From the IMG/VR virus record IMGVR_UViG_3300009177_000029, positions 41,064-105,063 of that record: a stretch of DNA of 64,000 bases; one strand, 5' to 3'. Under the pieces are notes generated by a model that was not told where the DNA came from, searched no databases, and was given only the letters and a program-made list of their open reading frames with translations. Shown one piece after another: positions 1-64,000 of the stretch; within the stretch, counting starts at the first letter, position 1, and each line of letters begins with the position of its first letter. Both the position numbers and the translations under genes were made by a program. The DNA comes from a virus.

Positions 1-776
1 ATGCGGCGAACCGCCAAGCAGTCGTAGATACCCTCGACAAGAATCGCATGCTTGTCAAAAGGTTTGACGTAGGGCCAGAGAGTTCGGTGGACCTCGGACT
101 CGGGAGCCATGAGATACTTCATCTCGCCCTTGTCTTTGATCGAAATGTCACGACCCTGCCACGAGACAAGTTCGTGCTGTCCACCGTAGATGGGAACCAC
201 CACACGGTTGCCTAGGTCACCACGACGCTTGCCCTTGGAGTCATGTACTGCCAACGAAGGCTCGGGCGTGTAGTGAGCCTGGATCGCACGAATCTCGAAT
301 GGTGTCAGACCGCGACCGACCAAGTAGTCCCAGAAGCGAGCGTTCTCTTCTGTGCGCTCTTCCAAAGGCTTGAGTCCCTTCGGTATAGAACGAATGGTCT
401 TGATGTCCGCAATCTTGGCTTGTGCGCTCTCATGGTCATCCGCCAAGCCATCACGCAACTCGGCTTCAAGCTCTGCATCCTCAGGCGTAATCGCAGCATA
501 CTCACGAATCAGACGAGTCATTGCCTGATAGCGAGTGATGTTCTCGGTGATAGCCACGAAGTCAAAGACGTCGTAGTTACCCAGCTTGAAGTTGCACTTG
601 AAGCAGTTGAAGACTTTCTTCTTCGGGTTGATGTAACACTTGTACTTGTCTTCTCCGCAGAGCGGACAACAAATGCGCAGTTCGTCCGAAGGAGTCCACT
701 TGACTGTGTGGTGCTCCTGTACGTACGAGTCCCATTCGAACTCGCGCTTGACTCTGTTTAGAAGACTTGCTCTCAT
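1..776 (-). CDS. DnaG-type DNA primase, N-terminal part (runs off the window)
   Basis: Primes DNA synthesis at the replication fork. Reading back from the ATG at 776 gives about 258 residues without a stop before the window edge. A zinc-binding segment near residues 37-60 has CPLC followed by CFKC, as in DnaG zinc domains. Near residue 245 the sequence ILVEGIYDCLAV is the start of a TOPRIM domain (the E-G-x-x-D pattern). The start overlaps the stop of the upstream zinc protein as ATGA, so the two are translationally coupled. It follows the DnaB-type helicase gene closely, as expected for a helicase-primase pair. The C-terminal part lies outside the window. Confidence 0.9.
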   Translation of the reverse strand, partial: MRASLLNRVKREFEWDSYVQEHHTVKWTPSDELRICCPLCGEDKYKCYINPKKKVFNCFKCNFKLGNYDVFDFVAITENITRYQAMTRLIREYAAITPEDAELEAELRDGLADDHESAQAKIADIKTIRSIPKGLKPLEERTEENARFWDYLVGRGLTPFEIRAIQAHYTPEPSLAVHDSKGKRRGDLGNRVVVPIYGGQHELVSWQGRDISIKDKGEMKYLMAPESEVHRTLWPYVKPFDKHAILVEGIYDCLAVRR

Positions 777-1096
777 GCTGCGTCGTCCGGTACCGAAGGT
801 CCGTCGAGGATACTGCGAATCTGTGCGATGATCTCGCTCTGTGAGATTTGCAAAGGCTTGGACTTTTCGTCCTTACTCATCGTGAGCTTGGTAACTAGCT
901 TTCCGATGTCCTCAGCAACCTCTGTCGTCTTCTTTGCCTTCGCTACTTCATCGGTAGCGAACTTCAAGCAGACAGTACAAATACACACGCCGGATGCCCA
1001 TGCGAAGCATGCGTCATCTACTTGAGACATACAGAAGCTACAGACAATCGTCTTGTATCGCGAGCGAGCCCTACGAACCGCAATGTCTTCACTCAT
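773..1096 (-). CDS. small ClpX-type zinc-finger protein
   Basis: 107 residues. An early CSFC...CTVC four-cysteine module (about residues 20-42) with hydrophobic spacing resembles the N-terminal zinc-binding domain of ClpX. No AAA+ domain follows, only a charged helical tail. I chose the ATG at 1096 because GAGG lies six bases upstream; an alternative ATG at 1102 has no room for a ribosome site. It sits between the replicative helicase and the primase with almost no spacing. It could be an adaptor in the helicase-primase complex or a partner of host ClpXP. Function is inferred only from the fold-like cysteine pattern. Confidence 0.6.
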   Translation of the reverse strand: MSEDIAVRRARSRYKTIVCSFCMSQVDDACFAWASGVCICTVCLKFATDEVAKAKKTTEVAEDIGKLVTKLTMSKDEKSKPLQISQSEIIAQIRSILDGPSVPDDAA

Positions 1097-1104
1097 GTTC
1101 ATCC

Positions 1105-2508
1105 TCAGTCTAGGATTACTGCACCATTGATGTCTTCCGGTACCTCGGCGAGTTCTACCTCATCCGGTGTTACCACGTCCGAGACGTTAGCATGTGCGGT
1201 TCCGTTCTGCAATGCCGTGTCGTTGACAGAGCCTGCGTAGAACGTCATGTGTTCGAAGTCTGTGGCAATCTTGATGGTGCGCTCAGACGGACCATTGCGG
1301 TTCTTCTTCATGAAGAGACGCATGATGTTGTCTTCACGCTCATCTTTGTTCTGGGCCATGATGATGAGTGCATCGGCTGTGTACATACGCGAGATAGAAC
1401 CAGCCAAACCAGATTCGTCCGGAGTCTCTTGCACCATGCCGCCACGGTTCAACTGTAGGGCGGACCAGACGCGAGTGTTGAACTCTTTCGTCATACCACG
1501 GCAAGCCTTCGCAATAGCAGCTTGCTCTTGGTTGATATCATGGTAGTGACGGTGCGGCTTCATGAGGTCCAAGTAGTCAATGATGACTAGACCTGGCTTC
1601 ACGCCGATAGATGCAAGCTGCTTGTAGTGGGCCTTGATGGTGTTGATGCTTGCTTCATCTTCTGGGTATTCCTTGATGATGAGCGAGTTGCCAAACTTCT
1701 CATGATAGGTGTGCAGTTCCTCGTACACCTTCGAGTTCAACGACTTCAACTCTTGCGGCTTGATATGGCAGAAGAGTGAGTCGAAACGGTCAGCGATGTC
1801 TTCTTGAGAAAGCTCAAGCGTGTAGTAGACAACCTGCTGCCCAAGCAACACGCCTACTCGTGCAAGCCATTCCAAGAAGATGGACTTACCGCGACCGGAA
1901 CCACCAACAACAAGACCCATCTGCTTGTTCTTGAGGCCGCCATACATCATGGCGTCTAGTTCGGGGATGCCAGTAGACAGTCTACGGATTTCATCACGCT
2001 GGTCGCGTTGCGCCAAACGTGCCTCGAACTCAGCAAAGAAGTTGTGTCCAACCGTGAGAATGTCCATTCCCTTGTTACGGGCGACTTCTACACGCTCGAC
2101 AACTTCATCCCAAGCTTCGTTCTTGATCAACTCCATCGAGTCAAGGATGGCCTGCTTCATCGCCTGACGACGAACGAACTTGCCAAACGTTGCCTGGATG
2201 TGCTCCTCCTCGAAAGGAAGGACTGGTTGCTTGATGAAGTTGTAGTAGCCTACTACTTTGTCAACTTCGTGTTCACGAATACTCTTCGTCTTAGCTGCCT
2301 TGAGCAACTCTTCACGAAGAGTAATCTGTGTGAGAGGAATCGGCGAACTAGAAATGGTCTGGTAGTACCACTGTAGTGCGCGGTTCGCGAAGTGTTCGAT
2401 CTCGATCGTCTCACGAGCAATAGAGGTGAACTGAGGATTCTGTAGCATGTAGCCAAGAACCTTCACCTGATATTCCTCGCTGTAAAACAGCGTGTCTTTC
2501 TCAGTCAT
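1105..2508 (-). CDS. DnaB-family replicative DNA helicase
   Basis: Unwinds the phage replication fork as a RecA-fold hexameric helicase. The protein is 467 residues from the ATG at 2508, which overlaps the upstream stop as TAATG and has AGGAAAG in front. Walker A is GGSGRGKS near residues 202-209. The Walker B segment is LVIIDYLDL near 310, followed by the conserved helicase region with LNRGG. The N-terminal 150 residues match the helical DnaB N-terminal and linker region in size. A longer in-frame start at 2532 exists but lies inside the preceding gene. The downstream primase and upstream small proteins suggest one replisome operon. Confidence 0.93.
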   Translation of the reverse strand: MTEKDTLFYSEEYQVKVLGYMLQNPQFTSIARETIEIEHFANRALQWYYQTISSSPIPLTQITLREELLKAAKTKSIREHEVDKVVGYYNFIKQPVLPFEEEHIQATFGKFVRRQAMKQAILDSMELIKNEAWDEVVERVEVARNKGMDILTVGHNFFAEFEARLAQRDQRDEIRRLSTGIPELDAMMYGGLKNKQMGLVVGGSGRGKSIFLEWLARVGVLLGQQVVYYTLELSQEDIADRFDSLFCHIKPQELKSLNSKVYEELHTYHEKFGNSLIIKEYPEDEASINTIKAHYKQLASIGVKPGLVIIDYLDLMKPHRHYHDINQEQAAIAKACRGMTKEFNTRVWSALQLNRGGMVQETPDESGLAGSISRMYTADALIIMAQNKDEREDNIMRLFMKKNRNGPSERTIKIATDFEHMTFYAGSVNDTALQNGTAHANVSDVVTPDEVELAEVPEDINGAVILD

Positions 2509-3140
2509 TACTTTCCTGTCATTTTGCGCCAAACGGGATCAGCATTCAGGTAGATATCTGGGAATGCGATCAGGCGCGTGAGCACCAGCTTACGGTACAC
2601 GTCCTCACGCGTCAACCCTTGGGCGCGCATCACATCGTTCATCTGACGCTCGCAACGCTTGAACAACTCTACGGTTCCTACGTTGGCTGGAACGTTGTTC
2701 GTACTTACCTTCTCAGGCTTGACTACACTCGCACGCAATACAGCAGCGTCGGTAGTCAACACGTGAGGCTTTGGAGCCGTCTTGAACGTGTTGTGGTAGA
2801 AGGTGAACTGCGCCTTGATGAAGGTCTCAGAATCGACACCTGAGTCCTCCACAGCCTTGCGAACGCGCTTCCACAGAGCAAGCCCGTGTGGTGTGAATGG
2901 CTGACCATAGTAGCTGTACAGTGGCTTGCGTTCGTATGATTCCAACGTGCGCATGTACAAGTCGCGAAGTTGGTACTCAGCAAAGTGCTCACTGCCTGCG
3001 AACGGAGAGGTTCCGTTCACCACAGCAGTGGCACGCTCGGCCGTTGAAACTACACGCTTTTCCTGGGTCTCGGAAAAGGCAACGCTACGCTTGGCAGCAG
3101 TAAGCTTCTGCTGCCTGAGAACTGCAATCACATCAACCAT
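2508..3140 (-). CDS. unknown replication-region protein (possible helicase partner)
   Basis: 210 residues, mostly helical and basic, with no motif I recognise. The ATG at 3140 is preferred over an in-frame GTG at 3146 because AAGGTG lies eight bases upstream. Its stop is shared with the DnaB start (TAATG), so the two proteins are probably made in step. In phages with a DnaB helicase, the adjacent gene is often a helicase loader. This one lacks a visible Walker motif, so that role is only a guess from position. Confidence 0.75.
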   Translation of the reverse strand: MVDVIAVLRQQKLTAAKRSVAFSETQEKRVVSTAERATAVVNGTSPFAGSEHFAEYQLRDLYMRTLESYERKPLYSYYGQPFTPHGLALWKRVRKAVEDSGVDSETFIKAQFTFYHNTFKTAPKPHVLTTDAAVLRASVVKPEKVSTNNVPANVGTVELFKRCERQMNDVMRAQGLTREDVYRKLVLTRLIAFPDIYLNADPVWRKMTGK

Positions 3141-3142
3141 GC

Positions 3143-3514
3143 TCACACCTTTGAAAGCTTTTCGTAGGCGCTCTTAACACGCTTGAACTGCTCCTCATCG
3201 CCGCCACGATCTGGATGCAACTCTTTAGCCAGCGCCTTCCACGCAGCGTCTATGATAACCCGAGGAGCGCCGGGACGCAAGTGTAGTATCGCCCACGGAT
3301 CGTCGCCGACTGTCGTAGTTCCGCTACTGTTCATCATCTGCCGAACCTGGTCTGCAAACTTGTCGTGGACATACCAACGATGCGACCCAGACTCTCCTGC
3401 AAAGGTGCGGAATGTCGATGGAATGCTTCGGCGTACGAACTCCAAGACACGAGCGTTTGGACGTACTACTTCCCACCAGTTAGCCCACTGGCCTGTACCC
3501 TTCTTTAGTTCCAT
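3143..3514 (-). CDS. protein with C-terminal DnaJ (J) domain
   Basis: 123 residues. The last 55 residues form a J-domain-like unit: DPWAILHL, a helix, then the HPD triad in ELHPDRGG, then a final helix ending near the C-terminus. J domains stimulate Hsp70/DnaK ATPase. A J protein in a replication block may recruit host DnaK to remodel replisome complexes, as host DnaJ/DnaK does for lambda. The first 65 residues are basic and unrecognised. AGGAGG lies ten bases before the ATG. Overlaps the genes on both sides by a few bases. Confidence 0.75.
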   Translation of the reverse strand: MELKKGTGQWANWWEVVRPNARVLEFVRRSIPSTFRTFAGESGSHRWYVHDKFADQVRQMMNSSGTTTVGDDPWAILHLRPGAPRVIIDAAWKALAKELHPDRGGDEEQFKRVKSAYEKLSKV

Positions 3515-3918
3515 GTCAGGTCGACCTCCTCTTGCGTACGATACGCATAGAAGCCGGTGCCCATAGCTACCTGAGTAGGACGCAAAGGATTCTGTGGACG
3601 AGGAAAGTGTGCGTACTTGCTAACCAAGCGCACGCGCTTGAACGCCAAGTAATGAATGTCTGCACGAAGTGGCGGCTCTACGGCACGCTCCAACTTCGTC
3701 ATACGAGCACAGTCTACGGACAGGATGTGGTTGACTGTATCGTTCGCAATCACCATGCCCATGAAGTTCTGCAAGTCATCCTTGTCGAACCTGTCATGAC
3801 GAGACGGTACATCACGAAAGATTGTGCCATCTGCTCGGCGCTGCTTACGCAGTGCGTAGCCAATCTTCATCCATCCGAGAATCGAGTCTCCGGGTCTAAG
3901 CTCGCTTATCTTTCGCAT
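3505..3918 (-). CDS. unknown conserved-looking protein
   Basis: 137 residues, no family recognised. It has a short beta-rich start (ISELRPGDSILGWMKIG), a central charged region and a C-terminus rich in aromatic residues. The reading frame is uninterrupted and overlaps both neighbours by 9-23 bases, the pattern of real genes here. It lies between the DEAD-box helicase and the J-domain protein. Confidence 0.7.
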   Translation of the reverse strand: MRKISELRPGDSILGWMKIGYALRKQRRADGTIFRDVPSRHDRFDKDDLQNFMGMVIANDTVNHILSVDCARMTKLERAVEPPLRADIHYLAFKRVRLVSKYAHFPRPQNPLRPTQVAMGTGFYAYRTQEEVDLTWN

Positions 3919-5353
3919 TCCACAGCCTGGCTATTAGTTTAGCATCTGGCTGGGATTGGTACAACGGAAAGCATTCCTCCTTCTTGTAGTCCTCGTACCT
4001 TTGTAGCGAGTGCCTAAGAAGGTGGTCATGCGTATAGTTCGCGAACTCTACGGCAATGAGCTTGTCGCCACGTAGACCTCGACCTAGACGTTGCATGGTC
4101 TTGATTCGGCTCTTACGAGAACCGGCCAAGATGAGCGCATCAATAGTTGGTACGTCCACACCTTCGTCCAGAATGGTCGAAGCAATGAGGACTGGAAGCC
4201 TACGCTCACCGAAGTCCTGTAATCCAGACTGTCGTACTTCCGTAGTTTCCTTGCCGTTGATGAACAAGTGTGGAATGAACGCACCGTCTACCGCAGTCCA
4301 GAGAGCAGCGTCGATGAGCTTTCCGTGCTCAATCTGTTCGCACAAGATGAGCGTAGATAGTCCGTTGTCCGTGAATGCTCTTGTCCAATCTACGATCAGA
4401 GAAAGAGCATTTGGGTTCTCTACTATACCCTGCTTGTACGCAGTAGCATACGTCGTCTTCTTAGGCAGCATTGGTGCTGTGACCTTGGAGAAGATGACAT
4501 GTGTACGCGCGGAGATACCACGGTCAACCAAAAACTTGTTGGGGATGTCTACGATGATCGGACCAATCGCCGCCAACAAACAAATATTGGCACCGTCAGT
4601 ACGGTCCATAGGAGTTCCAGAAAGACCAAAGCGATAGTTCGCAGGACAAGCAGTACAAACACTGTACCAAGTCTCGCTACCCGCATGATGGCACTCATCC
4701 ACGAAAAGAACCTGAGTATTCGCAAGTAGATCCTGGCACGCTTGTTGCTCGAAGCGGGATTCAAGCGTATCCACCGTCGCGATTGTAACCCAGGAACCTG
4801 GCTCCCAGATACCATCGCCAACCAAGCCGACCTCTGCATCTGTAACTCCTAGTCTCTTCTTGAAGCGGTCACGTGCCTGGTACAACAGCTCTCGTGTTGT
4901 CACCATGAACAGCGTTGGCTGTCGAAGATACTGAGTGATTGCACAAGCAATCTCTGTCTTGCCGCCGTTGGTGGCAATACGCAAGATACCCTGCTTTGCT
5001 TCTACCGCCTTTTCTGCTGCGGCAAGTTGGTAGTCAAACTTGCCCTCCATCTTGACACCGATGAGATCGTACGTGCTACCTTGAGGTGCCAGCGGTGTAC
5101 GATGGTCATTCACCTCGTACTGCACGCTTGCTACATCGAGCACATGCTTCACAATGTCAAGTAGGCCAGTAGGGAAAGCGCCTGTGTTCGTCTTGAACAA
5201 GTGCTTGCGACCGTCCCACACACCCTTGCGGTATGCCTTCGAAAACTCGGCGCCCTCTACTGCGTATGAAGTAGCTTCACGAACTGCATTGAGAGGATAC
5301 TTGCCGGTGAGCTTCGAGATTGGTCCGTAGATATCAATGATGGCTTGTTGCAT
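3896..5353 (-). CDS. DEAD/DEAH-box superfamily 2 helicase (UvsW-like)
   Basis: 485 residues. ATP-dependent helicase or branch-migration enzyme for recombination-dependent replication. Motif I is ATNGGKT near residues 127-133, motif II is DECHH at 219-223, motif III is SGTPMDR, then LDEGVDVP and the arginine-finger motif QRLGRGLRG near the C-terminus. About 100 residues before motif I match the small N-terminal domain of UvsW/RecG-like phage helicases in size. It is the first replication gene after the tail and lysis-like genes, as in SPO1-like genomes. The start overlaps the stop of the upstream gene. Confidence 0.92.
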   Translation of the reverse strand: MQQAIIDIYGPISKLTGKYPLNAVREATSYAVEGAEFSKAYRKGVWDGRKHLFKTNTGAFPTGLLDIVKHVLDVASVQYEVNDHRTPLAPQGSTYDLIGVKMEGKFDYQLAAAEKAVEAKQGILRIATNGGKTEIACAITQYLRQPTLFMVTTRELLYQARDRFKKRLGVTDAEVGLVGDGIWEPGSWVTIATVDTLESRFEQQACQDLLANTQVLFVDECHHAGSETWYSVCTACPANYRFGLSGTPMDRTDGANICLLAAIGPIIVDIPNKFLVDRGISARTHVIFSKVTAPMLPKKTTYATAYKQGIVENPNALSLIVDWTRAFTDNGLSTLILCEQIEHGKLIDAALWTAVDGAFIPHLFINGKETTEVRQSGLQDFGERRLPVLIASTILDEGVDVPTIDALILAGSRKSRIKTMQRLGRGLRGDKLIAVEFANYTHDHLLRHSLQRYEDYKKEECFPLYQSQPDAKLIARLWNAKDKRA

Positions 5354-5789
5354 TCTTGATCAGGCTTTCTACAGGAATGAGCTTTGGAGTTGGTGCCATC
5401 AACAAGAACTCGTCTGTTGGAAACCAACTAAACGTCAAGCCCTCACGTTGAAACTTCTTGAAGGCTGACTGGTTGAGCGTCATCACGACAGGTTCGGACA
5501 TGTCGCGAGTAAACACCCCAGCTCTGATTGAGTTTGGGCGATCGCGGTATTTGAAGTATGCGATGATTTGCTTCGCGTCAGGAAGTACGTGGGTGAATAG
5601 GTAGTTGACACGCTTTGCGAGGATGTCCATGCAGCTCTTATTCGCTGGACAGTTGTCGTTGTTGAGGCAGAAGAGTGGCGATAGCTGCGGGTATGGCTCA
5701 ATCAGCGTCATGCACTCTGGATAGATATATCGGAGAGGCATGAAAACTGAGTGCTTCTGGAACGTGAAGAATACTACCGCTTCTTTCAT
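5334..5789 (-). CDS. unknown protein
   Basis: 151 residues with no recognised motif. It is rich in aromatic and hydrophobic residues at the start and ends in HH. A short cysteine cluster (CLNNDNC, then C) lies near residues 40-55 and could bind metal. The ATG at 5789 has only a weak GGTGA upstream. It overlaps the helicase start by 20 bases. Position suggests a role in DNA metabolism, without direct evidence. Confidence 0.7.
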   Translation of the reverse strand: MKEAVVFFTFQKHSVFMPLRYIYPECMTLIEPYPQLSPLFCLNNDNCPANKSCMDILAKRVNYLFTHVLPDAKQIIAYFKYRDRPNSIRAGVFTRDMSEPVVMTLNQSAFKKFQREGLTFSWFPTDEFLLMAPTPKLIPVESLIKNATSHH

Positions 5790-5792
5790 CTG

Positions 5793-6140
5793 TCACCAAA
5801 TCAGTGCCATGGAGTCTGCCACATCCTTGAAACGCTTACGTGTTTCTTCACGGAAGGCATTGAACTCTTCACGCAGCGTATTGAACGCCTTGTAGTGTTC
5901 ACGTAGCTGCTTAGCCTCGGTCTCCAAATCCCTTACTTTGGATTCCAGGACCATAATCTGCTGCTTCTGTGCCGTAACCTTTTGCATGGTCAGGTTCACG
6001 TGCTGGTTCAAACCCTGGAAAGCTTCACGCAAACGATTCGCTTCGGCGATCGTGATAGGCTGCTGGGAAGCCTTGAACTCCGGGTTTGATACTGCGTGCA
6101 TGAACGCAGCGATTTCTTCGGGCGTGTGGATTTCGTTCAT
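5793..6140 (-). CDS. coiled-coil protein
   Basis: 115 residues from the ATG at 6140, which overlaps the previous stop as ATGA. The middle 70 residues have a heptad pattern (MQKVTAQKQQIMVLESKVRD and onward) typical of a parallel coiled coil. No signal peptide or membrane segment. It is the last gene of the membrane/coiled-coil group before the helicase block. It could be a late regulatory or structural protein. Confidence 0.75.
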   Translation of the reverse strand: MNEIHTPEEIAAFMHAVSNPEFKASQQPITIAEANRLREAFQGLNQHVNLTMQKVTAQKQQIMVLESKVRDLETEAKQLREHYKAFNTLREEFNAFREETRKRFKDVADSMALIW

Positions 6141-6604
6141 CGGTGCTCTAGTCCTAGGATGAGGCCCAGCACAATCGTAGTCACTGCAAAAGCTGCTGCC
6201 AAACTCCATGGAATCCAAGACCAATCTGGCTGATTCTGTGCTTGACGAAGTGCCGCATCTGCTTGCTCCCACTGTTGGGTGAGCCGTGTACGCTCTGCTG
6301 TCAGCGTCGTGATCTGGCTTGTTGCGGCGTCCAACGACAGGTGAAGCTCGTCGCTAGCATGCGACAAAGCTGCGATCTGTGCAAGGTCTGCCGTGTGTGC
6401 ATTGGTCAGAAAACGCAAGTCCTCGTCAATCTGTAGGAGCGCTTGATACTCTCCGAGATTGAAGCACTGATACGTCTGACCAGACGACTGGCAACGGATA
6501 CCAGCCGGAAGACGGAAACGTGTGATGGTGTCCTGTGCCATCGCCATGCCGGGTGCGCCAAAGAGCATCACCACGACTAGTAAAGCTGCAATGATCTTCT
6601 TCAT
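6137..6604 (-). CDS. secreted or membrane-anchored coiled-coil protein (lysis-type, possible spanin)
   Basis: 155 residues. Starts with a clear signal sequence (KKIIAALLVVVMLFG...AMA-Q). A soluble helical part with heptads follows, then a C-terminal membrane segment (SLAAAFAVTTIVLGLILGL). The ATG at 6604 overlaps the upstream stop as TGATG, with AAGGTG before it. A protein spanning the envelope by two hydrophobic ends with a coiled coil between fits a unimolecular spanin-like or other envelope-disruption role. No lipobox cysteine is present. Confidence 0.6.
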   Translation of the reverse strand: MKKIIAALLVVVMLFGAPGMAMAQDTITRFRLPAGIRCQSSGQTYQCFNLGEYQALLQIDEDLRFLTNAHTADLAQIAALSHASDELHLSLDAATSQITTLTAERTRLTQQWEQADAALRQAQNQPDWSWIPWSLAAAFAVTTIVLGLILGLEHR

Positions 6605-6993
6605 CACTTCACCTTGCTGTCTACATCAGACCAAGACGAAATACCTGCGATGATTTGCGTGTTACGCTCGTGCTGGTCCTGTAGTGCTTGAATCTGCTGC
6701 TGGATAGCCTCGGCCTGTTGCTGGGCGGCTGCTGCCGCCTCTGCATGCTGCTGCTGGGCCTGTGCGTCCTGTGCGAGCTGTTGGTTCGTCTGCGCCTGGC
6801 GTACGGCCTCCTGAGCGACGTCACGCTGTGCTTCGAGGCCAGCAATCTGAGAGCCTCGTGCGCTAGCTGTGATTGCCCAAATCGCGGCTGCTACTACGGT
6901 AGCAAGAACTACGAAGATACCAACGATCCACTTTCGCCATCCAGTGGGGTTGGACTTCTTGTAGTTGTCAATCCATTCGAGTAGTTGGTTCAT
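6604..6993 (-). CDS. N-anchored coiled-coil membrane protein (i-spanin-like)
   Basis: 129 residues. A single membrane helix lies at about residues 22-44 (WIVGIFVVLATVVAAAIWAI). A long Gln/Ala-rich coiled coil of about 65 residues follows, then a short tail. This is the layout of inner-membrane spanins (Rz type), although actinobacterial phages often lack classical spanins. It overlaps the next gene and sits between two other small membrane or structural genes, so a lysis role is likely but unproven. Confidence 0.6.
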   Translation of the reverse strand: MNQLLEWIDNYKKSNPTGWRKWIVGIFVVLATVVAAAIWAITASARGSQIAGLEAQRDVAQEAVRQAQTNQQLAQDAQAQQQHAEAAAAAQQQAEAIQQQIQALQDQHERNTQIIAGISSWSDVDSKVK

Positions 6994-7517
6994 GGGAACT
7001 CGTCATTTCTGGAACCACCAATCTGGTCGTCCTGTAGAGAGATAGCAGAAACCACGGCATGAAGCAAGGAGTCCAAACGCTTGTCAAAATGTGAAGGCAA
7101 GGACTTCAACATGAGCATAGTCTTGGTTACACGTGCTTGTGTTGGAGCAGTGAAACCATTCATTGCAGGTACACCATCGAGAGTGTCAAGTGAAGCAAAC
7201 GAAATGTTGTAGTAGGCACCATCTGTGAACGGTGTCGTTTCAAGGTACACATAGTCTGCAATCAGCACACCTTGTGCGGGCGGAATCACGCGTACAATAG
7301 CAACAGCATCTGCCGTTACAGGTGTGTCAGTACGGACCACGGCTGCATAGTTCGTAGCATCTGTATACGAAGCGTTTACAATGACCTGGGTGTTGAGCTG
7401 CAAGCGAATATAGGTCGGCGAGATAAAGCGTACAGTGTCAATCTGTACGTTACCGGAAACGGATGGTTGTCCGCCACCCCACGGTGTAGTGCCCCACGGA
7501 CCTGTACCCCACGTCAT
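6990..7517 (-). CDS. small virion-type protein with Trp/Gly-rich N-terminus
   Basis: 175 residues from the ATG at 7517 (GAGGTG upstream, TGATG overlap). It begins TWGTGPWGTTPWGGG, a short Trp/Gly repeat seen at the N-terminus of several phage tail proteins. About 100 residues of beta-sandwich-like sequence follow, then a helical end. Placed after the tail-spike gene and between membrane proteins. Probably a tail-tip or receptor-binding accessory protein; the family is not recognised. Confidence 0.6.
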   Translation of the reverse strand: MTWGTGPWGTTPWGGGQPSVSGNVQIDTVRFISPTYIRLQLNTQVIVNASYTDATNYAAVVRTDTPVTADAVAIVRVIPPAQGVLIADYVYLETTPFTDGAYYNISFASLDTLDGVPAMNGFTAPTQARVTKTMLMLKSLPSHFDKRLDSLLHAVVSAISLQDDQIGGSRNDEFP

Positions 7518-7849
7518 CAACGCACCTCGTGTGTATCGTCTCGCTCTACTTCTACCTTCGTAGTTTCAGCTACGCGCGTTTCTACTACAACAGGCGCTTG
7601 TCCACGTCCGCGAAGAAGTGGATGACCAAAGAAGCCAGCGATTGCGGCGATTGCTGCAAGCAACGCACTCAAGCCTGGTCCCAAGATCGTTAGCCACGGA
7701 AGGCCAACGAGGATACTGAGAACCTCAGCCTTGACCATCAACAAGAAGAGAGTAGGTGCTCCAAACGCACACACAACGAACACAGACAAGAGAACTGCCT
7801 GTGGCCAGTGGATGTTGTCGAAGTATGCCTTGATGTCTTTGAATGTCAT
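7517..7849 (-). CDS. two-helix membrane protein (holin candidate)
   Basis: 110 residues. Two strong hydrophobic segments (about residues 18-38 and 46-75) are joined by a short turn, and a charged C-terminal tail carries many Glu, Arg and Asp. Size, two membrane helices and a charged tail fit class II-like holins. It directly follows the tail-spike gene, where many phages place their lysis genes. No endolysin gene is adjacent, so the call remains tentative. The ATG at 7849 has GAGG five bases upstream. Confidence 0.5.
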   Translation of the reverse strand: MTFKDIKAYFDNIHWPQAVLLSVFVVCAFGAPTLFLLMVKAEVLSILVGLPWLTILGPGLSALLAAIAAIAGFFGHPLLRGRGQAPVVVETRVAETTKVEVERDDTHEVR

Positions 7850-7856
7850 GTTCACC

Positions 7857-10800
7857 TCACTGCAACTTGTTCAATCCGCCGTAAGCACCTGCGCCAGCAC
7901 CTGTGCCGTAGTCCCATGTAGTTGCACCGATAGAACCTACTGCCGGTACGATAGTACCTGCTGCGACTGCTGTTCCGACGTTGTTACCGATTACGTAACC
8001 GTAACGGTAGTTGGTTGTGTCGAAATCCAACTCACCACCAGAAAGGGTCGAACCGTCACCAGTAACCAAGTTACCCGTGATTACGTGCTGGTCCCAAGTA
8101 CCGCCAACCAAGTCATCCTTGTATACGATACCACGACCTTCGATAACTCCAACACTGTTCCAATCCACTAGGTTGTTCGAGCACACTGTAGATGCGATAG
8201 CACCGCGCACACGAATACCGATTCGGTTTGGGTTGTTGGCTAGAAGAGCACCAGTCTTCACACCAGAAAGCATGTTGTCACAGATAGACACACAACGTGC
8301 TACTGCCGTCTGACAGAACACCGAGATACCGATGTGTGTGATGTCGTTCGCACTGTAAGTTGTCTCTTGGATGACGTTGCCGTGAACCTTCGTGTTCAAC
8401 GAGCCGTTACCAAGTTCAAGAGACATTGCAACCGCGCTTGCCGTAGTGCTACGCCACACAATCACGTTCTCCGATACACTGCCATCGATTGCACCACCCA
8501 CGCCATTGAGCGCGATGGTCTGCCCGCCACCCGTGCTAGAGCGGCAGTGGTTGCGTTCGATGATGTATCCGTTCAAGCCAACCGAAGGTGCGGCCACCAC
8601 GATGCAGTGGAAAGCATTTGATTGGGTAGCTGCGATAGCCTGGTCAACGATGTTGTCGGTGATTACCAAGCCCTTCGAGTTGGTGGTAGCATTCTGGAAG
8701 CGAATACCAGCACCAGACTGTAGGATCGTTCCGAACGAGCACTCAACACCAGACACGATGTTCTGTGTGATTCTTGCTGGACCGCAGTTCTGCACCTCGA
8801 TACCGGATGCGATTCCTGTTGGTGCAGCGAAGACACCGAAAACATCGTTGTCCGAAATCGAAACGCTTGGCGCACGACTCGTGATGTTGTTCTGGTTCGC
8901 TACGAAGATGCCGTATGCCGCAGCCGTCGAACCTGTGTCGCCGATGGAATCAAGGCGGTTGCCCTTGATCTTCACGTTTGCTACGTTCGTTCCACCAGGG
9001 TTCATGTAGATACCGCTTGCTACAGTTGGCGAAGCAATACCCTCAGCGAAGTTGTCACTGATGATGAACTGGTCCTGGTTGTTGCTGCTTCCTGGAACAA
9101 AGCGAACGAAGCTACCTTCATCATCGCCTGCGTTGATAGCGAAGCAAGTGTTACCAGATACGTCGTACTTTCCACCAAAGAACGAACTGAAAGCGTTCGT
9201 AAGTTCGATAGCAACGCGGATACCGATACCAGAGCTGGCGCCCAAGTTCGTGAACATGTTGTCTCGGATGATCAGTCTGTTGATTCCTGGGTCATTCAAG
9301 AGACGGATACCATATACGTTGTCGTGTTCTGCACTTTCGGCAAACACGTTGCTCTTGATTTCCAAGTCACACGAGAGCATACCGCCGACTGGACCACCAA
9401 CACGCACCATCTCTTGCATACGAGTGCAGTAGTTACGAGACCAAGATGCCTTCGTAAGCGAATGCTGGTCAAGCTGTGCACCGACGATGAACGAGCCCAC
9501 GTTACAATCAATCGTGTTGTCATCTACCACGATGTCAGAAGCAGCCTGTGTGCTCTTGAGCCACAACAGCATGTTCGTGAAACCAGCCGCGGTTGTACCG
9601 CCCGTGTAGTTGAAGTAGTTCTCAGTGATGTGCACGCGGTTAGTACCGGCTGCCGTGTTCCAGAAGCCGAACACGTATGCGTTGCCTGTTACGGCTGGCA
9701 AAGTGAATCGGTTGTTCTGAGCTACTACACCACTTACGGCTCCGGTCACACCAGCGCCCACAGCAGTTACGCTTGTGATGCTCATCTGGTTGTTAGTGAT
9801 GACTAGACGAGTTACAGATCCGTCCGCAAGTGCGTATGGCGCCAAGCAGGCTCCGAAGCACTCGTCGATTACTACGTCATTCACACTGGATGCGATGAAG
9901 AATCCAGTAGTAGAAATCAAGCACTTGTTGAAGCGCGAGTTCGTCAACGTCGAGGTAATCGTTGAGCCGATGATGATAGACGCTCCCGACGAGCCTACGA
10001 ACGTAGAGCTGGACGCGGATACGCCTGCATTCACGTTCACAAGACGAACCTGTCCAGTGAATGCACAGTAGTCGAACTGCACGTTTGTTGCAGCAGACAC
10101 GTCTAGGATGTTCACGGCTGCACCACCAGCACGCTGGTAAGCGATGTTCGTGAAGCGTAGAGTTGCGGTCGTAGAGATTGCTGCGCCAGTCGTGTTCGTG
10201 CTTGAGAACACAGTCGTTGCGAAGTTCTCACCAATGAACGTCACCGACTTTGCGATAGCGACCGTCGTTGGAAAACTATACGTACCAGCCTTTACAAAGA
10301 TGGTTCCACCACTTGCTGGAAGTGCAGCAACTGCGGCAGTCAACATCGCCGAAGCATCTGAGAATGCCGTGACGTTGAAATCACCGAAAGACGTAGCGCC
10401 GTTACCAATCGAGACGCTGTTGGAACGCGCACCCTGTACACCACCCGCTTGGTCAAACCAACGAGGACGGGATGCGAATGCGATCGGAGGCGCTGCCGCT
10501 ACCACATCGGGACGCATAGAACCGAACTTCAACTCACGAATCTGAGCAGAGAGTGCGTCAATCTGGTCCTTCAACGAGCGGATGTTGAGGTCATCGCGAG
10601 CACCGAATACTTCCTTCGACATGGTGAGTGCGCTACCGCGAGTCTCATTCGCCTGCCAAAGACGTTGTGCTGGGTCTGGGTGACCTGGCGTTGCCAACAA
10701 AGAATCCTGAGCTGGGTCACTTGGATCTGTGCGTTCGCGCACAAGCATCGCAGTGCCGGACGTTACACGAACGATTGCGCCAGCCTTGTGAGGAGAACCC

Positions 10801-11567
10801 AAGTTTCCACTCAAGCCAAGCAATCCGTTCGCACGGTCAATCGAAGAAACCGTACGTGCTTCTGGGGCCGTGCCACCGAAGTCAACAGTGACGTTGAATG
10901 GCAAGGTCGCTGGGAATACGCGGTTGTCTACTACACGGATCGTACTTGCACCAACAGCCGAATCTACTTCCATGACAGAAGCTGCCGTTACTAGTGCCAA
11001 GCCTGGGTTAGAACCACCCGAGACGATACGGTTAGAACCGTCCGTACGGAACACGCCTACCGGAACTCGAATAGAGTTTGGGTTGGACGTCTGTTCAAAC
11101 GACGTCGTAGACACAGGGTTGACGATGCGCCAGTCCGGAGCTAGTCGCGTAGCAACGTTCAAACCAAACTCAGAACCATCAGGTTCTGGTGCAGTGTTAG
11201 GGATGGTTGGATCCCAGAAGAAACGAGAGTCAGTGTCCGAGTCGTTTTGGATGAACTCGATTTCGACGTAGAAGTTGAGGCCAGTGCCAAGCAACGTGAT
11301 GGAACGTGAATCGTTTGGTGTCTGCTCGTTGTTGGTGATCTGTCCAGAGCGGTCGGCTGCGTTACCGTTGTACACGGTAATCATACCTGGGTTAGCTGTC
11401 TGGTCCTCAATCTGTACACGGAAGCCGTCAAGAATACGAGAACGACGGTCTAGCCATTCACGCTCAAGCTCAAACTTCTGTGCCTCTTGCGTGTAGGTAT
11501 TCGCACCCTGTACGTAGTCTACAAGATCAATGCGTTCACCAGAATGTACCTTGAGACTCTCGGGCAT
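7857..11567 (-). CDS. tail spike / receptor-binding protein with right-handed beta-helix
   Basis: 1236 residues. The first 330 residues look like a baseplate-attachment part ending in a short coiled coil (LKDQIDALSAQIRELKFG). From about residue 385 the text DASAMLTAAVAALPASGGTI opens a pectate-lyase-3-type beta-helix. It continues for more than 600 residues as short Asn/Gly/Val-rich rungs with N-x-F, N-N-x-I and D-N-x-I turns. The C-terminal 100 residues are Gly/Ala-rich. Such spikes bind and often cut host surface glycans; no catalytic residues can be assigned by eye. It is the last tail gene, as expected for the host-recognition protein. Confidence 0.85.
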   Translation of the reverse strand: MPESLKVHSGERIDLVDYVQGANTYTQEAQKFELEREWLDRRSRILDGFRVQIEDQTANPGMITVYNGNAADRSGQITNNEQTPNDSRSITLLGTGLNFYVEIEFIQNDSDTDSRFFWDPTIPNTAPEPDGSEFGLNVATRLAPDWRIVNPVSTTSFEQTSNPNSIRVPVGVFRTDGSNRIVSGGSNPGLALVTAASVMEVDSAVGASTIRVVDNRVFPATLPFNVTVDFGGTAPEARTVSSIDRANGLLGLSGNLGSPHKAGAIVRVTSGTAMLVRERTDPSDPAQDSLLATPGHPDPAQRLWQANETRGSALTMSKEVFGARDDLNIRSLKDQIDALSAQIRELKFGSMRPDVVAAAPPIAFASRPRWFDQAGGVQGARSNSVSIGNGATSFGDFNVTAFSDASAMLTAAVAALPASGGTIFVKAGTYSFPTTVAIAKSVTFIGENFATTVFSSTNTTGAAISTTATLRFTNIAYQRAGGAAVNILDVSAATNVQFDYCAFTGQVRLVNVNAGVSASSSTFVGSSGASIIIGSTITSTLTNSRFNKCLISTTGFFIASSVNDVVIDECFGACLAPYALADGSVTRLVITNNQMSITSVTAVGAGVTGAVSGVVAQNNRFTLPAVTGNAYVFGFWNTAAGTNRVHITENYFNYTGGTTAAGFTNMLLWLKSTQAASDIVVDDNTIDCNVGSFIVGAQLDQHSLTKASWSRNYCTRMQEMVRVGGPVGGMLSCDLEIKSNVFAESAEHDNVYGIRLLNDPGINRLIIRDNMFTNLGASSGIGIRVAIELTNAFSSFFGGKYDVSGNTCFAINAGDDEGSFVRFVPGSSNNQDQFIISDNFAEGIASPTVASGIYMNPGGTNVANVKIKGNRLDSIGDTGSTAAAYGIFVANQNNITSRAPSVSISDNDVFGVFAAPTGIASGIEVQNCGPARITQNIVSGVECSFGTILQSGAGIRFQNATTNSKGLVITDNIVDQAIAATQSNAFHCIVVAAPSVGLNGYIIERNHCRSSTGGGQTIALNGVGGAIDGSVSENVIVWRSTTASAVAMSLELGNGSLNTKVHGNVIQETTYSANDITHIGISVFCQTAVARCVSICDNMLSGVKTGALLANNPNRIGIRVRGAIASTVCSNNLVDWNSVGVIEGRGIVYKDDLVGGTWDQHVITGNLVTGDGSTLSGGELDFDTTNYRYGYVIGNNVGTAVAAGTIVPAVGSIGATTWDYGTGAGAGAYGGLNKLQ

Positions 11568-11568
11568 A

Positions 11569-14472
11569 TTACCTCTTCGAAATAAACGTGACTTCTACGC
11601 CAGCAGCGCGCACCAAGTCAATGATATACTGCACTCGGTCCTGCACAGTCACAGGGAGTCTGAGTGGGAAGTCGAAGCCATCTCTTCGTGGGTATCCCGT
11701 ACCAACCGATGGTGACAAAGCTTCCATTTCATAGTGCGTGTGTTCGATTTGCAAGTACGGGATGAAATCAAGAACAGCACCAACCCTAGTAGTATAGCTG
11801 ATGTTTTCCTCTGGTCCAGGCGTAAACTCTACGCTTCGCTGGTTACTGTGGGAGAATACCGCACCATGTGAGAATGTCAACACATTTGTGCCCGTGTTGT
11901 TATTCGTAACGTGTAGTCTCTCTGCGAGCAATGGACCAGCACCAACATCCAACGTGATCACGTATGGATAGCCGCTGGTTGGGAAACGCGCTGTGCTTGC
12001 AAGAGTCGCAGTTGTATCCCCAGCCGACACTGCTGCCGCAAGCTGCCCACGTGCCTTCACAACGCCCGTTCCAAAGTTGAACGTGCCGTTAGCTGCCGTA
12101 GGTGACCAATCGGTTCCACCGAGGTTTAGAGTCGCCTGCGTGTACAACGGACGTACAGTGTCTGCACCACCAACCTGGATCTCGGGAGCATACAGACCGA
12201 ACCTGTCTAGGTATCTTACGTTGCCCATGTGGTCATCGCCGCCAGCAGGACTGACGCGAATGAGGTCCGCCAAAAGAACTACACGAGAACCAATCGCGTG
12301 GCTGTTCACCGCAGGCACAGACAAGTTCAATGTAGTACCAGCAGACGTGCTTACCACTTCCAACACTTCGGCAGTTCCAGTGAATGGTTCAATCACCACA
12401 CGATATGGACCACCATTTGGGAACTGGTTTGCTGGACCGGATGGACCCGCCAAGCTAGTCATGACCACAGCCATGTCACCTGGATTTACCAACGCAGTAG
12501 TAACCTCGTACGTGCGTGAACGCAACGAGAGCTGCTGCACTGCAAGGGTTTCTACGTTGCCAGAGTTCTCACCCATAAGCACATCGTAAGGAACCGTAGT
12601 TGGGAACGATGAAGCGTCGTCCACCTCAAACACAGTGGCGTTGATGAGTCGGTCCACCGCTAGGTTTGCTGGGCCAGACACAGTGATGGTTAGGCCGTTG
12701 CCTGGGGTAGTTTCCTTCTTATGTGTCTCTGCAAACAAGTCCCATACATATGGACCCGGCCACACGTCGTCTACGTTCCAGATATCACCAGAATCGTAGT
12801 TGCCGTAGTTCGCAACAGTGTCTGACACTGCGACCGGAGCAGTCAAACCCTTGGCAAGACGAATACGCTTTTCGTCGCGAACGATGTCCGTTACACGCAC
12901 AGCCGCAGCAAGAGGAGGCACTGTGAACTCTGCATCACCAGTCACGGTGTACAACATCGTTGTACCAAGGATGTTGATGGTGCCAGTTGGGAAGAACTGC
13001 GAGGTATCCAACACAGGCAAGACAGTACCACCGATTGGCACGTCTGCGGTCAAGCGTGTGGTTGGGTTGTAGTATGCGTAACGTACTGCACCCGCCACCT
13101 CAGTTACACCAATAAAGCTGAGGCTTTGCGTAGACGTTACGGAAATATCTGTGTCTCCGATGTTTCGGATAGCATCAGCAGTTGGTGGAGGCGGTAGAAG
13201 CCCGGTACCAAACGTCTCACGAATGTACGAAGCCGAGCGCAAGTCATTACGCAAGAACTCGATAGGCAACAAGATTTCAACATGATGCGGGTCTGTCTGG
13301 AACACATCCCATGCCACACCCTTGACTTGTACTTGCGCGATTGCTGCCGTCATCGTTGGTGTAAGCAACGAGAACTCAACATTCTTTGGAAAGCGCATCA
13401 AATCCGGCAGTTCTCTCTTGAGAAGCACAGAGTGGTCGGTCTCAGACGCGCGAATGTACTGGAAGTTGCCCAACACAGTGAATGTGTCGCCCGCTACCGG
13501 AGGTACTGCCAACGTATTGCCAAACGTGAACACCGTGGTCGTGTTGTCTTCAATATACGCAATGACGTTGGTGAGCGCCGTCGTCACATCACCATTGAAA
13601 CGAATCCAGAATCCACCGTAGCGGTCCGCACTGATTGGTCCAGCTACCGAAACAGAAGTGGTTGTGCCCGCAGTAGCGGTGAACACAGTAGACAAGTCAC
13701 CACTCTGAATCCAGCCGCCCTCGATGAGCATCTGGTCCACGTCTTGCATCGTCACGTAAAACGTATTGATCTGTGACGCCAAACCATCCTGCTTGACCTG
13801 AATGCCAGCAACTGCCGTCGCACCAGTACCGCCCTTGGAGGAAGCTGGGATGGTCAACTTACGTGCGTCCAAACCTACAGCGGTGATTGGACCCGCCGTT
13901 TCGTACGCCGTTCCACGACCCAAGTTGAGTGTGTACTGTGTGCCAGGATTTGGGAAGCCATTTGCGTCAAATACGTTCACATGGGTTGCACCAATCGTGA
14001 AGTCCGAAATGACGCCACTCTCCCACTCGGTACCAACCGCAGTGTGGTTCTGGGTGAGTGGGTCCTTGAAATACACTGTGTTTGTGTAGCGGTCGATGAA
14101 AATGTAGTCCGCGGTCTCTTCCGTTGGAAGACCTTCGTCAATAACCATCGTACCAACCTGAGGGAACTGTGCCGTGCCTACAAGCTGTGCGTGAACTGCA
14201 CCAGCGAGAACATCCGCAGAGAAGGCACCACACTGTGTCACCTTCGGTCCAAGGATGATCTCAAGAACCGCCTCGAACTTTGTCTTGATCTGCTTGTACT
14301 GTAGAGCAATCACACGAGCAATAGCACGCCACTGTGCATCCGAGAACCCGAACGGTGGACGCTGCAAACCAAGGTTCGCCGTTACCACGTTGAGGTACTT
14401 ACCGTCAGCGTAGTCCAAGCTCATTTGATCGCGTACTTCCGCGATATCGCTCTGTGTAGAAATGATTGACAT
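11569..14472 (-). CDS. large baseplate/tail protein
   Basis: 967 residues, directly downstream of the baseplate J protein and overlapping it as TGATG. The first 100 residues are helical; the rest is beta-rich with repeated modules that contain F-P/T-x-x-Y/T-P-Y-x-V and AG(T/D)TT patterns, also seen in the J protein. These modules may form a stack of Ig-like or beta-barrel domains linking baseplate wedge to spike. No enzymatic motif is visible. A wedge or tail-fibre network role is inferred from position and size. Confidence 0.75.
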   Translation of the reverse strand: MSIISTQSDIAEVRDQMSLDYADGKYLNVVTANLGLQRPPFGFSDAQWRAIARVIALQYKQIKTKFEAVLEIILGPKVTQCGAFSADVLAGAVHAQLVGTAQFPQVGTMVIDEGLPTEETADYIFIDRYTNTVYFKDPLTQNHTAVGTEWESGVISDFTIGATHVNVFDANGFPNPGTQYTLNLGRGTAYETAGPITAVGLDARKLTIPASSKGGTGATAVAGIQVKQDGLASQINTFYVTMQDVDQMLIEGGWIQSGDLSTVFTATAGTTTSVSVAGPISADRYGGFWIRFNGDVTTALTNVIAYIEDNTTTVFTFGNTLAVPPVAGDTFTVLGNFQYIRASETDHSVLLKRELPDLMRFPKNVEFSLLTPTMTAAIAQVQVKGVAWDVFQTDPHHVEILLPIEFLRNDLRSASYIRETFGTGLLPPPPTADAIRNIGDTDISVTSTQSLSFIGVTEVAGAVRYAYYNPTTRLTADVPIGGTVLPVLDTSQFFPTGTINILGTTMLYTVTGDAEFTVPPLAAAVRVTDIVRDEKRIRLAKGLTAPVAVSDTVANYGNYDSGDIWNVDDVWPGPYVWDLFAETHKKETTPGNGLTITVSGPANLAVDRLINATVFEVDDASSFPTTVPYDVLMGENSGNVETLAVQQLSLRSRTYEVTTALVNPGDMAVVMTSLAGPSGPANQFPNGGPYRVVIEPFTGTAEVLEVVSTSAGTTLNLSVPAVNSHAIGSRVVLLADLIRVSPAGGDDHMGNVRYLDRFGLYAPEIQVGGADTVRPLYTQATLNLGGTDWSPTAANGTFNFGTGVVKARGQLAAAVSAGDTTATLASTARFPTSGYPYVITLDVGAGPLLAERLHVTNNNTGTNVLTFSHGAVFSHSNQRSVEFTPGPEENISYTTRVGAVLDFIPYLQIEHTHYEMEALSPSVGTGYPRRDGFDFPLRLPVTVQDRVQYIIDLVRAAGVEVTFISKR

Positions 14473-16331
14473 CAGATGACCTGGACGAGAGAGTTACCCG
14501 AAGCATCGAATGGGATTGGGAGTTCACTCTCAAGAACTACCACGTTCGATGTTGGGGTTACGATACGAATGTCAGCTACGCCGTTGATACGCAACGCCGC
14601 TTCGACAATCTTGGAAATGATTACATCCTGGCCGATACGCAACGACGAGATGTAAGACTCGATAGAAGACTGGACCAACGGTGCCAAGTCTGCTTCGGTA
14701 AACCCGTCTGCTGCCGTGAGGCTGGCGATGACTGTGATGCGCTTGATGATGGGCTGTTCCACAGAGAGGAAGATTCCGGCTGCCTTTACACCAGGGAAGT
14801 TGACTGGATCATTTACGTCACCTTCCATGACCTTCTGTACTTGAGCAATCAAGTTGGTGTAGTAAGTGTAGTGAGCTACTAGTTGAGTTCCTACAACTAC
14901 TCCACCTACGTCAACCAACTGGAACTCACCAGTGCCGCGGTTGATGATGTAGTCTACACCACGCGACAAAAGTGTCCAGGTCCCAGACGGCGACTTCACG
15001 AAAATGCGTTCGCTGTTACGAACAACAGGGAAGTTCGTCATCTTGAAGTGACGCTGAGTAGCCTCAGCAGATGCGGAGATTACATCCACGAAATCGATGA
15101 TAGAACCGTTCATGTGCGCGGTTGCAGTACCGGACACGAGCGCAAGTACCGTGCCAATCTTGGCATTGTACTGTACGAGTTCTGCTGGGTTAGTACCGTC
15201 TGTCTCAATCAAGACAAAGCCAGAGTTTGGCCAGTCAGAGATATCCACAGGGGTCAAGCTTGTGGCACCGGAAAGGACTGCTCCGATTGAGTCGGCCGGT
15301 AGAATCTTGGTTCGTGCGATTGCTCCGGTGCCGTCATCTACGTACAAGAACACTTCATCGTTCACAAAGTCTTCTACGATGTTCGAAGAGATAACACGAT
15401 TCTGTGTGGTTGGGTCGGTGACTCCGATTGCAGAAGACTTGAGCGCAAGAGGCGTGCCACGAGACAAACTCTGCAACTGCTCAAGTGCGCGGCTGCGGTA
15501 CTCCGAGTCTGTTTCACGATCAAGTCCACCGGAAGCTTTGCTGGTGTTGATGAAAGCTGCACCGATGAATGGAGGAGCCGATGGGAACTGATTGATTCTG
15601 CTTGCTCCGCAGTTGCCTGCCGTTCCAGAAGTCGTGCACTTGATGACTACTTCATTCGATTCGTAGTTACCAGAAAGGATGAAGGCCGGTTCGGTCGTCA
15701 CATAGATGCGTGCTGCTTCTGTGACAGTTGGTGGTGCTTGAACTTGCGTGCCAATGTTGATGGAGCGCGACAACGAAGTTGGCGTAGTTGGCGACGTGAG
15801 AGAGCCACCCGTTACGAAGGCAATACGGTCACCGACGAACACGTCGAAAAGCAATGGAGAAGACAGACCCAATGCCATGGTCGTAGTGTTGTTGGTAGCT
15901 ACCTGAATGTTCTGCAAACGCGGAGTTCCCTCTCCGATACGAATCGTGTACGGGAATCCAGACGTTGGGAAGCGAGAGGTGTCAAAGCCAGTGATAGTAC
16001 CGCCACCAGCCGCTACGTCTACTGCTGCCTTGGTACGAATGAGGTTGTTGTCGTAGAACTTGCCGACACCTGTCGCAGTCACTGCTGCACGACGAGTGAT
16101 ACCAAAGTCAGCAAGACGACGATCCAAGTCTTCGCCCGCAGCAATAGTGAACGAGAACAGATCCAGGATCTGCACCATCTGGAAATACTGTTCGTCATCT
16201 TCCAATGCCGCAGCTTCTAGGATCGAACGGATAACCGAGCCTACGTTGTAGTCGCTGATGGACGTACGTGACTGCATGTACGCAATCATGTCGTTCAAGA
16301 TCTGCTCAAATGTTCTCGGTGTAAAAGCCAT
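14472..16331 (-). CDS. baseplate J-like wedge protein
   Basis: 619 residues. The N-terminus (FEQILNDMIAYM...YNVGSVIRSILEAAALEDDEQY) is the classic start of the P2 gpJ / T4 gp6 baseplate wedge family. The central part has SGTAGN followed by an INTSKASGGLDRETDSEYR segment, the conserved J signature. The C-terminal region carries the VEAALRINGVADI element. Forms the baseplate wedge ring around the hub. Inserted beta modules make it longer than typical gpJ (about 300-400 residues). Overlaps its downstream neighbour by one base. Confidence 0.93.
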   Translation of the reverse strand: MAFTPRTFEQILNDMIAYMQSRTSISDYNVGSVIRSILEAAALEDDEQYFQMVQILDLFSFTIAAGEDLDRRLADFGITRRAAVTATGVGKFYDNNLIRTKAAVDVAAGGGTITGFDTSRFPTSGFPYTIRIGEGTPRLQNIQVATNNTTTMALGLSSPLLFDVFVGDRIAFVTGGSLTSPTTPTSLSRSINIGTQVQAPPTVTEAARIYVTTEPAFILSGNYESNEVVIKCTTSGTAGNCGASRINQFPSAPPFIGAAFINTSKASGGLDRETDSEYRSRALEQLQSLSRGTPLALKSSAIGVTDPTTQNRVISSNIVEDFVNDEVFLYVDDGTGAIARTKILPADSIGAVLSGATSLTPVDISDWPNSGFVLIETDGTNPAELVQYNAKIGTVLALVSGTATAHMNGSIIDFVDVISASAEATQRHFKMTNFPVVRNSERIFVKSPSGTWTLLSRGVDYIINRGTGEFQLVDVGGVVVGTQLVAHYTYYTNLIAQVQKVMEGDVNDPVNFPGVKAAGIFLSVEQPIIKRITVIASLTAADGFTEADLAPLVQSSIESYISSLRIGQDVIISKIVEAALRINGVADIRIVTPTSNVVVLESELPIPFDASGNSLVQVI

Positions 16332-16332
16332 G

Positions 16333-18225
16333 TCAGAACCTACGAAGGGCGAGGCTGGTGGACAAGATATCGCTTGAGTTTGCGAGTTCGATATCTACCT
16401 TAGCCGCTAGTTTATCTCCAACCGCAATGAAACGCAAATCCTTTACGTCCTGCACGCGGTTGTCACTCGTGAGTGTGTTGATGGTGTTAATGCGCAGTTC
16501 GTTAAAGGAACTTGGTGTTGCCTTTCTACCGATTGCGAACTTCGCACCGAACTTTGGGTGAGCTGCTAGTTCACCACGTTCCGTCATGAACTTGAGCTTG
16601 ATTGCCTGCTCCACATTCGGAATACCCTGGATGCTAGCCAAGTCACCAATCTGATTGAGAGCAATGTCAGTCAGCTCAGTACCAGAGACCATTGTGGACT
16701 TGAGCATTAGGTCACGACCATATGCCTGCGTTACCGGGTCATCACCATTCTGACCAAGAGTCTCATTCGAAGTTGGGTTCTGAGAACCAACCGTACCACC
16801 AGGTGATCCCTGTCGTGGGAAAAGGATTGTATCACCAGGCATTAGAACGCCTGGACCACCCGTAGCGGAAATGAACGGAGAACGAAGACGGTTCAATGTG
16901 ACAAGGATGCGCCAACGACTTGGGTCACCCAAAAGACGCGTAGCAACATCACGAATGTTTTCTCCTGGACCTACAATCGCAGATCCGACGGTGGACGTAA
17001 GTCCTTCGTAGCCAATGTACGTTGGAGACGACGTAGGTGTACGACGTGCTGTAGTGCTGGTACCTGGCGTTTCGTAAGCTGCGGCATAGCGGCTGATGAG
17101 CAAGTTCGCATCTGTAGTTGTAGACTCAGACGCTGCTGGCTCAGAGAGGATACGTGCACACGTGATTTGTGTACGACGCATGTTGCGGATGATAGGGTCC
17201 TGCACTTCCAACGTGTTCGAAGAAACAAGCTGTGCAATAGCAGTGTCCAGGTTCTGCTGTAGAGACAACACCTGAGTTCTCAAACCACGAACCACACCGT
17301 AGGCGGATGTCTTCACAGCGTTCAAGCCGTTGATCACGTTGATGATGGGCGACAGAACCGTGTTGGAAATGAAGGAAATGTATCCCTGTAGACGATTGAT
17401 TTGTGTCGAAATCGTCTGGAACACGTTGAGGATGTTCTGTCCGTACTCTTGCAAACGGGCCAACATGCGCTGCCTGTTTCGAGCATCTGCCAACGGGTCG
17501 TCCGGGATGGCGTACGTGAAATCAAATCGCGCAAGAGTCTTGAGAGAGATACTGTAGTCGTAGGTGAGTGGAGAGCCTGACGACTGCGAGAGTCTGAAAT
17601 CCTCAGGCTCTACAATCCAGTAGTCGGCGTCCTTGATGTTGCGCCACAACATCACTACACGACCCGAAATCAAATCGTCAGACTTCACGTCTGAGTACAG
17701 ACGGAAGATGTTTCTCAAGAAGATGATGTCGTCGAAACCCGTCTTCTCATCGGCTGGAATACCACGAGTGTTAGTGTTGAGTCCGCTACCGACCAACTGT
17801 GACAACTGCGTTTCTGTCACATTGAGAAGCGGGATTGTTGGCGAGGATGACTTGTTCGGACGCAAGCCGGTCGTACCAGCCACTTTGATGGCCTTGATGA
17901 TAGAGCCATAGCTCTCTACATACTTACCACCGTCCTGAGTCGCCTGAATAGTCGTTGCGAAAGGCTCAGTGATTTCGTGAGTCTTTGGCGGTACGCGGAA
18001 GAAGTATTCAGCGTTTTCAGTGCGCGAGGCTGGGTCCAAACCTGGGTGAGCCAACGTGCTGTCCGCTTCCGTGTCATACAGAAGCAAAGAGTACAGCGAC
18101 TGCACCAGCTCCGTGAGCTGGGCACCCTGTACTGCTTGTGCTCTCTGTTCTGGTGTAACTCGTGTTACTGTGGTGCTGGTATCTACACCTAGAGAGTTAC
18201 GACCAGTGAGTTGACGGTTAGGCAT
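16333..18225 (-). CDS. baseplate protein with LysM and gp25-like domains
   Basis: 630 residues. Residues about 400-465 form a LysM-like module (VGPGENIRDVATRLLGDPSR ... MPGDTILFP), as in gp53-type baseplate proteins. The last 120 residues (IPNVEQAIKLKFMTERGELA and onward) match the gp25/W baseplate fold with its conserved E-R/G-E-L...HPKFG segment. The two functions are separate genes in many myoviruses. The first 350 residues are helical and unrecognised. Its stop/start overlap with the upstream spike gene is TAATG. Confidence 0.82.
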   Translation of the reverse strand: MPNRQLTGRNSLGVDTSTTVTRVTPEQRAQAVQGAQLTELVQSLYSLLLYDTEADSTLAHPGLDPASRTENAEYFFRVPPKTHEITEPFATTIQATQDGGKYVESYGSIIKAIKVAGTTGLRPNKSSSPTIPLLNVTETQLSQLVGSGLNTNTRGIPADEKTGFDDIIFLRNIFRLYSDVKSDDLISGRVVMLWRNIKDADYWIVEPEDFRLSQSSGSPLTYDYSISLKTLARFDFTYAIPDDPLADARNRQRMLARLQEYGQNILNVFQTISTQINRLQGYISFISNTVLSPIINVINGLNAVKTSAYGVVRGLRTQVLSLQQNLDTAIAQLVSSNTLEVQDPIIRNMRRTQITCARILSEPAASESTTTDANLLISRYAAAYETPGTSTTARRTPTSSPTYIGYEGLTSTVGSAIVGPGENIRDVATRLLGDPSRWRILVTLNRLRSPFISATGGPGVLMPGDTILFPRQGSPGGTVGSQNPTSNETLGQNGDDPVTQAYGRDLMLKSTMVSGTELTDIALNQIGDLASIQGIPNVEQAIKLKFMTERGELAAHPKFGAKFAIGRKATPSSFNELRINTINTLTSDNRVQDVKDLRFIAVGDKLAAKVDIELANSSDILSTSLALRRF

Positions 18226-19667
18226 TATCCGACCCTTGTTGTAGGAGACACGGCTGCGGGGATTGCAGCAGCCAATGCGTTCGCTGCGGTGGTAAGTGCT
18301 GCGGCGTATGCAGCTTCAACGGTTGCAAGCGATTGAGCTGCGGCAACTGCGGCAGCGAATGCGGCTACAGCCGCCTGTAGGGCTGTTCCACCGACTGCAC
18401 CACCAAGTGAACCAGTACCGATGTTAACACCGCCTGGTGTCGTGCTAATCGAGCCTGGGCCGCCAGAGACACCGCCAGAGCTGATGCTGAGTTGGGAACC
18501 AGACAGAGAAAGCACACCAGTTGAGCTAACAGTCAGATCCGCCATGCTGTTGATAGTAGCTTGGCCTGTGACCTGTACGTTCAACGTGGTTCGTGCTGTG
18601 ATGGAAGTCTGCCCTGTTACAGTAACATCGAGGTTCTGAGTAACATCCGCGGAGAGACCACCGTCTGTAGACACCGACATGTCACCAGATACGTCCAGCG
18701 TCAAATCCTGTCCAACAGTAAGTGTAGTCTCTTCGTCGCTAGTTAGCAAGATCCTCTTCTTGCTGTTGAGCTTGATTTCGTCAGAGACGGTAAGGAATGC
18801 GCGTTCTTTCGTCAACTTGACGTAGGTATTATCTTTGGTACCATTTGACGTGTTGCTACCACCTGGGTTCGTCTGTGGCAACTGGTCATCTTGGACGTCT
18901 TCGACACCGATACCGTCTTCCTGTTCATTGAAGTCCAACTCAAAGCTTTGTGATGGCTTGACCCAGATTTTGTAAGATCCTCCGTTATCTGCGTCAGTAG
19001 ATCGAGGAAACCTACCTTCTTGTGGGGACAAGTCTGATCCGAACGACAAGTTAGAGTTCGCCCTCGTCGTAGACAGGTAAACGTGACCCTGCTTCGTGAT
19101 TACCCATTCCACGCCATTGATGCGCTGGAAGAAGCGACCATCCTGCAAAAGTGTAGGACTCTGACCTGCGGCGTTTGGATTGCTGTGGCCGCTAGTAAGC
19201 GGATCCATTGGGTTATGTGGATGTGGCCACCAACGCACGATGTACGGCATGTCAATAGAACCACCAAGGAAACCCACGACACACCAGTCTCCATCCAAGT
19301 CATACGGATTGATATGGTTTAGCTGGTTGTTGTAGTTCTCTCCGGTCACCAAAGAACTGCATCCGCGTGGCAAGTTCTCCGCGTAGTTATCCAATCCTGT
19401 GTGACTGTCCGGCGTGATGATAACATTCTGTACGGGGAAATGCGTACCACGACCGTCCTGAATGATCAAAACAGTGCACGTATGCATGTACCCACGACGG
19501 TCTTCACGCTGATACGACGAACGGTTTCTCTCATCGTTTGCAGGCGTTACGTCCAAGACAACACCAAGCATAGTCCTCGTCAGGTTGAGCCCAACGTAGT
19601 CCTGCTGTCTTGCAGTCATGCTTTGCTGCACCGGCAAGCCCGTGCTGTCAATGATGCGGTCGTTCAT
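18225..19667 (-). CDS. baseplate central spike (gp5/VgrG-like)
   Basis: 480 residues. An N-terminal OB-fold-like part (GVVLDVTPAN, then a conserved DGDWCVVGFLGG segment) is followed by a region around residues 290-420. There, strands of the form LTVSSTGxLSLSG and ITARTTLNVQVTG repeat about every 16 residues, as in the triple beta-helix of gp5 spikes. A Gly/Ala-rich C-terminus follows. No lysozyme domain is inserted. It sits between the hub protein and the gp25-like protein, the standard place for the membrane-puncturing spike. AGGA lies before the ATG. Confidence 0.85.
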   Translation of the reverse strand: MNDRIIDSTGLPVQQSMTARQQDYVGLNLTRTMLGVVLDVTPANDERNRSSYQREDRRGYMHTCTVLIIQDGRGTHFPVQNVIITPDSHTGLDNYAENLPRGCSSLVTGENYNNQLNHINPYDLDGDWCVVGFLGGSIDMPYIVRWWPHPHNPMDPLTSGHSNPNAAGQSPTLLQDGRFFQRINGVEWVITKQGHVYLSTTRANSNLSFGSDLSPQEGRFPRSTDADNGGSYKIWVKPSQSFELDFNEQEDGIGVEDVQDDQLPQTNPGGSNTSNGTKDNTYVKLTKERAFLTVSDEIKLNSKKRILLTSDEETTLTVGQDLTLDVSGDMSVSTDGGLSADVTQNLDVTVTGQTSITARTTLNVQVTGQATINSMADLTVSSTGVLSLSGSQLSISSGGVSGGPGSISTTPGGVNIGTGSLGGAVGGTALQAAVAAFAAAVAAAQSLATVEAAYAAALTTAANALAAAIPAAVSPTTRVG

Positions 19668-22600
19668 GCTAGTCCTGTTGTTGGTGAACCAAAGGAATCA
19701 AATGCCTCGGAAAGTGCAGAGCTGTCGATACCACCCTGTGGATTGGTCTGTACTGCGGATGTTGTAGAACCTGCACCAGTCAGTGTTGGATCTCCAATCG
19801 AATCCACACCTTGTGCCAAGTCCAAAGAAGACTGCGAAACGGACGCTAGAATCTGTTCGTTGTACTTGTCCTTCAAAGTACCGTTCTGATCTGCTGTATC
19901 CACCGTGTTGAACACTTCACTTGTACGTTGAGCCAAGGTCAACGCTGCGCCACTCTGACGTTCTAGCTTCGTAGCTCTACGCACAGAGATAGGGTCTGGA
20001 ACGATGAAGTACGTAGCCAAACGTGAACCAGTCTGACGCTGTGTTCCGGTAGGATCGAAGCCATTGATGAACGGCAACACGTACGACGGATACGGGTTGC
20101 TTGGCTGTCCACGAGTAACATGCAACGTCGTAGTCATCGGCTTGAGAATCTGCCAGTTGTGAGAAACACCTTCTACATAGAACGAGAGGTTGCGATCTAC
20201 CAAATCTAGACGATACCCAACACGAATCTCTGGCGCTCCGCGCATGTCGATCGTACCTGAAATGTACTCAAGGTTGTGTTGGTACCAGTGGTCATTGAGC
20301 AAGGCCCAACGAGCAATCTGACGACGAGTAGATGGTGTATCTACGTGGCCGACGACAACTTGCGTTGTCTCAGTGTCTACAGCAGTGTCAGCCTGGACAG
20401 GCGTAGATACTGGCGGTGTTTCTGCGGTAGGCACAAGTTCGTCTGCATCACCGTCATACGCACCATCTGTTCCCAAACTAGTAGCAGGGTCAGTAGACGT
20501 CGCTACTGTGTCTGGGTCTGCGGTATCACGTGACGTGTGAGTTGTGAGACCCCAACCGGCAAGCACGTCTACCGGATTCTGGCTCACAGAACGGCTTGAG
20601 TCTGGAAGTCCTGGCTGTGATGCGGACACTTGTGTTGTACCACCCGCCGGCGTAGAAGCGGGCGCCCAACCACCGTTGGAAGCAAGCTGTGTGTTCGTCG
20701 TCAACACGTCTGGTGTAAGACGCTGGTTCATCGAAGGATAGACGCGAGGATTGCTAGGCTGCTTCTTCAACGTCTCGAAGTGCAAGTGAGGCGCCATGCT
20801 ACGGTCCACGAAACCAGTGCAACCAACTTCACCAATCTTGTCTCCAGCATGCACACGCTGACGGACGTAGGTTCCATCCGAGCGCAACTCTCGTGCCATA
20901 CGCGTACGCGCGTTCTCACTAGTACCCTGTACGAAGCGAGGTTCGATTGCACGCAAGTGAGCGTACAACGTGAACATAGCACCGTCTTGAATCGTACCCT
21001 CATCGGAAGCTGGGCTATCTCCATCATGGTAGATGATGACAGTTCCACCGTAACCGTTGAATCCAGGCGTTGGTGCTCCACGACCACTTGCCAAATCAAC
21101 GTTACGAGCTGGCGAAGCACATACTACCCAACCATCACGCACAGCGTACACAGGTGTGCCAACAGGTGCTGCAAAGTCCGCGCCATTGTGGAATCGCCAA
21201 ATGTTGTTTCCGCGAGGCACAATGTCCTGCTGATTGAATGGACGGAACGGCGTCAATACCGTGGGGTTTGCACGATCAAGAGCGTAAGGACGATTACGGT
21301 AACCGTAGTTACTGGAAATGAATCCTTGCGTGTAGTGACCATCTGGACCCACCACCTCATCGATTGGCAAACGTGTGGTGCCGGATACGGCTGGTGGAGC
21401 TGGTGCTTCGTCCTGAGTCGTGTCCGCAGGTTGTGGCTGCGGTTGTGTACGGTTCACGGTTTCTAGTGTGAATCGACCAAAGCGCGTCTGTAGAGAACGC
21501 ACGCGCAAACCGTGACGCACGATGTGAATAGGTGTGATGATCGGAAGCAAGTCCTGCATGAAGAAGCGTGCATCCTCACCAAGAACTGCGTCTGAGTAGA
21601 ACTCGAACAAGTTGTAGTGGTCTGCATCACTGCGTGTGAACTTACTGGATGAGATCTCATTGTCATGAACTACAGCAACATCCAAGTGCTTTGGACCTAC
21701 CTTCGTAGGCATTGCTCCGGACAAGTCTTCTACGTTCATGTTCGGAACGTAGACCACATGACGCCCTGGAATGTTTGGCTGGTCGCTGTAGATAGCACCG
21801 AAGTAAATGAGTCCGAGAGTTTCTTGAGCAGCTTCGGTGGCCCCTGAGGTGGCACGAACAGTCAACGAAATATCAGACGCGTCCAAGCGGTCGATGCTTG
21901 AGAATGGGTACTCACGCATGATGATCGCTGGTGCATACTGGATACCGTTGTTTGTATCGTCATCTGCGATGTTGCCTTCGATTTCATCGTGGTCACGACT
22001 GAAATCTGTGCCTGCTGTCAAACCACCATCACGAGAGATTGGACGCAAGTCAAAGAACAACTCGTTCACAACTTCATTAGACATGAAGTTCAAGAAGCTC
22101 ATGACGTTACCCTGACGCTCCCAAACCGGAGCACCCGCAGTGTACCCGTCAATGGCGGTACGTTCCACGAAAGTGAATACATCAAGAACGTCCAACAAAG
22201 ATGGTGGGTAACCAGTCAACGTCGTGTTGAGGATGTTGTACGCTTCCACGCCACGTTCACGGCCACCAACTGTGCTCTCCTCACCAATACCCGATCCTGT
22301 CGAACCAAGGATGCCAGTTGCGGCTTCACGCAGTCTGTCACGCTCTGACTGCTGCACAGCGTCTGCTGAGGTGTCATCTGGCGACGTGAGAGTCGTCACA
22401 TCCGTAGACAGTCCACGATCTTGGCGTAGCTGCTCAAGGAAGTTGGCATACCCGTTCGCTTGTAGAATCTGCTGACGAGCATCCGAGCTGAGACGATTGA
22501 GGATGAAGTCTGCACGTTGCTGCCTAATACGGTCAGCAAGGCGTGGGTTGTAGCTGGTAGGCAACAAGAACTGTGTGCCAAAGCCCATCAACAGTAGCAT

Positions 22601-23131
22601 GATGTTGATGACCAAATCAGCAGGATTGCCGTTCATTGCAACACCACGCGTCATCAATCCCAAACCACCGATGTTTGGAGTGCCAATGAACCCACCGTTG
22701 AAATCCGCACGAGACGCCACGTGTGGGTTGAAGTAAATCTGTGTCTTCTCTACGGCCTTCTGGAAATCCGAACAGGTAAGTGAGTAGACTGTTAGCGGCA
22801 CGCCATTGGCATCCACGCTGTAAGACTCTTCAATACTGTCCACGAAGCCGTAGAACAAGCGCGTCCAGCCTTGGCCGTCACCGCGATTGACATAGAAGTT
22901 GATGTGGTCGTTCGGGTAAATCAGGTTCAACCAGTTACGTTCGGCAGTCAATCCAAGCTGTAGTGAACCTACAGACTTGAGCATCTTGTTCGTGCCGAAG
23001 CGTACAATCGAGTTGGAGATATCGATTGGGTTGTTTGAGTTGTGAGAATGTACCACGACCTTGACAGTCGTACGATAGCGACGAATGCCGTCAGGCCCAA
23101 CTTCACGACTCAAAACTGTGACAGCACTCAA
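19664..23131 (-). CDS. tail hub protein with M23 peptidase (tail lysin)
   Basis: 1155 residues. The N-terminal 550 residues resemble a late-control-D/gp27-type hub. An M23 metallopeptidase domain lies at about residues 640-790: HNGADFAAPVGTPVYAV carries the HxxxD zinc site and PHLHFE the HxH site, with LYAHL between. The C-terminal part again looks hub-like (VGYRLDLVDRNLSFYVEGVS). The peptidase would cut peptidoglycan cross-links as the tube passes. No ATG is available near the N-terminus; a TTG start is supported by GGAGG seven bases upstream and overlaps the tape-measure stop as TTGA. Confidence 0.88.
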   Translation of the reverse strand: MSAVTVLSREVGPDGIRRYRTTVKVVVHSHNSNNPIDISNSIVRFGTNKMLKSVGSLQLGLTAERNWLNLIYPNDHINFYVNRGDGQGWTRLFYGFVDSIEESYSVDANGVPLTVYSLTCSDFQKAVEKTQIYFNPHVASRADFNGGFIGTPNIGGLGLMTRGVAMNGNPADLVINIMLLLMGFGTQFLLPTSYNPRLADRIRQQRADFILNRLSSDARQQILQANGYANFLEQLRQDRGLSTDVTTLTSPDDTSADAVQQSERDRLREAATGILGSTGSGIGEESTVGGRERGVEAYNILNTTLTGYPPSLLDVLDVFTFVERTAIDGYTAGAPVWERQGNVMSFLNFMSNEVVNELFFDLRPISRDGGLTAGTDFSRDHDEIEGNIADDDTNNGIQYAPAIIMREYPFSSIDRLDASDISLTVRATSGATEAAQETLGLIYFGAIYSDQPNIPGRHVVYVPNMNVEDLSGAMPTKVGPKHLDVAVVHDNEISSSKFTRSDADHYNLFEFYSDAVLGEDARFFMQDLLPIITPIHIVRHGLRVRSLQTRFGRFTLETVNRTQPQPQPADTTQDEAPAPPAVSGTTRLPIDEVVGPDGHYTQGFISSNYGYRNRPYALDRANPTVLTPFRPFNQQDIVPRGNNIWRFHNGADFAAPVGTPVYAVRDGWVVCASPARNVDLASGRGAPTPGFNGYGGTVIIYHDGDSPASDEGTIQDGAMFTLYAHLRAIEPRFVQGTSENARTRMARELRSDGTYVRQRVHAGDKIGEVGCTGFVDRSMAPHLHFETLKKQPSNPRVYPSMNQRLTPDVLTTNTQLASNGGWAPASTPAGGTTQVSASQPGLPDSSRSVSQNPVDVLAGWGLTTHTSRDTADPDTVATSTDPATSLGTDGAYDGDADELVPTAETPPVSTPVQADTAVDTETTQVVVGHVDTPSTRRQIARWALLNDHWYQHNLEYISGTIDMRGAPEIRVGYRLDLVDRNLSFYVEGVSHNWQILKPMTTTLHVTRGQPSNPYPSYVLPFINGFDPTGTQRQTGSRLATYFIVPDPISVRRATKLERQSGAALTLAQRTSEVFNTVDTADQNGTLKDKYNEQILASVSQSSLDLAQGVDSIGDPTLTGAGSTTSAVQTNPQGGIDSSALSEAFDSFGSPTTGLA

Positions 23132-25233
23132 GGAGAACCTCCGGTTGCATCCACACGACCACGAGCACCGGGTGGGATTGCAATACCCAAACCTGTCATT
23201 GCGGCAATCAACTCACGACGAGTGTGAATGTCCTCAGGGTTGATTTCAGAACCACGACCCATCTGGTCTGCCAAGCGGTCAAGAAGCGCGACGGCACGTG
23301 CCAAGTCTTGCTGAGACTGTGCCACAGCGCGGTCAGCATCGGACATAGCACTGACACCTGGGATGGTGTTGACAAGAGCAGTTGCGATTTCATTCGCGAT
23401 TGCGCTTGGACTATCAGCAGACTGCTGCTGTAGTTGTGATGCTTGTACGAGACCTACGATAGCCTCGCTGAGTTCATCATTCGTATACGAGCCACCTCTA
23501 GAAGCACGACTGTAGACGGTAGAACCCGCACCTTCCAGAGACCATGCTTCCTTACGCATGTCCATTGACTCACGCATTGACGTAGTCCCAGCAGTCGTGA
23601 ACCCAGCAGGATCTTCCAAGAAGTGAACCAAGTTCTCAATAGCCGGTTCCAGCATCTTCATGGTCGAATCCACACCCTCAAGTGTCTTCTGCACCAAGGG
23701 CATAGTCGTCATGAGGTAGCGGTGCATCATGTCTTGCATGTCTTCCACTGCTGCTGCATACGACTCACCACGTGTGATGTCCTTCACTTGAACATCCGCT
23801 GCGCGCTTGGATGCGCCCAAGAAACCCTTCATATTGTCATCGATGCTCTTGAGTACGTCAAGTTCGGTTGCAGTGCTGGACTGTAGTAGCTGGTCTACCT
23901 TCTCTTGATCACCCTTGTCAAAGGCATCACGAATCTTCTCCAAGTAGTCCAGAGAGATTCCGGTCACCTTATCCAAGTACAAGTTGGCTTCCTGCTTCGA
24001 ACCGTTGATGCGGTCTGCATTGTCGATCATCTGCTTGATGAGACTTGCACCACCTGTGCCCGAAAGACCTAGCTCTTGCTGCTTAGTAGCTTCGTAGTAG
24101 CTCGCACCGCCGCCAGCCTTACCAAAGCCTAGTGTGTTCAAGATGAACGCACGGCCTTCCTCACCGCCACCAGGTCCCTTGATAGCTGCGTCGAACTTGT
24201 TAGCGATGGCTGCACCGCGAGCACCCTGCAAACCTGCAATGCCACTCTGACCAAACAAGGACAAGATTTGTGCCATTGGCAAGCCGTTGACTGCTCCACC
24301 AGAAACACCACCCGCACCCTGCACGAAGGACTTAACACCCTCAAGGTATTCAGGCAATGTGGACGCATCTACGCCACCCTTCACAGCAGCTTGCAAGATC
24401 TTCTGGAAGTCCTTGAAGCCCTTCTCTCCGAAGCCACCGCCACCACGACGCAACTCACCGAACATGCCAGACACTTCGCCAGTGTCTAGTCCTAGGACAC
24501 GCGCTGCGGTCATGCCACGTTCTGCGTCTCCACCGTTTCCGGTTGATCGGCTAAACTGTCGTACAGCCTGTAGTGTCTCTTCTGGTGAGTAACCAAGCTG
24601 TGTCATCTTGTTACGTGCAAGGTCGTTCACACCCGGTTGAGTCAAGCCTGCACCAAATGGTGCTCCCTTGTTCAATCCCGAGAGACCGCCCATGGCACGC
24701 ATGTACGTGAAGTACGCCTGGTAGTCGCTTGAGACGGCCGCGAATGGCATCGTAGCGAGGGCAGCCAAACCACCACCCGCCATACCGATGCCTGCCCTCA
24801 GACCGCCTCCTAGAGCCGAGCCGGCACGTGCGCGCCAGTTTGGCTGATTGCGACCGCCATTGGAAAAGCCCATGGCACGATTGAAACCACCGCCGAAAGT
24901 ATAGCGACCCTTTGGGTCACCACCACGTCCACCGCCTCGCCCACCAGCAGCAAGCCGATTCTGTTCGCTCATGAGCTTGTTCTGACGTTCCAAGAGCTTG
25001 TTCTTGCGTTCAATCTCTCGGTTCTGCTTCTTTAGCTCATCCGTAACCTTCTTGGTGTTAGCAGGGCCGCCCACCTGATTCTGCTGCTTCTGGACCTTGA
25101 GGGCGTTTGTCATCGCCTTCTTGTTGTCCGCAGTGAGCTTGTGCGCATCACGGGCATACTTCTTCATGCCCGCTTCTGCGTCTTTACCCTGCCACTTACC
25201 AATGATATTTACGACGTGGTTAGTTTCTGACAT
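23128..25233 (-). CDS. tape measure protein
   Basis: About 701 residues. Begins with charged coiled-coil sequence (DELKKQNREIERKNKLLERQ), then a Gly/Arg-rich segment, then a hydrophobic helical region around residues 145-185 (GMAGGGLAALATMPFAAVSS). A long helical domain follows. It lies between tail chaperones and hub, the usual place. At roughly 1.5 angstrom per residue it would specify a tail tube of about 100 nm. The ATG at 25233 is given; an in-frame TTG at 25239 overlapping the upstream stop is also possible. Confidence 0.85.
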   Translation of the reverse strand: MSETNHVVNIIGKWQGKDAEAGMKKYARDAHKLTADNKKAMTNALKVQKQQNQVGGPANTKKVTDELKKQNREIERKNKLLERQNKLMSEQNRLAAGGRGGGRGGDPKGRYTFGGGFNRAMGFSNGGRNQPNWRARAGSALGGGLRAGIGMAGGGLAALATMPFAAVSSDYQAYFTYMRAMGGLSGLNKGAPFGAGLTQPGVNDLARNKMTQLGYSPEETLQAVRQFSRSTGNGGDAERGMTAARVLGLDTGEVSGMFGELRRGGGGFGEKGFKDFQKILQAAVKGGVDASTLPEYLEGVKSFVQGAGGVSGGAVNGLPMAQILSLFGQSGIAGLQGARGAAIANKFDAAIKGPGGGEEGRAFILNTLGFGKAGGGASYYEATKQQELGLSGTGGASLIKQMIDNADRINGSKQEANLYLDKVTGISLDYLEKIRDAFDKGDQEKVDQLLQSSTATELDVLKSIDDNMKGFLGASKRAADVQVKDITRGESYAAAVEDMQDMMHRYLMTTMPLVQKTLEGVDSTMKMLEPAIENLVHFLEDPAGFTTAGTTSMRESMDMRKEAWSLEGAGSTVYSRASRGGSYTNDELSEAIVGLVQASQLQQQSADSPSAIANEIATALVNTIPGVSAMSDADRAVAQSQQDLARAVALLDRLADQMGRGSEINPEDIHTRRELIAAMTGLGIAIPPGARGRVDATGGSP

Positions 25234-25235
25234 GA

Positions 25236-25760
25236 TCAATCGTCATCCAAATCGACACCAAACGTAGGCTTGTCGAACAGCTCTTCTAGCTGTCTTTGCT
25301 TCTCTGCTGAGAGGCCCTTGAAGCCTAGTGTCTTTGCGTCTTCGAGGTTACTGGTCTGTAGGATACGTGCCATCTTAGTGTTTGCATCCTTAATAGTCAT
25401 CCCCTGATATGGATCGCGGTCCTTCGCTCGCTGTCGCATCTTAGCCAAGCCTGCAAGAGACTCTTCCGTGAATGCTTCATTCAAGTCTGGGATTTCGCCA
25501 CGAGCAATCTGCTCTTCCCACTTGTCGACCATTTCGTCACCAGTTTCAGAGAACTGGATTTCGCCAGCTTCGTTACGGTGAGCTTCGATTGGACGCTTCT
25601 CATATGCGTCCACATAGAACTCGGTAACTAGATCAAACAGCGTTTGATCTAGGAAGAGTTCATGGTTCGAGGGAAGCTTGTACTTTTTCGACCACCACCG
25701 GGACAATGCTTCCAGCATGGTTGGTTTGCGGAACTGGCGACGTGCTTCCTCCTTCGCCAT
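25236..25760 (-). CDS. tail assembly chaperone, downstream (frameshifted) part
   Basis: Open frame overlapping the end of the upstream chaperone gene by about 100 bases. The ATG at 25760 has no good ribosome site, while its frame is reached from the upstream gene by a +1 (or -2) shift at a GAAAAAG run (25683-25689). The upstream frame reads GTC GAA AAA GTA and this one TCG AAA AAG TAC. Tail chaperone pairs before the tape measure commonly use programmed frameshifting, as with lambda G/GT. The protein part is acidic and helical, rich in Glu, Lys and Arg. Confidence 0.75.
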   Translation of the reverse strand: MAKEEARRQFRKPTMLEALSRWWSKKYKLPSNHELFLDQTLFDLVTEFYVDAYEKRPIEAHRNEAGEIQFSETGDEMVDKWEEQIARGEIPDLNEAFTEESLAGLAKMRQRAKDRDPYQGMTIKDANTKMARILQTSNLEDAKTLGFKGLSAEKQRQLEELFDKPTFGVDLDDD

Positions 25761-26142
25761 TGATTCCAGCGAGCGCTCTGTCAGATTGCCTACTGAGAAA
25801 CGTTTGCTCGAACTGCATCACCTCCTGGAACACGGTCACGATCAGACCTGTGTCCGTAACTACGTCGAGGTTCCACCATGCTGGTGCTTCCTTGATCGAT
25901 AGTTCTAGGTGAGCAATCATCGCGTTGTTCTCATCGGTGTCCTTGTCGATGCCACGACCCGGGTGAGCTGCATCGTAATGCATGCCTCCGTTGAGCTGTG
26001 CCTTGCGGACACCCATTGCTGCGATGTCACGAATCGAGAGCTTCTTGATCGTGAACTTGCCGAGGTATCGCGTCTCGTCCTGATCGGACTGATAGTCGAT
26101 ACTAAACACGTGAATATTCTTCTGCTTTGCTTTTGTCGTCAT
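25660..26142 (-). CDS. tail assembly chaperone, upstream product
   Basis: 160 residues from the ATG at 26142, which has a strong AAGGAG eight bases upstream; an in-frame GTG at 26151 lies too close to that site. The sequence (YLGKFTIKKLSIRDIAAMGV...WWNLDVVTDTGLIVTVFQEVM) has the look of small G-type tail chaperones. It would coat the tape measure protein before tube assembly. A fraction of ribosomes probably shift frame near residue 152 into the downstream frame. A terminator and a promoter-like sequence precede it, so it may start its own transcript. Confidence 0.8.
   Translation of the reverse strand: MTTKAKQKNIHVFSIDYQSDQDETRYLGKFTIKKLSIRDIAAMGVRKAQLNGGMHYDAAHPGRGIDKDTDENNAMIAHLELSIKEAPAWWNLDVVTDTGLIVTVFQEVMQFEQTFLSRQSDRALAGINGEGGSTSPVPQTNHAGSIVPVVVEKVQASLEP
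25683..25689 (-). other. putative ribosomal frameshift site (GAAAAAG)
   Basis: On the minus strand the upstream chaperone is read GTC GAA AAA GTA. After AAA, slippage of a Lys tRNA by +1 (onto AAG) or by -2 (onto AAA again) enters the frame of the downstream open frame. A perfect 8-bp hairpin with a 3-nt loop (GATCAAAC/GTTTGATC, 25631-25649) lies about 34 bases further on and could help pausing. The frame relation is seen directly; the shift itself is inferred. Confidence 0.5.
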
Positions 26143-26161
26143 CCCGAACACTCCTTAAACA

Positions 26162-26190
26162 TATGTACCACTCCTGGCACAAACTGTCAA
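26162..26190 (-). promoter_or_regulatory. promoter candidate upstream of tail chaperones
   Basis: Perfect TTGACA (26185-26190), a 17-bp spacer and TACATA (26162-26167) on the minus strand, in the 190-base gap after a terminator. The -10 box is only a partial match. The predicted start would leave a very short leader before AAGGAG. Confidence 0.4.
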
Positions 26191-26283
26191 GAAAGTACGG
26201 ATGGGTGGATGTCACCCAACTGTCACTTGACAGGAACCAGGACACACGCCAGGATCCTCCTGACGCTGATATCATGAGTGATC

Positions 26284-26324
26284 ACAAGAAAAGAGAAGGG
26301 ATCCAGTAGAACCAGATCCCTTCT
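26284..26324 (-). terminator. rho-independent terminator after the tail tube gene
   Basis: Perfect 10-bp stem (AGAAGGGATC/GATCCCTTCT) with an 11-nt loop at 26294-26324, followed on the minus strand by CTTTTCTTG. It lies just past the stop of the tail tube gene at 26340. Confidence 0.8.
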
Positions 26325-26339
26325 CCAATCATTCCTGGA

Positions 26340-26765
26340 TCAAGCAGGATTCTCGAACTCGTCGAGAACTCTGATGGACACGAAGGTCACGTTCTCTTGA
26401 ACGATACCACGAGCCGTCACATCCCACGAGTGACCTGCACAACGTACGCCCTGGAATAGCGCGACTGTTTGACGAGTCACGATATCCTGGATTGCCGCTT
26501 CTAGGTCACCAGAAGTGATGATCTCTTCCTGACGTGGAAGAATGCCGAGCTTCTTGAGCGAGTCACCAACGACACGGAAAACCTGTGCGTTGAGAGACGT
26601 GCGGTAAGCTACTGGCACGAACTCACGAACCTCAAGGAGCGCGAGTACGTCCACAGGCTCGTAGTCAATCATCTCTTCACCAGATACGCCTCCTGCGAAA
26701 GCGACTGGCACAGAGTTGATGAGGAACACTGCGCGTGCTCCTGAAAATGTCTTTGATGCAGCCAT
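26340..26765 (-). CDS. tail tube protein
   Basis: 141 residues, abundant-protein style with strong AAGGAG five bases before the ATG and flanked by terminators on both sides. The sequence (FSGARAVFLINSVPVAFAGG...EPVDVLALLEVREFVPVAYR) fits the gp19-like tube fold: an N-terminal strand, a long loop and a beta barrel. Placement between sheath and tail chaperones is standard for the tube subunit. Own terminator upstream and downstream suggests separate high-level expression. Confidence 0.8.
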   Translation of the reverse strand: MAASKTFSGARAVFLINSVPVAFAGGVSGEEMIDYEPVDVLALLEVREFVPVAYRTSLNAQVFRVVGDSLKKLGILPRQEEIITSGDLEAAIQDIVTRQTVALFQGVRCAGHSWDVTARGIVQENVTFVSIRVLDEFENPA

Positions 26766-26782
26766 AGGTTACTCCTTAGAGG

Positions 26783-26835
26783 AAAAGGTGGTGGGAGGGT
26801 AATCCGGAGGGGACGACGAAGACCACCCTCCCACC
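26783..26835 (-). terminator. rho-independent terminator between tail genes
   Basis: Perfect 11-bp stem GGTGGGAGGGT/ACCCTCCCACC (26790-26800 with 26825-26835), 24-nt loop, followed on the minus strand by ACCTTTTCC. It lies after the gene ending at 26850 and just before the ribosome site of the tube gene. Confidence 0.78.
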
Positions 26836-26849
26836 ATAGCCCAAGTATA

Positions 26850-28427
26850 TCAGGTAGGTAGCACGAACGCTACAACCGCCGCCTCTGCCTGAGCGATAGC
26901 CAAAGCAAGGAGCTTGTTGTTAGCAGGCTGACCGCCTGGGTGAACCCTGTCAAACACACCATCGCGAGCGCTGATGGTAATCGTCTGGCTGGAACCTGGT
27001 GCAGACAAACCGCCAGTAATAACCAACGAGGATTCGTCGTTACCACGGATGATTGCTGATACACCGTTGATGGTGAGCTTCATGTCCTTGAACTGGTCGA
27101 TACGAAGATCCGTACGGGTCGTCTTGATGCGAGTTGCCGTCGAGCCAGAACCAGTGGTCAAGGTTGCCATGGTTGGAACAGTGATGTCCGAACCAAAGCT
27201 TCCGCCCGAAAGTGTTGCTCCACCCCATGCTACGTGCGTGCTGGAAGCGGTCGTCGTGATAGCATTTCCAGCCGTACCGGACACCTTTGCGATGACCGAC
27301 ACGTTTGCGCTGGCAGCCACGGCACGAACGTCTGCGTTGAGAGTCGTAGCCGCTGCGTACGTGGTACCCGAACCTGCACCCAAGTTGATTGCAGCGATGA
27401 GGTTGTCACGAGAAGCTGCTGCGTCTGCGCCACGGAGAACGTGACCATCGACGTTCGTCAACGACGTCTGGAAGGTGTAAACCTTTCCGTTGATCGTCAC
27501 GGTGTCAGCATCTGCTGGCTGAGTGGTGATGGTGAGCAAACCAGTTGCTGATGCCAAACCATACTGCTGGCAGATCTTGATGAGAGCGTTCTGTACGATA
27601 CGCCAGTCACCAAGTAGGTTACCTGGAGGCGCATCTGCCAAACCCTTGCCCTGACGGAGAGCTACGATGTCGGAGCTGCACAACGTTGCTACGATTTCAT
27701 ACGTATCGCCGTTGACAACTGCGGCAGGAAGCGTCTGCACAGTCAAGGTGGAGTCGGTGTTCGCGAGAATCACTGCTGATACTCCGCGAAGAGCAGCCGT
27801 GGTCGTGTTCGACTTGAACTTGACCATGTTGCCTACCTGCTGGTTTGGTACGTAGGTACCTGCACCATCTACTACCAAGGTAGCAGACGAACCAGTCAAA
27901 GCCGTGAGCGTGCCAGGCTGGCTGAGCGCGTTCTGGAAGAGTTCAAGAACAGTGCTCATGTCCTGTGCGCGTAGGAAGTTGAGAGGCAACGTCTGGATGG
28001 TTGCTTCTCCGCTACCCTGTGCACCACCCGAGAGGGCAGTTGGACCACTTGCTACGCCGATCGAACCTGCGCCAGCGCCGTCTGGAACGAAGGCGCGGAC
28101 GAGTTTCGAAGCTGCCGAAGAAGCGTTCACCGCTGCGGCAATCAACGTTGCAGTGTTGTTGCCAGCGTTTGGGGTACCCGAGGTCTGGTCAAGCGCAATC
28201 GTGATTGCGTTACCAGATACGGAGACCGTGAGGCCAGCCGTCACCGAAGGAATCGTCACCTGTACGGTGATGTTGTTTCCTGGTGCGCCAGGGTCTTGCG
28301 CCTGGATGATGATCGATGACGTACCCGAGCCCAACGAGAGCTGAGCAGTACGGTAGTCAATACCAGTACGTAGAAGATCACGGATCTTCTTGATGTACAT
28401 TGCGTTTACTGTAGGAAGTGCAGGCAT
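26850..28427 (-). CDS. tail-associated structural protein with repeated beta modules
   Basis: 525 residues between sheath and tube genes. Two or more copies of a module of the form (D/A)PGxxxNxITV(T/A)...AAxNA repeat around residues 45-150 and 300-410. This pattern occurs in phage sheath and decoration proteins. The start MPALPTVNAMYIKKIRDLL and the end (AIAQAEAAVVAFVLPT) are helical. AAGGAG lies nine bases before the ATG, so it is well translated. It could be a second sheath-like or tube-decorating protein. No family firmly recognised. Confidence 0.7.
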   Translation of the reverse strand: MPALPTVNAMYIKKIRDLLRTGIDYRTAQLSLGSGTSSIIIQAQDPGAPGNNITVQVTIPSVTAGLTVSVSGNAITIALDQTSGTPNAGNNTATLIAAAVNASSAASKLVRAFVPDGAGAGSIGVASGPTALSGGAQGSGEATIQTLPLNFLRAQDMSTVLELFQNALSQPGTLTALTGSSATLVVDGAGTYVPNQQVGNMVKFKSNTTTAALRGVSAVILANTDSTLTVQTLPAAVVNGDTYEIVATLCSSDIVALRQGKGLADAPPGNLLGDWRIVQNALIKICQQYGLASATGLLTITTQPADADTVTINGKVYTFQTSLTNVDGHVLRGADAAASRDNLIAAINLGAGSGTTYAAATTLNADVRAVAASANVSVIAKVSGTAGNAITTTASSTHVAWGGATLSGGSFGSDITVPTMATLTTGSGSTATRIKTTRTDLRIDQFKDMKLTINGVSAIIRGNDESSLVITGGLSAPGSSQTITISARDGVFDRVHPGGQPANNKLLALAIAQAEAAVVAFVLPT

Positions 28428-28446
28428 GATTACTTACTCCTTAGAT

Positions 28447-30786
28447 TCAAGCGGACTGAGACGCCAACGAGAGGAAGAGGTCAATCAACTCGAAGTTGAT
28501 TCCGGGTACAGGGAAGATACCAACGTTGATCTGGACAACATCGCCTTCCGAGAATACCTTCAAGTTGTGGTATGCGCGGATAGTTGCGCCCGTTGCCGGG
28601 TCTGTCGAGTCAACGATGATGTTAGCAGTACGGTACGTCTCCAAGAGGGACGACACGGCATCCTTGATGGATGCGATGGTTGCAGGCGTTGCCTTGCGAC
28701 CCGTGAAGCGGTTCTGTACCAATGTACGGAGACCATACACAACGAAGCGTACTACGTCGCGGATGGAACCTTCGGTGTAGGCGAGGTTATCGTCCTTCAC
28801 CCAAGTCGTGAGGTCACGTACCCAACGTGTACCCTGACCGACAACAGTCTCTGCGAACATTGCTCCGTTCTGGATCAAGTCGCCGGAATCCGTCACATCG
28901 GATGGGTTCCACGATGCGTCCTGCGTGATAGCCGACACACGTAGGTACTTGTTCGTCAAAGGCTCGCCGATTTCTGGCACGCCTAGACGCATGGATGCGC
29001 CCATTACTGCAAACTCACGAGGACCCTTCTGTACTAGGTCACCCGTAGAACCAACAATAGTTGGGGACTGTGATACGCAGGCTACGTCTGCGTCGTTGAT
29101 ACTGTTACATGCGGTGATGTAAGCAGCCTTGTTTCCGCGGAAACCAATCCAACCGCCACGCTCAAGTCCAGCGGCACCGCGAGCTGCGGTTACGTGGTCT
29201 ACAAGCTGTGCAGAAACTGCTGCCCAAGTTGCAGTAGACGAGTTACCCTCGTTTACCAAGTCCTGGTCAATGAGTGGAATGATTTCATCGCATACCTGTA
29301 GAAGCATCTTGTCGAAGCCAGCCTGGAAGCTGCTGTTCGAGGAAATGCCGCGGGTACCACCAGAGAGTAGAAATGCCCATGGAAGTGGGTCACCCGTCGT
29401 GTCTGGATAGTCTACTGTGTTGCCATCACCACCGTCAGCAGGGTCGGACGAAGAACGTGCAGCCGTAAGATACACAGCCGACGAGTTGATCCACGCTACT
29501 ACTTCCTTGATATCCTGACGGAATCCGGTCGTAGCAACCGTACCAGAGAAAGAAGTCTGGATTGGTGTTGCGGTGCTGGTACCGAAGTCAAACTGTGACG
29601 CAAGTTCTACATCACCGTTGATGGCTGATGGAACCGTTGCCAAGTAGTTTGGGTTCGCGTTCACAGCGTTCTTCAACTGGTTCACGGTCATCGTAGGCGA
29701 GATCGCGATGTTGAGGTTGTCACCCGTCACACCAGTGATGGTAGAGGTAAGTGCAGTTGCCTTACCACTTGCACCCGTGATGGTCGCAGTTGCAGCCGTT
29801 ACACCGTAAATCTCTACGATGTCACCAACTACTGGCACTGCGGAAAGTGCAGTTGCCAAAGTGATCGTGCTGACCGTGTTCGTGGTGATCTTGCTGATTG
29901 CCTTGAGGTTGCCAGAAGCATCCTTCAATACGAACGTCATGTTCGCGTTCGCAAGGCTTACTAGCGACGAGGTTGTCACATTGATCAAGCTAGTCGTAGA
30001 ACCTGCGGTTACCAATGTGCTGTCGTTGAGTGGGCCGCCACGGTAAACGATGTGCAAGTAGTTGCGAAGCTGACCACCCAAAGTTGGGCTGATCTGCTGC
30101 TGACCCTCGAAGTTGATGGTCATCTGGTACGACTGGTCCGTTGGGTTGTAGTCCAAGTTCGCATCAATCGTAGACGTGTGCGCACCGTAGTCACGGGACG
30201 TGAGATCAATCAAGTTCGAGTGAACTACTACAGTGTCTGCGGCTGCTGGGGCCTGTGGTAGAGCGGGCGCAAAAGTGATTTGCGACGTGGTGTTTGCTGT
30301 CACACGACGGAGGAAGGTTGGCGATCCTGGAAGAGCTGCGATACCAATCTTCACCCAACGACCAATCAAGGCGCTAGCTACCAACGTAGCCGCTACTGTG
30401 ACAGTTGTGGTTGTACCTGCGGATGCAGTCGTCGTCACAATGTCCGCTGCGGTGGATGGAAGGCTTACGCTCGATTGAGTCGATGCGTTCGTCTTGTACA
30501 CGAGTACCTGTGCGGCACCACCTGGAATGAGTGGGTCGCCAGAGGACTGGAATGCAAGCTTGATCGCGTCAACCAATGGACCACTGCGGAAGATATCCGT
30601 AGCGCGTGATGGGTCACGAAGCGAAATGAGCCCGGCAGAGCCCGGTGCACCACCGTCAGCTTCACCAATGAGACCGAGCACACCACCAGCGGTTACACCG
30701 ATCTGGTTGAGCGCCTCAGCGTTCACCCTGGAAATAGCACCAGGACGAAAACGTGTGATACCGTTAAATGTTACTGAGCGTGCCAT
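28447..30786 (-). CDS. tail sheath protein
   Basis: 779 residues. The C-terminal 330 residues carry the sheath core: RWVRDLTTWVKDDNLAYTEG, then RFVVYGLRTLVQNRFTG and a final strand (VVQINVGIFPVPGINFELID), as in contractile phage sheaths. The N-terminal part (GVTAGGVLGLIGEADGGAPG...LRDPSRATDIFRSGPL) is the conserved start. Middle residues are inserted surface beta domains, making it longer than the usual 400-650. It polymerises around the tube and contracts on infection. AGGAG lies six bases before the ATG. Confidence 0.93.
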   Translation of the reverse strand: MARSVTFNGITRFRPGAISRVNAEALNQIGVTAGGVLGLIGEADGGAPGSAGLISLRDPSRATDIFRSGPLVDAIKLAFQSSGDPLIPGGAAQVLVYKTNASTQSSVSLPSTAADIVTTTASAGTTTTVTVAATLVASALIGRWVKIGIAALPGSPTFLRRVTANTTSQITFAPALPQAPAAADTVVVHSNLIDLTSRDYGAHTSTIDANLDYNPTDQSYQMTINFEGQQQISPTLGGQLRNYLHIVYRGGPLNDSTLVTAGSTTSLINVTTSSLVSLANANMTFVLKDASGNLKAISKITTNTVSTITLATALSAVPVVGDIVEIYGVTAATATITGASGKATALTSTITGVTGDNLNIAISPTMTVNQLKNAVNANPNYLATVPSAINGDVELASQFDFGTSTATPIQTSFSGTVATTGFRQDIKEVVAWINSSAVYLTAARSSSDPADGGDGNTVDYPDTTGDPLPWAFLLSGGTRGISSNSSFQAGFDKMLLQVCDEIIPLIDQDLVNEGNSSTATWAAVSAQLVDHVTAARGAAGLERGGWIGFRGNKAAYITACNSINDADVACVSQSPTIVGSTGDLVQKGPREFAVMGASMRLGVPEIGEPLTNKYLRVSAITQDASWNPSDVTDSGDLIQNGAMFAETVVGQGTRWVRDLTTWVKDDNLAYTEGSIRDVVRFVVYGLRTLVQNRFTGRKATPATIASIKDAVSSLLETYRTANIIVDSTDPATGATIRAYHNLKVFSEGDVVQINVGIFPVPGINFELIDLFLSLASQSA

Positions 30787-30798
30787 GTGTGACTCCTA

Positions 30799-31023
30799 TC
30801 AGTATGCCTTCATCATTTCGTCCCACTTTTCGAGCGGATACTTATTGCCAACGAGTGCCCCAAGGAAAGCGCGCATTCCACCAAGGTGGCGCGGCTGCTT
30901 GTTCTTGAGCTGTGCCCACTGTTCAAAGGAGTACACCTTCGTTCTTGGGGCTCTTACGAAAATCTTGGTAGTAGCTACTGGAACTTCTACCTCGACAGAA
31001 ACTTCATCTTTGTTCTTAGCCAT
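30799..31023 (-). CDS. small unknown neck/tail protein
   Basis: 74 residues from the ATG at 31023 (GAGGGAAG upstream). Charged N-terminus, beta-rich centre (EVEVPVATTKIFVRAPRTKV) and a helical end. Lies between the sheath and a neck protein, overlapping the latter by a few bases. No family recognised. Confidence 0.65.
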   Translation of the reverse strand: MAKNKDEVSVEVEVPVATTKIFVRAPRTKVYSFEQWAQLKNKQPRHLGGMRAFLGALVGNKYPLEKWDEMMKAY

Positions 31024-31031
31024 GTCTTCCC

Positions 31032-32066
31032 TCACAAAGCGATACGAGACACAATGATTGTCTCACCAGGGACGGGTGTTCCCACGCCCTGTGGGTTCAC
31101 AGAGGTGAGCGTGATCTGGATTGCTTTTGCCACATCCTGCTCAACAATGAAGCTGAAAGGATAGTGGAACTGTACGGTCATGGATCTTGTGAAGACCTCG
31201 CTCGGTAGCAACTCGGACCTTGGGGCCAAGTCGGAACCGCTGATCTTCAAAGCCATGATACCCTGCGCTTCGAGGAACTTACGTTGCGCAAACAGTATCG
31301 CTTTCAGCACTGTGTAGAGGTATATTACCTCTTCTTGGTTACCAGCGATGACGTCTAGCTGATACTGTGAATCGTAGTTCGCTCCGACGCGTAGTTGACT
31401 CATGCTGTCAGTGTACGCGCGTACTGGATTTCCGTATGAAGCCTCAGGGGCATCCTCATAGCGGAGGTCCACTACACTTGATGAGTCTAAGTCTAGCTCA
31501 AATGTACCTACGATGTCAAGCTGTTCCGACGAGATTGAACTGATTCTGTACTTTTTACCAGCCCCAGCTCCGGCTACTACATACAAGAACATAGAAGGCC
31601 AGTTTGACACACCAGCAAAGATCTCGCTCATCACGTCATTCGATTCCTCGGTAAAGGTGATTGCTTGCTTCTGTGGAAGCATTGACGCAACGTGAAGCTG
31701 CCCAACTACCAAATCAGGAAGTCCCTGTGCTGTAGACACCGATGCGGCGTTTCCACCAAGCGTGTCCATATCCATGTCTGCATCTGGCATGTCGAAATGC
31801 GGAGGAGCACCCATGATATCGCCAAGGAACTCCTCAGCTTCGGTCTCACTCTTGAGCATGAGCACAATAGCTGGTGCCTTGATTTCTGTGCGTGGATAGT
31901 TGATCGAGAAGTCAATCACAGTCTCAGTGATAAACGACTTGATGGCTTCCTGCTGTGCAAGAGGAAGGTTCTTGAAGATCATGTTGAGGATCCTGGGTTC
32001 CTGACGGATGCCCTTGATGCCTTCGATGATCGCACGTTGTAGGATGATTTCTGGTAGGGTACTCAT
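31032..32066 (-). CDS. neck / tail-completion protein
   Basis: 344 residues. Helical N-terminus (PEIILQRAIIEGIKGIRQEP), a Met/Asp-rich linker near residues 88-102, and a C-terminal beta region. Placed directly upstream of the sheath, after HK97-gp10-like and connector genes, where tail terminator proteins (T4 gp15 or gp3 type) are found. Role inferred from order only. Overlaps the next gene with ATGA. Confidence 0.65.
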   Translation of the reverse strand: MSTLPEIILQRAIIEGIKGIRQEPRILNMIFKNLPLAQQEAIKSFITETVIDFSINYPRTEIKAPAIVLMLKSETEAEEFLGDIMGAPPHFDMPDADMDMDTLGGNAASVSTAQGLPDLVVGQLHVASMLPQKQAITFTEESNDVMSEIFAGVSNWPSMFLYVVAGAGAGKKYRISSISSEQLDIVGTFELDLDSSSVVDLRYEDAPEASYGNPVRAYTDSMSQLRVGANYDSQYQLDVIAGNQEEVIYLYTVLKAILFAQRKFLEAQGIMALKISGSDLAPRSELLPSEVFTRSMTVQFHYPFSFIVEQDVAKAIQITLTSVNPQGVGTPVPGETIIVSRIAL

Positions 32067-32593
32067 GAGGTCTGCATGTCCTTGAACAACTTTTCCACAT
32101 TCTTCGGAATGATGGTTCGGTCGAGTTCATTGCTCACTTCATCAGAGAGCTTCTTTCCTTTGAAGCCTGGGTGCATCCAAGAATCTGGCTTGGAGTTCAC
32201 ACTCACTGTTGCGAATGCCGTGGGCTTTGTCATATTGATGTAGCGACGTGGATTCAACGGAATCACTCGATACTTGTTGCCCTTCAACAATCCAGGTTTC
32301 ATGTCATAGGCTGATCCACCCTGGTCTACTACGTAAGGCAAGAATCCTTCAAGCTTGAGATAGAACGACGCATCGTCTACAAGCTGCAAGTCGATCGCCT
32401 TGACGTAAACGTTTCGGCTTGACTTGAGTTTCTGCCCTGCCAGGGTCTTCCAGAAGGTCTTTCCTTCCATGGCGATGCGACGCATCATGCCAGGAATCTT
32501 CTTCTTTAGACGTCGATCCATATCGAGTAGAGCCTCCGGAAACTCGATATTGAGGACTACTTGATTTGCACGCGGGTCAGCAAAGACAGTCAA
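32063..32593 (-). CDS. HK97 gp10-like head-tail joining protein
   Basis: About 177 residues. I place the start at TTG 32593, which overlaps the upstream stop as TTGA and has GGGAGG eight bases before it; the longer frame runs into the upstream gene. The region from FPEALLDMDRRLKKKIPGMM through LEGFLPYVVDQGGSAYDMKP, a basic helix then a small beta domain, resembles gp10-type tail-completion proteins. Position between connector and tail terminator agrees. Confidence 0.65.
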   Translation of the reverse strand: MTVFADPRANQVVLNIEFPEALLDMDRRLKKKIPGMMRRIAMEGKTFWKTLAGQKLKSSRNVYVKAIDLQLVDDASFYLKLEGFLPYVVDQGGSAYDMKPGLLKGNKYRVIPLNPRRYINMTKPTAFATVSVNSKPDSWMHPGFKGKKLSDEVSNELDRTIIPKNVEKLFKDMQTS

Positions 32594-33396
32594 ATCTTCG
32601 TCCTCCCTGTGAGCGCGATCTGTTCCTTCTGTCTCATTGCCGGAGTTGCGACAGAGGTTGCCTGTGTGTATGCAACGTGTTTCTTGCGAAGAACTACACG
32701 CTGCTGTAGGTTGCGTCCGCGGTCCACACGCTGTAGTGGTGAAGCGTAAACAATCCACTCTGGATAGTAGTGGTACTTGAGGACATAGAACACGCCATCT
32801 GCTGGCTTGTTACCAATCCACTTCACCTTGTTGTCATTGATCTGAAAGTCGGAGTCAACATCGTAGACCACGTTGTGCTCGTCTTCACACCAAACAGCAC
32901 AACCACTACCTGCATACCAGAGACGGTCCTCGGAGGGATCCAAGTCGGTAGGAATAGTGCGAGCGTTGCTTAGGTGTGCTGCGTTGCGGCAAATCGTTTG
33001 ACCTTCGGTCAAAACGTCTGTGATGCACAACGTCACCTTATCCATGTCCTGCATCTCTTGCTCGTACAAGGATGGTGAGAATACAGCGTCACCAGGCAAT
33101 GCCAAACCCAAGTCAATGAGCTGGCGGTTGCCTGCGTTGACGGCTGTAAGCAAGCCAAGAACCTTTGTTGCATTTCGATACATGAACCCGAAGCCGTGGC
33201 ACGTAGGACAGTTCGGCCTACGGATACGAATGGCTTCGTTAGGGTTCTTCTCGTTGAATGAGGCAACCGTGTCTTCACGACGACATGCAGGGCAGGCTAC
33301 GCCCGTCTCCCAAATCACGTAGTCGCCGCGATCTTGGATAAGAGCTTCAAGTAGGCCGAAATCCCAATCGGCACCTAGTCCTGGCATGATTGTCAT
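32590..33396 (-). CDS. head-tail connector protein with zinc motif
   Basis: 268 residues. CPAC near residue 35 and CPTC near 63 form a likely zinc-binding pair inside an N-terminal module. The remainder is beta-rich with many aromatic residues (YHYYPEWIVYASPLQRV). Similar zinc-containing neck proteins occur in other long-genome myoviruses; I cannot name the family. Overlaps both neighbours by a few bases. Confidence 0.65.
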   Translation of the reverse strand: MTIMPGLGADWDFGLLEALIQDRGDYVIWETGVACPACRREDTVASFNEKNPNEAIRIRRPNCPTCHGFGFMYRNATKVLGLLTAVNAGNRQLIDLGLALPGDAVFSPSLYEQEMQDMDKVTLCITDVLTEGQTICRNAAHLSNARTIPTDLDPSEDRLWYAGSGCAVWCEDEHNVVYDVDSDFQINDNKVKWIGNKPADGVFYVLKYHYYPEWIVYASPLQRVDRGRNLQQRVVLRKKHVAYTQATSVATPAMRQKEQIALTGRTKI

Positions 33397-35219
33397 ACTA
33401 CCAACAACGTTGCTCCTCTGTACTTGCCCTTGTACTTGACAAGCTGTTCATCAATCCAATCCTTGAACATTTGGATTGCACCCGTGTACGGACCGTACTT
33501 CAACTGCGTCGTGTAAGACACAGACTGAGAAACGCCGTCACGGCCAAGAGACGTGGAGCCGACACCCGGTCGAAGAGAAGCACCCAACATAGTCAAGGCA
33601 TCCATGGCTGCCTTCTTTGCAATGAGTTCCTGCAAGTCGCAAGGACACTCACGCAAGCCGACAATAAAGTTGAAGTGCCAGAAGTTCGGAATCGCGGCCG
33701 CTCCACGAAGAGCATTCACCCAGATCAAGCCCAAGAAATCGAAGGCGATTGTCTGGTTGAAAGGTACCAACTGAATGAGTCCACCCTGTGGGTAGAACTG
33801 AATCCAGTCGAGGTCAATGTCGATGATGCGGGTGTTGGCAATAGAACCGAATAGGTTGTCAACACGAAGCATCTGAGGATATGGAGTCTGAATGTCTACC
33901 CACTCATCGCCCATTCTTGGAGGATAGTAGGTTAGTGGACCCACGATGTAATCGTAGTCCGGGTCAGTGAAGAGCGGAGTTGGCGCGTTGATGCCTGCGG
34001 CGAACTGAATCATCGTAGGATCACGGTCGGTCACAACCTTCGTAGGTTCGACGTAAATAGCCAACGCCACATGCTCAAGCCACTCTTCTGCCTGGCATAG
34101 ATACTTAGCGAGTGTCTGATTGTCGAGACGTAGTTGTTCAACCAGAATGTCATCTGACTGGTTCGAAGTAGGTAGGAATGTAGGTCCGGACACACGGACC
34201 ACAATGTAGTCGTTGCCCATGATGCTGGAAAGCAAACCCATCTTGCCACCACAACCAGCACCGCCACCAGAGCCGCCGTTACCACGACGGAGAATGTACT
34301 CGCCAGGGTTGTTCACCGACACAATAGGTCCGCCATTCCACGAAAGCTGACGCACTTCTGGCGGACCAGCTTCATAGATATAGTTCAAGTTGAATACACC
34401 TAGTGGATGATTCGACGAAACCTCGATGATGGTTACACCCGTGATGTTTGTGGGCTGATTGCGCACAAAGCGAGCCTGACCAGCTTGTAGCGGAATACCG
34501 AACAAGAAGTCCTTCTTCAAACGTTCCACTGTGACGATGCGGATATCGAAGTCCGGAGACTCGCCAGAAACCTCATCGCGGCCACCTGTGAACGCTGTAG
34601 GGCCTTCTACGGCACTCAACGACAATCCGGACGTTCCAGTGAACGAAGCGCTTGCGAAGTTCGCTAGGGTCGAGTTGATCAACGCAGTGATTCGTTCACG
34701 CGTGTTCTTGCTTGGATCAAGTACACCACCTGTGTATCCCAACGTGATGGTCAAAGCCGTGCCAGCTACCACCGCACTCAGTTCAGATGTGCCACCGCCA
34801 TGAGCGACTTCAACCGTCAAAGAGTTTGCGTCAGTACCAGTCTCCACAGAATGAAGAGTGATTGGCGTGGAAGTGCCACTGCCGATGACTACCGAAGCGT
34901 TCGTAGCGAGAGAACGGGCACGCACGAAATACTTGCCGTGGCGAGCCAAGTTGATCATATCCTGGTCAACAAGGTTCGGAAGATTGAAGGTCGTAGACTG
35001 TACTTGCGGAGAAGTCGAACCTGTGAAAGACAACGACATTGTTCCGACTACAGAATCGCGCGAACGTCGTGCCTTGACTAGCTCGACTAGAACAGACTCA
35101 CTGGAATACGGTGTACCACCACTGCACTGCACAGTGACGTTTACAACATCACGGCCAGATTCGTAGCGAGAATACTCAGTGTTGTCTGTCAAGACAACGA
35201 TACCAGTAGGCTGTCCCAT
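33393..35219 (-). CDS. large neck or virion structural protein
   Basis: 608 residues. The N-terminal 210 residues look like a beta-sandwich adhesion module. A flexible Gly-rich stretch (RRGNGGSGGGAGCGGKMG) follows near residue 320, then a 280-residue domain rich in aromatic residues and ending in YKGKYRGATLLVV. A Gly-rich joint between two folded halves suggests a whisker, collar or adaptor protein. GAGG precedes the ATG. No enzyme motif. Confidence 0.65.
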   Translation of the reverse strand: MGQPTGIVVLTDNTEYSRYESGRDVVNVTVQCSGGTPYSSESVLVELVKARRSRDSVVGTMSLSFTGSTSPQVQSTTFNLPNLVDQDMINLARHGKYFVRARSLATNASVVIGSGTSTPITLHSVETGTDANSLTVEVAHGGGTSELSAVVAGTALTITLGYTGGVLDPSKNTRERITALINSTLANFASASFTGTSGLSLSAVEGPTAFTGGRDEVSGESPDFDIRIVTVERLKKDFLFGIPLQAGQARFVRNQPTNITGVTIIEVSSNHPLGVFNLNYIYEAGPPEVRQLSWNGGPIVSVNNPGEYILRRGNGGSGGGAGCGGKMGLLSSIMGNDYIVVRVSGPTFLPTSNQSDDILVEQLRLDNQTLAKYLCQAEEWLEHVALAIYVEPTKVVTDRDPTMIQFAAGINAPTPLFTDPDYDYIVGPLTYYPPRMGDEWVDIQTPYPQMLRVDNLFGSIANTRIIDIDLDWIQFYPQGGLIQLVPFNQTIAFDFLGLIWVNALRGAAAIPNFWHFNFIVGLRECPCDLQELIAKKAAMDALTMLGASLRPGVGSTSLGRDGVSQSVSYTTQLKYGPYTGAIQMFKDWIDEQLVKYKGKYRGATLLVV

Positions 35220-35228
35220 GTTACCTCG

Positions 35229-35849
35229 TCATGGAATGTCGAACAAGTTCGCAGTTGAACCTGGGACGGTGATAGTCCTGCGGTAGTTTGCATCAGCAAT
35301 GATGAACTCTGCCGAAGTACCTGTAATCAACGACAATGTGAAGAACCCGGTGTCATCTGTGGTTGTCGTGAGGAAATCTGCTCCGATGAGGATGCCGTCA
35401 GTAGTTGGGTGCACAATCGTAGGCTGAGAGACGATGCGTGCTACTACCGATGTGCCACTCAAAGGCTGTCCTGCGGAATCGTAGATATATCCGTAGATTG
35501 CCGTGATAGGTGGTGTGAATCCTGGGGTTGGGATTGGCGGTGCCGTAGCCGCAACTGCCACGAATGCTGCAAGCAACGTAGGCTTCGTCGTGGCACTAGT
35601 AAAGCTCAAGTACAATGAGCCAAGTGTGTTCGTATCACCGCTAACGAGGCTGATTCCGTAGAACCCGTTGCCCAAGTCAGCGAAGTTACCCGACGTGAGA
35701 GTGAACGTTGAAAACGAACTAGCTCCGGCTTTCTTGATACCTGCCGTTACAGCAGTGTAAGCCAAGCCAGTTGCCGGAGAGCCATCAGCAAGCTCCAAGT
35801 AGATTACTACAGTCGTAGCTGCGTTTTGAATGAGAAGAGGCGTGTTCAT
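35229..35849 (-). CDS. Ig-like / carboxypeptidase-regulatory-like virion protein
   Basis: 207 residues from the ATG at 35849 (GGAG seven bases upstream). A longer in-frame TTG start at 35867 lies inside the terminator stem and is rejected. The C-terminal 85 residues (YGYIYDSAGQPLSGTSVVAR...DDTGFFTLSL) match the CarboxypepD_reg-like/transthyretin fold found as surface domains on phage particles. The N-terminal half is another beta-sandwich (BppU-like in style). Probably a capsid or neck decoration exposed to the medium. Confidence 0.65.
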   Translation of the reverse strand: MNTPLLIQNAATTVVIYLELADGSPATGLAYTAVTAGIKKAGASSFSTFTLTSGNFADLGNGFYGISLVSGDTNTLGSLYLSFTSATTKPTLLAAFVAVAATAPPIPTPGFTPPITAIYGYIYDSAGQPLSGTSVVARIVSQPTIVHPTTDGILIGADFLTTTTDDTGFFTLSLITGTSAEFIIADANYRRTITVPGSTANLFDIP

Positions 35850-35857
35850 GTGGCGCT

Positions 35858-35906
35858 CCAAAGACAAAAGGAGTATAGCACGCCGTTTCCGGCAAAGCTA
35901 TACTCC
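35858..35906 (-). terminator. rho-independent terminator
   Basis: Perfect 10-bp stem GGAGTATAGC/GCTATACTCC (35870-35879 with 35897-35906). Its loop contains a second small stem capped by GAAA (GCCG-GAAA-CGGC). CTTTTGTCTTT follows on the minus strand. It closes the unit ending with the gene at 35933. Confidence 0.85.
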
Positions 35907-35932
35907 CTTGTGGTGCTACGCGGTGAGTGCAA

Positions 35933-36244
35933 TCAGAACTTGTCTGCTGCCGTCATCGTCTCAAGCTTCACAACTTCCTCTGCACGGTGAAGTGGCTGAG
36001 TTGGGGTTGGGCGTACGCCGTAAACCAAACGACCAGTTCCTACGTGTGGGGCGCTCGACGAATCGATACCCGTGGAAAGTGCTGCGCTCAAAGCTGCTGC
36101 GGCTTGCGTTGCAGTCGTGGTTGCTGCTGCCTGCTCTGCCGCAATGTTCTGTAGAACAATGAGGAAGGAGTTGTAGCTACGACGTAGAGCTTCTAGCTCT
36201 GCGCTGTTCTGATCACTCACAACCAATCTTACCTTTGCTGCCAT
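35933..36244 (-). CDS. small unknown protein, Ala-rich helix
   Basis: 103 residues. A beta start (VRLVVSDQNS) is followed by a long Ala/Gln/Thr-rich helix and a flexible tail. Located just before a terminator. GAGG precedes the ATG by eight bases. It may be a capsid decoration or neck whisker component. No family recognised. Confidence 0.65.
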   Translation of the reverse strand: MAAKVRLVVSDQNSAELEALRRSYNSFLIVLQNIAAEQAAATTTATQAAAALSAALSTGIDSSSAPHVGTGRLVYGVRPTPTQPLHRAEEVVKLETMTAADKF

Positions 36245-36254
36245 GATTCAATCC

Positions 36255-36818
36255 TCACTTCTTCTTTGAAGCCTTCACTAGCTTCATAGGTTCTACATCT
36301 GATACCAAGAAGCTCTGGTCAATCTCCTGAGGAACTACGTCCTTGGGGTCTTCTACCACTGCTTCTGCCACCATAGGTGCGAACACTTCTGGTGCGGGTT
36401 CTTCTACAGGTTCTACTGACGACTCCACCACGATCGAGAAGCGACCAGGCTTCATAGCCATCTCACGCTCGAAAAGCTCACGTAGGTGACCTGGCACCCT
36501 GCCGTGACCATCGGAACCGAATACAACGGGGAAACGGCCATCCAACAGGATCGTGCGGTTTCGTACGTTGCTCTTTACCTTCAAGTCCTTCATCTTTACC
36601 TCAGTTCTCAGGATAGGCTTGATTACTAGCTTAGCCATGTCCATTCGTACTTCGGAAAATGACTTACCTGTAGCTCCACCCTGTGCCTTGTTCAACGGGC
36701 AAGACCCACATACTACCGGCCCATTTTCATAGACCGTCACACCATTAACGCGTTTCTTGACACGTCGTGGAGTTGGGTGCCCGTAGATTGGCTTGTTGCA
36801 GATTGAACACGTTTCCAT
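36255..36818 (-). CDS. zinc-motif protein downstream of the capsid gene
   Basis: 187 residues from the ATG at 36818 (AGGTG upstream). Four cysteines (CSIC near the start and CGSC near residue 35) form a treble-clef-like zinc site. A basic middle follows, then an acidic Pro/Glu/Val-rich tail (about 60 residues) ending in KKK. The last segment looks disordered. It directly follows the capsid gene; function unknown. Confidence 0.7.
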   Translation of the reverse strand: METCSICNKPIYGHPTPRRVKKRVNGVTVYENGPVVCGSCPLNKAQGGATGKSFSEVRMDMAKLVIKPILRTEVKMKDLKVKSNVRNRTILLDGRFPVVFGSDGHGRVPGHLRELFEREMAMKPGRFSIVVESSVEPVEEPAPEVFAPMVAEAVVEDPKDVVPQEIDQSFLVSDVEPMKLVKASKKK

Positions 36819-36832
36819 CAGAAACACCTATA

Positions 36833-36860
36833 AGGTGGGCGGTTTTTAGGCCGCCCACCT
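36833..36860 (-). terminator. hairpin after the capsid gene
   Basis: Perfect 10-bp GC-rich stem AGGTGGGCGG/CCGCCCACCT with an 8-nt loop, ten bases past the capsid stop. On the minus strand it is followed by TATAGGTG rather than a T-run, so it may be a weak terminator or a stabilising 3' hairpin. Confidence 0.5.
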
Positions 36861-36869
36861 CAGGTTAAC

Positions 36870-38321
36870 TCAACGAAGGTTGAGCTGTCCGATGTTCAAG
36901 AAGCGCATCCACTTCTTTGGTGCGAAGAGGATTGGCGTACCGTATAGGAGGATCATCCAACGGTATGCAGGGCTGAGCACTGCAAGATCCATCTTCATGA
37001 GAGGCATGAGCTGGCGGAAGGTCAACACGGATGGCGTCAACTCTCCAAGGTATGCCGACGACGTGAATGGAAGGATCAAGTTCACATCGTTGTACACAGT
37101 CGTACCGGAAGCAGTCTGGCTGCTTGCAGGAACCTGTGCGATGAGCGCGTAGCTAGACAACGAAGCAGGAACTGCGTTGACCGAGCTAGCTTCCGAACGA
37201 TAGATCTTGAAGTATTCCGCAGGGAATGCTCCAATCGTCGAAGGGTTGGTGATGGTGAGAGGCAAGTAGTTGCCTGCGTCCTTGTTGGACTGCGTGAGTG
37301 CTACTGCTGCGCCGAGCACTGCCGTTGGAGCAGACTCACCGAAGCGGTTTGCAGCCGTCACTACGTACGAGACGTACGACGTACCTGGGGGCGCACCCTT
37401 GTTGTGATCGCCGGTCGTACCCGTTGGACCGCCTGCTGCGATAGAAGCTGGCGTTGCTGGTGCGGACGCCGACGTCTGGCCTGCTGGTGGGGTTGCCGTC
37501 TTGCGGATGAAGACGTCAGGGTTGAACTCAATCACGCCTGCCTGCGTTGCCATCGTCTGGACCGTGTTACCGATCTGTCCGTTCATTGGCGCTGGCATCT
37601 GGATACGCTCACGTGGATAGAACGTCTTCACGAGATCGCTCATCGTACGCGTACCGAGGAACATGTCGGTTGGGAAACCGAAGTTCTCGATGATGAGGTT
37701 TGCTGCCTCTTCGATGTCTGCTTCCTGCAACGTACCACCTTCGAGGTCGATGACCATCGAAGAGTCGATCATTGCATCGAGACCGTCCCACTGCTCCGAC
37801 TCACCGTCGAATGCGAGCGAGGAGTCACCCGAGAACAAGTGGCGCTCTACCTGCTGTAGCAACCAAAGAATACCGTTCTGGTTTTCCAAGGCGATGAGGT
37901 CACCGTGTGCTGGGTGCACAAGCGTTGCCTGGTGCGTCACTTCACGAGTGGTACCGAGGAACTTGACGAACTGCGAACGACGAACGTACGAGCTGTCAGT
38001 AGCCTGTGGTAGTTCACCTTCCTGGGTGAAGGGCGATGCATCTCCACCGTAGTCAGTGAGCTGGTTGTACTCTTCGATCGTGGAGTACGCTGGGCTCTTT
38101 GGGAGCTTCTTCCAGAACTTCACGTGGGAAGAGGAGTAGGTGAGAACCTTGAGGCTTGCCTCAAGCGACTCGACACGTAGCGCAGAGCCACCCGTCTTGC
38201 CAGCGCCTTGCTGATAGCCAGCTTCAAGTGCCTTCGAAAGCTCCTGAATGTCTGCTTCGCTACCGTTACCAAAGCCCGATCCAACGGAACCGCTCTGGAA
38301 TGCTCTTAGTCCAATAGTCAT
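36870..38321 (-). CDS. major capsid protein (HK97 fold)
   Basis: 483 residues. The N-terminal 100 residues include a probable delta-domain with ELSKALEAGYQQG. The core has KFWKKLPKSPAYSTIEEYNQ, ENQNGILWLLQQVERHLFSG, and NLIIENFGFPTDMFLGTRTM, typical of long-genome myovirus HK97-fold capsids. Residues about 285-425 form an insertion with a fibronectin-III-like strand (YVSYVVTAANRFGESAPTA), probably on the capsid surface. A strong AAGGAG lies before the ATG. It follows scaffold and protease, the usual order. Confidence 0.93.
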   Translation of the reverse strand: MTIGLRAFQSGSVGSGFGNGSEADIQELSKALEAGYQQGAGKTGGSALRVESLEASLKVLTYSSSHVKFWKKLPKSPAYSTIEEYNQLTDYGGDASPFTQEGELPQATDSSYVRRSQFVKFLGTTREVTHQATLVHPAHGDLIALENQNGILWLLQQVERHLFSGDSSLAFDGESEQWDGLDAMIDSSMVIDLEGGTLQEADIEEAANLIIENFGFPTDMFLGTRTMSDLVKTFYPRERIQMPAPMNGQIGNTVQTMATQAGVIEFNPDVFIRKTATPPAGQTSASAPATPASIAAGGPTGTTGDHNKGAPPGTSYVSYVVTAANRFGESAPTAVLGAAVALTQSNKDAGNYLPLTITNPSTIGAFPAEYFKIYRSEASSVNAVPASLSSYALIAQVPASSQTASGTTVYNDVNLILPFTSSAYLGELTPSVLTFRQLMPLMKMDLAVLSPAYRWMILLYGTPILFAPKKWMRFLNIGQLNLR

Positions 38322-38347
38322 TGTCTTTCTCCTTCTTTCCTACCGAT

Positions 38348-39310
38348 TCAGCGGCTAGCTACCTTGCGCAATAGCGCGTCGGAGAGCTTACCCGTTGCGT
38401 CATACCTGAGAACGTCCTGTGGCGTAGCCTCGGACTTCTTGACAAGCTCAAGAAGACGCTCGGATACGATTGCCTTGCTCAAGCCCTCGCCTTCGCCTGC
38501 GTTGCCGTCAAGCGGAGCGTTGGACTTGTTGATCGTCTGCTGCGACTTTGCACCACGTGCTGGGGCAGCTTCGATCTGCTCGATGCGCTGTGCGTGGAGC
38601 GTGAGAACTTCACCAAGAGTTGCGAGGCTCTTTGCGAGGTTGTTCTGGCTCTCAGCGTCATCTGCTGCGGACTTCGACACTGCCGTTACTACACGGTCAG
38701 TGATACGAGATTCCATCGCCTGTAGCGACTTGTGCATTACCTGGACGAAACCAGATAGGAACTCAGACACTTCGAAGCCTGGCTTCGTTGCGGAGTTTTC
38801 CTGCACGTTGTCAAGAAGGGACTTGTTGACATCGCTCTTCTCAAGGGCCGATGGCTTTACCATGTCCTTGATCTGCTTCTTGTCTTCCGCTGCGTCAGCG
38901 TGGGACTTGTCCATGTCCTTCTTGTCGTCCTTGTCGCCGTCCTTCTCCTTGAGGAAGTTCAATCCGCCCTTGGAGACGAAATCAACTTCACGGGCCGAAA
39001 GAGGCTCGGACTTCGAAAGCTTCGACATGATGCTGGAAGCAATAGCCTTCGCCATTGCCTTTGCAGACGTCAAGTCAGTGCCATTCGAAGAAATGCTGTC
39101 TTCCCAGCCTTCACCGCGCCACGAGGAACCTGCCCAACCACCTGGATCGGAGTTCGCTGCCGTGTGGAATAGCTGAGTTGGTCCGCCCACACCAGTCATC
39201 GCTGGAACTGCCGTAGTAGCAGTACCCGTCGAGCCGTGGCCCTTTGCGAGATCCTGGAGGGCAGCCATTGCCTTCTGGAGATCAGTAGAATCAATCTTCT
39301 TGTCGCTCAT
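38348..39310 (-). CDS. capsid scaffold-like protein
   Basis: 320 residues, highly charged and helical, between the protease and capsid genes, where scaffold proteins sit. It contains many K-S dipeptides preceded by a hydrophobic residue (SKLSKSEPL, ALEKSDVNKSLL, VMHKSLQAM, LAKSLATL). AGGAG lies six bases before the ATG. It probably fills the prohead and is removed by proteolysis. No family signature is certain. Confidence 0.75.
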   Translation of the reverse strand: MSDKKIDSTDLQKAMAALQDLAKGHGSTGTATTAVPAMTGVGGPTQLFHTAANSDPGGWAGSSWRGEGWEDSISSNGTDLTSAKAMAKAIASSIMSKLSKSEPLSAREVDFVSKGGLNFLKEKDGDKDDKKDMDKSHADAAEDKKQIKDMVKPSALEKSDVNKSLLDNVQENSATKPGFEVSEFLSGFVQVMHKSLQAMESRITDRVVTAVSKSAADDAESQNNLAKSLATLGEVLTLHAQRIEQIEAAPARGAKSQQTINKSNAPLDGNAGEGEGLSKAIVSERLLELVKKSEATPQDVLRYDATGKLSDALLRKVASR

Positions 39311-39313
39311 TGT

Positions 39314-40072
39314 TCACTCCTGTCCAAACATGCCAAACGCCACGGAGACGATTGACTTTACTGCGGCCTCGTCAGTAAGGCCGGTTTGACTCTTCACAAC
39401 CGCACATGCTTCGTCGTACGTTAGTGACTTCGCAACAGTCACATTCTTTTCGTTACCCTCAAGGCTAACTGGTACTAGAGGTGAACTTGCTGCGCTAATA
39501 GCCTTTTCAGCAGGTTCCTTGTTCTCAGATTCCTTTTCCTTCGCCAAATCCCACTTCTGAGCATTTAGCGACTTTGCGATTTCTGCCCACGTAGCAGTAT
39601 TCACTGGCTGCGTGGTGATTGCGATGTCTTGAATCCAGCACTTTTCAATGGTGTTTCCGTTACGACGGACAACCTTGCCCTGGATTGAAAATCCGACCTT
39701 ACGGTCCGACTGAGACGCTTCGAGCGAGTTCATCAACTCCCAATACTCATCAGCTCTCTGCTTGTCCTTGAACAAGAACCCCTTTACCCAGAGCCCATTC
39801 TTGGTGAGCTTAGCCTCAGTTGGCTGTCCGATCTTTGCGTCCGGACCTGGCTTGTGGTCATCGTTGAAGTATCCATCCTTCAAGAAGTGAGAGAAGTCAA
39901 TGCCCGCTTGGGAAATGATCTCACCTTGTAGATCGCGGCCGTCAGTCGAAGCAATGCCCTGAATCCAGCGCTTGCCTGACTTATCAGCACCCTTCTCGCC
40001 GCCCTTTACGACGACCATCTTAGCGGGTACAAAGCAGTGGAACGTATCGTTGTCGGTCCAACCAGTCTTCAT
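39314..40072 (-). CDS. prohead serine protease (XkdF-like)
   Basis: 252 residues from the ATG at 40072 (AAGGA upstream); the longer open frame starts within a terminator hairpin. It has IQGIASTDGRDLQGEIIS, then DGYFNDDHKPGP with the likely catalytic His, then a core SDRKVGFSIQGKVV with the likely Ser, as in XkdF/SPO1-type prohead proteases. The C-terminal 90 residues contain several K-S motifs and may be self-cleaved. It precedes scaffold and capsid genes. Confidence 0.85.
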   Translation of the reverse strand: MKTGWTDNDTFHCFVPAKMVVVKGGEKGADKSGKRWIQGIASTDGRDLQGEIISQAGIDFSHFLKDGYFNDDHKPGPDAKIGQPTEAKLTKNGLWVKGFLFKDKQRADEYWELMNSLEASQSDRKVGFSIQGKVVRRNGNTIEKCWIQDIAITTQPVNTATWAEIAKSLNAQKWDLAKEKESENKEPAEKAISAASSPLVPVSLEGNEKNVTVAKSLTYDEACAVVKSQTGLTDEAAVKSIVSVAFGMFGQE

Positions 40073-40081
40073 GCGAGTCCT

Positions 40082-40131
40082 TGAAAAGCAGTAAAGGGAG
40101 GACAAGCCTGGCCGGCTCATCACTCCCTTTA
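40082..40131 (-). terminator. hairpin terminator or attenuator before the protease gene
   Basis: Stem TAAAGGGAG/CTCCCTTTA (40092-40100 with 40123-40131) and an inner AGCC/GGCT stem, then CTGCTTTTC on the minus strand. It follows a promoter-like sequence by fewer than 20 bases and precedes the protease ribosome site. Confidence 0.75.
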
Positions 40132-40154
40132 TGGAGAATCTCAGTTGTGGTATT

Positions 40155-40183
40155 AGCTTAGCTGCGCTCTGCTAATGTGTCAA
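40155..40183 (-). promoter_or_regulatory. promoter candidate before the protease-scaffold-capsid unit
   Basis: Perfect TTGACA (40178-40183), 17-bp spacer, TAAGCT (40155-40160). The stop codon of the upstream zinc protein (TGA, 40180-40182) lies inside the -35 box. A hairpin follows within about 20 bases of the predicted start. Confidence 0.5.
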
Positions 40184-40416
40184 GCCTTTTTCATCTCTCT
40201 GATGTACAAAGGCATGTTTCGCTTCGGCGAAGACATAGACTTTAGCATGTCTTCATCTACACGCAAGGGAATCTTGACTTCTGAGTTGCAACTCTTGCAA
40301 ACAGCATAGGCGCCATCATCGCGAAACACTACGACCTTAACGCCGCGCACTTTCGTGTCGGCATCCAACGACTTGAGGATGACTTCTCCACATCGACACG
40401 AAATCAGATGATTCAT
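40180..40416 (-). CDS. small zinc-ribbon protein (Com-like)
   Basis: 78 residues. CRCG at residues 8-11 and CKSC near 40 form a zinc ribbon resembling Mu Com translational regulators. Rest is basic. The stop codon is embedded in a promoter -35 box. It overlaps the upstream gene. It may regulate translation of head genes, but this is by analogy only. Confidence 0.65.
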   Translation of the reverse strand: MNHLISCRCGEVILKSLDADTKVRGVKVVVFRDDGAYAVCKSCNSEVKIPLRVDEDMLKSMSSPKRNMPLYIREMKKA

Positions 40417-41555
40417 CTAGTTACCACCACGCGGATTGCGTCACCATCAAATGTGATGCTCTTGTTTAGCCCCTCCGCATAGTCTGCTGGAACGTCCTCA
40501 AAGCCCGGTGTTGGGTCACCTTCAATCGCGATGTCGCTCTTTGTCAACTTCTCTGGGACAGCAGCGACTTCGGACAACAAAGATGCATTGACACCGAACG
40601 TCTTGACCACGAAACCAAGCAACGCTGCGGGAGGTACGTTACCTTGTGGTGTCAGGTCGAAGCTCTTGTAAACACGGTCGAAAACCTTCACTTCCGTAGA
40701 TTGACCGTTGCGACCATAGAAGTCAATAGTCGTTGGAGTAATAACTCCATAGACCGTCTCTGCTTGGGTCGATTCTAGAGGAACCACGGACCCGGGAGCT
40801 GGGCAGCGCGACTTGACCAAGTAGAACACGTTCTCGTCAAACGAGTCACCACGATACTTGCGCGCTTCAAGACGAATCGAGTCCGGCACGGTTGGTCGGA
40901 ATCTAACCACGTTTTGACTCTTCTGGATAGACGCGGCATCCATAGCCTCCGTAGCTTCTGGGTTGAATGCAGAGAAGAACGAGTCCTTCACCAAGTCCCA
41001 ACGGTATACGTGCTGATTGTGGTCACCGTACACCAAGCCTTCGCTTGGCACACACGTGTATGATCCTGTTGGCGACTTTGCCTTGACAGATTCTGCTGCC
41101 TTGGACTTATCCTTGGCCGCCTTGTCCTTCGCCTTCTTCGATGTCGCATGAGCTTCACCGGCTGCCACATCGCCTTCATCACCCACATCCGCTACACCAG
41201 AACGTGCCCACAATGCTGGGTTCGCTGGATTACCAATGCGAGCAAACGTTTCTGCGGCTTCCTCAGGTGTTGTGTTTGGATCGATGACTTGGAAGTGGTA
41301 TGGCGCCACGTGGAAGCCAGGGTTGCCATAACCCAACATGAAGTGCAAGTTACCTTCTACCGAGCCAAGCAAATGCTTGATTGGTTCACCACCGTGCGAA
41401 GGGTGGCAACACGTGAACGAAATAGCGCTTACGCCCTTGCCAGCAAGCTGCTCTGCAATAGGCTGCAACTTAGCCCACTGGTCGAGACCCTTGGCCTTGC
41501 GTGCCTTCAATAGAGGTTCCCAAGCATCAAAGATGCTAAATACATCAGAGTTCAT
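40413..41555 (-). CDS. unknown head-cluster protein
   Basis: 380 residues. An N-terminal domain (SIFDAWEPLLKARKAKGLDQ...) with an FTCCHPSHGG segment is followed by an Ala/Lys-rich linker near residues 135-165, then a beta-rich C-terminal domain with K-S motifs (KLTKSDIAIEG, LNKSITF). Lies between the MuF region and the protease. No family recognised. Overlaps neighbours on both sides. Confidence 0.7.
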   Translation of the reverse strand: MNSDVFSIFDAWEPLLKARKAKGLDQWAKLQPIAEQLAGKGVSAISFTCCHPSHGGEPIKHLLGSVEGNLHFMLGYGNPGFHVAPYHFQVIDPNTTPEEAAETFARIGNPANPALWARSGVADVGDEGDVAAGEAHATSKKAKDKAAKDKSKAAESVKAKSPTGSYTCVPSEGLVYGDHNQHVYRWDLVKDSFFSAFNPEATEAMDAASIQKSQNVVRFRPTVPDSIRLEARKYRGDSFDENVFYLVKSRCPAPGSVVPLESTQAETVYGVITPTTIDFYGRNGQSTEVKVFDRVYKSFDLTPQGNVPPAALLGFVVKTFGVNASLLSEVAAVPEKLTKSDIAIEGDPTPGFEDVPADYAEGLNKSITFDGDAIRVVVTR

Positions 41556-42844
41556 TCTGGTACCTCATCGTCAGGCGCAGCCTTTGGTTGGTCAGCCTTG
41601 TCATCTGGGTGGCCGGGCTGTTGTCCTGGTTGACCAGGCATCTGCTGCTCTTCCTCTGGGCGTTCCTGCACTTGCTGCTGTTCTGCGGCCTGCGCACCAA
41701 CTACGTCTGCAATCTGCTGTTCCTCTGCTGGTGAAGTGTCGTGCATAGGCTCAAAGTGCAACCACTCGGAGAACTCTTTCTCGTCTTCACGCAAGCTGGT
41801 CAAGTCAGAGCGAATGATAGCCACACCAAAGTCATCTGACACGAGGTGCTGCAACCCCTTCATAACACCGACTTCGTAGTTACGCATCAAGGCTACACGA
41901 ACCTTGTAGTCCACCAAGTAGTGAACGTCATCTCTCGTTCCGAGAGTACGTGCAAGCTCGTCGAATGCCGTAGCTTCTACGTCTTCCATAGGAATCTGCT
42001 GGAAAGACAAGCGATTCATGATACGGGAAAACAAGTGAGAAGCATTCCAACTGAGCAAGAACTTCGGGCTGCAACGCACAGAAGCGAACACAGAGTACAA
42101 GTAGTTCAAGCCTACTGGCTGCTTACCGTGAACTGTGTCCATCTGGAACAGTGGCTCCACTGGCGCGCGCTGAGCTACCAAACTGGTCATGAAGTCGTAG
42201 AAGGCTAGATCACACACAAACTTGCGACCCAAGATCATCACGACCTGATCGATGAACTGTACATCGCCAACGGTTGCGTTGACCAGCTCCTCTACTTCAA
42301 AGAAGCCTTGCTCAACAAGCATGATGATCGCGCCGGTAACCTTGTCCTTGACATGTTGCCCCGCAAACAGCTCTGTTGCGTACTTGCGAAGCTTCGCAAG
42401 GTTCGAATCCACAACACGAAGTTGAAACTGGACATAGAGGTCCAAGTTTTCCTTCACGTCGGCGTCTAGGTAAATATACGCCGGACGCTCGCCACCAGAC
42501 ACCACTTCGAACCAAAGGTTTCGTGGGTCATTCTGGTTGTAGGCTGGGTTGCGCATAGGCGTAGTGCCCTGAGGTACAGCCATCGAGAGTTTGTATCCTT
42601 CGGGTGAGAAGAACTCGGTATTCTTCTCAGGCACTGGCTGCTCTGGGTCCATCAACGGCAGCCCCACAAGCGGGTCATAGTCCGGATTGTCCACAGGCGC
42701 ATTTGTGTAGCGATAGTAGTTGCCAAGGCTATCACGGTACCAGTATTGATACATAGAGCCATACTCACCAGACTTGAAAATGTACTGGTGTGCTGCGTCA
42801 GTTGAGGGCATTCCGAATGCCTTCTTTATCTCAGCAAAGCTCAT
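41552..42844 (-). CDS. unknown head-cluster protein with Gln/Pro-rich tail
   Basis: 430 residues. About 370 residues of folded sequence with many aromatic residues come first, followed by a 60-residue Gln/Glu/Pro-rich tail (EEQQMPGQPGQQPGHPDDK) that is surely disordered. A large helical region (around residues 150-330) may form an oligomer. AAGGTG precedes the ATG. No motif identifies the function; it is likely a virion protein since it lies inside the head operon. Confidence 0.7.
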   Translation of the reverse strand: MSFAEIKKAFGMPSTDAAHQYIFKSGEYGSMYQYWYRDSLGNYYRYTNAPVDNPDYDPLVGLPLMDPEQPVPEKNTEFFSPEGYKLSMAVPQGTTPMRNPAYNQNDPRNLWFEVVSGGERPAYIYLDADVKENLDLYVQFQLRVVDSNLAKLRKYATELFAGQHVKDKVTGAIIMLVEQGFFEVEELVNATVGDVQFIDQVVMILGRKFVCDLAFYDFMTSLVAQRAPVEPLFQMDTVHGKQPVGLNYLYSVFASVRCSPKFLLSWNASHLFSRIMNRLSFQQIPMEDVEATAFDELARTLGTRDDVHYLVDYKVRVALMRNYEVGVMKGLQHLVSDDFGVAIIRSDLTSLREDEKEFSEWLHFEPMHDTSPAEEQQIADVVGAQAAEQQQVQERPEEEQQMPGQPGQQPGHPDDKADQPKAAPDDEVPE

Positions 42845-43118
42845 CGTTCACCTTGTATACGTCTATCCCGAAGTGGTCGGGATTCTTAACCAAAACGCCA
42901 ACGTCAGTCAGTTTCCTCAATGTATCAGGTCTGACCAGCTTGAGCAACTGTAGCTTCGTTACCGGCCCCAGGTTGCGAAGGTACTGCACCAGCATCAGGT
43001 CCACCGGAAGGAGGACTGGTGGCGGGCTGTCCGGTCTGTGGCTCTTCGCCAGCAACTTCTCGATCTTCTCCTTGTCCTTGATCGGATCCAAGTTGTTGAG
43101 CTGCATCTTGCGTGTCAT
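42831..43118 (-). CDS. small winged-helix-like protein, overlapping the next gene upstream
   Basis: 95 residues. The second half (VQYLRNLGPVTKLQLLKLVR, then TLRKLTDVGVLVKNPDHFGIDVYKV) reads as a winged helix-turn-helix: two helices, a recognition helix and a beta wing. GGAG stands four bases before the ATG. The first 194 bases lie out of frame inside the end of the upstream gene, where the other frame codes a low-complexity Gln/Gly/Pro tail. It may be a small DNA-binding regulator or a packaged DNA-binding protein. Confidence 0.65.
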   Translation of the reverse strand: MTRKMQLNNLDPIKDKEKIEKLLAKSHRPDSPPPVLLPVDLMLVQYLRNLGPVTKLQLLKLVRPDTLRKLTDVGVLVKNPDHFGIDVYKVNDELC

Positions 43119-43413
43119 ATGACTCCAAGTAGTCCTTCAAGTAGCCCTTGATTTCCAAGCGATGACGACGCGCATCAATATCCGTTGGATAGCCTGGCCA
43201 GATTTCGCCCATGATGTCCTTGAGAATCTCAGGGTCCATAATAGGCAACAACGCCATGAGCTTTTCAATGCCCTCTGGCGTCTCAAGGTCAAAGTCATAC
43301 ATGGACTTGCGAACCAACTCGCGCGTGGTCGTAATACGACCAACCGAGAGATTGAGCATCTTCTCGGCTGCGTCATTGTCAAACGAGTCTTCCAAGCCTT
43401 CCAGTACGATCAT
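42925..43413 (-). CDS. unknown head-cluster protein
   Basis: 162 residues. The first 110 are folded and helical (RKSMYDFDLETPEGIEKLMA). The last 50 are a Gly/Pro/Gln/Ala-rich tail that overlaps the winged-helix gene in another frame. Composition of this tail suggests overprinting: the downstream gene's frame looks more constrained. Probably a virion accessory protein. Confidence 0.65.
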   Translation of the reverse strand: MIVLEGLEDSFDNDAAEKMLNLSVGRITTTRELVRKSMYDFDLETPEGIEKLMALLPIMDPEILKDIMGEIWPGYPTDIDARRHRLEIKGYLKDYLESYDTQDAAQQLGSDQGQGEDREVAGEEPQTGQPATSPPSGGPDAGAVPSQPGAGNEATVAQAGQT

Positions 43414-43661
43414 ACTTCTTGACCCTTTTCATCCACGACTACCTTGCGGCAGAACATGTATCCGTTGGAGAAACGGTATGGTAGCACGTTTAGGAAGTCT
43501 TCTCCATCAGAGAAGCGCATACCATTGATTTCTTCCTTGCGTAGACGGGACAAGAAAGACTCTTTGTTTGAGCGAATGTGCTTGCCGTCCCACCACACCA
43601 GCGCGAGCGTGGATTCATCCTGGCCAGACACGATCTTGATTGCGTCGAAGTGCTTGTCCAT
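43410..43661 (-). CDS. small unknown protein
   Basis: 83 residues with a mixed alpha/beta pattern (STLALVWWDGKHIRSNKESF). Overlaps the next gene by a few bases. It sits just downstream of the MuF-kinase gene. No recognised family; the KTR-like composition could fit a small SH3-like fold (KVVVDEKGQEV end). Confidence 0.65.
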   Translation of the reverse strand: MDKHFDAIKIVSGQDESTLALVWWDGKHIRSNKESFLSRLRKEEINGMRFSDGEDFLNVLPYRFSNGYMFCRKVVVDEKGQEV

Positions 43662-43676
43662 AAATCCAGTATTACC

Positions 43677-46406
43677 TCACTTGTCGAGCTTGTCAATCGG
43701 AAACTTGGCAGCCGGATCAATCCAGAGACTCTTCGTTACGGCCTTCTTCGCAGGCTTGACCGTCTTCACATCCTCTACTGGCGCAGAAGGTGCAAGTTCC
43801 GTCTTGCTAGTACCGATTGATGGCATACTTGGTGCAGTACGTAGTGGCTTTGGGGCTTCTGGCTGCTTCTTGTTGTAGCGACTCTCGAAGCTCTCGCACT
43901 TCACACCCTTGTACGCAGGAATACTATCCCAATGGCTCTGGTGATCCTCAGACCCGTGGTAGTCCTTGTCATGGATGCGACCAGGCTCGTGAAGTGGCAT
44001 TTCCTTTGCCATACGTTCAAAGTCTGCGTGTTCGGGCGAATCCTTCTTTGCCAGGCCCTTGTTGATGTAGTCCTTTGCAAATGAAGAGAACAACTGGTCA
44101 GGTAGTTGACCTTCGTCCTTCGTCTTGTTGTAGTTGTCCAAGCGGTCCATGATGCTATCTGCACCTGGTTCACCAAAGCTTGCACCAGGACGAGGCATTG
44201 GGTTCTTGCCTGCGCCTTGAAGAATGTAGCGTGTAGTCTCTGGTGGGATGTATCCGTGGGTTTCCTGCAAGTGCGATACGTACTTCTGTCGAAGATGCGT
44301 CTGCATAACCTGCCAAGGCTGCAATCCAGATCCTTCCATTGCACGCTCTGTTGCACCCAAGCTGTTGGACTTGAATCGCGTCATGAGGTGGTCTGGCACT
44401 GTCAGCGGCTTACCAGCAGCTTCCATACCGTAATGGATGCCGTTCTTGTGTCCCTGCATACCAGATGCGAAGGACAAGCCGTGGTCGATACCAACAACAT
44501 CAGAGTGGTCTTTGTTGACCACTAAGTTACCCATGTGGCGGTCGTTGTTGTTCATCACCATGTCCATGACCGCAAGCTCACTCATCTTGTTGTCAAACTT
44601 TTCCTTGTCTGGTGCAGCCGTGCGAAGTGCTTCATACGCATTGTTCGTTTTGTTGTTCGAACGTGAACCAGACATATTGGCGTCAGGCGTAGCTACCGTC
44701 TCCTCAGTGCCGAAGGACGCAGGAAGATAGCCATCCTTCCACTGCTGCAAGCTCGTCTCGCCCTTGTGTGTGCCGTGTTCACCAGTGCCAAGGCGTGCAA
44801 CTGTAGGTGGTACGTGTTCAGTCAAACCAAGGCTGTGTGCAAGATTCGATGCACCAACCTCCGACTTGTGACCAGAATCACGAGGCATGTTCGCTGCACC
44901 GTCTGCCCATCCGCCACCCTTGTAGATAGCCTCAGGAAATACAGGCGCAGGTTTCATAACTCCGGAACCGTTGCCTACAATCGTCACCTTGTGACTTACG
45001 TGCTGTCCTGCCAAACCTTCGGATGACAAGTTCTTCGCAGACCCGATGTCGCCCTCGGACAAGTGCGTGAGGGTCACGTCACGTGCGTGTGGTGTGCCGT
45101 TGTACGCAAGAGCCGTTGCGTCCATTGCCTTGTGCTGTGCTTCGATAGCATCTGGTGTTGTTGGCTTGGCACCACGCATCATAGCTTCCTGGTGCTTTTT
45201 CATGATCGCACCACCAGGCTTGTGCATCGTTGCCCCATTGCCGCCATGCTTCATACAGTCCGCGCCACCACCGAACGGACACGAGACATACATCGGACCG
45301 CCACCAGAGCCACCAGGCGTGCCTGAGCCTGGCTTTGGCAAACCGCCCGACGGACGACCTGGACCTGCGTGATTGCCCGGTGCAGCGGCACCTGGAAGCG
45401 ACGGCGTACCTGTGCCTTCCTTCTGATTCGAAGGAGCACCCTTTGGTTCTACTGTTGGTGAGATTCCACCCGAGACGCCAGAGCGTGCCTTTGCCAAGTG
45501 CTCTGCAAAGAGCGACTTGTTGAGCATCGAGAGCTTACCATCAACCCAACCATGTCCTGGTGGGACGTACACAATCGAACACCCACAACTTGGATGTAGT
45601 GGTGGCAAGGTGGTCTTCCAGTGCGTATGTCTACCGTTCTGCTTTGTGTGCGTGACGTCACCATCAGCATTCGAGCCAGCGCCCAAAAGTGTGGAGAGAC
45701 GAAATACACGTGGTTGACCATCAGCACCTGTGTAGTGGGATGTACAGTCCTCACAACAAAGTTGCCCTGGGATGACGCTTACCATCGACTCTGGACCGTC
45801 TGATAGCGCGTAGATACCGACCTTGTTTACGATAGCTTGTGCAGAGCCAGCTACCTTCGCTGCTTGCATAGCCGTTTCAGCCACAATCTTCCAGTTGCGG
45901 CGTTGGCCTGTCTGCAAACGCGATGCCAGGTTAGACGCAAGATCTTGTGCAGTCTTCCTGTAAATGATGGCAAGCGCGGTCTCGTCCGCTACTGTTTGGG
46001 AAACTACCGCCTCAGAGACTGCCTTGCCTAGCACTTGCGATAGCGAAGTATATACACCGTCTGCGATGTCCTGTGCAACACCCTTCATTTGCTGTCCCGC
46101 ACGAAGGCGAGCCTGTTCGACTACCAGCTCTTCGAGCGGTGACAACTTGTGTTGCGATTGAACTTCTTCGTAGTTGAGGTAGCTGTATTCACCGCGCTTG
46201 TAGAGCGCGCGAAACTTGCCCAAAAGATATGACTTGTCCGTCAAGTTCAGCGCTTGACCCATAGGAAGCTTTCCGTACTTCTTGAGTTCGGTTACTTCTG
46301 TTGGACTTAGCGCTGACTCTCCCAAGGTCGCGTATACAAGCCAGTTGGCATGGAGCCTAACAACGCGCTTTAGCTCCTGCATCTTCTGGGAGAACGATTG
46401 GGTCAT
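43677..46406 (-). CDS. MuF-type head protein fused to a kinase-like domain
   Basis: 909 residues. Residues 1-300 match the MuF minor head protein family: a helical start, CCEDC at 217-221 and the HPSCGC motif at 271-276. A 150-residue Gly/Pro/His-rich linker follows. Residues about 455-800 look like a PI3/PI4-kinase or HipA-type fold. A lysine in GVMKP (485) may bind phosphate, NNNDRHMGN (619-627) resembles the catalytic loop with Asp and Asn, and GIDHGLSF (639-646) resembles the metal-binding D-x-G. MuF proteins are packaged in virions and often carry C-terminal toxin or enzyme domains. This kinase may therefore enter the host with DNA. Confidence 0.8.
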   Translation of the reverse strand: MTQSFSQKMQELKRVVRLHANWLVYATLGESALSPTEVTELKKYGKLPMGQALNLTDKSYLLGKFRALYKRGEYSYLNYEEVQSQHKLSPLEELVVEQARLRAGQQMKGVAQDIADGVYTSLSQVLGKAVSEAVVSQTVADETALAIIYRKTAQDLASNLASRLQTGQRRNWKIVAETAMQAAKVAGSAQAIVNKVGIYALSDGPESMVSVIPGQLCCEDCTSHYTGADGQPRVFRLSTLLGAGSNADGDVTHTKQNGRHTHWKTTLPPLHPSCGCSIVYVPPGHGWVDGKLSMLNKSLFAEHLAKARSGVSGGISPTVEPKGAPSNQKEGTGTPSLPGAAAPGNHAGPGRPSGGLPKPGSGTPGGSGGGPMYVSCPFGGGADCMKHGGNGATMHKPGGAIMKKHQEAMMRGAKPTTPDAIEAQHKAMDATALAYNGTPHARDVTLTHLSEGDIGSAKNLSSEGLAGQHVSHKVTIVGNGSGVMKPAPVFPEAIYKGGGWADGAANMPRDSGHKSEVGASNLAHSLGLTEHVPPTVARLGTGEHGTHKGETSLQQWKDGYLPASFGTEETVATPDANMSGSRSNNKTNNAYEALRTAAPDKEKFDNKMSELAVMDMVMNNNDRHMGNLVVNKDHSDVVGIDHGLSFASGMQGHKNGIHYGMEAAGKPLTVPDHLMTRFKSNSLGATERAMEGSGLQPWQVMQTHLRQKYVSHLQETHGYIPPETTRYILQGAGKNPMPRPGASFGEPGADSIMDRLDNYNKTKDEGQLPDQLFSSFAKDYINKGLAKKDSPEHADFERMAKEMPLHEPGRIHDKDYHGSEDHQSHWDSIPAYKGVKCESFESRYNKKQPEAPKPLRTAPSMPSIGTSKTELAPSAPVEDVKTVKPAKKAVTKSLWIDPAAKFPIDKLDK

Positions 46407-46417
46407 GCAACACTATA

Positions 46418-46813
46418 TCAGGAACCCGACTTTGCGCCAGCCTTTGCCGCGAAACGTGCGATTGCTGCATTCATTGCTGCTACCGACTTCGCCATTTCCT
46501 GATCTGGCTTAGCTTCTGCTTCCTTGCTCTTGAACGCAATGTACGACTTGACGGTCGTCATTGGATCCTCTGGCTGCTGCTTTGGCAACTGAGGGCGTTC
46601 TGCATACTTCTCAACAAGAGAACCCTTGGTGATGTACAACGCAGGGTCTGCTGGACGAAGTGCGGAAGGACGCATTGGGGTGAGTTGCGTACCATCTTCG
46701 GCACGCTGACGTTCGATAGGCGTCAAGCTCTTCACTACAGTTGGGGCTTCAACCATAGGAAATAGTTCGTTCTGGAACTCGGGACGCAAAGGCTTTGGGC
46801 TCCACCAGGTCAT
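46418..46813 (-). CDS. unknown head-cluster protein
   Basis: 131 residues from the ATG at 46813 (AGGAAGA upstream); an in-frame TTG at 46819 overlaps the upstream stop and is an alternative. Begins TWWSPKPLRPEFQNELFP. Charged and mostly disordered with K-S motifs (VVKSLTPIE, EMAKSVAAM) and a C-terminal helix. No family recognised. Confidence 0.65.
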   Translation of the reverse strand: MTWWSPKPLRPEFQNELFPMVEAPTVVKSLTPIERQRAEDGTQLTPMRPSALRPADPALYITKGSLVEKYAERPQLPKQQPEDPMTTVKSYIAFKSKEAEAKPDQEMAKSVAAMNAAIARFAAKAGAKSGS

Positions 46814-46815
46814 GT

Positions 46816-47022
46816 TCAATCTTCCTTGTCTAGCAGGATTCTGCTCACTTCTTCTTGCAGGTTGTTGATGGCGAGGTCAAACACAGACTCTGCTCTACGA
46901 ATCAACTCACGTTCTGCGGGATTCTCCAACTCAATCTCGGTCTGCTGGCTCTTTGAGAGCTTGATGAGACCATGACCTACTTTGTTCAACTCCGCGGGAG
47001 TTAGGTTCGTCTTCACCTTCAT
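46816..47022 (-). CDS. small helical protein
   Basis: 68 residues, two predicted helices (AELNKVGHGLIKLSKSQQTE and RELIRRAESVFDLAINNLQE). Overlaps both neighbours by a few bases. Might be a head chaperone or regulatory subunit; no family recognised. Confidence 0.65.
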   Translation of the reverse strand: MKVKTNLTPAELNKVGHGLIKLSKSQQTEIELENPAERELIRRAESVFDLAINNLQEEVSRILLDKED

Positions 47023-47627
47023 GAACGAACTGCCAACCTTCCAGGGTCGCCACCGCCACCCAAGCCAGCGTTGTAGCTCATCTCAGCCTTCAAGTGGGCT
47101 GCCACTAGAAAACGTACGGCATCAATCTCGTGTGGTGCCAAGCGCATGTGAACTGACGCCATAGAATCTACCAATCCAGCGTCTACGAACATGTAAACAC
47201 CTGGGAAGAAGACAGACAACACCATCTTGTCTAGGTCGTTCAATGCATCCGTAGAATCACATGCACGATGCACAGCGTCCACTACGACATGCTTTGCAGC
47301 TTGCATATCTAGAGAGGAGTCTATGTTGCGACGGAACAACACGTTGCCTAGGTTACGATCACGTGGTGCACGGAACTGAGGGTGCATGTCCTCTACAGGC
47401 GCAGATTCGGTCTGGTTGTAGTCAGTGCCCGCGCCTGCGTGACCACCGGAAAGAGCTTCACTCTTGGCCAACTGGTCAAGGTCAAAGCTGCCTTCGTTTG
47501 GCTGCACAGTGGCAACACTCTTGACGATCAAGGCAAGAGGACGAACAGCGACTTCCTCAGTCTGAGACTTGAGAAGTGCTTCGTTGGACTCTAGGAAACG
47601 TACTGGTACACGTGGAAAGTGTGACAT
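47019..47627 (-). CDS. unknown head-cluster protein
   Basis: 202 residues from the ATG at 47627 (AGAGG upstream). The middle contains a helical domain (KHVVVDAVHRACDSTDALND...VLSVFFPGVYMFVDAGLVDS) and a Gly-rich end (YNAGLGGGGDPGRL). K-S motifs occur at LLKSQTEE, IVKSVAT and LAKSEAL. No known family. Confidence 0.65.
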   Translation of the reverse strand: MSHFPRVPVRFLESNEALLKSQTEEVAVRPLALIVKSVATVQPNEGSFDLDQLAKSEALSGGHAGAGTDYNQTESAPVEDMHPQFRAPRDRNLGNVLFRRNIDSSLDMQAAKHVVVDAVHRACDSTDALNDLDKMVLSVFFPGVYMFVDAGLVDSMASVHMRLAPHEIDAVRFLVAAHLKAEMSYNAGLGGGGDPGRLAVRS

Positions 47628-47629
47628 GT

Positions 47630-47971
47630 TCAACCTCTCACAAATAGGCGTAGAGACTTCTCAGTCTTTTGGGAATCCTTGGGACTGAGTAGGTTCGAGT
47701 GGTGCTGCTTCTTCGTGCTTTCCTCGTGTTCCTTCTCAACCTTCTCTTCTAGCTTCTTACCGGAGCTAGACTCCTTCTTCTTGCTGCCCAAGAAGCTGTC
47801 GTACTCTTCTTGTGTCTTGAAGTAACGGTAGCGTGGGCTGCCATCGGCTTCTGTGCCAACCTGAGCACGAGCAACGTATGCACCTCCGCGCTGTTCACCA
47901 GACTTGCTTGGTGCAGCGGGCTTGTCTGAGTTCTCAGACTTTGCAAGGTCTTCGCGGAGATACAGTCTCAT
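47630..47971 (-). CDS. charged head-cluster protein with shared N-terminal leader
   Basis: 113 residues from the ATG at 47971, three bases past the upstream stop region; the longer frame is only the shadow of the neighbour. It begins MRLYLREDLAKSE, matching the N-terminus of three other proteins in this cluster. The rest is Lys/Glu/Ser-rich and disordered (GSKKKESSSGKKLEEKVEKE). It resembles internal head proteins with a targeting peptide. No enzymatic motif. Confidence 0.7.
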   Translation of the reverse strand: MRLYLREDLAKSENSDKPAAPSKSGEQRGGAYVARAQVGTEADGSPRYRYFKTQEEYDSFLGSKKKESSSGKKLEEKVEKEHEESTKKQHHSNLLSPKDSQKTEKSLRLFVRG

Positions 47972-47973
47972 GA

Positions 47974-49080
47974 TCAACGCCTCCAAGCTGGCGTAGCTAC
48001 ACGTGCGTCTAGTGCTGCTACCTGAGCGCAGCGTGGGCACGAAGAAAGACTCTTGTGCATGTAACCACAACCGCCGCATGACGTCATAAAGTCAGGGGCA
48101 AGAGGAGTTGCCGCAGACTGCACGACTGGAATCTCTACCGAAGCCACAACAGGTGCTTCGAATGGACGTGGCACGAAAGAAGCCTGAGCTACCTGTGGAC
48201 CGAAGAGCGTAGTCTCTCCGGATGTCGCGATAGGGTCAGGCTTTGGTGCAAGCTTTTCCTTCGAACGTGTCACCATAGAGAGAAGACGAGAGTTCAATCC
48301 CTTGAGAATGTCCGTTGCGCTGTGCGTACCGTTGCACTTCTCGCAAGTTTCACCATCGGTATTGTGCTCACAAGACTTGTCAATCTTCTGGCCTTCCTTC
48401 AATGGCTTTCCTTCCTCAGCGGCATGGTGCATCTTCTTGTCTCCGTACTTCTTGTTGCCAACAGCAGCAGCGATCTTGGCTGCACTCTCGGCAGAGTGGC
48501 CTTGTCCTTCAATCTTGCTCTGTAGCTTGTCAAAGCCGATGTGTGCCTTTTCCATGCCTGCGTTCTCCAAGTCTTCGTATGTGGCAATAGCCTTCTCAAG
48601 CTTAGCAGATGGATCCGCTAGGAACAAGTGCTTGATTAGTTTGCCTTTGTGGGATGTGAGCTTTTGCTTGAAATCGTCCATGTGGAACTCCTTCATTGAA
48701 CCGAAGAACTTCGGGTCGTTGTAGTGGTCCAAATAAGCCTGCTTAGCCTCAGTTGCTGAATGAAATCCGAGCATTACCTTCTGCTCGTCTACTTCTTTGA
48801 AGCCCGGCTTCTTCATCTGGGTAACTACGAAGACCTTGGTTGAGTCCTTCTTCGGACCCACAAATACGTCTACTTCATCACCGTCTGTACCCAACGTGCC
48901 ACGAATGTAGCCATATGGATACTTCATCTTTGTTGAACCCTTCTCACCTGAGTTTGGGTCATACCAATGGCGTGAAGACCCAGCTCGATTCTCTACGGAT
49001 ATAGGAAGACCTTGAAACTCCACCTTTCCATGGAGTTTGTAAGCCTTCTCCATGTTCTCCGCAGAGAGATAGAGATTCAT
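47974..49080 (-). CDS. InPase-type polyvalent protein with shared N-terminal leader
   Basis: 368 residues from the ATG at 49080 (ATGA overlap with the portal stop). After the leader MNLYLSAENMEKAYK, residues about 18-140 match the InPase domain of phage polyvalent proteins: LPISVENRAGSSRHW, MKYPYGYIRGTLGTDGDEVD, then VFVGPKK and KVMLGFHSA. This is named inorganic-pyrophosphatase-like in polyvalent protein families. A GHSAESAAKIAAAVGNKKYG segment and a C-terminal zinc pair (CGGC...CPRC) follow. Likely packaged or injected. Substrate not known. Confidence 0.75.
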   Translation of the reverse strand: MNLYLSAENMEKAYKLHGKVEFQGLPISVENRAGSSRHWYDPNSGEKGSTKMKYPYGYIRGTLGTDGDEVDVFVGPKKDSTKVFVVTQMKKPGFKEVDEQKVMLGFHSATEAKQAYLDHYNDPKFFGSMKEFHMDDFKQKLTSHKGKLIKHLFLADPSAKLEKAIATYEDLENAGMEKAHIGFDKLQSKIEGQGHSAESAAKIAAAVGNKKYGDKKMHHAAEEGKPLKEGQKIDKSCEHNTDGETCEKCNGTHSATDILKGLNSRLLSMVTRSKEKLAPKPDPIATSGETTLFGPQVAQASFVPRPFEAPVVASVEIPVVQSAATPLAPDFMTSCGGCGYMHKSLSSCPRCAQVAALDARVATPAWRR

Positions 49081-50852
49081 CCGCCACCTCGGTAAGCGTC
49101 CATCCATTCATCTTCCAACGAGATTTCCAAGACCTTTGTCTTGTCACCCAGACTGATGGACTTAGTAAACCCATCAGAGTATTGAGGTCCGCTGCCCTTG
49201 TCAGGCTGCTGGCTTCCCTGGTCGCCACCCTGGCCTTGCGCCTGTGCTCCGGGAGCTGCCCCAGCCGTTGCGCCGGTTGCTGCTTCCATCTGCTTCTGCT
49301 GAATCTCGCGCTGTCCAAGCTGCTGGATGTACGCGGTGTACACAGGGTTCATTACTACGTCACCGTGTGGCACGTCAGCCAAGTCCTCGGCACGACGAAT
49401 CTCGTTCATCGTCTTGTACGTCGCAAGTTGTTCCTTGCGAAGTTCATGCTTTTCCTGCTCAGTAAGCTCATCCAAGCCCACGAAATCAAACGTGAAGTTG
49501 TCATCTAGCTTGTGAACAATCTGGTCATTGATCTGCTTTGCGATGAAGCGAAGCATTGGCTTGAGACCACGGTCTCGGGATGCCTTGAGCTTCCATTCCT
49601 GAGACGACTCGAAAAGTGGTGTCTGCTGGACACCGCCATGCATGTCGAAGTTCAACTCAGCGGGGTCGATGAGGAACACAGCGCATGTGATCTTGATGAG
49701 GTACTCGATCCACATCGAGTATTCCATCTCTTGGTTCGATGGATGCAAGTCAACCCAATCGACGCCCTGCTCTGCCTGCATGATAGGCGTACGCCACGAG
49801 TTCTCAACACCTTCAAGGTTTGCACGCCACTGACGCTTGAATGCCTCAAGCTGGTCTGGCGTCAAGTTGTCACCCTTGAAGTTCAAGATACCCTTAGGAG
49901 CCGAGCCCTGCATGAAGAAGCGGCGGTTGTACTCCTCAGCGAATAGGTGGGCGGTGATGATGGTGATGAGCTGCTCAAGTTCTGAGTAACCGTATCCCTG
50001 CACGTAAATGTCCGAACGTGGGTTGCGGACGCCGAACGCAAGTTCGTTGCGTGTGTACGTGCTGCGCACAACACCGTTCACAATCTGGATGTAGCTCGGA
50101 ACGTCTTCAATCTCAGGATTGCGTACATGCATGGTCTTGTACGGCATCTGTAGATTGGTCATCATAGCGTTTGGCACAATCGATTGTGGCCACTGACCCA
50201 GGTTCTGTGTCACTGCGTGCCTCTGTGCCGTAGCGTAGTCGAGGTCGATGTTGTTCGCTGCCAATCGAATCGTAGATGCATCTACAGCCATGAACTCGTA
50301 GGGCATGCCACGACGGTCCGGCACTACTTCAAAGCAAGACTGGTCGTACATGAGTGAGTCACGTACGATCTTCTTGAGGAAGGTCTCAAAGTCATCGCGA
50401 GCTACCGGGCTGTGAGGATTTGGATCCTTCGCGCCACACTTGTAGATGAAGTTCTCCATCGACTGGATGAACTCACGTTCACCCTTTGTCGTTGAACGAG
50501 CTGGATTGCGGTGCTTGATTTCGAAGCCCAAAGACTTGGACATACGGTATGGGCTAGCAAAGGAGGCAACCTGCATACAGCGAGTCTGGATGATTGCAGC
50601 AATCAAGGAGAGTTGCTGAGGAATGCGCTTGAGCACATCATACGTGAGCGAGTAACGACGGTCCTTGTAACCCATAGCAAACTGAATGCTAAGTGGGTCG
50701 AACATCAAAGACTTCGGACCGTTCTTTGCCTTACCTGGTTCGAGTCTGGACTTCGTGATTTCGTCATGTACCAATAGAGGCACAGCACTAGTAGCATCAC
50801 GCCACGTGCTTACCTTGTCTACCCAAACGCCGAAATCGTTACCTGTGGTCAT
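49077..50852 (-). CDS. portal protein
   Basis: 591 residues. The region PSNQEMEYSMWIEYLIKITC with FLIDPAELNF nearby is the conserved portal segment, and RRFFMQGSAPKGILNFKGD the usual wing-stem stretch. The C-terminal 120 residues are Gln/Gly/Ala-rich with a FTKSISLGD end. It forms the dodecameric vertex for DNA entry. Next to accessory head proteins and upstream of protease and capsid. Length is normal for myovirus portals (500-600). Confidence 0.88.
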   Translation of the reverse strand: MTTGNDFGVWVDKVSTWRDATSAVPLLVHDEITKSRLEPGKAKNGPKSLMFDPLSIQFAMGYKDRRYSLTYDVLKRIPQQLSLIAAIIQTRCMQVASFASPYRMSKSLGFEIKHRNPARSTTKGEREFIQSMENFIYKCGAKDPNPHSPVARDDFETFLKKIVRDSLMYDQSCFEVVPDRRGMPYEFMAVDASTIRLAANNIDLDYATAQRHAVTQNLGQWPQSIVPNAMMTNLQMPYKTMHVRNPEIEDVPSYIQIVNGVVRSTYTRNELAFGVRNPRSDIYVQGYGYSELEQLITIITAHLFAEEYNRRFFMQGSAPKGILNFKGDNLTPDQLEAFKRQWRANLEGVENSWRTPIMQAEQGVDWVDLHPSNQEMEYSMWIEYLIKITCAVFLIDPAELNFDMHGGVQQTPLFESSQEWKLKASRDRGLKPMLRFIAKQINDQIVHKLDDNFTFDFVGLDELTEQEKHELRKEQLATYKTMNEIRRAEDLADVPHGDVVMNPVYTAYIQQLGQREIQQKQMEAATGATAGAAPGAQAQGQGGDQGSQQPDKGSGPQYSDGFTKSISLGDKTKVLEISLEDEWMDAYRGGG

Positions 50853-51349
50853 CGTGCCAGCTTTCTGATGGACTTACGCAACTCGTCCTGTAGCCAGGTA
50901 TTGAAACGGTTGCGCTCGGAACCTGTTATTGTAGCATACCCCTTCATGACGTCATCACGAGTATAACCACAAACATCGACCAAATATTCGATTTCACGAG
51001 CATTTGGTGTAACCACGTCTAGTTGGTCCTGCAAGCTAGCAGTAAATGACTTGAGCAAGTCAAAGCCATCCACATTGAACGCCTTCTTGACGTCTGGCTT
51101 ACCTACAATCCCGCGCTCTTGGGCAATCTGAGTGTCCAACTTGCGGTCATTCTCAAGCTCATCGTCGAGAGAGCCAGTATTATCACCGGCATCATCCGAG
51201 TGTACCTTGTCATCTGGCTCAGAAAGCGCGTCAGTCTTACTGGTCGTGAACGACTCGTTGTATTCACGAATGCTCTGACGTTCTGGCTTTGCGTCGTTCG
51301 CAGTGTTTGGAATCTGCACTGCTTTGCTTAGATCAAGATAGAGATTCAT
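50849..51349 (-). CDS. unknown protein with shared N-terminal leader
   Basis: 166 residues. Begins MNLYLDLSKAVQIP, the leader shared with neighbours. Residues 15-75 are acidic and disordered; the last 80 form a helical domain (ARELEYLVD-like, GYTRDDVMKGYATITGSERN). It overlaps the portal gene by four bases. It could be an internal head protein or a portal-associated factor. AGGTCAGG precedes the ATG. Confidence 0.7.
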   Translation of the reverse strand: MNLYLDLSKAVQIPNTANDAKPERQSIREYNESFTTSKTDALSEPDDKVHSDDAGDNTGSLDDELENDRKLDTQIAQERGIVGKPDVKKAFNVDGFDLLKSFTASLQDQLDVVTPNAREIEYLVDVCGYTRDDVMKGYATITGSERNRFNTWLQDELRKSIRKLAR

Positions 51350-53511
51350 GCCTGACCTCTTGGTGTGTTCTTGGGAGCCTTGGTATCGTCCTTGGTGACC
51401 GGAGGCTTGCTCTTTTCGCGGTCCATCTGGTGCGCGTCATGTAGAAGTCGGTGACCCGCATGTGTTGCACCAGAAATACCATAGTTTACTACCTGAGAAC
51501 CTGCCTGGCCAGCCGCGCCGTATGGAGACGTTGCCGAAGCTGCCAAACCATGGCCAAGCGCACGACCCTGATGAATCATGTTCATAGCATAGTTTCCGCC
51601 AGTATCCACAGATCCTGCTTCATCACCCTGTTCTGTCTCTGGCTTTGGTGGCTTACCATGTTCACCCGATAGCTTTTCAAGCTCTTGCAGTTCGGCCGTG
51701 TGTGCCTTTCCGGGCACCATGTCCATCTGTTCGTGCTTCTGTAGCTCCGCAATGATGTGCTGGGCCTTCTGCTGGTCCTCTGGCGACATGTTCGGATTCT
51801 GCTGCATGTGCTGCTCTAGTGACTCACGCAACTTCTTTGCCTTGGACTGGTGTGCCTGCACACGTGCATGATCCAAATCAGTCTGAGGAGGCTGAGGCTG
51901 GTCAGCGGCGGCCTGTGCATCTGCGGCAGCTTGCTTTGCTGACGTCTTCTCATCTAGCTTCTGCTGCTTAGTCTGTTGCTTCTCAGAAGCTGCACGGTCC
52001 TTTTCAGCCTTCTTTGAAGCTTCTGCCGTGTTCTTCTTGTCTGCCTCTGCCTGCATTTCCTGGTGAGTCTGTTTGATGCCCATTCCAGACACCGCATTCT
52101 CTACGTCGCCTAGTTCCTTCTTGTGTGCTGCGGTTGGTGTGTAACCGATGTTGGAGTGGTACACAGCCATCTGGTGAGCACGCTCAAGGCGCTTACGGTC
52201 ACCAGGGCTCAAGTCCTTGTTGTTCTGTAGGTGAGACTCGGCCAAGTCTGCTACACGCTTTGCACGCGAAGTGTGCGTGTCGTGCTGCAAACGCTCGTGG
52301 TTGTTGGATGGTTCTGAAAGCTCTGGCTTCTCTGGAACCTTCTCTTCCTTCTCAAGCTTTGGCTTCTTGGGAGCAGCACTCTTGCCGCCCATTTCCTTAC
52401 TCATGGAGTGAACAGCCTTCTTCTCTTCGTAGTCCTTCAAAGCCTGCTTGTTCTTTTCCTTGAGAGCCTCAGCCTTCTCTTGAAGCTTCTTGTGCTTTTC
52501 CTTCGACGAAGCCAAGTCCTTCTCGGCCTTCGAACGCTGTTCGTGATGAACATCGCGCATGCCTTCTTGGTGCTTCTGCGAGTCAGCTTCTGCCTTCTCA
52601 GGCTCAACTTCCTTCTGACCTTCGGTTGCACGCTGGTGGATACCCTCGTGGTACTTAGCCTGGTCGTGCATGCCTTCTGCATGCAACTGGTTCGCAAGAT
52701 CCTTGTGATCTTCGGAGCCCATGCCCTCAGTGCGCTTACGTGCCATGTCCTGGTGGAACTTCGCTAGCTCTGCGTCACCGGACTGTCCAGCTACCTGTGA
52801 AAGCCTGTAGTGGTCCATTGGCTTGCTGTCTGGTGGAACAGAAGCTTCATTTGCCACCATAGGGTTCGGTACTGCGGCCGTACCCATGCCAGGACGGTCC
52901 ATGTTCTGACCGGCGACCTGACCTGTGAGCTGACTTGGTGCCTGTGGTTGTGGCTTCATAGGAGCCACAGATGGTTCATCCGGAGTTGCACCCTGCAACA
53001 TCGAACGAGTCTTGGCACCGTGTGGGTCTTGCTTGAATGCCTGTGCAGAGAAGTCTGGGTGTCCCTTTGGCTCTTCTTTTGCAGGGTCAACGGTCTCCGT
53101 GTGGAACTCGCTGGTGTTAACCGGAGTGAATCCCGCTTCGCCCTCACCTACATGTAGTGGGGGTGGAATACGCTTCACCTGGTCAGATCCTACACCACCA
53201 ATGTTGGTAGCGCCTGGTGGCACACCTGGATTGCCTGTGTCCTTACCCGTTGACTCGTCGCCAGGGGTTTGGCCAGTCTGCATCTTCGCCTGTGCCTCTT
53301 CTGTGTGTTCCTGTAGCTTTGAGGAACCCAACTGATGGTGACCACCATCAGGACATGCTGGACCTAGAGGACAGTCCACAGTCTGCGGTCCAGAGCCGCC
53401 AGTGGCAGCGCCAGGCGTCTTAGGAGGTGCAGAAGCGCCATTAGCGCCTCCTCCGGTTGGAGGGGCGCCCATAGCTTTCGATAGGTTCTCTAGGTCCAGG
53501 TACAGTCTCAT
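51346..53511 (-). CDS. large coiled-coil head protein with shared N-terminal leader
   Basis: 721 residues. Begins MRLYLDLENLSKAMG. A Gly/Pro-rich segment with CPLGPACPDGGHH follows, then about 400 residues of Lys/Glu/Gln/Ala-rich helix (residues 220-620) with His-rich patches (KDLANQLHAEGMHDQAKYHE). The C-terminal 100 residues are Gly/Ala/His-rich. It is probably an internal or core scaffold-like protein; length and composition resemble prohead core proteins. No catalytic motif. Confidence 0.7.
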   Translation of the reverse strand: MRLYLDLENLSKAMGAPPTGGGANGASAPPKTPGAATGGSGPQTVDCPLGPACPDGGHHQLGSSKLQEHTEEAQAKMQTGQTPGDESTGKDTGNPGVPPGATNIGGVGSDQVKRIPPPLHVGEGEAGFTPVNTSEFHTETVDPAKEEPKGHPDFSAQAFKQDPHGAKTRSMLQGATPDEPSVAPMKPQPQAPSQLTGQVAGQNMDRPGMGTAAVPNPMVANEASVPPDSKPMDHYRLSQVAGQSGDAELAKFHQDMARKRTEGMGSEDHKDLANQLHAEGMHDQAKYHEGIHQRATEGQKEVEPEKAEADSQKHQEGMRDVHHEQRSKAEKDLASSKEKHKKLQEKAEALKEKNKQALKDYEEKKAVHSMSKEMGGKSAAPKKPKLEKEEKVPEKPELSEPSNNHERLQHDTHTSRAKRVADLAESHLQNNKDLSPGDRKRLERAHQMAVYHSNIGYTPTAAHKKELGDVENAVSGMGIKQTHQEMQAEADKKNTAEASKKAEKDRAASEKQQTKQQKLDEKTSAKQAAADAQAAADQPQPPQTDLDHARVQAHQSKAKKLRESLEQHMQQNPNMSPEDQQKAQHIIAELQKHEQMDMVPGKAHTAELQELEKLSGEHGKPPKPETEQGDEAGSVDTGGNYAMNMIHQGRALGHGLAASATSPYGAAGQAGSQVVNYGISGATHAGHRLLHDAHQMDREKSKPPVTKDDTKAPKNTPRGQA

Positions 53512-54218
53512 CCAGCTCCCTCAGCATCGAAGTTCATGACGGGCTTCACGTTGATGCCTGCTCCACCAGCATCAGTGCGGAAGAACTCATGTGATGACTG
53601 TCCCCTTTGCGAACGCGGAACCGTTGGTGCCGCTGGTCTATTTGCACGCTCTTCTGCAATCTGTTGTGCAACACGATTACGGCGCATAGACCTGTCTACT
53701 CCGAACGTTACCTTGTTCTGCTTATCCGCCTCCGTGAGTGGAGTCAACTCGGCGGCAGATACTTGTGCTACTACTTCTGCGGGCATGACCTCTTGTAGAG
53801 AGGATTCATACTTCGAGTCCTGAGTCACGTAGAGTTCAAGCTTACCTGGACCCGCTGTGATACGGTGCGTTGTGTCGCTAGAAACCACAACTTCGTCACC
53901 ATGTGTAAGGTGACGCTCATTCATCTTGCCAACAACAGTCTGACCTTCTTCTGGCTTGTCGAACGTCTGGTAGATACCGACGCCTGAAACAACACGATAG
54001 ACTCGTGTCTTCTTCTCGTGCTTCCACGTGGGCGTCATGCACTGAGGCATGACAGTCAAGAACTTCGTCTCAAAGCTCTTGGTCTTCGAACCTTCTACGA
54101 AATAGCCATAGTCGGTTTGTTCACGAGGTCCAACTACCATCGGTGGTGCTTGCAACTTCTCCATGATGCGAGAATGCTTGCGTAGCGTCTTTGGATCAAT
54201 CTGCTGTGGTCGTCTCAT
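53508..54218 (-). CDS. cupin-domain protein of the head cluster
   Basis: 236 residues. Residues about 60-145 read as a cupin barrel: WKHEKKTRVYRVVSGVGIYQ at the first motif, GDEVVVSSDTTHRI at the second, with His residues at metal-binding places. The C-terminal 80 residues are basic and disordered. Cupins bind small ligands or metal; here the role may be structural (decoration) or a packaged enzyme. AAGGAG stands near the ATG. Overlaps the zinc protein upstream. Confidence 0.65.
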   Translation of the reverse strand: MRRPQQIDPKTLRKHSRIMEKLQAPPMVVGPREQTDYGYFVEGSKTKSFETKFLTVMPQCMTPTWKHEKKTRVYRVVSGVGIYQTFDKPEEGQTVVGKMNERHLTHGDEVVVSSDTTHRITAGPGKLELYVTQDSKYESSLQEVMPAEVVAQVSAAELTPLTEADKQNKVTFGVDRSMRRNRVAQQIAEERANRPAAPTVPRSQRGQSSHEFFRTDAGGAGINVKPVMNFDAEGAG

Positions 54219-54540
54219 GTCCCTGCTCCTTCAATGCGTTGTATACGCGTCTCTGTTCAATCACCCACACTCTATAGCGCTTCTCCGTGCAGGAACATGC
54301 TGGTACTACTTTTTCACCGGAAGGTGTAGTCAGAGTTCCTAGGATACCACGTCCGTGGCACTTGGTGCAACTTCGCTTTGCCCAATACCGCGAATCTTTT
54401 GACGGAATGACGGTTTGAAGCCATGCAATGAACTTTTGCCGGTCTTCCTCATACTTCTGCTGTACTTTGTCTGCCACTGCGGGTGGAAGGTGGCGGAACA
54501 TATTTACTACGGCAGTATCTACCTTCTCAGTGCTGTTCAT
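54196..54540 (-). CDS. DnaJ-type zinc-finger protein
   Basis: 114 residues. CTKCHGRGILG followed by CSC near residues 58-85 is the CxxCxGxG zinc motif of DnaJ, here as one half-site. The rest is helical with many Lys/Arg/Gln. It overlaps the cupin gene. Such small zinc proteins may act as RNA or protein chaperones. AAGGTAACC precedes the ATG. Confidence 0.65.
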   Translation of the reverse strand: MNSTEKVDTAVVNMFRHLPPAVADKVQQKYEEDRQKFIAWLQTVIPSKDSRYWAKRSCTKCHGRGILGTLTTPSGEKVVPACSCTEKRYRVWVIEQRRVYNALKEQGHETTTAD

Positions 54541-54542
54541 GG

Positions 54543-54785
54543 TTACCTTCTACGTTTCGGCGATGTCGTACGTCCAACAGTCAGAAGATTGCTCGCACGG
54601 ATCCGTCCATTTCGAAGCGCATTCTTACGCGCTTCGACCTCTGCCCTATGTTGAGCTTCCCAAGCCTGTCTCGATTCTGGACAGTCACATACAGGCATCA
54701 TGCCAACAGGCATGTCTCCGGTGAAGTCGATCGTAGGCTTGATGTCCTTCTCACAATAGGGACACTTGAATACGGGTGAAATCAT
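54543..54785 (-). CDS. small zinc-motif protein with basic tail
   Basis: 80 residues. CPYC near the start and CDC near residue 33 form a zinc knuckle, followed by an Arg-rich tail (RNGRIRASNLLTVGRTTSPK) ending in KRRR. Nucleic-acid binding is likely. The stop/start overlap with the S4-like gene upstream is ATGA. Function unknown. Confidence 0.65.
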   Translation of the reverse strand: MISPVFKCPYCEKDIKPTIDFTGDMPVGMMPVCDCPESRQAWEAQHRAEVEARKNALRNGRIRASNLLTVGRTTSPKRRR

Positions 54786-55075
54786 TTGCGGTACGCAGTA
54801 TCCGGCTGATTCAAACGAGGCTTGTAATAGGTTGGCGTGACCAGTCTGATAGCCGTGCCTTGAATGACGCCGTTGGGAAACCTTAGCTCCAAGCGGTAGT
54901 CCTTACCTATCTCCATCCGGTCGCTAATCGATCTGATCGGCTCATTGTTGAGGAACACAAAACCAGCGCGAACATAGTTTCTACTCTCCCTCGGAGAGTT
55001 TGTCAAACCTGAGAGGTCGAGAACACGCCAAACCTCGGCATGGGTTGCTATACGACTAGGCCAGACCACATTCAT
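54782..55075 (-). CDS. S4-like RNA-binding protein
   Basis: 97 residues. SPRESRNYVRAGFVFLNNEP with IGKDYRLEL behind reads as an S4 RNA-binding motif (helix-helix-hairpin with V-x-V/L-N at its centre). S4 domains bind structured RNA in ribosomal protein S4, tyrosyl-tRNA synthetase and heat-shock protein Hsp15. It is the first protein gene after the tRNA region and its terminator, so it may bind phage tRNAs or the tRNA-like RNAs. No other domain. Confidence 0.65.
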   Translation of the reverse strand: MNVVWPSRIATHAEVWRVLDLSGLTNSPRESRNYVRAGFVFLNNEPIRSISDRMEIGKDYRLELRFPNGVIQGTAIRLVTPTYYKPRLNQPDTAYRK

Positions 55076-55091
55076 GGCGTATAGTGTAGCA

Positions 55092-55131
55092 CAAAAGCAA
55101 AAGGCCCGTAGCCATTGGAGCTACGAGCCTT
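55092..55131 (-). terminator. rho-independent terminator ending the tRNA-Ro region
   Basis: 12-bp stem (AAGGCTCGTAGC with GCTACGGGCCTT on the minus strand, one G-U pair), 7-nt loop, then TTGCTTTTG. It lies 12 bases past tRNA-Gln(TTG) and separates the RNA region from the head operon. Confidence 0.88.
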
Positions 55132-55143
55132 CGTGTTGGTAGA

Positions 55144-55215
55144 TTCGGGCGCGAGGAATCGAACCTCGATTGGTGGGGTCAAAGTCCACTGTCCTGCCTT
55201 TAGACGAAACCCGAA
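55144..55215 (-). tRNA. tRNA-Gln(TTG)
   Basis: Acceptor TTCGGGT/GCCCGAA, normal T-loop TTCGATT and D-loop with GG. Anticodon loop CTTTGAC gives TTG (codon CAA). The last anticodon-stem pair (31-39) is an A/C mismatch. CCA is not encoded. Last RNA gene before the terminator. Confidence 0.93.
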
Positions 55216-55288
55216 GCTGGTAGGGAGAATCGAACTCCCTCTATTCCTCGTTACGAATGAGGTGCCGCACCATTTCGGCATTACCAGC
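55216..55288 (-). tRNA. tRNA-Thr(CGT)
   Basis: Acceptor GCTGGTA/TACCAGC, T-loop TTCGATT, D-loop with GG. Anticodon loop TTCGTAA gives CGT (codon ACG). Pair 31-39 is A/C. It abuts tRNA-Gln with no spacer. Confidence 0.92.
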
Positions 55289-55337
55289 ATGTGGGTTGGT
55301 GTTACCCAACCCGAGCGATTATGTTAGCACACTGCGG

Positions 55338-56918
55338 TCAGAGTGCAACCTGATTGATCTTGTCCGTCCAGAAAGTTGCCGATCCGGTGTTGGACGAGAA
55401 CTCGTTGATTACTTCGAACACGTTGTCCGAGAAACCACCAACATTCAACGTATCCTTGCGGGTCGTTGCCTGCGTCGTGTTCTCGACCTGAATGTCGATG
55501 CAAACCAACTTTGCCTTCGGGTTTCGTGTCTTGAACACATCCCACTCAGACTGTAGGTTTCCGCCGTAGCGTGCTCCCCAGGTGTAGTTGTGTGCCCAGG
55601 ACTCGTTATCCGAGACCATGATGATGAGATCACCTGCCGCCTTCTCACGGTTCAACAATGCAACCGGAGCTGCACAGTTCGTTCCGCCACCAGGCGCCTT
55701 CATGATCTTCTGCGCGTTGGTCATGATGGAGTCGAACGGATTCAACTTCTCACGCCATGCGTCCGTGTGGAACAAGATGACCTCTGCGTCAGGGTTCTTG
55801 CGAAGAACCGATGCTGCCACGAGGGCTGCAACATCCTTGCAAGTCGTCTTCGACGTTGCACCCGCACGGTGACCCGTAACAGGTGAACCCATCGAACCCG
55901 ACACGTCAATCATCACGTAGACCTTGCCTTCGTACTTTGGAACGTTCGCCGTAGCGTGCTCCATTGCCTCTTGCAAAGCGTTCGTGATCTTCGCAGGCAC
56001 CGCAGGGTCTGCGTTCAAGTACGCGGTAAGAAGCTGATAAGGGAAAGCGCGAGCCTTCAAGACCTCATCCTTCGAACCGAGACGATGTGCGATGGTGTTG
56101 ACCATCTTCTGGTTCTTGAGAACGCCGTGACGCTCAAACGTGTTGAGGTTCATGCGCGTCATCATCCAGCCCGCCTTCTCTGCGATGGACGACCACTGCT
56201 TCTCAGTGAGAGGCAAGGACGTCAACATGCGGAAATCAACGTCTGGAACTTCCAGAGAAGTGTTCTTCTTGAAGTTCTCGTACTGCTGGATCACACCAGG
56301 AAGAGCTGCGGACTGTGCATCCGTCAACTTCTTGCCGATGAGGTACGCGTACATAGCCTCACGAGACGCACCTTCTGGCGATGGGTGGACCATCTTGATC
56401 ACGTCACCCAACGAAGGCTTGTCGCCTACGGAGTCACGGAACAAAGAACCGTCCTTACGACCGTTCAACCATGCCTGAATCGCCTTCTTCGGCGCAGAGC
56501 CAAGTGACTTACGTCCAACTGCACCGGAGCGCATGATCTGGACGAAGTTACGAAGCATCTTGCCATTGTCGATGACGCGAGGGAACGTCTTCTTGAAGAG
56601 GTCAGCATCACGCGTCGAAAGAACTGCAAGAAGGAATGCAGGCATGTCCTTCATGAAACCCTTGTCACGAGCGTAGATTGCCGTCTTCGCCAAGAACTCA
56701 GGGGAAACCTTCTGCGCGAGCGCAAGAGTTTCCTTCATCTGACGTTCTGCCGTCGAATAGAACGTGTCGTTGAACGTACCAGTGCATGCATACTGAGCTA
56801 GCGCAGCCTCATCAGCCATTGCGTAAGCCGTACCGCCTGCCTTGTTTACCGCGTCTGGCTTACGAGAAGCCTTGCGAACTGCGGATACACCACCACGAAA
56901 TAGATTTGCGTTTGCCAT
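55338..56918 (-). CDS. Ro60/Rsr-family TROVE-vWA RNA-binding protein
   Basis: 526 residues, full length for the family. Residues about 10-325 form the helical TROVE ring that in Ro60 binds Y RNA on its surface and misfolded RNA ends in its hole. Residues 330-526 form a von Willebrand A domain with an intact MIDAS: DVSGS at 338-342, GGGTN and VSDNES. AAAGGAG precedes the ATG. It lies inside the tRNA region, with tRNA genes on both sides and structured RNAs just upstream. Bacterial Ro (Rsr) works with Y RNA and exonucleases in RNA decay; some mycobacteriophages are known to carry Ro. Here it may act on phage tRNAs, tRNA-like RNAs or host rRNA. Confidence 0.9.
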   Translation of the reverse strand: MANANLFRGGVSAVRKASRKPDAVNKAGGTAYAMADEAALAQYACTGTFNDTFYSTAERQMKETLALAQKVSPEFLAKTAIYARDKGFMKDMPAFLLAVLSTRDADLFKKTFPRVIDNGKMLRNFVQIMRSGAVGRKSLGSAPKKAIQAWLNGRKDGSLFRDSVGDKPSLGDVIKMVHPSPEGASREAMYAYLIGKKLTDAQSAALPGVIQQYENFKKNTSLEVPDVDFRMLTSLPLTEKQWSSIAEKAGWMMTRMNLNTFERHGVLKNQKMVNTIAHRLGSKDEVLKARAFPYQLLTAYLNADPAVPAKITNALQEAMEHATANVPKYEGKVYVMIDVSGSMGSPVTGHRAGATSKTTCKDVAALVAASVLRKNPDAEVILFHTDAWREKLNPFDSIMTNAQKIMKAPGGGTNCAAPVALLNREKAAGDLIIMVSDNESWAHNYTWGARYGGNLQSEWDVFKTRNPKAKLVCIDIQVENTTQATTRKDTLNVGGFSDNVFEVINEFSSNTGSATFWTDKINQVAL

Positions 56919-56986
56919 AGAAACATTCTCCTTTCATCCCGTTGGAGACAACCCAGCACTATGCTGGTATAGCTATTCAGTTTTAA

Positions 56987-57057
56987 GCTGCGTTCCGGAA
57001 TCGAACCGGATTCTCCGCGTTACAAGGGCGGCGCGTCACCATTTACGCTTATGCAGC
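56987..57057 (-). tRNA. tRNA-Thr(TGT)
   Basis: Acceptor GCTGCAT/ACGCAGC, T-loop TTCGATT. Anticodon loop CTTGTAA gives TGT (codon ACA). Pair 31-39 is C/C. Followed by AAAACTGAATAG, also found after tRNA-Gln(CTG). Confidence 0.9.
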
Positions 57058-57088
57058 ATGTTTCCAACTTTCCCGCCGACTTAGTACG

Positions 57089-57152
57089 ACAGCAAGCATC
57101 TCTGACTGCGCGGGTGGAGTTGGCAAACGTCCACAATCAGATAACCTGCTGT
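57089..57152 (-). ncRNA. structured RNA candidate between tRNA-Thr and tRNA-Cys
   Basis: Folds by eye into nested stems: ACAGCA/TGCTGT (6 bp), TCTGATTG/CAGTCAGA (8 bp with one G-U), and a top hairpin TGGA/TCCA with GTT/AAC inside and one bulged C. It has no T-arm or anticodon arm, so it is not a tRNA. Position directly upstream of the Ro gene makes it a Y RNA candidate; identity is unproven. Confidence 0.4.
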
Positions 57153-57157
57153 GTGAA

Positions 57158-57228
57158 GGTGCAAGTGGGAATCGGACCCACCTGTAACAGTTTTGCAGAC
57201 TGCATCGATCCCAGATCGATATTGCACC
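57158..57228 (-). tRNA. tRNA-Cys(GCA)
   Basis: Perfect acceptor GGTGCAA/TTGCACC, T-stem GTGGG/CCCAC with loop TCCGATT, anticodon loop CTGCAAA giving GCA (codon TGC). The D-arm is short (TCGA stem, loop TCTGGGA). Confidence 0.9.
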
Positions 57229-57231
57229 AGA

Positions 57232-57316
57232 TCCCGAGGGTGGACTTAAACCACCGACCTTTAGGCCAAATGTGTGCACAACAGCCTAACGCTCTATTTC
57301 TCTGAGCTACTCGGAA
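57232..57316 (-). ncRNA. tRNA-like RNA with a 19-nt anticodon loop
   Basis: Acceptor TTCCGAG/CTCGGGA, D-arm GCTC/GAGC with loop AGAGAAATA, T-arm GGTGG/CCACC with loop TTTAAGT. The middle arm TTAGG/CCTAA encloses a 19-nt loop (57266-57284) containing the palindrome TGTGCACA, instead of a 7-nt anticodon loop. The D-loop lacks GG and T-loop position 56 is T instead of C; an A at D-loop position 19 could pair with it. Either a tRNA with a small insertion or a decoy or Y-type RNA. Confidence 0.55.
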
Positions 57317-57317
57317 A

Positions 57318-57387
57318 GCGGCTAGCGGGAGTCGAACCCGCGCGTCAAGGTTGGAAGCCTCGCATGCTACCGTAACATCTCAACCGC
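57318..57387 (-). tRNA. tRNA-Gly(TCC)
   Basis: Acceptor GCGGTTG/TAGCCGC with wobbles, T-loop TTCGACT, anticodon loop CTTCCAA giving TCC (codon GGA). One base separates it from the preceding RNA. Confidence 0.9.
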
Positions 57388-57391
57388 GTAG

Positions 57392-57463
57392 TGCGGGTAC
57401 AGGGAATCGAACCCTGTCCGAATGGCTGGCAACCACTCATACTACCATTATACTTTACCCGCA
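57392..57463 (-). tRNA. tRNA-Gly(GCC)
   Basis: Perfect acceptor TGCGGGT/ACCCGCA, T-loop TTCGATT, anticodon loop TTGCCAG giving GCC (codon GGC). Confidence 0.93.
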
Positions 57464-57468
57464 TTGAT

Positions 57469-57504
57469 TTCCCGGTGGGTTTCCTCAGGAATGAGGACCG
57501 GGAA
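57469..57504 (-). other. stable hairpin between two tRNA genes
   Basis: TTCCCGG/CCGGGAA (7 bp) with an inner CCTCA-TTCC-TGAGG stem-loop fills the spacer between tRNA-Glu(TTC) and tRNA-Gly(GCC). It may be a processing or protective hairpin. Confidence 0.5.
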
Positions 57505-57505
57505 T

Positions 57506-57576
57506 GATCCATCGGAGAATCGAACTCCGGTTCGCAGATTGAAAGCCTGCCGTCCTAACCACTAGACGAATGGACC
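57506..57576 (-). tRNA. tRNA-Glu(TTC)
   Basis: Acceptor GGTCCAT/ATGGATC, classic Glu D-arm, T-loop TTCGATT, anticodon loop CTTTCAA giving TTC (codon GAA). Confidence 0.94.
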
Positions 57577-57583
57577 GTTTGAT

Positions 57584-57654
57584 GACCCTACGGGGATTTG
57601 AACCCCGATTCTCAACGTGAGAGGCTGGCGTCCTAGCCATTAGACGATAGGGCC
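57584..57654 (-). tRNA. tRNA-Glu(CTC)
   Basis: Acceptor GGCCCTA/TAGGGTC, T-loop TTCAAAT, anticodon loop CTCTCAC giving CTC (codon GAG). It is the first gene after a promoter whose predicted start is about 8 bases upstream. Confidence 0.92.
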
Positions 57655-57668
57655 GTCTTGATTTCACC

Positions 57669-57697
57669 AGTATGACCTCAGGTGCGGAGGTTGTCAA
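57669..57697 (-). promoter_or_regulatory. promoter for the Glu-Gly-Cys-Thr-Ro RNA unit
   Basis: Perfect TTGACA (57692-57697), 17-bp spacer, CATACT (57669-57674). The predicted start lies about 8 bases before tRNA-Glu(CTC). Confidence 0.65.
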
Positions 57698-57891
57698 GGA
57701 ACTTCTCTATAGCCGCGGTTTTGTCCAAAATCGACTGACAGGGCCGATTTCTGTTTGTACATTCCTCTAGTGGCATCAACCCGGGCGTCAACATCCTGCT
57801 TTCCGACTCTGCCCTGTTTGACTTGCTCCCTCCATGGTACGGACGGCTTTTGGCCTCCCATGTCTAGCAGTGGAGCCGCGAACTTCCTCAC
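57694..57891 (-). CDS. possible small basic protein
   Basis: 65 codons from a GTG at 57891 in a gap of about 280 bases that otherwise holds only the promoter. The sequence is basic and Gln/Lys/Arg-rich with no motif. No clear ribosome site, and the end overlaps the -35 box. May not be a gene. Confidence 0.25.
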   Translation of the reverse strand: MRKFAAPLLDMGGQKPSVPWREQVKQGRVGKQDVDARVDATRGMYKQKSALSVDFGQNRGYREVP

Positions 57892-57934
57892 ATCCCAACA
57901 AGTGGGTTAGTGCGTACAACCGAGAAGAAACCAC

Positions 57935-58021
57935 GGAGAGCAGAGGAATCGCACCCCATACGCTTTTACACGTACCCTCTGTTTAGCAAACAGTGCCGAC
58001 TACTAAGTCGAGTTACTCTCC
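57935..58021 (-). tRNA. tRNA-Ser(GCT)
   Basis: 87 bases with a long variable arm (TACG/CGTA). Acceptor GGAGAGT/GCTCTCC with G73, anticodon loop TTGCTAA giving GCT (codon AGC). The T-loop is TGCGATT: position 55 is G instead of T. The D-arm is unusual (CGAC/GTCG with a 6-nt loop). Confidence 0.82.
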
Positions 58022-58028
58022 AAGAACT

Positions 58029-58616
58029 TCACACTGTAGCAGACTTGGAAGCCTGTGCAAGTTCGATCTTGCGAAGTTCCTTTTGCAGCTTTCCTTGGAT
58101 TTGCTTGGCAAATCGCTTCGTCGTACGGGACACCTTGTCCAAGCGCTTGAGAGCAAGACGCTTCTGTAGGTTACCCATGCGATCGATGAAAAGCTTTCCT
58201 TGAAGATGGTCCAACTCGTGTTGGAATGCCACAGACGTGATTCCAGAGAGCCAACGCTCGGTCACCAGGCCGCCTTCGTCTTGGTAGGTGACACGGACCG
58301 ACTCAGCGCGCTTGAGGCGTTCCAGGACGCCAGGGAAGCTGAGACAGCCCTCATTGGAGTCCACCTGGTCCGTGTGGACTGCCAGAATCTGCGGATTGAT
58401 GCACGTGATGTATTCCTGAGATTTGAAGTCACGAATCACAAACATCGAGTACAATGCACCAATCTGGTTGGCAGCGAGACCCTCAGCGCGAAATGCCTTC
58501 GCCGTATCTCTCAAGTCTGCTGACAACTGCGCGATACCCTCGTCAAAGATTTCAACCGGGTCAGTCTGCTGCTTGAGAATAGGATTCGGATAGTGAAGGA
58601 TTTCTTTGATTGCCAT
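58029..58616 (-). CDS. def: peptide deformylase
   Basis: 195 residues. Removes the formyl group from nascent N-terminal methionine, using a metal ion. All three family motifs are intact: GLAANQIG (motif I), EGCLSFPG (motif II) and HELDHLQG (motif III, metal-binding His and catalytic Glu). The C-terminal 40 residues are a basic helical extension. GAGGAG precedes the ATG. It lies between tRNA-Ser genes in the translation-support region. Phage deformylases are known in cyanophages and others. It may restore processing when host enzymes become limiting. Confidence 0.94.
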   Translation of the reverse strand: MAIKEILHYPNPILKQQTDPVEIFDEGIAQLSADLRDTAKAFRAEGLAANQIGALYSMFVIRDFKSQEYITCINPQILAVHTDQVDSNEGCLSFPGVLERLKRAESVRVTYQDEGGLVTERWLSGITSVAFQHELDHLQGKLFIDRMGNLQKRLALKRLDKVSRTTKRFAKQIQGKLQKELRKIELAQASKSATV

Positions 58617-58629
58617 GTTGTCTCCTCAC

Positions 58630-58712
58630 GGAAAGCAGTGGAATCGAACCACCACGGGCGAACCGTGCACCTGTTTTCGAGGCAGGGCTGCTCCCAGAGC
58701 AGGTTACTTTCC
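58630..58712 (-). tRNA. tRNA-Ser(CGA)
   Basis: 83 bases, long variable arm (CACGG/CCGTG with TTCG loop), acceptor GGAAAGT/GCTTTCC with G73, anticodon loop CTCGAAA giving CGA (codon TCG). Pair 31-39 is C/A. Confidence 0.9.
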
Positions 58713-58717
58713 AATAC

Positions 58718-58801
58718 GGAGAGCAGTGTACTCGAAACACCTACCCTTGCGGGTATCCGACGCTTTCCAGGCGTGGGTGGCACCTAGCCACTCTACTCTC
58801 C
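58718..58801 (-). tRNA. tRNA-Ser(GGA)
   Basis: 84 bases, variable arm present, acceptor GGAGAGT/GCTCTCC with G73, T-loop TTCGAGT, anticodon loop CTGGAAA giving GGA (codon TCC). Confidence 0.9.
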
Positions 58802-58804
58802 AAA

Positions 58805-58840
58805 TGGTGACTCACCTTCCGGTGGCCTAGCGCGTCACCA
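58805..58840 (-). other. hairpin in the spacer between serine tRNAs
   Basis: TGGTGAC/GTCACCA (7 bp) closing an inner CCACC-GGAA-GGTG hairpin. The 100-base spacer otherwise shows only a weak GGCA/TGCC hairpin. No tRNA or gene is apparent. Confidence 0.4.
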
Positions 58841-58901
58841 ACGCTTGAACTGGACTTTGCAGGATTTGATCACGCCGGCATGTGGCTTTGCCTATCCATT
58901 C

Positions 58902-58982
58902 GGAAGAAATAGGAGTCGAACCCGACCTGTTACGGCACCCTGTTTTCAAGACAGGTATGGCACCACTGCCATCTTTTCTTCC
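58902..58982 (-). tRNA. tRNA-Ser(TGA)
   Basis: 81 bases, perfect acceptor GGAAGAA/TTCTTCC with G73, anticodon stem CCTGT/ACAGG, loop CTTGAAA giving TGA (codon TCA). The T-loop is TTCGACT but only three T-stem pairs form. Confidence 0.85.
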
Positions 58983-58990
58983 AGGATGTA

Positions 58991-59224
58991 TTATGTAGCA
59001 GACTTCCTTTCGGCACGCAATCGCTTTGTTAGCTTGTAGCGGACAATAGTGCGTGCCAAATGGTCAATCTCAGCCTCAGTCAACTCATGGGAAACATGAG
59101 CGTATTCGCCAAGCATGATCATCTTGATCATGTTCCAGAAAGAGAACCGAGTATACACCTCGATAGATGGAGACTCAGGTTCCTTCCTGTCAATGTAGTG
59201 GTGGTGAAAGCTACTCGTTGTCAT
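58991..59224 (-). CDS. small unknown protein
   Basis: 77 residues from the ATG at 59224 (AGGAG eight bases upstream), overlapping the end of the HNH gene. It is helical in the second half (LTEAEIDHLARTIVRYKLTK). No family recognised. It ends just before tRNA-Ser(TGA). Confidence 0.65.
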   Translation of the reverse strand: MTTSSFHHHYIDRKEPESPSIEVYTRFSFWNMIKMIMLGEYAHVSHELTEAEIDHLARTIVRYKLTKRLRAERKSAT

Positions 59225-59762
59225 TTTCCAACTCCTGGTTCCAGTAGAGGTAGTCCCTCCAACAGTCAGGAGTGTTTGGAAGGGCAATGATGAGCTTCTG
59301 ACGTGGAGTCCAGTCAGGCTTTACCGGCTTCGAACGCAACACCATCCTTGCCTCAGCCGGAGTTCTGTCTGCCTTCTTACCGTTACACCTGATACAGCAT
59401 GTAGCGATGTTGTCCCAGACAGTCTTTCCGCCCTTGGAACGAGGAATCACGTGGTCATAGGTGAGGTTCTGTGTACCTGGCTTGTCACCACAGTATTGAC
59501 ACGTGTACTTGTCACGTGCAAATACGTTGATGCGTGAGAACTTCACACGATGCTTCTTGCCGTTGACGTACTCAAACAAGCGCACGACAGCGGGACACTT
59601 CATGGTGAGTGACATTGAAGTTAGCTCGAAGTCTTCATATTCCTTCAAGACCTCAACCTTGTCTTCGAACCAGAGGATGACTGCACGCTGCCACGAGATC
59701 ACGCGAAGTGGCTCGTAAGTAGAGTTCAACAGCAAAGTTCTGCGCTCTATGATGCTAGTCAT
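59211..59762 (-). CDS. HNH endonuclease
   Basis: 183 residues from the ATG at 59762 (GAGGAGG upstream). An N-terminal LNSTYEPLRVISWQRAVIL segment precedes the nuclease core, as in the bacterial HNH family of this type. The core has YTCQYCG, then LTYDHVIPRSKGGK and NIATCCIRCNGKK: the H-N-H triad plus two zinc CxxC pairs. It may be a homing-type or packaging-related nuclease, or a host-type protein acquired by transfer. It lies inside the tRNA region, a common home for HNH genes. Confidence 0.88.
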   Translation of the reverse strand: MTSIIERRTLLLNSTYEPLRVISWQRAVILWFEDKVEVLKEYEDFELTSMSLTMKCPAVVRLFEYVNGKKHRVKFSRINVFARDKYTCQYCGDKPGTQNLTYDHVIPRSKGGKTVWDNIATCCIRCNGKKADRTPAEARMVLRSKPVKPDWTPRQKLIIALPNTPDCWRDYLYWNQELENDNE

Positions 59763-59777
59763 TGGTTCCTCCTCAAT

Positions 59778-59860
59778 GGACCTGGTGGGAGTTGAACCCA
59801 CACGGTATCGCTACCACAACGTTTTAAGTGTCGTCTGTCTGCCTATTCCATCACAAGTCC
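59778..59860 (-). tRNA. tRNA-Leu(TAA)
   Basis: 83 bases with long variable region, acceptor GGACTTG/CAGGTCC, A73, T-loop TTCAACT, anticodon loop CTTAAAA giving TAA (codon TTA). Pair 31-39 is A/C. Confidence 0.9.
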
Positions 59861-59864
59861 TCAT

Positions 59865-59952
59865 GGTGCGTACAGGAATCGAACCCATCTTCCGGTGTTT
59901 ATCAGACGTATCGGTTATAAACCGACCTGTGGCAACCAGCCACCTACGCACC
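59865..59952 (-). tRNA. long-variable-arm tRNA with anticodon TAT (Ile-type by anticodon)
   Basis: 88 bases. Perfect acceptor GGTGCGT/ACGCACC, A73, T-loop TTCGATT, and a variable arm with a TCTG/CGGA stem. The anticodon loop TTTATAA reads TAT (codon ATA, Ile). Ile tRNAs normally lack a long variable arm, and the D-arm resembles the tRNA-Ser(GGA) one here. The charging amino acid is uncertain. Confidence 0.7.
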
Positions 59953-60144
59953 TCAATGTCTATTCAGACCACGCCACACCCAATATGCGATGTGATCCAA
60001 CACTTTTGGGTCAAGTTCGTAATCTTTGCAGTAGTTTAGCACTTCTTCGTCTTCTATCCACTCAAGCATAGACTTCCCGCCGTAGTGTGCCATGTACGCC
60101 CACTCAACTAACTTAGCCCTAGCCCTTGCTTGAGAAGTTTCCAC
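59953..60144 (-). CDS. small unknown acidic protein
   Basis: 63 codons from a GTG at 60144, overlapping the end of the hydrolase gene by 37 bases and ending directly at the preceding tRNA. It has a protein-like composition (WAYMAHYGGKSMLEWIEDEE, then VLDHIAYWVWRGL). Weak ribosome site. No family recognised. Confidence 0.5.
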   Translation of the reverse strand: METSQARARAKLVEWAYMAHYGGKSMLEWIEDEEVLNYCKDYELDPKVLDHIAYWVWRGLNRH

Positions 60145-60554
60145 ACTGCCCCTACTCGGTGCTGCCCCGAGCTTCGCGGGTTTAGAAGCCGCTGGCCCTG
60201 CTGATGGCCCATAGAGGCTCGAAGTTCTTTCATCGCTAGCGGCAGATGACGTACCGCTTCCATTGCTTGATCTGTAGCCTCTATTGCGAGGGCTGTCAAG
60301 CTCATACCCATATCCGGCTCGCGGAACAGGGAATGTGCAATGCCGAGAGAGAACAGCTTTCCACTCAGTTCGTTGAGTTCTTTCTCGTCTGCAACAGACA
60401 GGAAACCCAACGTGTTGGATTCAGCATGCCACTCTCGGGCTTGATCTGGATTTTCGAACTTGAACTCAACCAAAGCATGCATGCCTTGCACTGCCTGCGC
60501 ACCCGGAGACAAATCTCGACGAGTTACGACATACAGCTTTTGATTAGTCCGCAT
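60108..60554 (-). CDS. PTH2-type peptidyl-tRNA hydrolase
   Basis: 148 residues. Cleaves peptidyl-tRNA to recycle tRNAs stalled in translation. The first 105 residues follow the PTH2 pattern: KLYVVTRRDLSPGAQAVQGM with the conserved Gln and His (GAQAVQGMHAL), then the DEKELNELSGKLFSLGIAHS stretch, then TALAIEATDQ. PTH2 enzymes are known from archaea and eukaryotes, less often bacteria and phages. The C-terminal 40 residues are an extra Arg/Gln-rich tail. It lies among the tRNA genes, which suggests tRNA recycling. Confidence 0.85.
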   Translation of the reverse strand: MRTNQKLYVVTRRDLSPGAQAVQGMHALVEFKFENPDQAREWHAESNTLGFLSVADEKELNELSGKLFSLGIAHSLFREPDMGMSLTALAIEATDQAMEAVRHLPLAMKELRASMGHQQGQRLLNPRSSGQHRVGAVWKLLKQGLGLS

Positions 60555-60597
60555 GGTAGAAACCTACGCGCCACCAGTTTTTGTCTTTTCCATACAT

Positions 60598-60679
60598 GCC
60601 CACGGCGAGAGTCGAACTCGCACGCCTGTCAAGGCAACGGTTTTTGAGACCGTCATGTCTGCCATTCCATCACACGGGC
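60598..60679 (-). tRNA. tRNA-Leu(CAA)
   Basis: 82 bases with long variable arm, acceptor GCCCGTG/CGTGGGC, T-loop TTCGACT, A73, anticodon loop CTCAAAA giving CAA (codon TTG). Confidence 0.92.
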
Positions 60680-60723
60680 GTCACCTGGTAACCAGGTTAT
60701 CTTAGTCGCTTCGAACTAGGAGT

Positions 60724-60794
60724 GCCAATAGGAGGACTCGAACCTCACGAGCAGAGCCTTATGAGAGCCCGCTAAGCAACCTGCTTGTATTGAC
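60724..60794 (-). tRNA. tRNA-Met(CAT), or Ile by modification
   Basis: Acceptor GTCAATA/TATTGGC, A73, T-loop TTCGAGT, anticodon loop CTCATAA giving CAT. The three G-C pairs of initiator tRNA in the anticodon stem are absent, so it is an elongator Met or a lysidine-type Ile tRNA. Confidence 0.82.
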
Positions 60795-60800
60795 ATTGGG

Positions 60801-60870
60801 AGCGGCCCCGGAAGTCGCGTCCGGTTGTGAGAGCTTATGAGACTCCCCTGTCATCTCCAACTGCACCGCT
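60801..60870 (-). tRNA. divergent tRNA with CAT anticodon
   Basis: Acceptor AGCGGTG/GGCCGCT (one mismatch), T-stem CCGGA/TCCGG with loop CGCGACT (positions 54-55 are CG instead of TT), anticodon loop CTCATAA giving CAT. The D-arm pairs poorly. Either a degenerate tRNA-Met or a tRNA-like RNA. Confidence 0.55.
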
Positions 60871-60872
60871 AT

Positions 60873-60951
60873 GGGCACGGGGAGAGTCGAACTCCCACGC
60901 TATTCGCGCCAGATTCTTAGTCTGGTGTGTCTGCCATTCCACCACGCGCCC
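60873..60951 (-). tRNA. tRNA-Leu(AAG)
   Basis: 79 bases, acceptor GGGCGCG/CGTGCCC, T-loop TTCGACT, perfect anticodon stem CCAGA/TCTGG, loop CTAAGAA giving AAG (codon CTT). A34 would need deamination to inosine for wider reading. Confidence 0.92.
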
Positions 60952-60956
60952 GTTAT

Positions 60957-61037
60957 GCCGAAGAAAGGAGTCGAACCTTCATGTACGAAGTACGGCGGCT
61001 TCTAAGACCGCTGTGTCTGCCATTCCACCACTCCGGC
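60957..61037 (-). tRNA. tRNA-Leu(TAG)
   Basis: 81 bases, acceptor GCCGGAG/CTTCGGC, T-loop TTCGACT, long variable arm, anticodon loop CTTAGAA giving TAG (codon CTA). Confidence 0.92.
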
Positions 61038-61044
61038 ATTGTAT

Positions 61045-61117
61045 GCACCACCAGGGTATCGCGCCCTGCATTTGACGGTGTGTAAAACCGTTCTCGTCGC
61101 TTGCTGAGTCGTAGTGC
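61045..61117 (-). tRNA. tRNA-Val(TAC)
   Basis: Acceptor GCACTAC/GTGGTGC, perfect anticodon stem ACGGT/ACCGT, loop TTTACAC giving TAC (codon GTA). T-loop is CGCGATA (positions 54-55 CG) and the D-loop lacks adjacent GG, although C18-G55 and G19-C56 could pair. Confidence 0.75.
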
Positions 61118-61142
61118 GTTGAGAATAGGATCTTTGATTAGC

Positions 61143-61214
61143 CTCTTCGGTGAGATTTGAACTCACACCACCCGCCTTAGGAGTGCGGTACACTATCCGT
61201 TATGCTACGAAGAG
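61143..61214 (-). tRNA. tRNA-Arg(CCT)
   Basis: Perfect acceptor CTCTTCG/CGAAGAG, T-loop TTCAAAT, anticodon loop CTCCTAA giving CCT (codon AGG). Pair 31-39 is A/G. Confidence 0.92.
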
Positions 61215-61219
61215 ATTAC

Positions 61220-61291
61220 GCTCCTACTAGGATTCGAACCCAGATCGCAGCGCTTAGAAGGCGCGCACACTATCCATTGTGCTATAGAAGC
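61220..61291 (-). tRNA. tRNA-Arg(TCT)
   Basis: Acceptor GCTTCTA/TAGGAGC, T-loop TTCGAAT, anticodon loop CTTCTAA giving TCT (codon AGA). Confidence 0.92.
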
Positions 61292-61297
61292 AGTCAC

Positions 61298-61368
61298 GTA
61301 CCCGGCAGGAATCGAACCCGCATTCGGACGTTCGTAGCGTCAGAGTCTATCCGTTGACGTACAGGTAC
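61298..61368 (-). tRNA. tRNA-Arg(ACG)
   Basis: Acceptor GTACCTG/CGGGTAC, T-loop TTCGATT, D-loop with GG, anticodon loop CTACGAA giving ACG (codon CGT; A34 probably deaminated). Confidence 0.9.
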
Positions 61369-61439
61369 ATTGGTGGTGACGAAAGTGATCGTGAAGGTTT
61401 GATCTTGAAATGATGTATTCACGGTCGGCATTCACCGAA

Positions 61440-61510
61440 GCTGGTACAGGAACTTGCATCCTGATCACATCCATACCAAGGAAGTGTGTCTCTATTTACA
61501 CCTTACCAGC
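61440..61510 (-). tRNA. tRNA-Thr(GGT)
   Basis: Perfect acceptor GCTGGTA/TACCAGC, T-stem CAGGA/TCCTG with loop TGCAAGT (position 55 is G), D-loop AAATAGAG without GG, anticodon loop TTGGTAT giving GGT (codon ACC). The 71-base spacer upstream holds only weak hairpins. Confidence 0.75.
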
Positions 61511-61517
61511 GATTGGT

Positions 61518-61596
61518 CAGTCGGACGGGATTTCCACCCGTAAACTCTATGTTCTAGGCATAGTGTCTTTGCCATTGCCAGTCTCGCGACCGACTA
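61518..61596 (-). ncRNA. tRNA-Leu-like RNA with C33 and TAG at the anticodon position
   Basis: Acceptor TAGTCGG/CCGACTG, T-stem ACGGG/CCCGT with loop TGGAAAT, perfect anticodon stem CTATG/CATAG with loop CCTAGAA. The universal T33 is C and the T-loop lacks TTC. The D region resembles the local Leu tRNAs but the long variable arm is missing. A regular tRNA-Leu(TAG) exists nearby, so this may be a decayed copy or a decoy. Confidence 0.5.
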
Positions 61597-61615
61597 ACTT
61601 AGACTACCGGCTGAT

Positions 61616-61685
61616 GGACCGCTAGGGAGTCGAACCCTATCTTTCACGGTGCAAGCGTAACGTATTCCCGTCCTACTCGCGGCCC
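61616..61685 (-). tRNA. tRNA-Ala(TGC)
   Basis: Acceptor GGGCCGC/GCGGTCC, T-loop TTCGACT, anticodon loop CTTGCAC giving TGC (codon GCA). The predicted transcription start of the promoter upstream coincides with its first base. Confidence 0.9.
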
Positions 61686-61691
61686 ATTGTT

Positions 61692-61719
61692 ATGGTAACA
61701 CACCGTAGTGCGTTGTCAA
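61692..61719 (-). promoter_or_regulatory. promoter abutting tRNA-Ala
   Basis: Perfect TTGACA (61714-61719), 16-bp spacer, TACCAT (61692-61697), placed in the spacer between tRNA-Trp and tRNA-Ala. The predicted start is at about 61685, the 5' base of tRNA-Ala. Confidence 0.65.
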
Positions 61720-61721
61720 GC

Positions 61722-61792
61722 ACGCTAGGAAGGATTCGAACCCTCTTGACGCCGGTTTTGGAGGCCAGCCGCTCTCCCAGGAGCACTAACGT
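61722..61792 (-). tRNA. tRNA-Trp(CCA)
   Basis: Acceptor ACGTTAG/CTAGCGT, T-loop TTCGAAT, anticodon loop CTCCAAA giving CCA (codon TGG). Pair 31-39 is C/A. Confidence 0.92.
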
Positions 61793-61797
61793 ATGGT

Positions 61798-61894
61798 CTT
61801 GAGTTTCTACTCCCTCAGAGCCTCCCACCCTCCCTCCTCCGTGTTTTCACACGGGATCAAGTCGGGCAGTCCGAGTATCCCATAGAACCTCAAG
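61798..61894 (-). ncRNA. structured RNA candidate with 12-nt closing stem and G-rich segment
   Basis: The ends CTTGAGGTTCTA and TAGAAACTCAAG pair over 12 positions with one G/A mismatch. Inside are a GGGAT/ATCCC stem with a TCGG/CCGA tip, a CGTGT-GAAA-ACACG tetraloop hairpin, and a purine run (GGAGGAGGGAGGGTGGGAGG) that could form a quadruplex. No T-arm or anticodon. It lies between tRNA-Trp and a tRNA-like RNA. Function unknown. Confidence 0.45.
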
Positions 61895-61896
61895 TT

Positions 61897-61949
61897 TGAA
61901 GATGATCATGAGCATCTTCGACTCGCATCTGCACGGGTTGGTTACCGTG
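61897..61949 (-). other. two spacer hairpins
   Basis: GAAGATG/CATCTTC (7 bp, 8-nt loop, 61897-61918) and CACGG/CCGTG (5 bp, 61932-61949) occupy the spacer before the next RNA. No gene is seen here. Confidence 0.4.
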
Positions 61950-61961
61950 TACAAGATTGGT

Positions 61962-62061
61962 GGAGCGTGCCGGATTCTAACCAGCTCTCTACCTTGCCCA
62001 TTGAAGGGCCAGGTTGGGACTTCGCCATACTTAGTATGTGCTTACATTACACCAACGCCCC
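61962..62061 (-). ncRNA. 100-nt tRNA-like RNA without an anticodon arm
   Basis: Acceptor GGGGCGT/ACGCTCC, D-like arm GTG/CAC with loop TAATGTAAG, and T-arm GCTGG/CCGGC with loop TTAGAAT. In place of the anticodon arm are a tiny CATAC-TAA-GTATG hairpin and a longer GCCC/GGGC hairpin. T-loop position 56 is A instead of C, and T at D-loop position 19 could pair with it. Too short for a tmRNA. Candidate tRNA mimic. Confidence 0.5.
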
Positions 62062-62075
62062 GAAAACATGTGAGG

Positions 62076-62147
62076 GTGACTAGGGGGAATCGAACCCACC
62101 ACCGCCGGATTCACAGACCGGCATGCGGACCTCTACACTATAGTCAC
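62076..62147 (-). tRNA. tRNA-His(GTG)
   Basis: Perfect acceptor GTGACTA/TAGTCAC with the His-specific extra G(-1) opposite C73, T-loop TTCGATT, anticodon loop CTGTGAA giving GTG (codon CAC). Pair 31-39 is T/T. Confidence 0.92.
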
Positions 62148-62155
62148 CATGAAGC

Positions 62156-62227
62156 GCGCCCAAGGAGGATCGAACTCCCCTGGCCTTGATTGACAATCAA
62201 GTGTACTCACCAGAATACTATGAGCGC
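62156..62227 (-). tRNA. tRNA-Asp(GTC)
   Basis: Acceptor GCGCTCA/TGGGCGC, T-loop TTCGATC, perfect anticodon stem CTTGA/TCAAG, loop TTGTCAA giving GTC (codon GAC). Confidence 0.93.
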
Positions 62228-62231
62228 ATTG

Positions 62232-62268
62232 TCCAGAGGCTCTCCGCAGGTTTCCCTGCGTGAGTCTG
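62232..62268 (-). other. tetraloop hairpin between tRNA-Ile and tRNA-Asp
   Basis: CCAGA/TCTGG and CGCAGG-GAAA-CCTGCG form one long hairpin with a short internal loop, filling the spacer. Possible processing element. Confidence 0.5.
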
Positions 62269-62272
62269 GTAT

Positions 62273-62343
62273 GGAGCTAGAAAGAGTCGAACTTTCGTAA
62301 CATCGTTATCAGCGATGTGTACTAACCGTTATACGATAGCTCC
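62273..62343 (-). tRNA. tRNA-Ile(GAT)
   Basis: Perfect acceptor GGAGCTA/TAGCTCC, T-loop TTCGACT, perfect anticodon stem CATCG/CGATG, loop CTGATAA giving GAT (codon ATC). Confidence 0.94.
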
Positions 62344-62357
62344 GTTAGAAATCTGAT

Positions 62358-62429
62358 GCCGCCGACTGGACTCGAACCAGCATTTGTGTCCGGTTAAAAG
62401 CCGGGTGCCAACCTTTAGGCGACGACGAC
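62358..62429 (-). tRNA. tRNA-Lys(TTT)
   Basis: Acceptor GTCGTCG/CGGCGGC with wobbles, T-loop TTCGAGT, anticodon loop CTTTTAA giving TTT (codon AAA). Confidence 0.92.
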
Positions 62430-62435
62430 AGAAAT

Positions 62436-62506
62436 CGGAGTAGGGTGAATCGAACACCCGACATCACCGCCCCAAACGGTGCGACATACCACTTGCCTAT
62501 ACTCCG
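62436..62506 (-). tRNA. tRNA-Pro(TGG)
   Basis: Perfect acceptor CGGAGTA/TACTCCG, T-loop TTCGATT, perfect anticodon stem CACCG/CGGTG, loop TTTGGGG giving TGG (codon CCA). Confidence 0.93.
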
Positions 62507-62511
62507 ATGGC

Positions 62512-62582
62512 AGATTCCCGTGGTCATACTCCACGATCTTTCCCCGTTGTCAGGGATGCTCTGAAACTTGAGCTAGGAACCT
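62512..62582 (-). ncRNA. 71-nt cloverleaf RNA with no canonical tRNA loops
   Basis: All four tRNA arms form with normal lengths: acceptor AGGTTCC/GGAATCT, D-stem GCTC/GAGC, middle stem TCCCT/GGGGA, T-stem CGTGG/CCACG (perfect). Yet the T-loop is AGTATGA, the D-loop AAGTTTCA, and the anticodon loop a 6-nt GACAAC without T33. It cannot decode normally. It sits between tRNA-Pro and another divergent RNA. Candidate structural tRNA mimic. Confidence 0.55.
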
Positions 62583-62651
62583 ATTAGTTAGTGACGAGAG
62601 TGACCGAGTTGTTTAGCCTAGCACTGGCAGCCCCGTTTGTTTAGAACTGAT

Positions 62652-62715
62652 GGAGCTTACGGGAGTTGCACCCGCGTCGGATCATATTCAGTGATGTAAA
62701 CCCAATCGAGCATTC
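62652..62715 (-). ncRNA. degenerate tRNA-Phe-like element
   Basis: T-stem GCGGG/CCCGT with loop TGCAACT and an anticodon-like arm CATCA/TGATC with loop CTGAATA (GAA at the anticodon place). The 3' acceptor strand AAGCTCC finds no good 5' partner and the D-arm is unclear. A complete tRNA-Phe(GAA) lies nearby. Probably a decayed tRNA. The 70 bases upstream hold nothing I can identify. Confidence 0.35.
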
Positions 62716-62720
62716 ACTAT

Positions 62721-62802
62721 GGTTGAGGAAGGAATCGAACCTACTGTTCCCGAAGGAGGCGGTTTTACAGACCGCTGCGCCGACCATTGACGCGTCTCAA
62801 CC
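62721..62802 (-). tRNA. tRNA-Tyr(GTA)
   Basis: 82 bases with variable arm, perfect acceptor GGTTGAG/CTCAACC, T-loop TTCGATT, perfect anticodon stem GCGGT/ACCGC, loop CTGTAAA giving GTA (codon TAC). Confidence 0.93.
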
Positions 62803-62808
62803 AGATAT

Positions 62809-62895
62809 CAGGGCGACAGGACTCGAACCTGCACGGCGATCTTGTGTTACTCGTCTCCAAAACGAGAGGGCTACCATCTACCCACCTACACCCTG
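62809..62895 (-). tRNA. long-variable-region tRNA with TGG anticodon (Pro-type by anticodon)
   Basis: 87 bases. Acceptor CAGGGTG/CGCCCTG, T-loop TTCGAGT, perfect anticodon stem CTCGT/ACGAG, loop TTTGGAG giving TGG (codon CCA). A 17-nt variable region is unusual for tRNA-Pro, and a normal tRNA-Pro(TGG) is close by. C1-G72 fits Pro identity. Confidence 0.7.
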
Positions 62896-62899
62896 GTAT

Positions 62900-62974
62900 G
62901 CAGCTTCTTGGAGTCGAACCAAGTTCTACGGCTTTTCAGACCGTCGCGTATGTAACCCTACTCGCTCAAGCTGC
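62900..62974 (-). tRNA. tRNA-Phe(GAA)
   Basis: Perfect acceptor GCAGCTT/AAGCTGC, T-loop TTCGACT, anticodon stem ACGGT/GCCGT, loop CTGAAAA giving GAA (codon TTC). The D-loop is long (about 14 nt). Confidence 0.9.
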
Positions 62975-62982
62975 GTTTGTAC

Positions 62983-63054
62983 GATGGATGTAGGACTTGC
63001 ACCTACCTCGGGTAAGTTAACAGCTTACTGCTCAACTTCCTGAGCTAATCCACC
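62983..63054 (-). tRNA. tRNA-Asn(GTT), variant T-loop
   Basis: Acceptor GGTGGAT/ATCCATC, D-arm GCTC/GAGC, perfect anticodon stem GTAAG/CTTAC, loop CTGTTAA giving GTT (codon AAC). The T-loop is TGCAAGT (position 55 is G). Confidence 0.85.
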
Positions 63055-63063
63055 ATAGATAGC

Positions 63064-63137
63064 TGGGGCAGAGGGAATCGAACCCCCGCACATACGGTTA
63101 ACAGCCGTACTGTCTTTCCAACGCGACATACACCCCA
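63064..63137 (-). tRNA. tRNA-Asn(GTT), second copy
   Basis: Acceptor TGGGGTG/TGCCCCA, T-loop TTCGATT, perfect anticodon stem TACGG/CCGTA, loop CTGTTAA giving GTT (codon AAC). Sequence unlike the neighbouring tRNA-Asn apart from the anticodon loop. Confidence 0.9.
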
Positions 63138-63141
63138 ATGA

Positions 63142-63159
63142 GGTACGCCGAAGCGTACC
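63142..63159 (-). other. TTCG tetraloop hairpin
   Basis: GGTACGC-TTCG-GCGTACC, a perfect 7-bp UUCG-capped hairpin right upstream of tRNA-Asn. A second GGTC-GAAA-GACC hairpin lies at 63190-63201 in the same spacer. Confidence 0.55.
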
Positions 63160-63204
63160 GAAATCAATGACCCTATTCAGTTTTCAAATGGTCTTTCGAC
63201 CTAC

Positions 63205-63274
63205 TCCGACGCAAGGAATCGAACCTCGATTAACGGTTTCAGAGACCGCTGTCCTGCCTTTAGACGAAATCGGA
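63205..63274 (-). tRNA. tRNA-Gln(CTG)
   Basis: Acceptor TCCGATT/CGTCGGA (one mismatch), T-loop TTCGATT, D-arm as in tRNA-Gln(TTG), anticodon loop CTCTGAA giving CTG (codon CAG). Confidence 0.92.
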
Positions 63275-63278
63275 ATGT

Positions 63279-63360
63279 ATGTGACGAAAAATGTAGAGAG
63301 GTAGTGCGGGCTTGCGGCCCGCGTATCTAAACGCGATGTACTCCCCACGAGCATTCACAT
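63279..63360 (-). other. structured spacer between tRNA-Gln and tRNA-Lys
   Basis: Ends pair as ATGTGA/TCACAT; inside are a GCGGGC/GCCCGC hairpin with CGCAA loop and a competing CGCGT/ACGCG hairpin. No T-loop or anticodon consensus. A further TGTCG/CGACA hairpin lies at 63382-63400. May be an RNA gene or only processing hairpins. Confidence 0.35.
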
Positions 63361-63407
63361 TGGTATCTCATTGTTTAGCGTTGTCGTGAGAATCGCGACA
63401 CTTTTAT

Positions 63408-63479
63408 GGAAGCGGAGGGAGTCGAACCCATCTATGTTTCGGTTAAGAGCCGAGTGCCTGGCCGGTTAGCTTCGCTTCC
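63408..63479 (-). tRNA. tRNA-Lys(CTT)
   Basis: Perfect acceptor GGAAGCG/CGCTTCC, T-loop TTCGACT but only three T-stem pairs, anticodon loop CTCTTAA giving CTT (codon AAG). First tRNA gene of the array in transcription order. Confidence 0.88.
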
Positions 63480-63490
63480 GTTGAGTCTCT

Positions 63491-63519
63491 ATCGTGCTGT
63501 GCGTTCTGTCTGTTGTCAA
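63491..63519 (-). promoter_or_regulatory. promoter candidate before tRNA-Lys
   Basis: Perfect TTGACA (63514-63519), 17-bp spacer, weak CACGAT (63491-63496). The predicted start falls about 5 bases before tRNA-Lys(CTT). Confidence 0.5.
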
Positions 63520-63544
63520 GTCACTTTCTGCGTTGGGTCTCTCG

Positions 63545-63684
63545 AACGATTAAGGGCACCGAAGTTTCCTTGGTGCCCTTGTGAATCGATAGAGAATGCG
63601 TCTAGTTATCGATTACACGTCGGCACCTACCCAAATCTGGGCATAGTCGAACTTCGGGTGAATGCGATTAACTAGAGTGAGCAT
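63545..63684 (-). ncRNA. stand-alone structured small RNA (Y RNA candidate)
   Basis: Its own promoter lies directly upstream and a hairpin ends it. An 11-bp stem TCTAGTTA-A-TCG / CGATAACTAGA with one bulged A (63601-63611 with 63665-63676) closes a domain of about 53 nt. That domain contains a CACC/GGTG stem and a CCCA-GATT-TGGG hairpin. Outside it AGAGATGC partly pairs with GCATTCTCT (63591-63599). The 3' part ends in AAGGGCACC/GGTGCCCTT. No open reading frame with a ribosome site and no tRNA consensus. The phage encodes a Ro protein, whose partners have long bulged stems, so a Y RNA is possible. Confidence 0.55.
63552..63580 (-). terminator. 3' hairpin of the small RNA
   Basis: AAGGGCACC/GGTGCCCTT (9 bp) with an inner AAG-GAAA-CTT tip. 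It is followed by AATCGTTCG rather than a T-run, so termination may be weak. Confidence 0.5.
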
Positions 63685-63690
63685 CTCTTT

Positions 63691-63718
63691 ATCCTAGCAG
63701 GGCTTCGAACGATGTCAA
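63691..63718 (-). promoter_or_regulatory. promoter of the small RNA
   Basis: Perfect TTGACA (63713-63718), 16-bp spacer, TAGGAT (63691-63696). Matches the vegetative promoter consensus of actinomycetes. Confidence 0.7.
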
Positions 63719-63719
63719 C

Positions 63720-63760
63720 CGGAAAGTGAAGGTGCTAGCAGTTTTGCGGCTACTAGCACC
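63720..63760 (-). terminator. hairpin terminator
   Basis: GGTGCTAG/CTAGCACC (8 bp, 14-nt loop) then TTCACTTTCC on the minus strand, after the gene ending at 63807 and between two promoters. Confidence 0.6.
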
Positions 63761-63782
63761 CGGTATGAGCATCACAGCGCAC

Positions 63783-63810
63783 ATCCTATCACTTCCGAGC
63801 GGGCTGTCAA
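63783..63810 (-). promoter_or_regulatory. promoter overlapping the end of the last gene
   Basis: Perfect TTGACA (63805-63810), 16-bp spacer, TAGGAT (63783-63788). The stop codon of the upstream gene (TGA, 63807-63809) is inside the -35 box. A terminator hairpin follows about 16 bases after the predicted start. Confidence 0.6.
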
Positions 63811-64000
63811 GTGAGATCGGAGGTCAGAGGAACAACTTGCTGCATCTTCACACGCGTGTTCTCGATCCTCTTCGCCACACGATCGAAACCCTTGGCGATA
63901 ACCACAGGCACATCCGATTCCTTCTCCATACGCTTCGACACGACACGCATCATGTCTGGTACACGAGCAAAGACCGGCTCACAGAGGAAGAGCACAGCAG
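63807..64000 (-). CDS. C-terminal end of an unknown gene (start outside window)
   Basis: At least 64 residues in frame to the window edge; the true start lies beyond it. Composition is charged with a helical end (VVSKRMEKESDVPVVIAKGF, then VAKRIENTRVKM). No family recognised. Confidence 0.65.
   Translation of the reverse strand, partial: AVLFLCEPVFARVPDMMRVVSKRMEKESDVPVVIAKGFDRVAKRIENTRVKMQQVVPLTSDLT

What the first reader, a model, noticed from the sequence alone, without database searches (positions are those of the whole stretch)
55338..57316. Phage Ro60 protein embedded in a tRNA and tRNA-like RNA region
A full-length TROVE-vWA protein with intact MIDAS sits inside the tRNA array. Within 400 bases upstream are two non-tRNA structured RNAs (57089-57152 and 57232-57316). 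Bacterial Ro proteins act with Y RNAs that contain tRNA-like modules. This could be a phage Ro-RNP that sorts, protects or degrades tRNAs or rRNA during infection.
Basis: partly seen in the sequence, partly recalled or inferred. Interest (0 to 1): 0.78.

Follow-up and report, generated by a model that had tools for sequence, protein, structure and literature searches.

The report
Phage Ro60 with three Y RNAs

Summary
The Ro60 gene is real: 526 aa, TROVE plus vWA with intact MIDAS, and its predicted structure matches solved Ro60s, including one from Thermus phage phiLo. 57231-57316 is an aberrant, tRNA-Asn-like tRNA. 57089-57152 is a strong but unexplained hairpin.

The likely partners lie 4.5-6.4 kb upstream on the same strand, between tRNA genes: Y1 61373-61438, Y2 63278-63361, Y3 62588-62720. 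I found them by deriving the Ro-binding module from related Ro60 loci. Covariance models that never saw this phage recover Y2 (49.7 bits), Y1 (36.3) and Y3 (32.3, with a degenerate permuted tRNA-like module). The module strongly covaries. All 176 hits in 80 bacterial Ro60 loci are on the Ro60 strand, and several elements coincide with Rfam YrlA. Cultured Myxococcus phage Mx1 has two more, one annotated as a protein.

Phage Ro60 and phage Y RNAs are already known in general, so this is a new member of a known kind. RNA binding, processing out of tRNA precursors, and a role in tRNA triage are inferred. None of the window's Y RNAs reaches Rfam's YrlA threshold.

The parts
55338..56918 (-). Ro60/Rsr-like protein, TROVE + vWA, 526 aa
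   Evidence: profile match to D. radiodurans Rsr 2NVO E=2.8e-32; AlphaFold2 pLDDT 88.7, pTM 0.86; Foldseek to Ro60 1yvp, 9nfa, 2nvo, and phage phiLo Ro60 9l5y
61373..61438 (-). Y RNA candidate Y1: Ro-binding module only, short loop; lies between tRNA-Thr(GGT) 61439-61510 and tRNA-Arg(ACG) 61296-61369 with 2 and about 5 spare bases
   Evidence: model R2 36.3 bits, E=1.5e-8 over the window; fold
63278..63361 (-). Y RNA candidate Y2: Ro-binding module carrying two small hairpins; 3' end 2-3 bases before tRNA-Gln(CTG) 63203-63275
   Evidence: model R2 49.7 bits, E=1e-12 over the window; descriptor hit; fold
62588..62720 (-). Y RNA candidate Y3: Ro-binding module carrying a permuted tRNA-like domain (T-arm, capped acceptor-like stem, D-arm); begins right after tRNA-Tyr 62719-62803
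   Evidence: descriptor hit; best full-length hit of model R3, 32.3 bits, E=2.4e-6 over 10 kb; unconstrained minimum-energy fold shows all five helices
57231..57316 (-). Aberrant tRNA, most like this phage's own tRNA-Asn, with about 12 extra bases after GUU in the anticodon loop; not a Y RNA
   Evidence: Rfam tRNA 46.5 bits; best pairwise match is tRNA-Asn; no Y module
57089..57152 (-). Stable 64-nt hairpin with an internal loop, 171 bases upstream of the Ro60 start; role unknown; not matched by the Y models
   Evidence: z=-3.85; no match
55100..55132 (-). Terminator-like hairpin after Ro60 and tRNA-Thr(CGT)/tRNA-Gln(TTG): likely end of the Ro60 unit
   Evidence: 14-pair stem followed by T-rich tail; consensus match only

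Best explanation
The phage makes its own Ro60 ribonucleoproteins. The Ro60 ring binds the conserved outer/inner helix module of three phage Y RNAs. The Y RNAs are transcribed with the tRNA array and probably cut out by the same enzymes that free the tRNAs, because they sit 0-5 bases from tRNA ends. Y3 presents a permuted tRNA mimic that, as in bacterial YrlA, could tether a ribonuclease (host PNPase) or compete with tRNA-cutting enzymes. Y1 and Y2 lack a recognisable tRNA module and would occupy or gate the ring. The most likely job is sorting of damaged or misfolded tRNAs and other structured RNAs during infection. Shown here: the protein's family and fold, and the Y RNAs by homology, covariation and genomic linkage. 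Inferred: binding, processing, partner nuclease and substrates. The confidence given is for the identity of the RNP and its Y RNAs; for the proposed job alone it is about 0.4.
For: Protein. Y RNAs: in 73 distinct Ro60 loci other than the window a structural descriptor finds 136 hits on the Ro60 strand against 5 on the other strand and 4.7 expected per strand from shuffles (this count still includes the second assembly of this same phage, L002). In 26 modules from relatives 96.4% of cells pair, and covariation is 1.00 against 0.23 shuffled and at most 0.23 when slid. Models built without this phage or Mx1 find Y2 and Y1 and Y3. In 80 bacterial Ro60 loci, none used to train R2, all 176 hits are on the Ro60 strand, and descriptor hits share start points with above-threshold Rfam YrlA hits (L125 7815 and 8025, L107 7860 and 8076). 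Mx1, a cultured phage, has two such RNAs between tRNAs (L001 255-380, 58 bits; 607-710). tRNA-like module: 31 permuted examples covary, 0.72 against 0.19. The genome also has an RNA-ligase homologue, consistent with an RNA-damage setting. What bacterial Rsr/YrlA does with PNPase: PMC8394870, PMC7790460.
Against: No expression or binding data. Y3's folding energy is no better than shuffles (z=-0.42) and Y1's is modest (z=-1.5). None of the three reaches the Rfam YrlA threshold, and Y3 gives no YrlA match even at E=10; its D-arm is degenerate. The training modules were picked by a descriptor that demands pairing, which inflates the covariation count. Thirty of 72 phage-side loci show no descriptor hit within the flank examined, though one search recovers some. 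No near relative of this phage exists to test conservation of its own three RNAs: L002 is the same phage, 1 difference in 17.6 kb.
Confidence: 0.72

Rival explanations
1. One reading: the hairpin 57089-57152 and/or the tRNA-like 57231-57316, next to the Ro60 gene, are its RNA partners.
For: Closeness to the gene; the hairpin is very stable (z=-3.85) and, like Y RNAs, is a long stem with an internal loop.
Against: Neither carries the conserved Ro-binding module; 57231-57316 is a tRNA by Rfam; the only YrlA overlap is a 23-bit artefact of tandem tRNAs.
Confidence: 0.06
2. Same RNP, different job: the phage Y RNAs act mainly as decoys or shields against host tRNA-cutting defences (anticodon or elbow nucleases), with Ro60 stabilising them, rather than as a degradation machine.
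For: They sit inside an array of more than 30 tRNAs in a phage that also has an RNA ligase homologue; the YrlA authors suggest competitive inhibition of an anticodon nuclease as one role (PMC7790460).
Against: Only Y3 has a tRNA-like module and it lacks an anticodon loop; Y1 and Y2 have none; no defence gene or nuclease was tested.
Confidence: 0.2
3. Ro60 works alone as an RNA-quality-control ring, and the Y-motif elements are only spacers or processing signals of the tRNA transcript.
For: The elements abut tRNA genes on one or both sides; two of the three lack tRNA-like modules.
Against: The same module follows Ro60, not tRNAs: it occurs near Ro60 in many loci with no ARAGORN tRNA at all (L005, L026, L033, L042, L045, L049, L058, L071, L073) and in bacterial chromosomes, always on the Ro60 strand.
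Confidence: 0.05
4. About the hairpin only: 57089-57152 is a cis element of the Ro60 message or a processing signal between tRNA-Cys and tRNA-Thr, unrelated to Y RNAs.
For: It lies between two tRNAs upstream of Ro60, has no T-run (not called as a terminator) and no Y module; a promoter-like site lies upstream at 57697-57669.
Against: No homologue to test conservation; nothing shows regulation.
Confidence: 0.5

Closest known systems
Bacterial Rsr (Ro60) with Y RNA / YrlA (Deinococcus radiodurans, Salmonella; RYPER complex with PNPase)
   Same: TROVE + vWA protein (2NVO, E=2.8e-32); same-strand RNAs with a terminal Ro-binding stem; at least one RNA with T-arm, acceptor-like stem and D-arm in permuted order
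   Different: All three window RNAs fall below the Rfam YrlA threshold; they sit inside a tRNA array 4.5-6.4 kb from the gene; no RtcB in this genome and only in 2 of 40 related records
Ro-like proteins of actinophages (e.g. Mycobacterium phage Myrna) and reported mycobacteriophage Y RNAs
   Same: Phage-borne Ro60; Y RNAs reported bioinformatically in mycobacteriophages (as cited in PMC12282133)
   Different: Only 22-26% identical; the Y model of this group finds nothing near Myrna, Streptomyces, Vibrio, Thermus or halovirus Ro genes
Myxococcus phage Mx1
   Same: Ro60 47.7% identical, large tRNA array, two Y RNAs between tRNAs
   Different: Different order of genes; its Y RNA at 45521-45624 of OR576727.2 is annotated as a protein (WNM70101.1); it also has a tmRNA
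Listeria phage CKA15 / P100 Rsr-like gene with highly transcribed small RNAs
   Same: Authors suspect Y RNAs near an Rsr homologue (PMC12282133)
   Different: No hit of our models in P100 1-75 kb

Membership tests
Ro60 / Rsr | TROVE domain | tested here: met
   PF05731 32.1 bits, cut-off 23; full-length match to Rsr 2NVO
Ro60 / Rsr | C-terminal vWA domain with MIDAS | tested here: met
   PF25045 65.4 bits; D338, S340, S342, T413, D437 invariant
Ro60 / Rsr | Ring fold of Ro60 | tested here: met
   AlphaFold2 pTM 0.86; Foldseek E about 1e-20 to 1yvp/9nfa/2i91, TM 0.70-0.75
Ro60 / Rsr | Y-RNA-contacting residues (Xenopus K170, R174, H187; recalled from memory) | tested here: inconclusive
   Profile alignment puts H178 on H187, but G165 on R174 and a variable position on K170
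Ro60 / Rsr | Binds Y RNA and 3' ends of misfolded RNA | not testable with these tools
   needs biochemistry
Bacterial Y RNA (broad class) | 5'/3' terminal stem with conserved Ro-binding module | tested here: met
   Y1, Y2 by model R2; Y3 by descriptor and R3
Bacterial Y RNA (broad class) | Encoded near a Ro60 gene | tested here: met
   4.5-6.4 kb upstream, same strand, no other significant R2 hit in the 169 kb record
Bacterial Y RNA (broad class) | At least one RNA with a tRNA-like domain | tested here: met
   Y3 only, degenerate D-arm; Y1 and Y2 have none
Rfam YrlA RF02553 | Gathering score 69 | tested here: not met
   no match to Y1-Y3 among the E<=10 hits; best overlap anywhere 23.4 bits, over tRNAs
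YrlA | Tethers PNPase; modified by DusA/TruB | not testable with these tools
   no PNPase-type (RNase PH) gene in the phage, so a host enzyme would be needed
rsr-yrlBA-rtcBA RNA repair operon | RtcB ligase encoded with Rsr | tested here: not met
   absent from G000; 2 of 40 related records

The most novel reading that the evidence does not exclude
Phages of this group have turned the bacterial Ro60/Y RNA pair into a multi-RNA tRNA-triage system: several Y RNAs with different heads, released from tRNA precursors by tRNA-processing enzymes, let one Ro60 ring choose between shielding, tethering to a nuclease, or decoying tRNA-cutting defences.
Probability: 0.22. Interest if true: 0.78.

Novelty: new member of a known kind. 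Interest (0 to 1): 0.52.

Why it matters
It gives exact coordinates for a phage Y RNA set that current annotation misses (Rfam below threshold, one annotated as a protein in Mx1), plus a covarying model that finds about 100 more near phage Ro60 genes. Since Mx1 is a cultured phage with the same arrangement, the open question of what a phage wants with Ro60 becomes directly testable.

Tried and rejected
MAFFT alignments of whole short Y RNAs (A2-A4) misregistered the inner helix; replaced by equal-length modules (A5, A6). The noncoding gap 57655-57933 was folded as a possible Y RNA; it holds no Y module. The YrlA hit at 57259-57361 was rejected as a tandem-tRNA artefact. Model searches with filters off lose RNAs with long inserts, so default filters were used for the Y calls. 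Energy z-scores do not separate Y RNAs here. RtcB, PNPase and Rnl1 in the phage: none found (the Rnl1 search had no positive control). Test of the model on Listeria P100 and five distant Ro phages: no hits. Chen et al. 2014 (RNA) is not held, so its phage list was not checked directly.

Full report
What was checked. The ORF 55338-56918(-) encodes 526 aa with Pfam vWA_Ro60 and TROVE domains. A profile of six homologues finds D. radiodurans Rsr (E=2.8e-32), human and Xenopus Ro60 in the PDB. The AlphaFold2 model (pLDDT 88.7, pTM 0.86) matches solved Ro60s at TM 0.70-0.75, and also the Ro60 of Thermus phage phiLo (9l5y). MIDAS residues are invariant in 47 homologues. The window lies in a 169,063-base IMG/VR virus record. 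The nearest named relative is Myxococcus phage Mx1, 47.7% identical in Ro60. The locus is confirmed by a second assembly, L002, with one difference in 17.6 kb.

The coordinates are good but the reading is not. 57231-57316 is a tRNA by Rfam (46.5 bits). It aligns best with this phage's own tRNA-Asn and seems to carry about 12 extra bases after GUU in the anticodon loop (the loop assignment is my reading of the sequence). 57089-57152 is a 64-nt hairpin much more stable than shuffles (z=-3.85), with no family match.

How the real candidates were found. Reading the flanks of related Ro60 genes showed a recurring pattern: outer helix, [A/G]ATGC, inner helix, TACAT, variable insert, inner helix..YTTG, outer helix. 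A descriptor for this pattern gave 136 hits on the Ro60 strand of 73 distinct loci, 5 on the other strand, and 4.7 expected per strand by chance. Module alignments from relatives, without the window or Mx1, show 96.4% paired cells, double-sided changes in 13 of 14 pairs, and a covariation score of 1.00 against 0.23 for shuffles. Since the modules were chosen by a pairing rule, that number is inflated. The strand bias and the independent searches below are the cleaner evidence.

Independent tests. Model R2 finds in the window Y2 63278-63361(-) at 49.7 bits and Y1 61373-61438(-) at 36.3 bits; the only other window match is an 11-bit hit (E=0.87) to the 5' arm of Y3. In the rest of the genome it finds nothing significant. 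Over 78 sources on the phage side all 120 matches (some of them training members) are on the Ro60 strand. Over 80 bacterial Ro60 loci, none used in training R2, all 176 are on the Ro60 strand. In bacteria the descriptor hits share start points with Rfam YrlA hits above threshold, which identifies the family. Model R3, built from 31 longer RNAs with T-arm, acceptor-like stem and D-arm in permuted order (covariation 0.72 against 0.19), has Y3 62588-62720(-) as its best hit in the window, full length, 32.3 bits. Its unconstrained minimum-energy fold shows the same helices, although the energy itself is not remarkable.

Anatomy. Y1 lies 2 bases after tRNA-Thr(GGT) and about 5 before tRNA-Arg(ACG). 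Y2 ends 2-3 bases before tRNA-Gln(CTG). Y3 starts at the end of tRNA-Tyr. This suggests, but does not show, release by tRNA-processing enzymes. Y1 has only a small loop, Y2 carries two hairpins, and Y3 a degenerate permuted tRNA mimic. The Ro60 unit appears to run to a terminator-like site at 55132-55100, and promoter-like sites lie upstream of the array at 63810-63783 and 63718-63691 (consensus only).

Comparison. Bacterial YrlA is defined by a terminal Ro-binding stem and a D/T/acceptor-like domain, and tethers Rsr to PNPase (PMC8394870). In Salmonella it sits with RtcB (PMC7790460). Here RtcB is absent, no PNPase-type gene was found, and an RNA ligase homologue lies about 2 kb left of the window. 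Phage Y RNAs have been suggested in mycobacteriophages and Listeria phage CKA15 (PMC12282133), and TROVE proteins in some jumbo phages (PMC7824862). A tree of 56 Ro60s puts the window with two phage sequences (99/94 support), and needs at least four changes between phage and bacterial carriers, so the gene has moved repeatedly.

Verdict. It is a new member of a known kind. Its value is the set of exact Y RNAs, the covariance model, and a cultured phage in which to test function.

Noticed in passing
57231-57316 (-): tRNA-Asn-like gene with about 12 extra bases after GUU in the anticodon loop and no GG in the D-loop (T-loop TTTAAGT); could be a non-translating tRNA or decoy.
   Followed up: partly
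57089-57152 (-): Very stable hairpin upstream of Ro60 with no family match and no relative to compare.
   Followed up: partly
L001 607-710 (Mx1, OR576727.2 about 45521-45624): Y RNA annotated as a hypothetical protein CDS (WNM70101.1); a second, clearer Y RNA at L001 255-380 is not annotated.
   Followed up: yes
L034 8238-8373, L084 8085-8210, L067 4179-4307: Y RNAs whose insert reads D-arm then T-arm, as in an ordinary tRNA, instead of the permuted order; by a simple pattern rule only.
   Followed up: partly
L059, L041, L042, L067, L084: Some phage Ro60 loci carry about 7-12 Y RNAs each; L019 10617-11101 has four nearly identical copies at a 142-base period.
   Followed up: partly
61439-61510, 57934-58022, 58902-58982 (-): tRNAs missed by ARAGORN: probably Thr(GGT), Ser(GCT), Ser(TGA) from Rfam hits and anticodon loops.
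   Followed up: partly
61512-61606 and about 61961-62066 (-): Two further tRNA-like stretches with CCA ends, not called by ARAGORN or Rfam.
   Followed up: no
58029-58616, 60108-60554, 59211-59801 (-): Peptide deformylase, peptidyl-tRNA hydrolase PTH2 and an HNH endonuclease between the tRNAs: a translation-support neighbourhood.
   Followed up: partly
G000:C1:38367-38930 (-), just left of the window: RNA_ligase (PF09414) homologue, 47.6 bits, with a KLHGTS motif.
   Followed up: partly
L001 1732-2109 (Mx1): Phage-encoded tmRNA, 117.7 bits; none found in this phage.
   Followed up: no
L003 7651-7722: tRNA with a CTA (amber-reading) anticodon just upstream of Ro60 in a related phage; 52 bits.
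   Followed up: no
L009 (OR845705.1, 'Escherichia phage ECO95 1-6-1'): 1.7 kb contig with a Ro60 of this group and a Y RNA at 877-944; probably another phage or bacterium in the sample.
   Followed up: no
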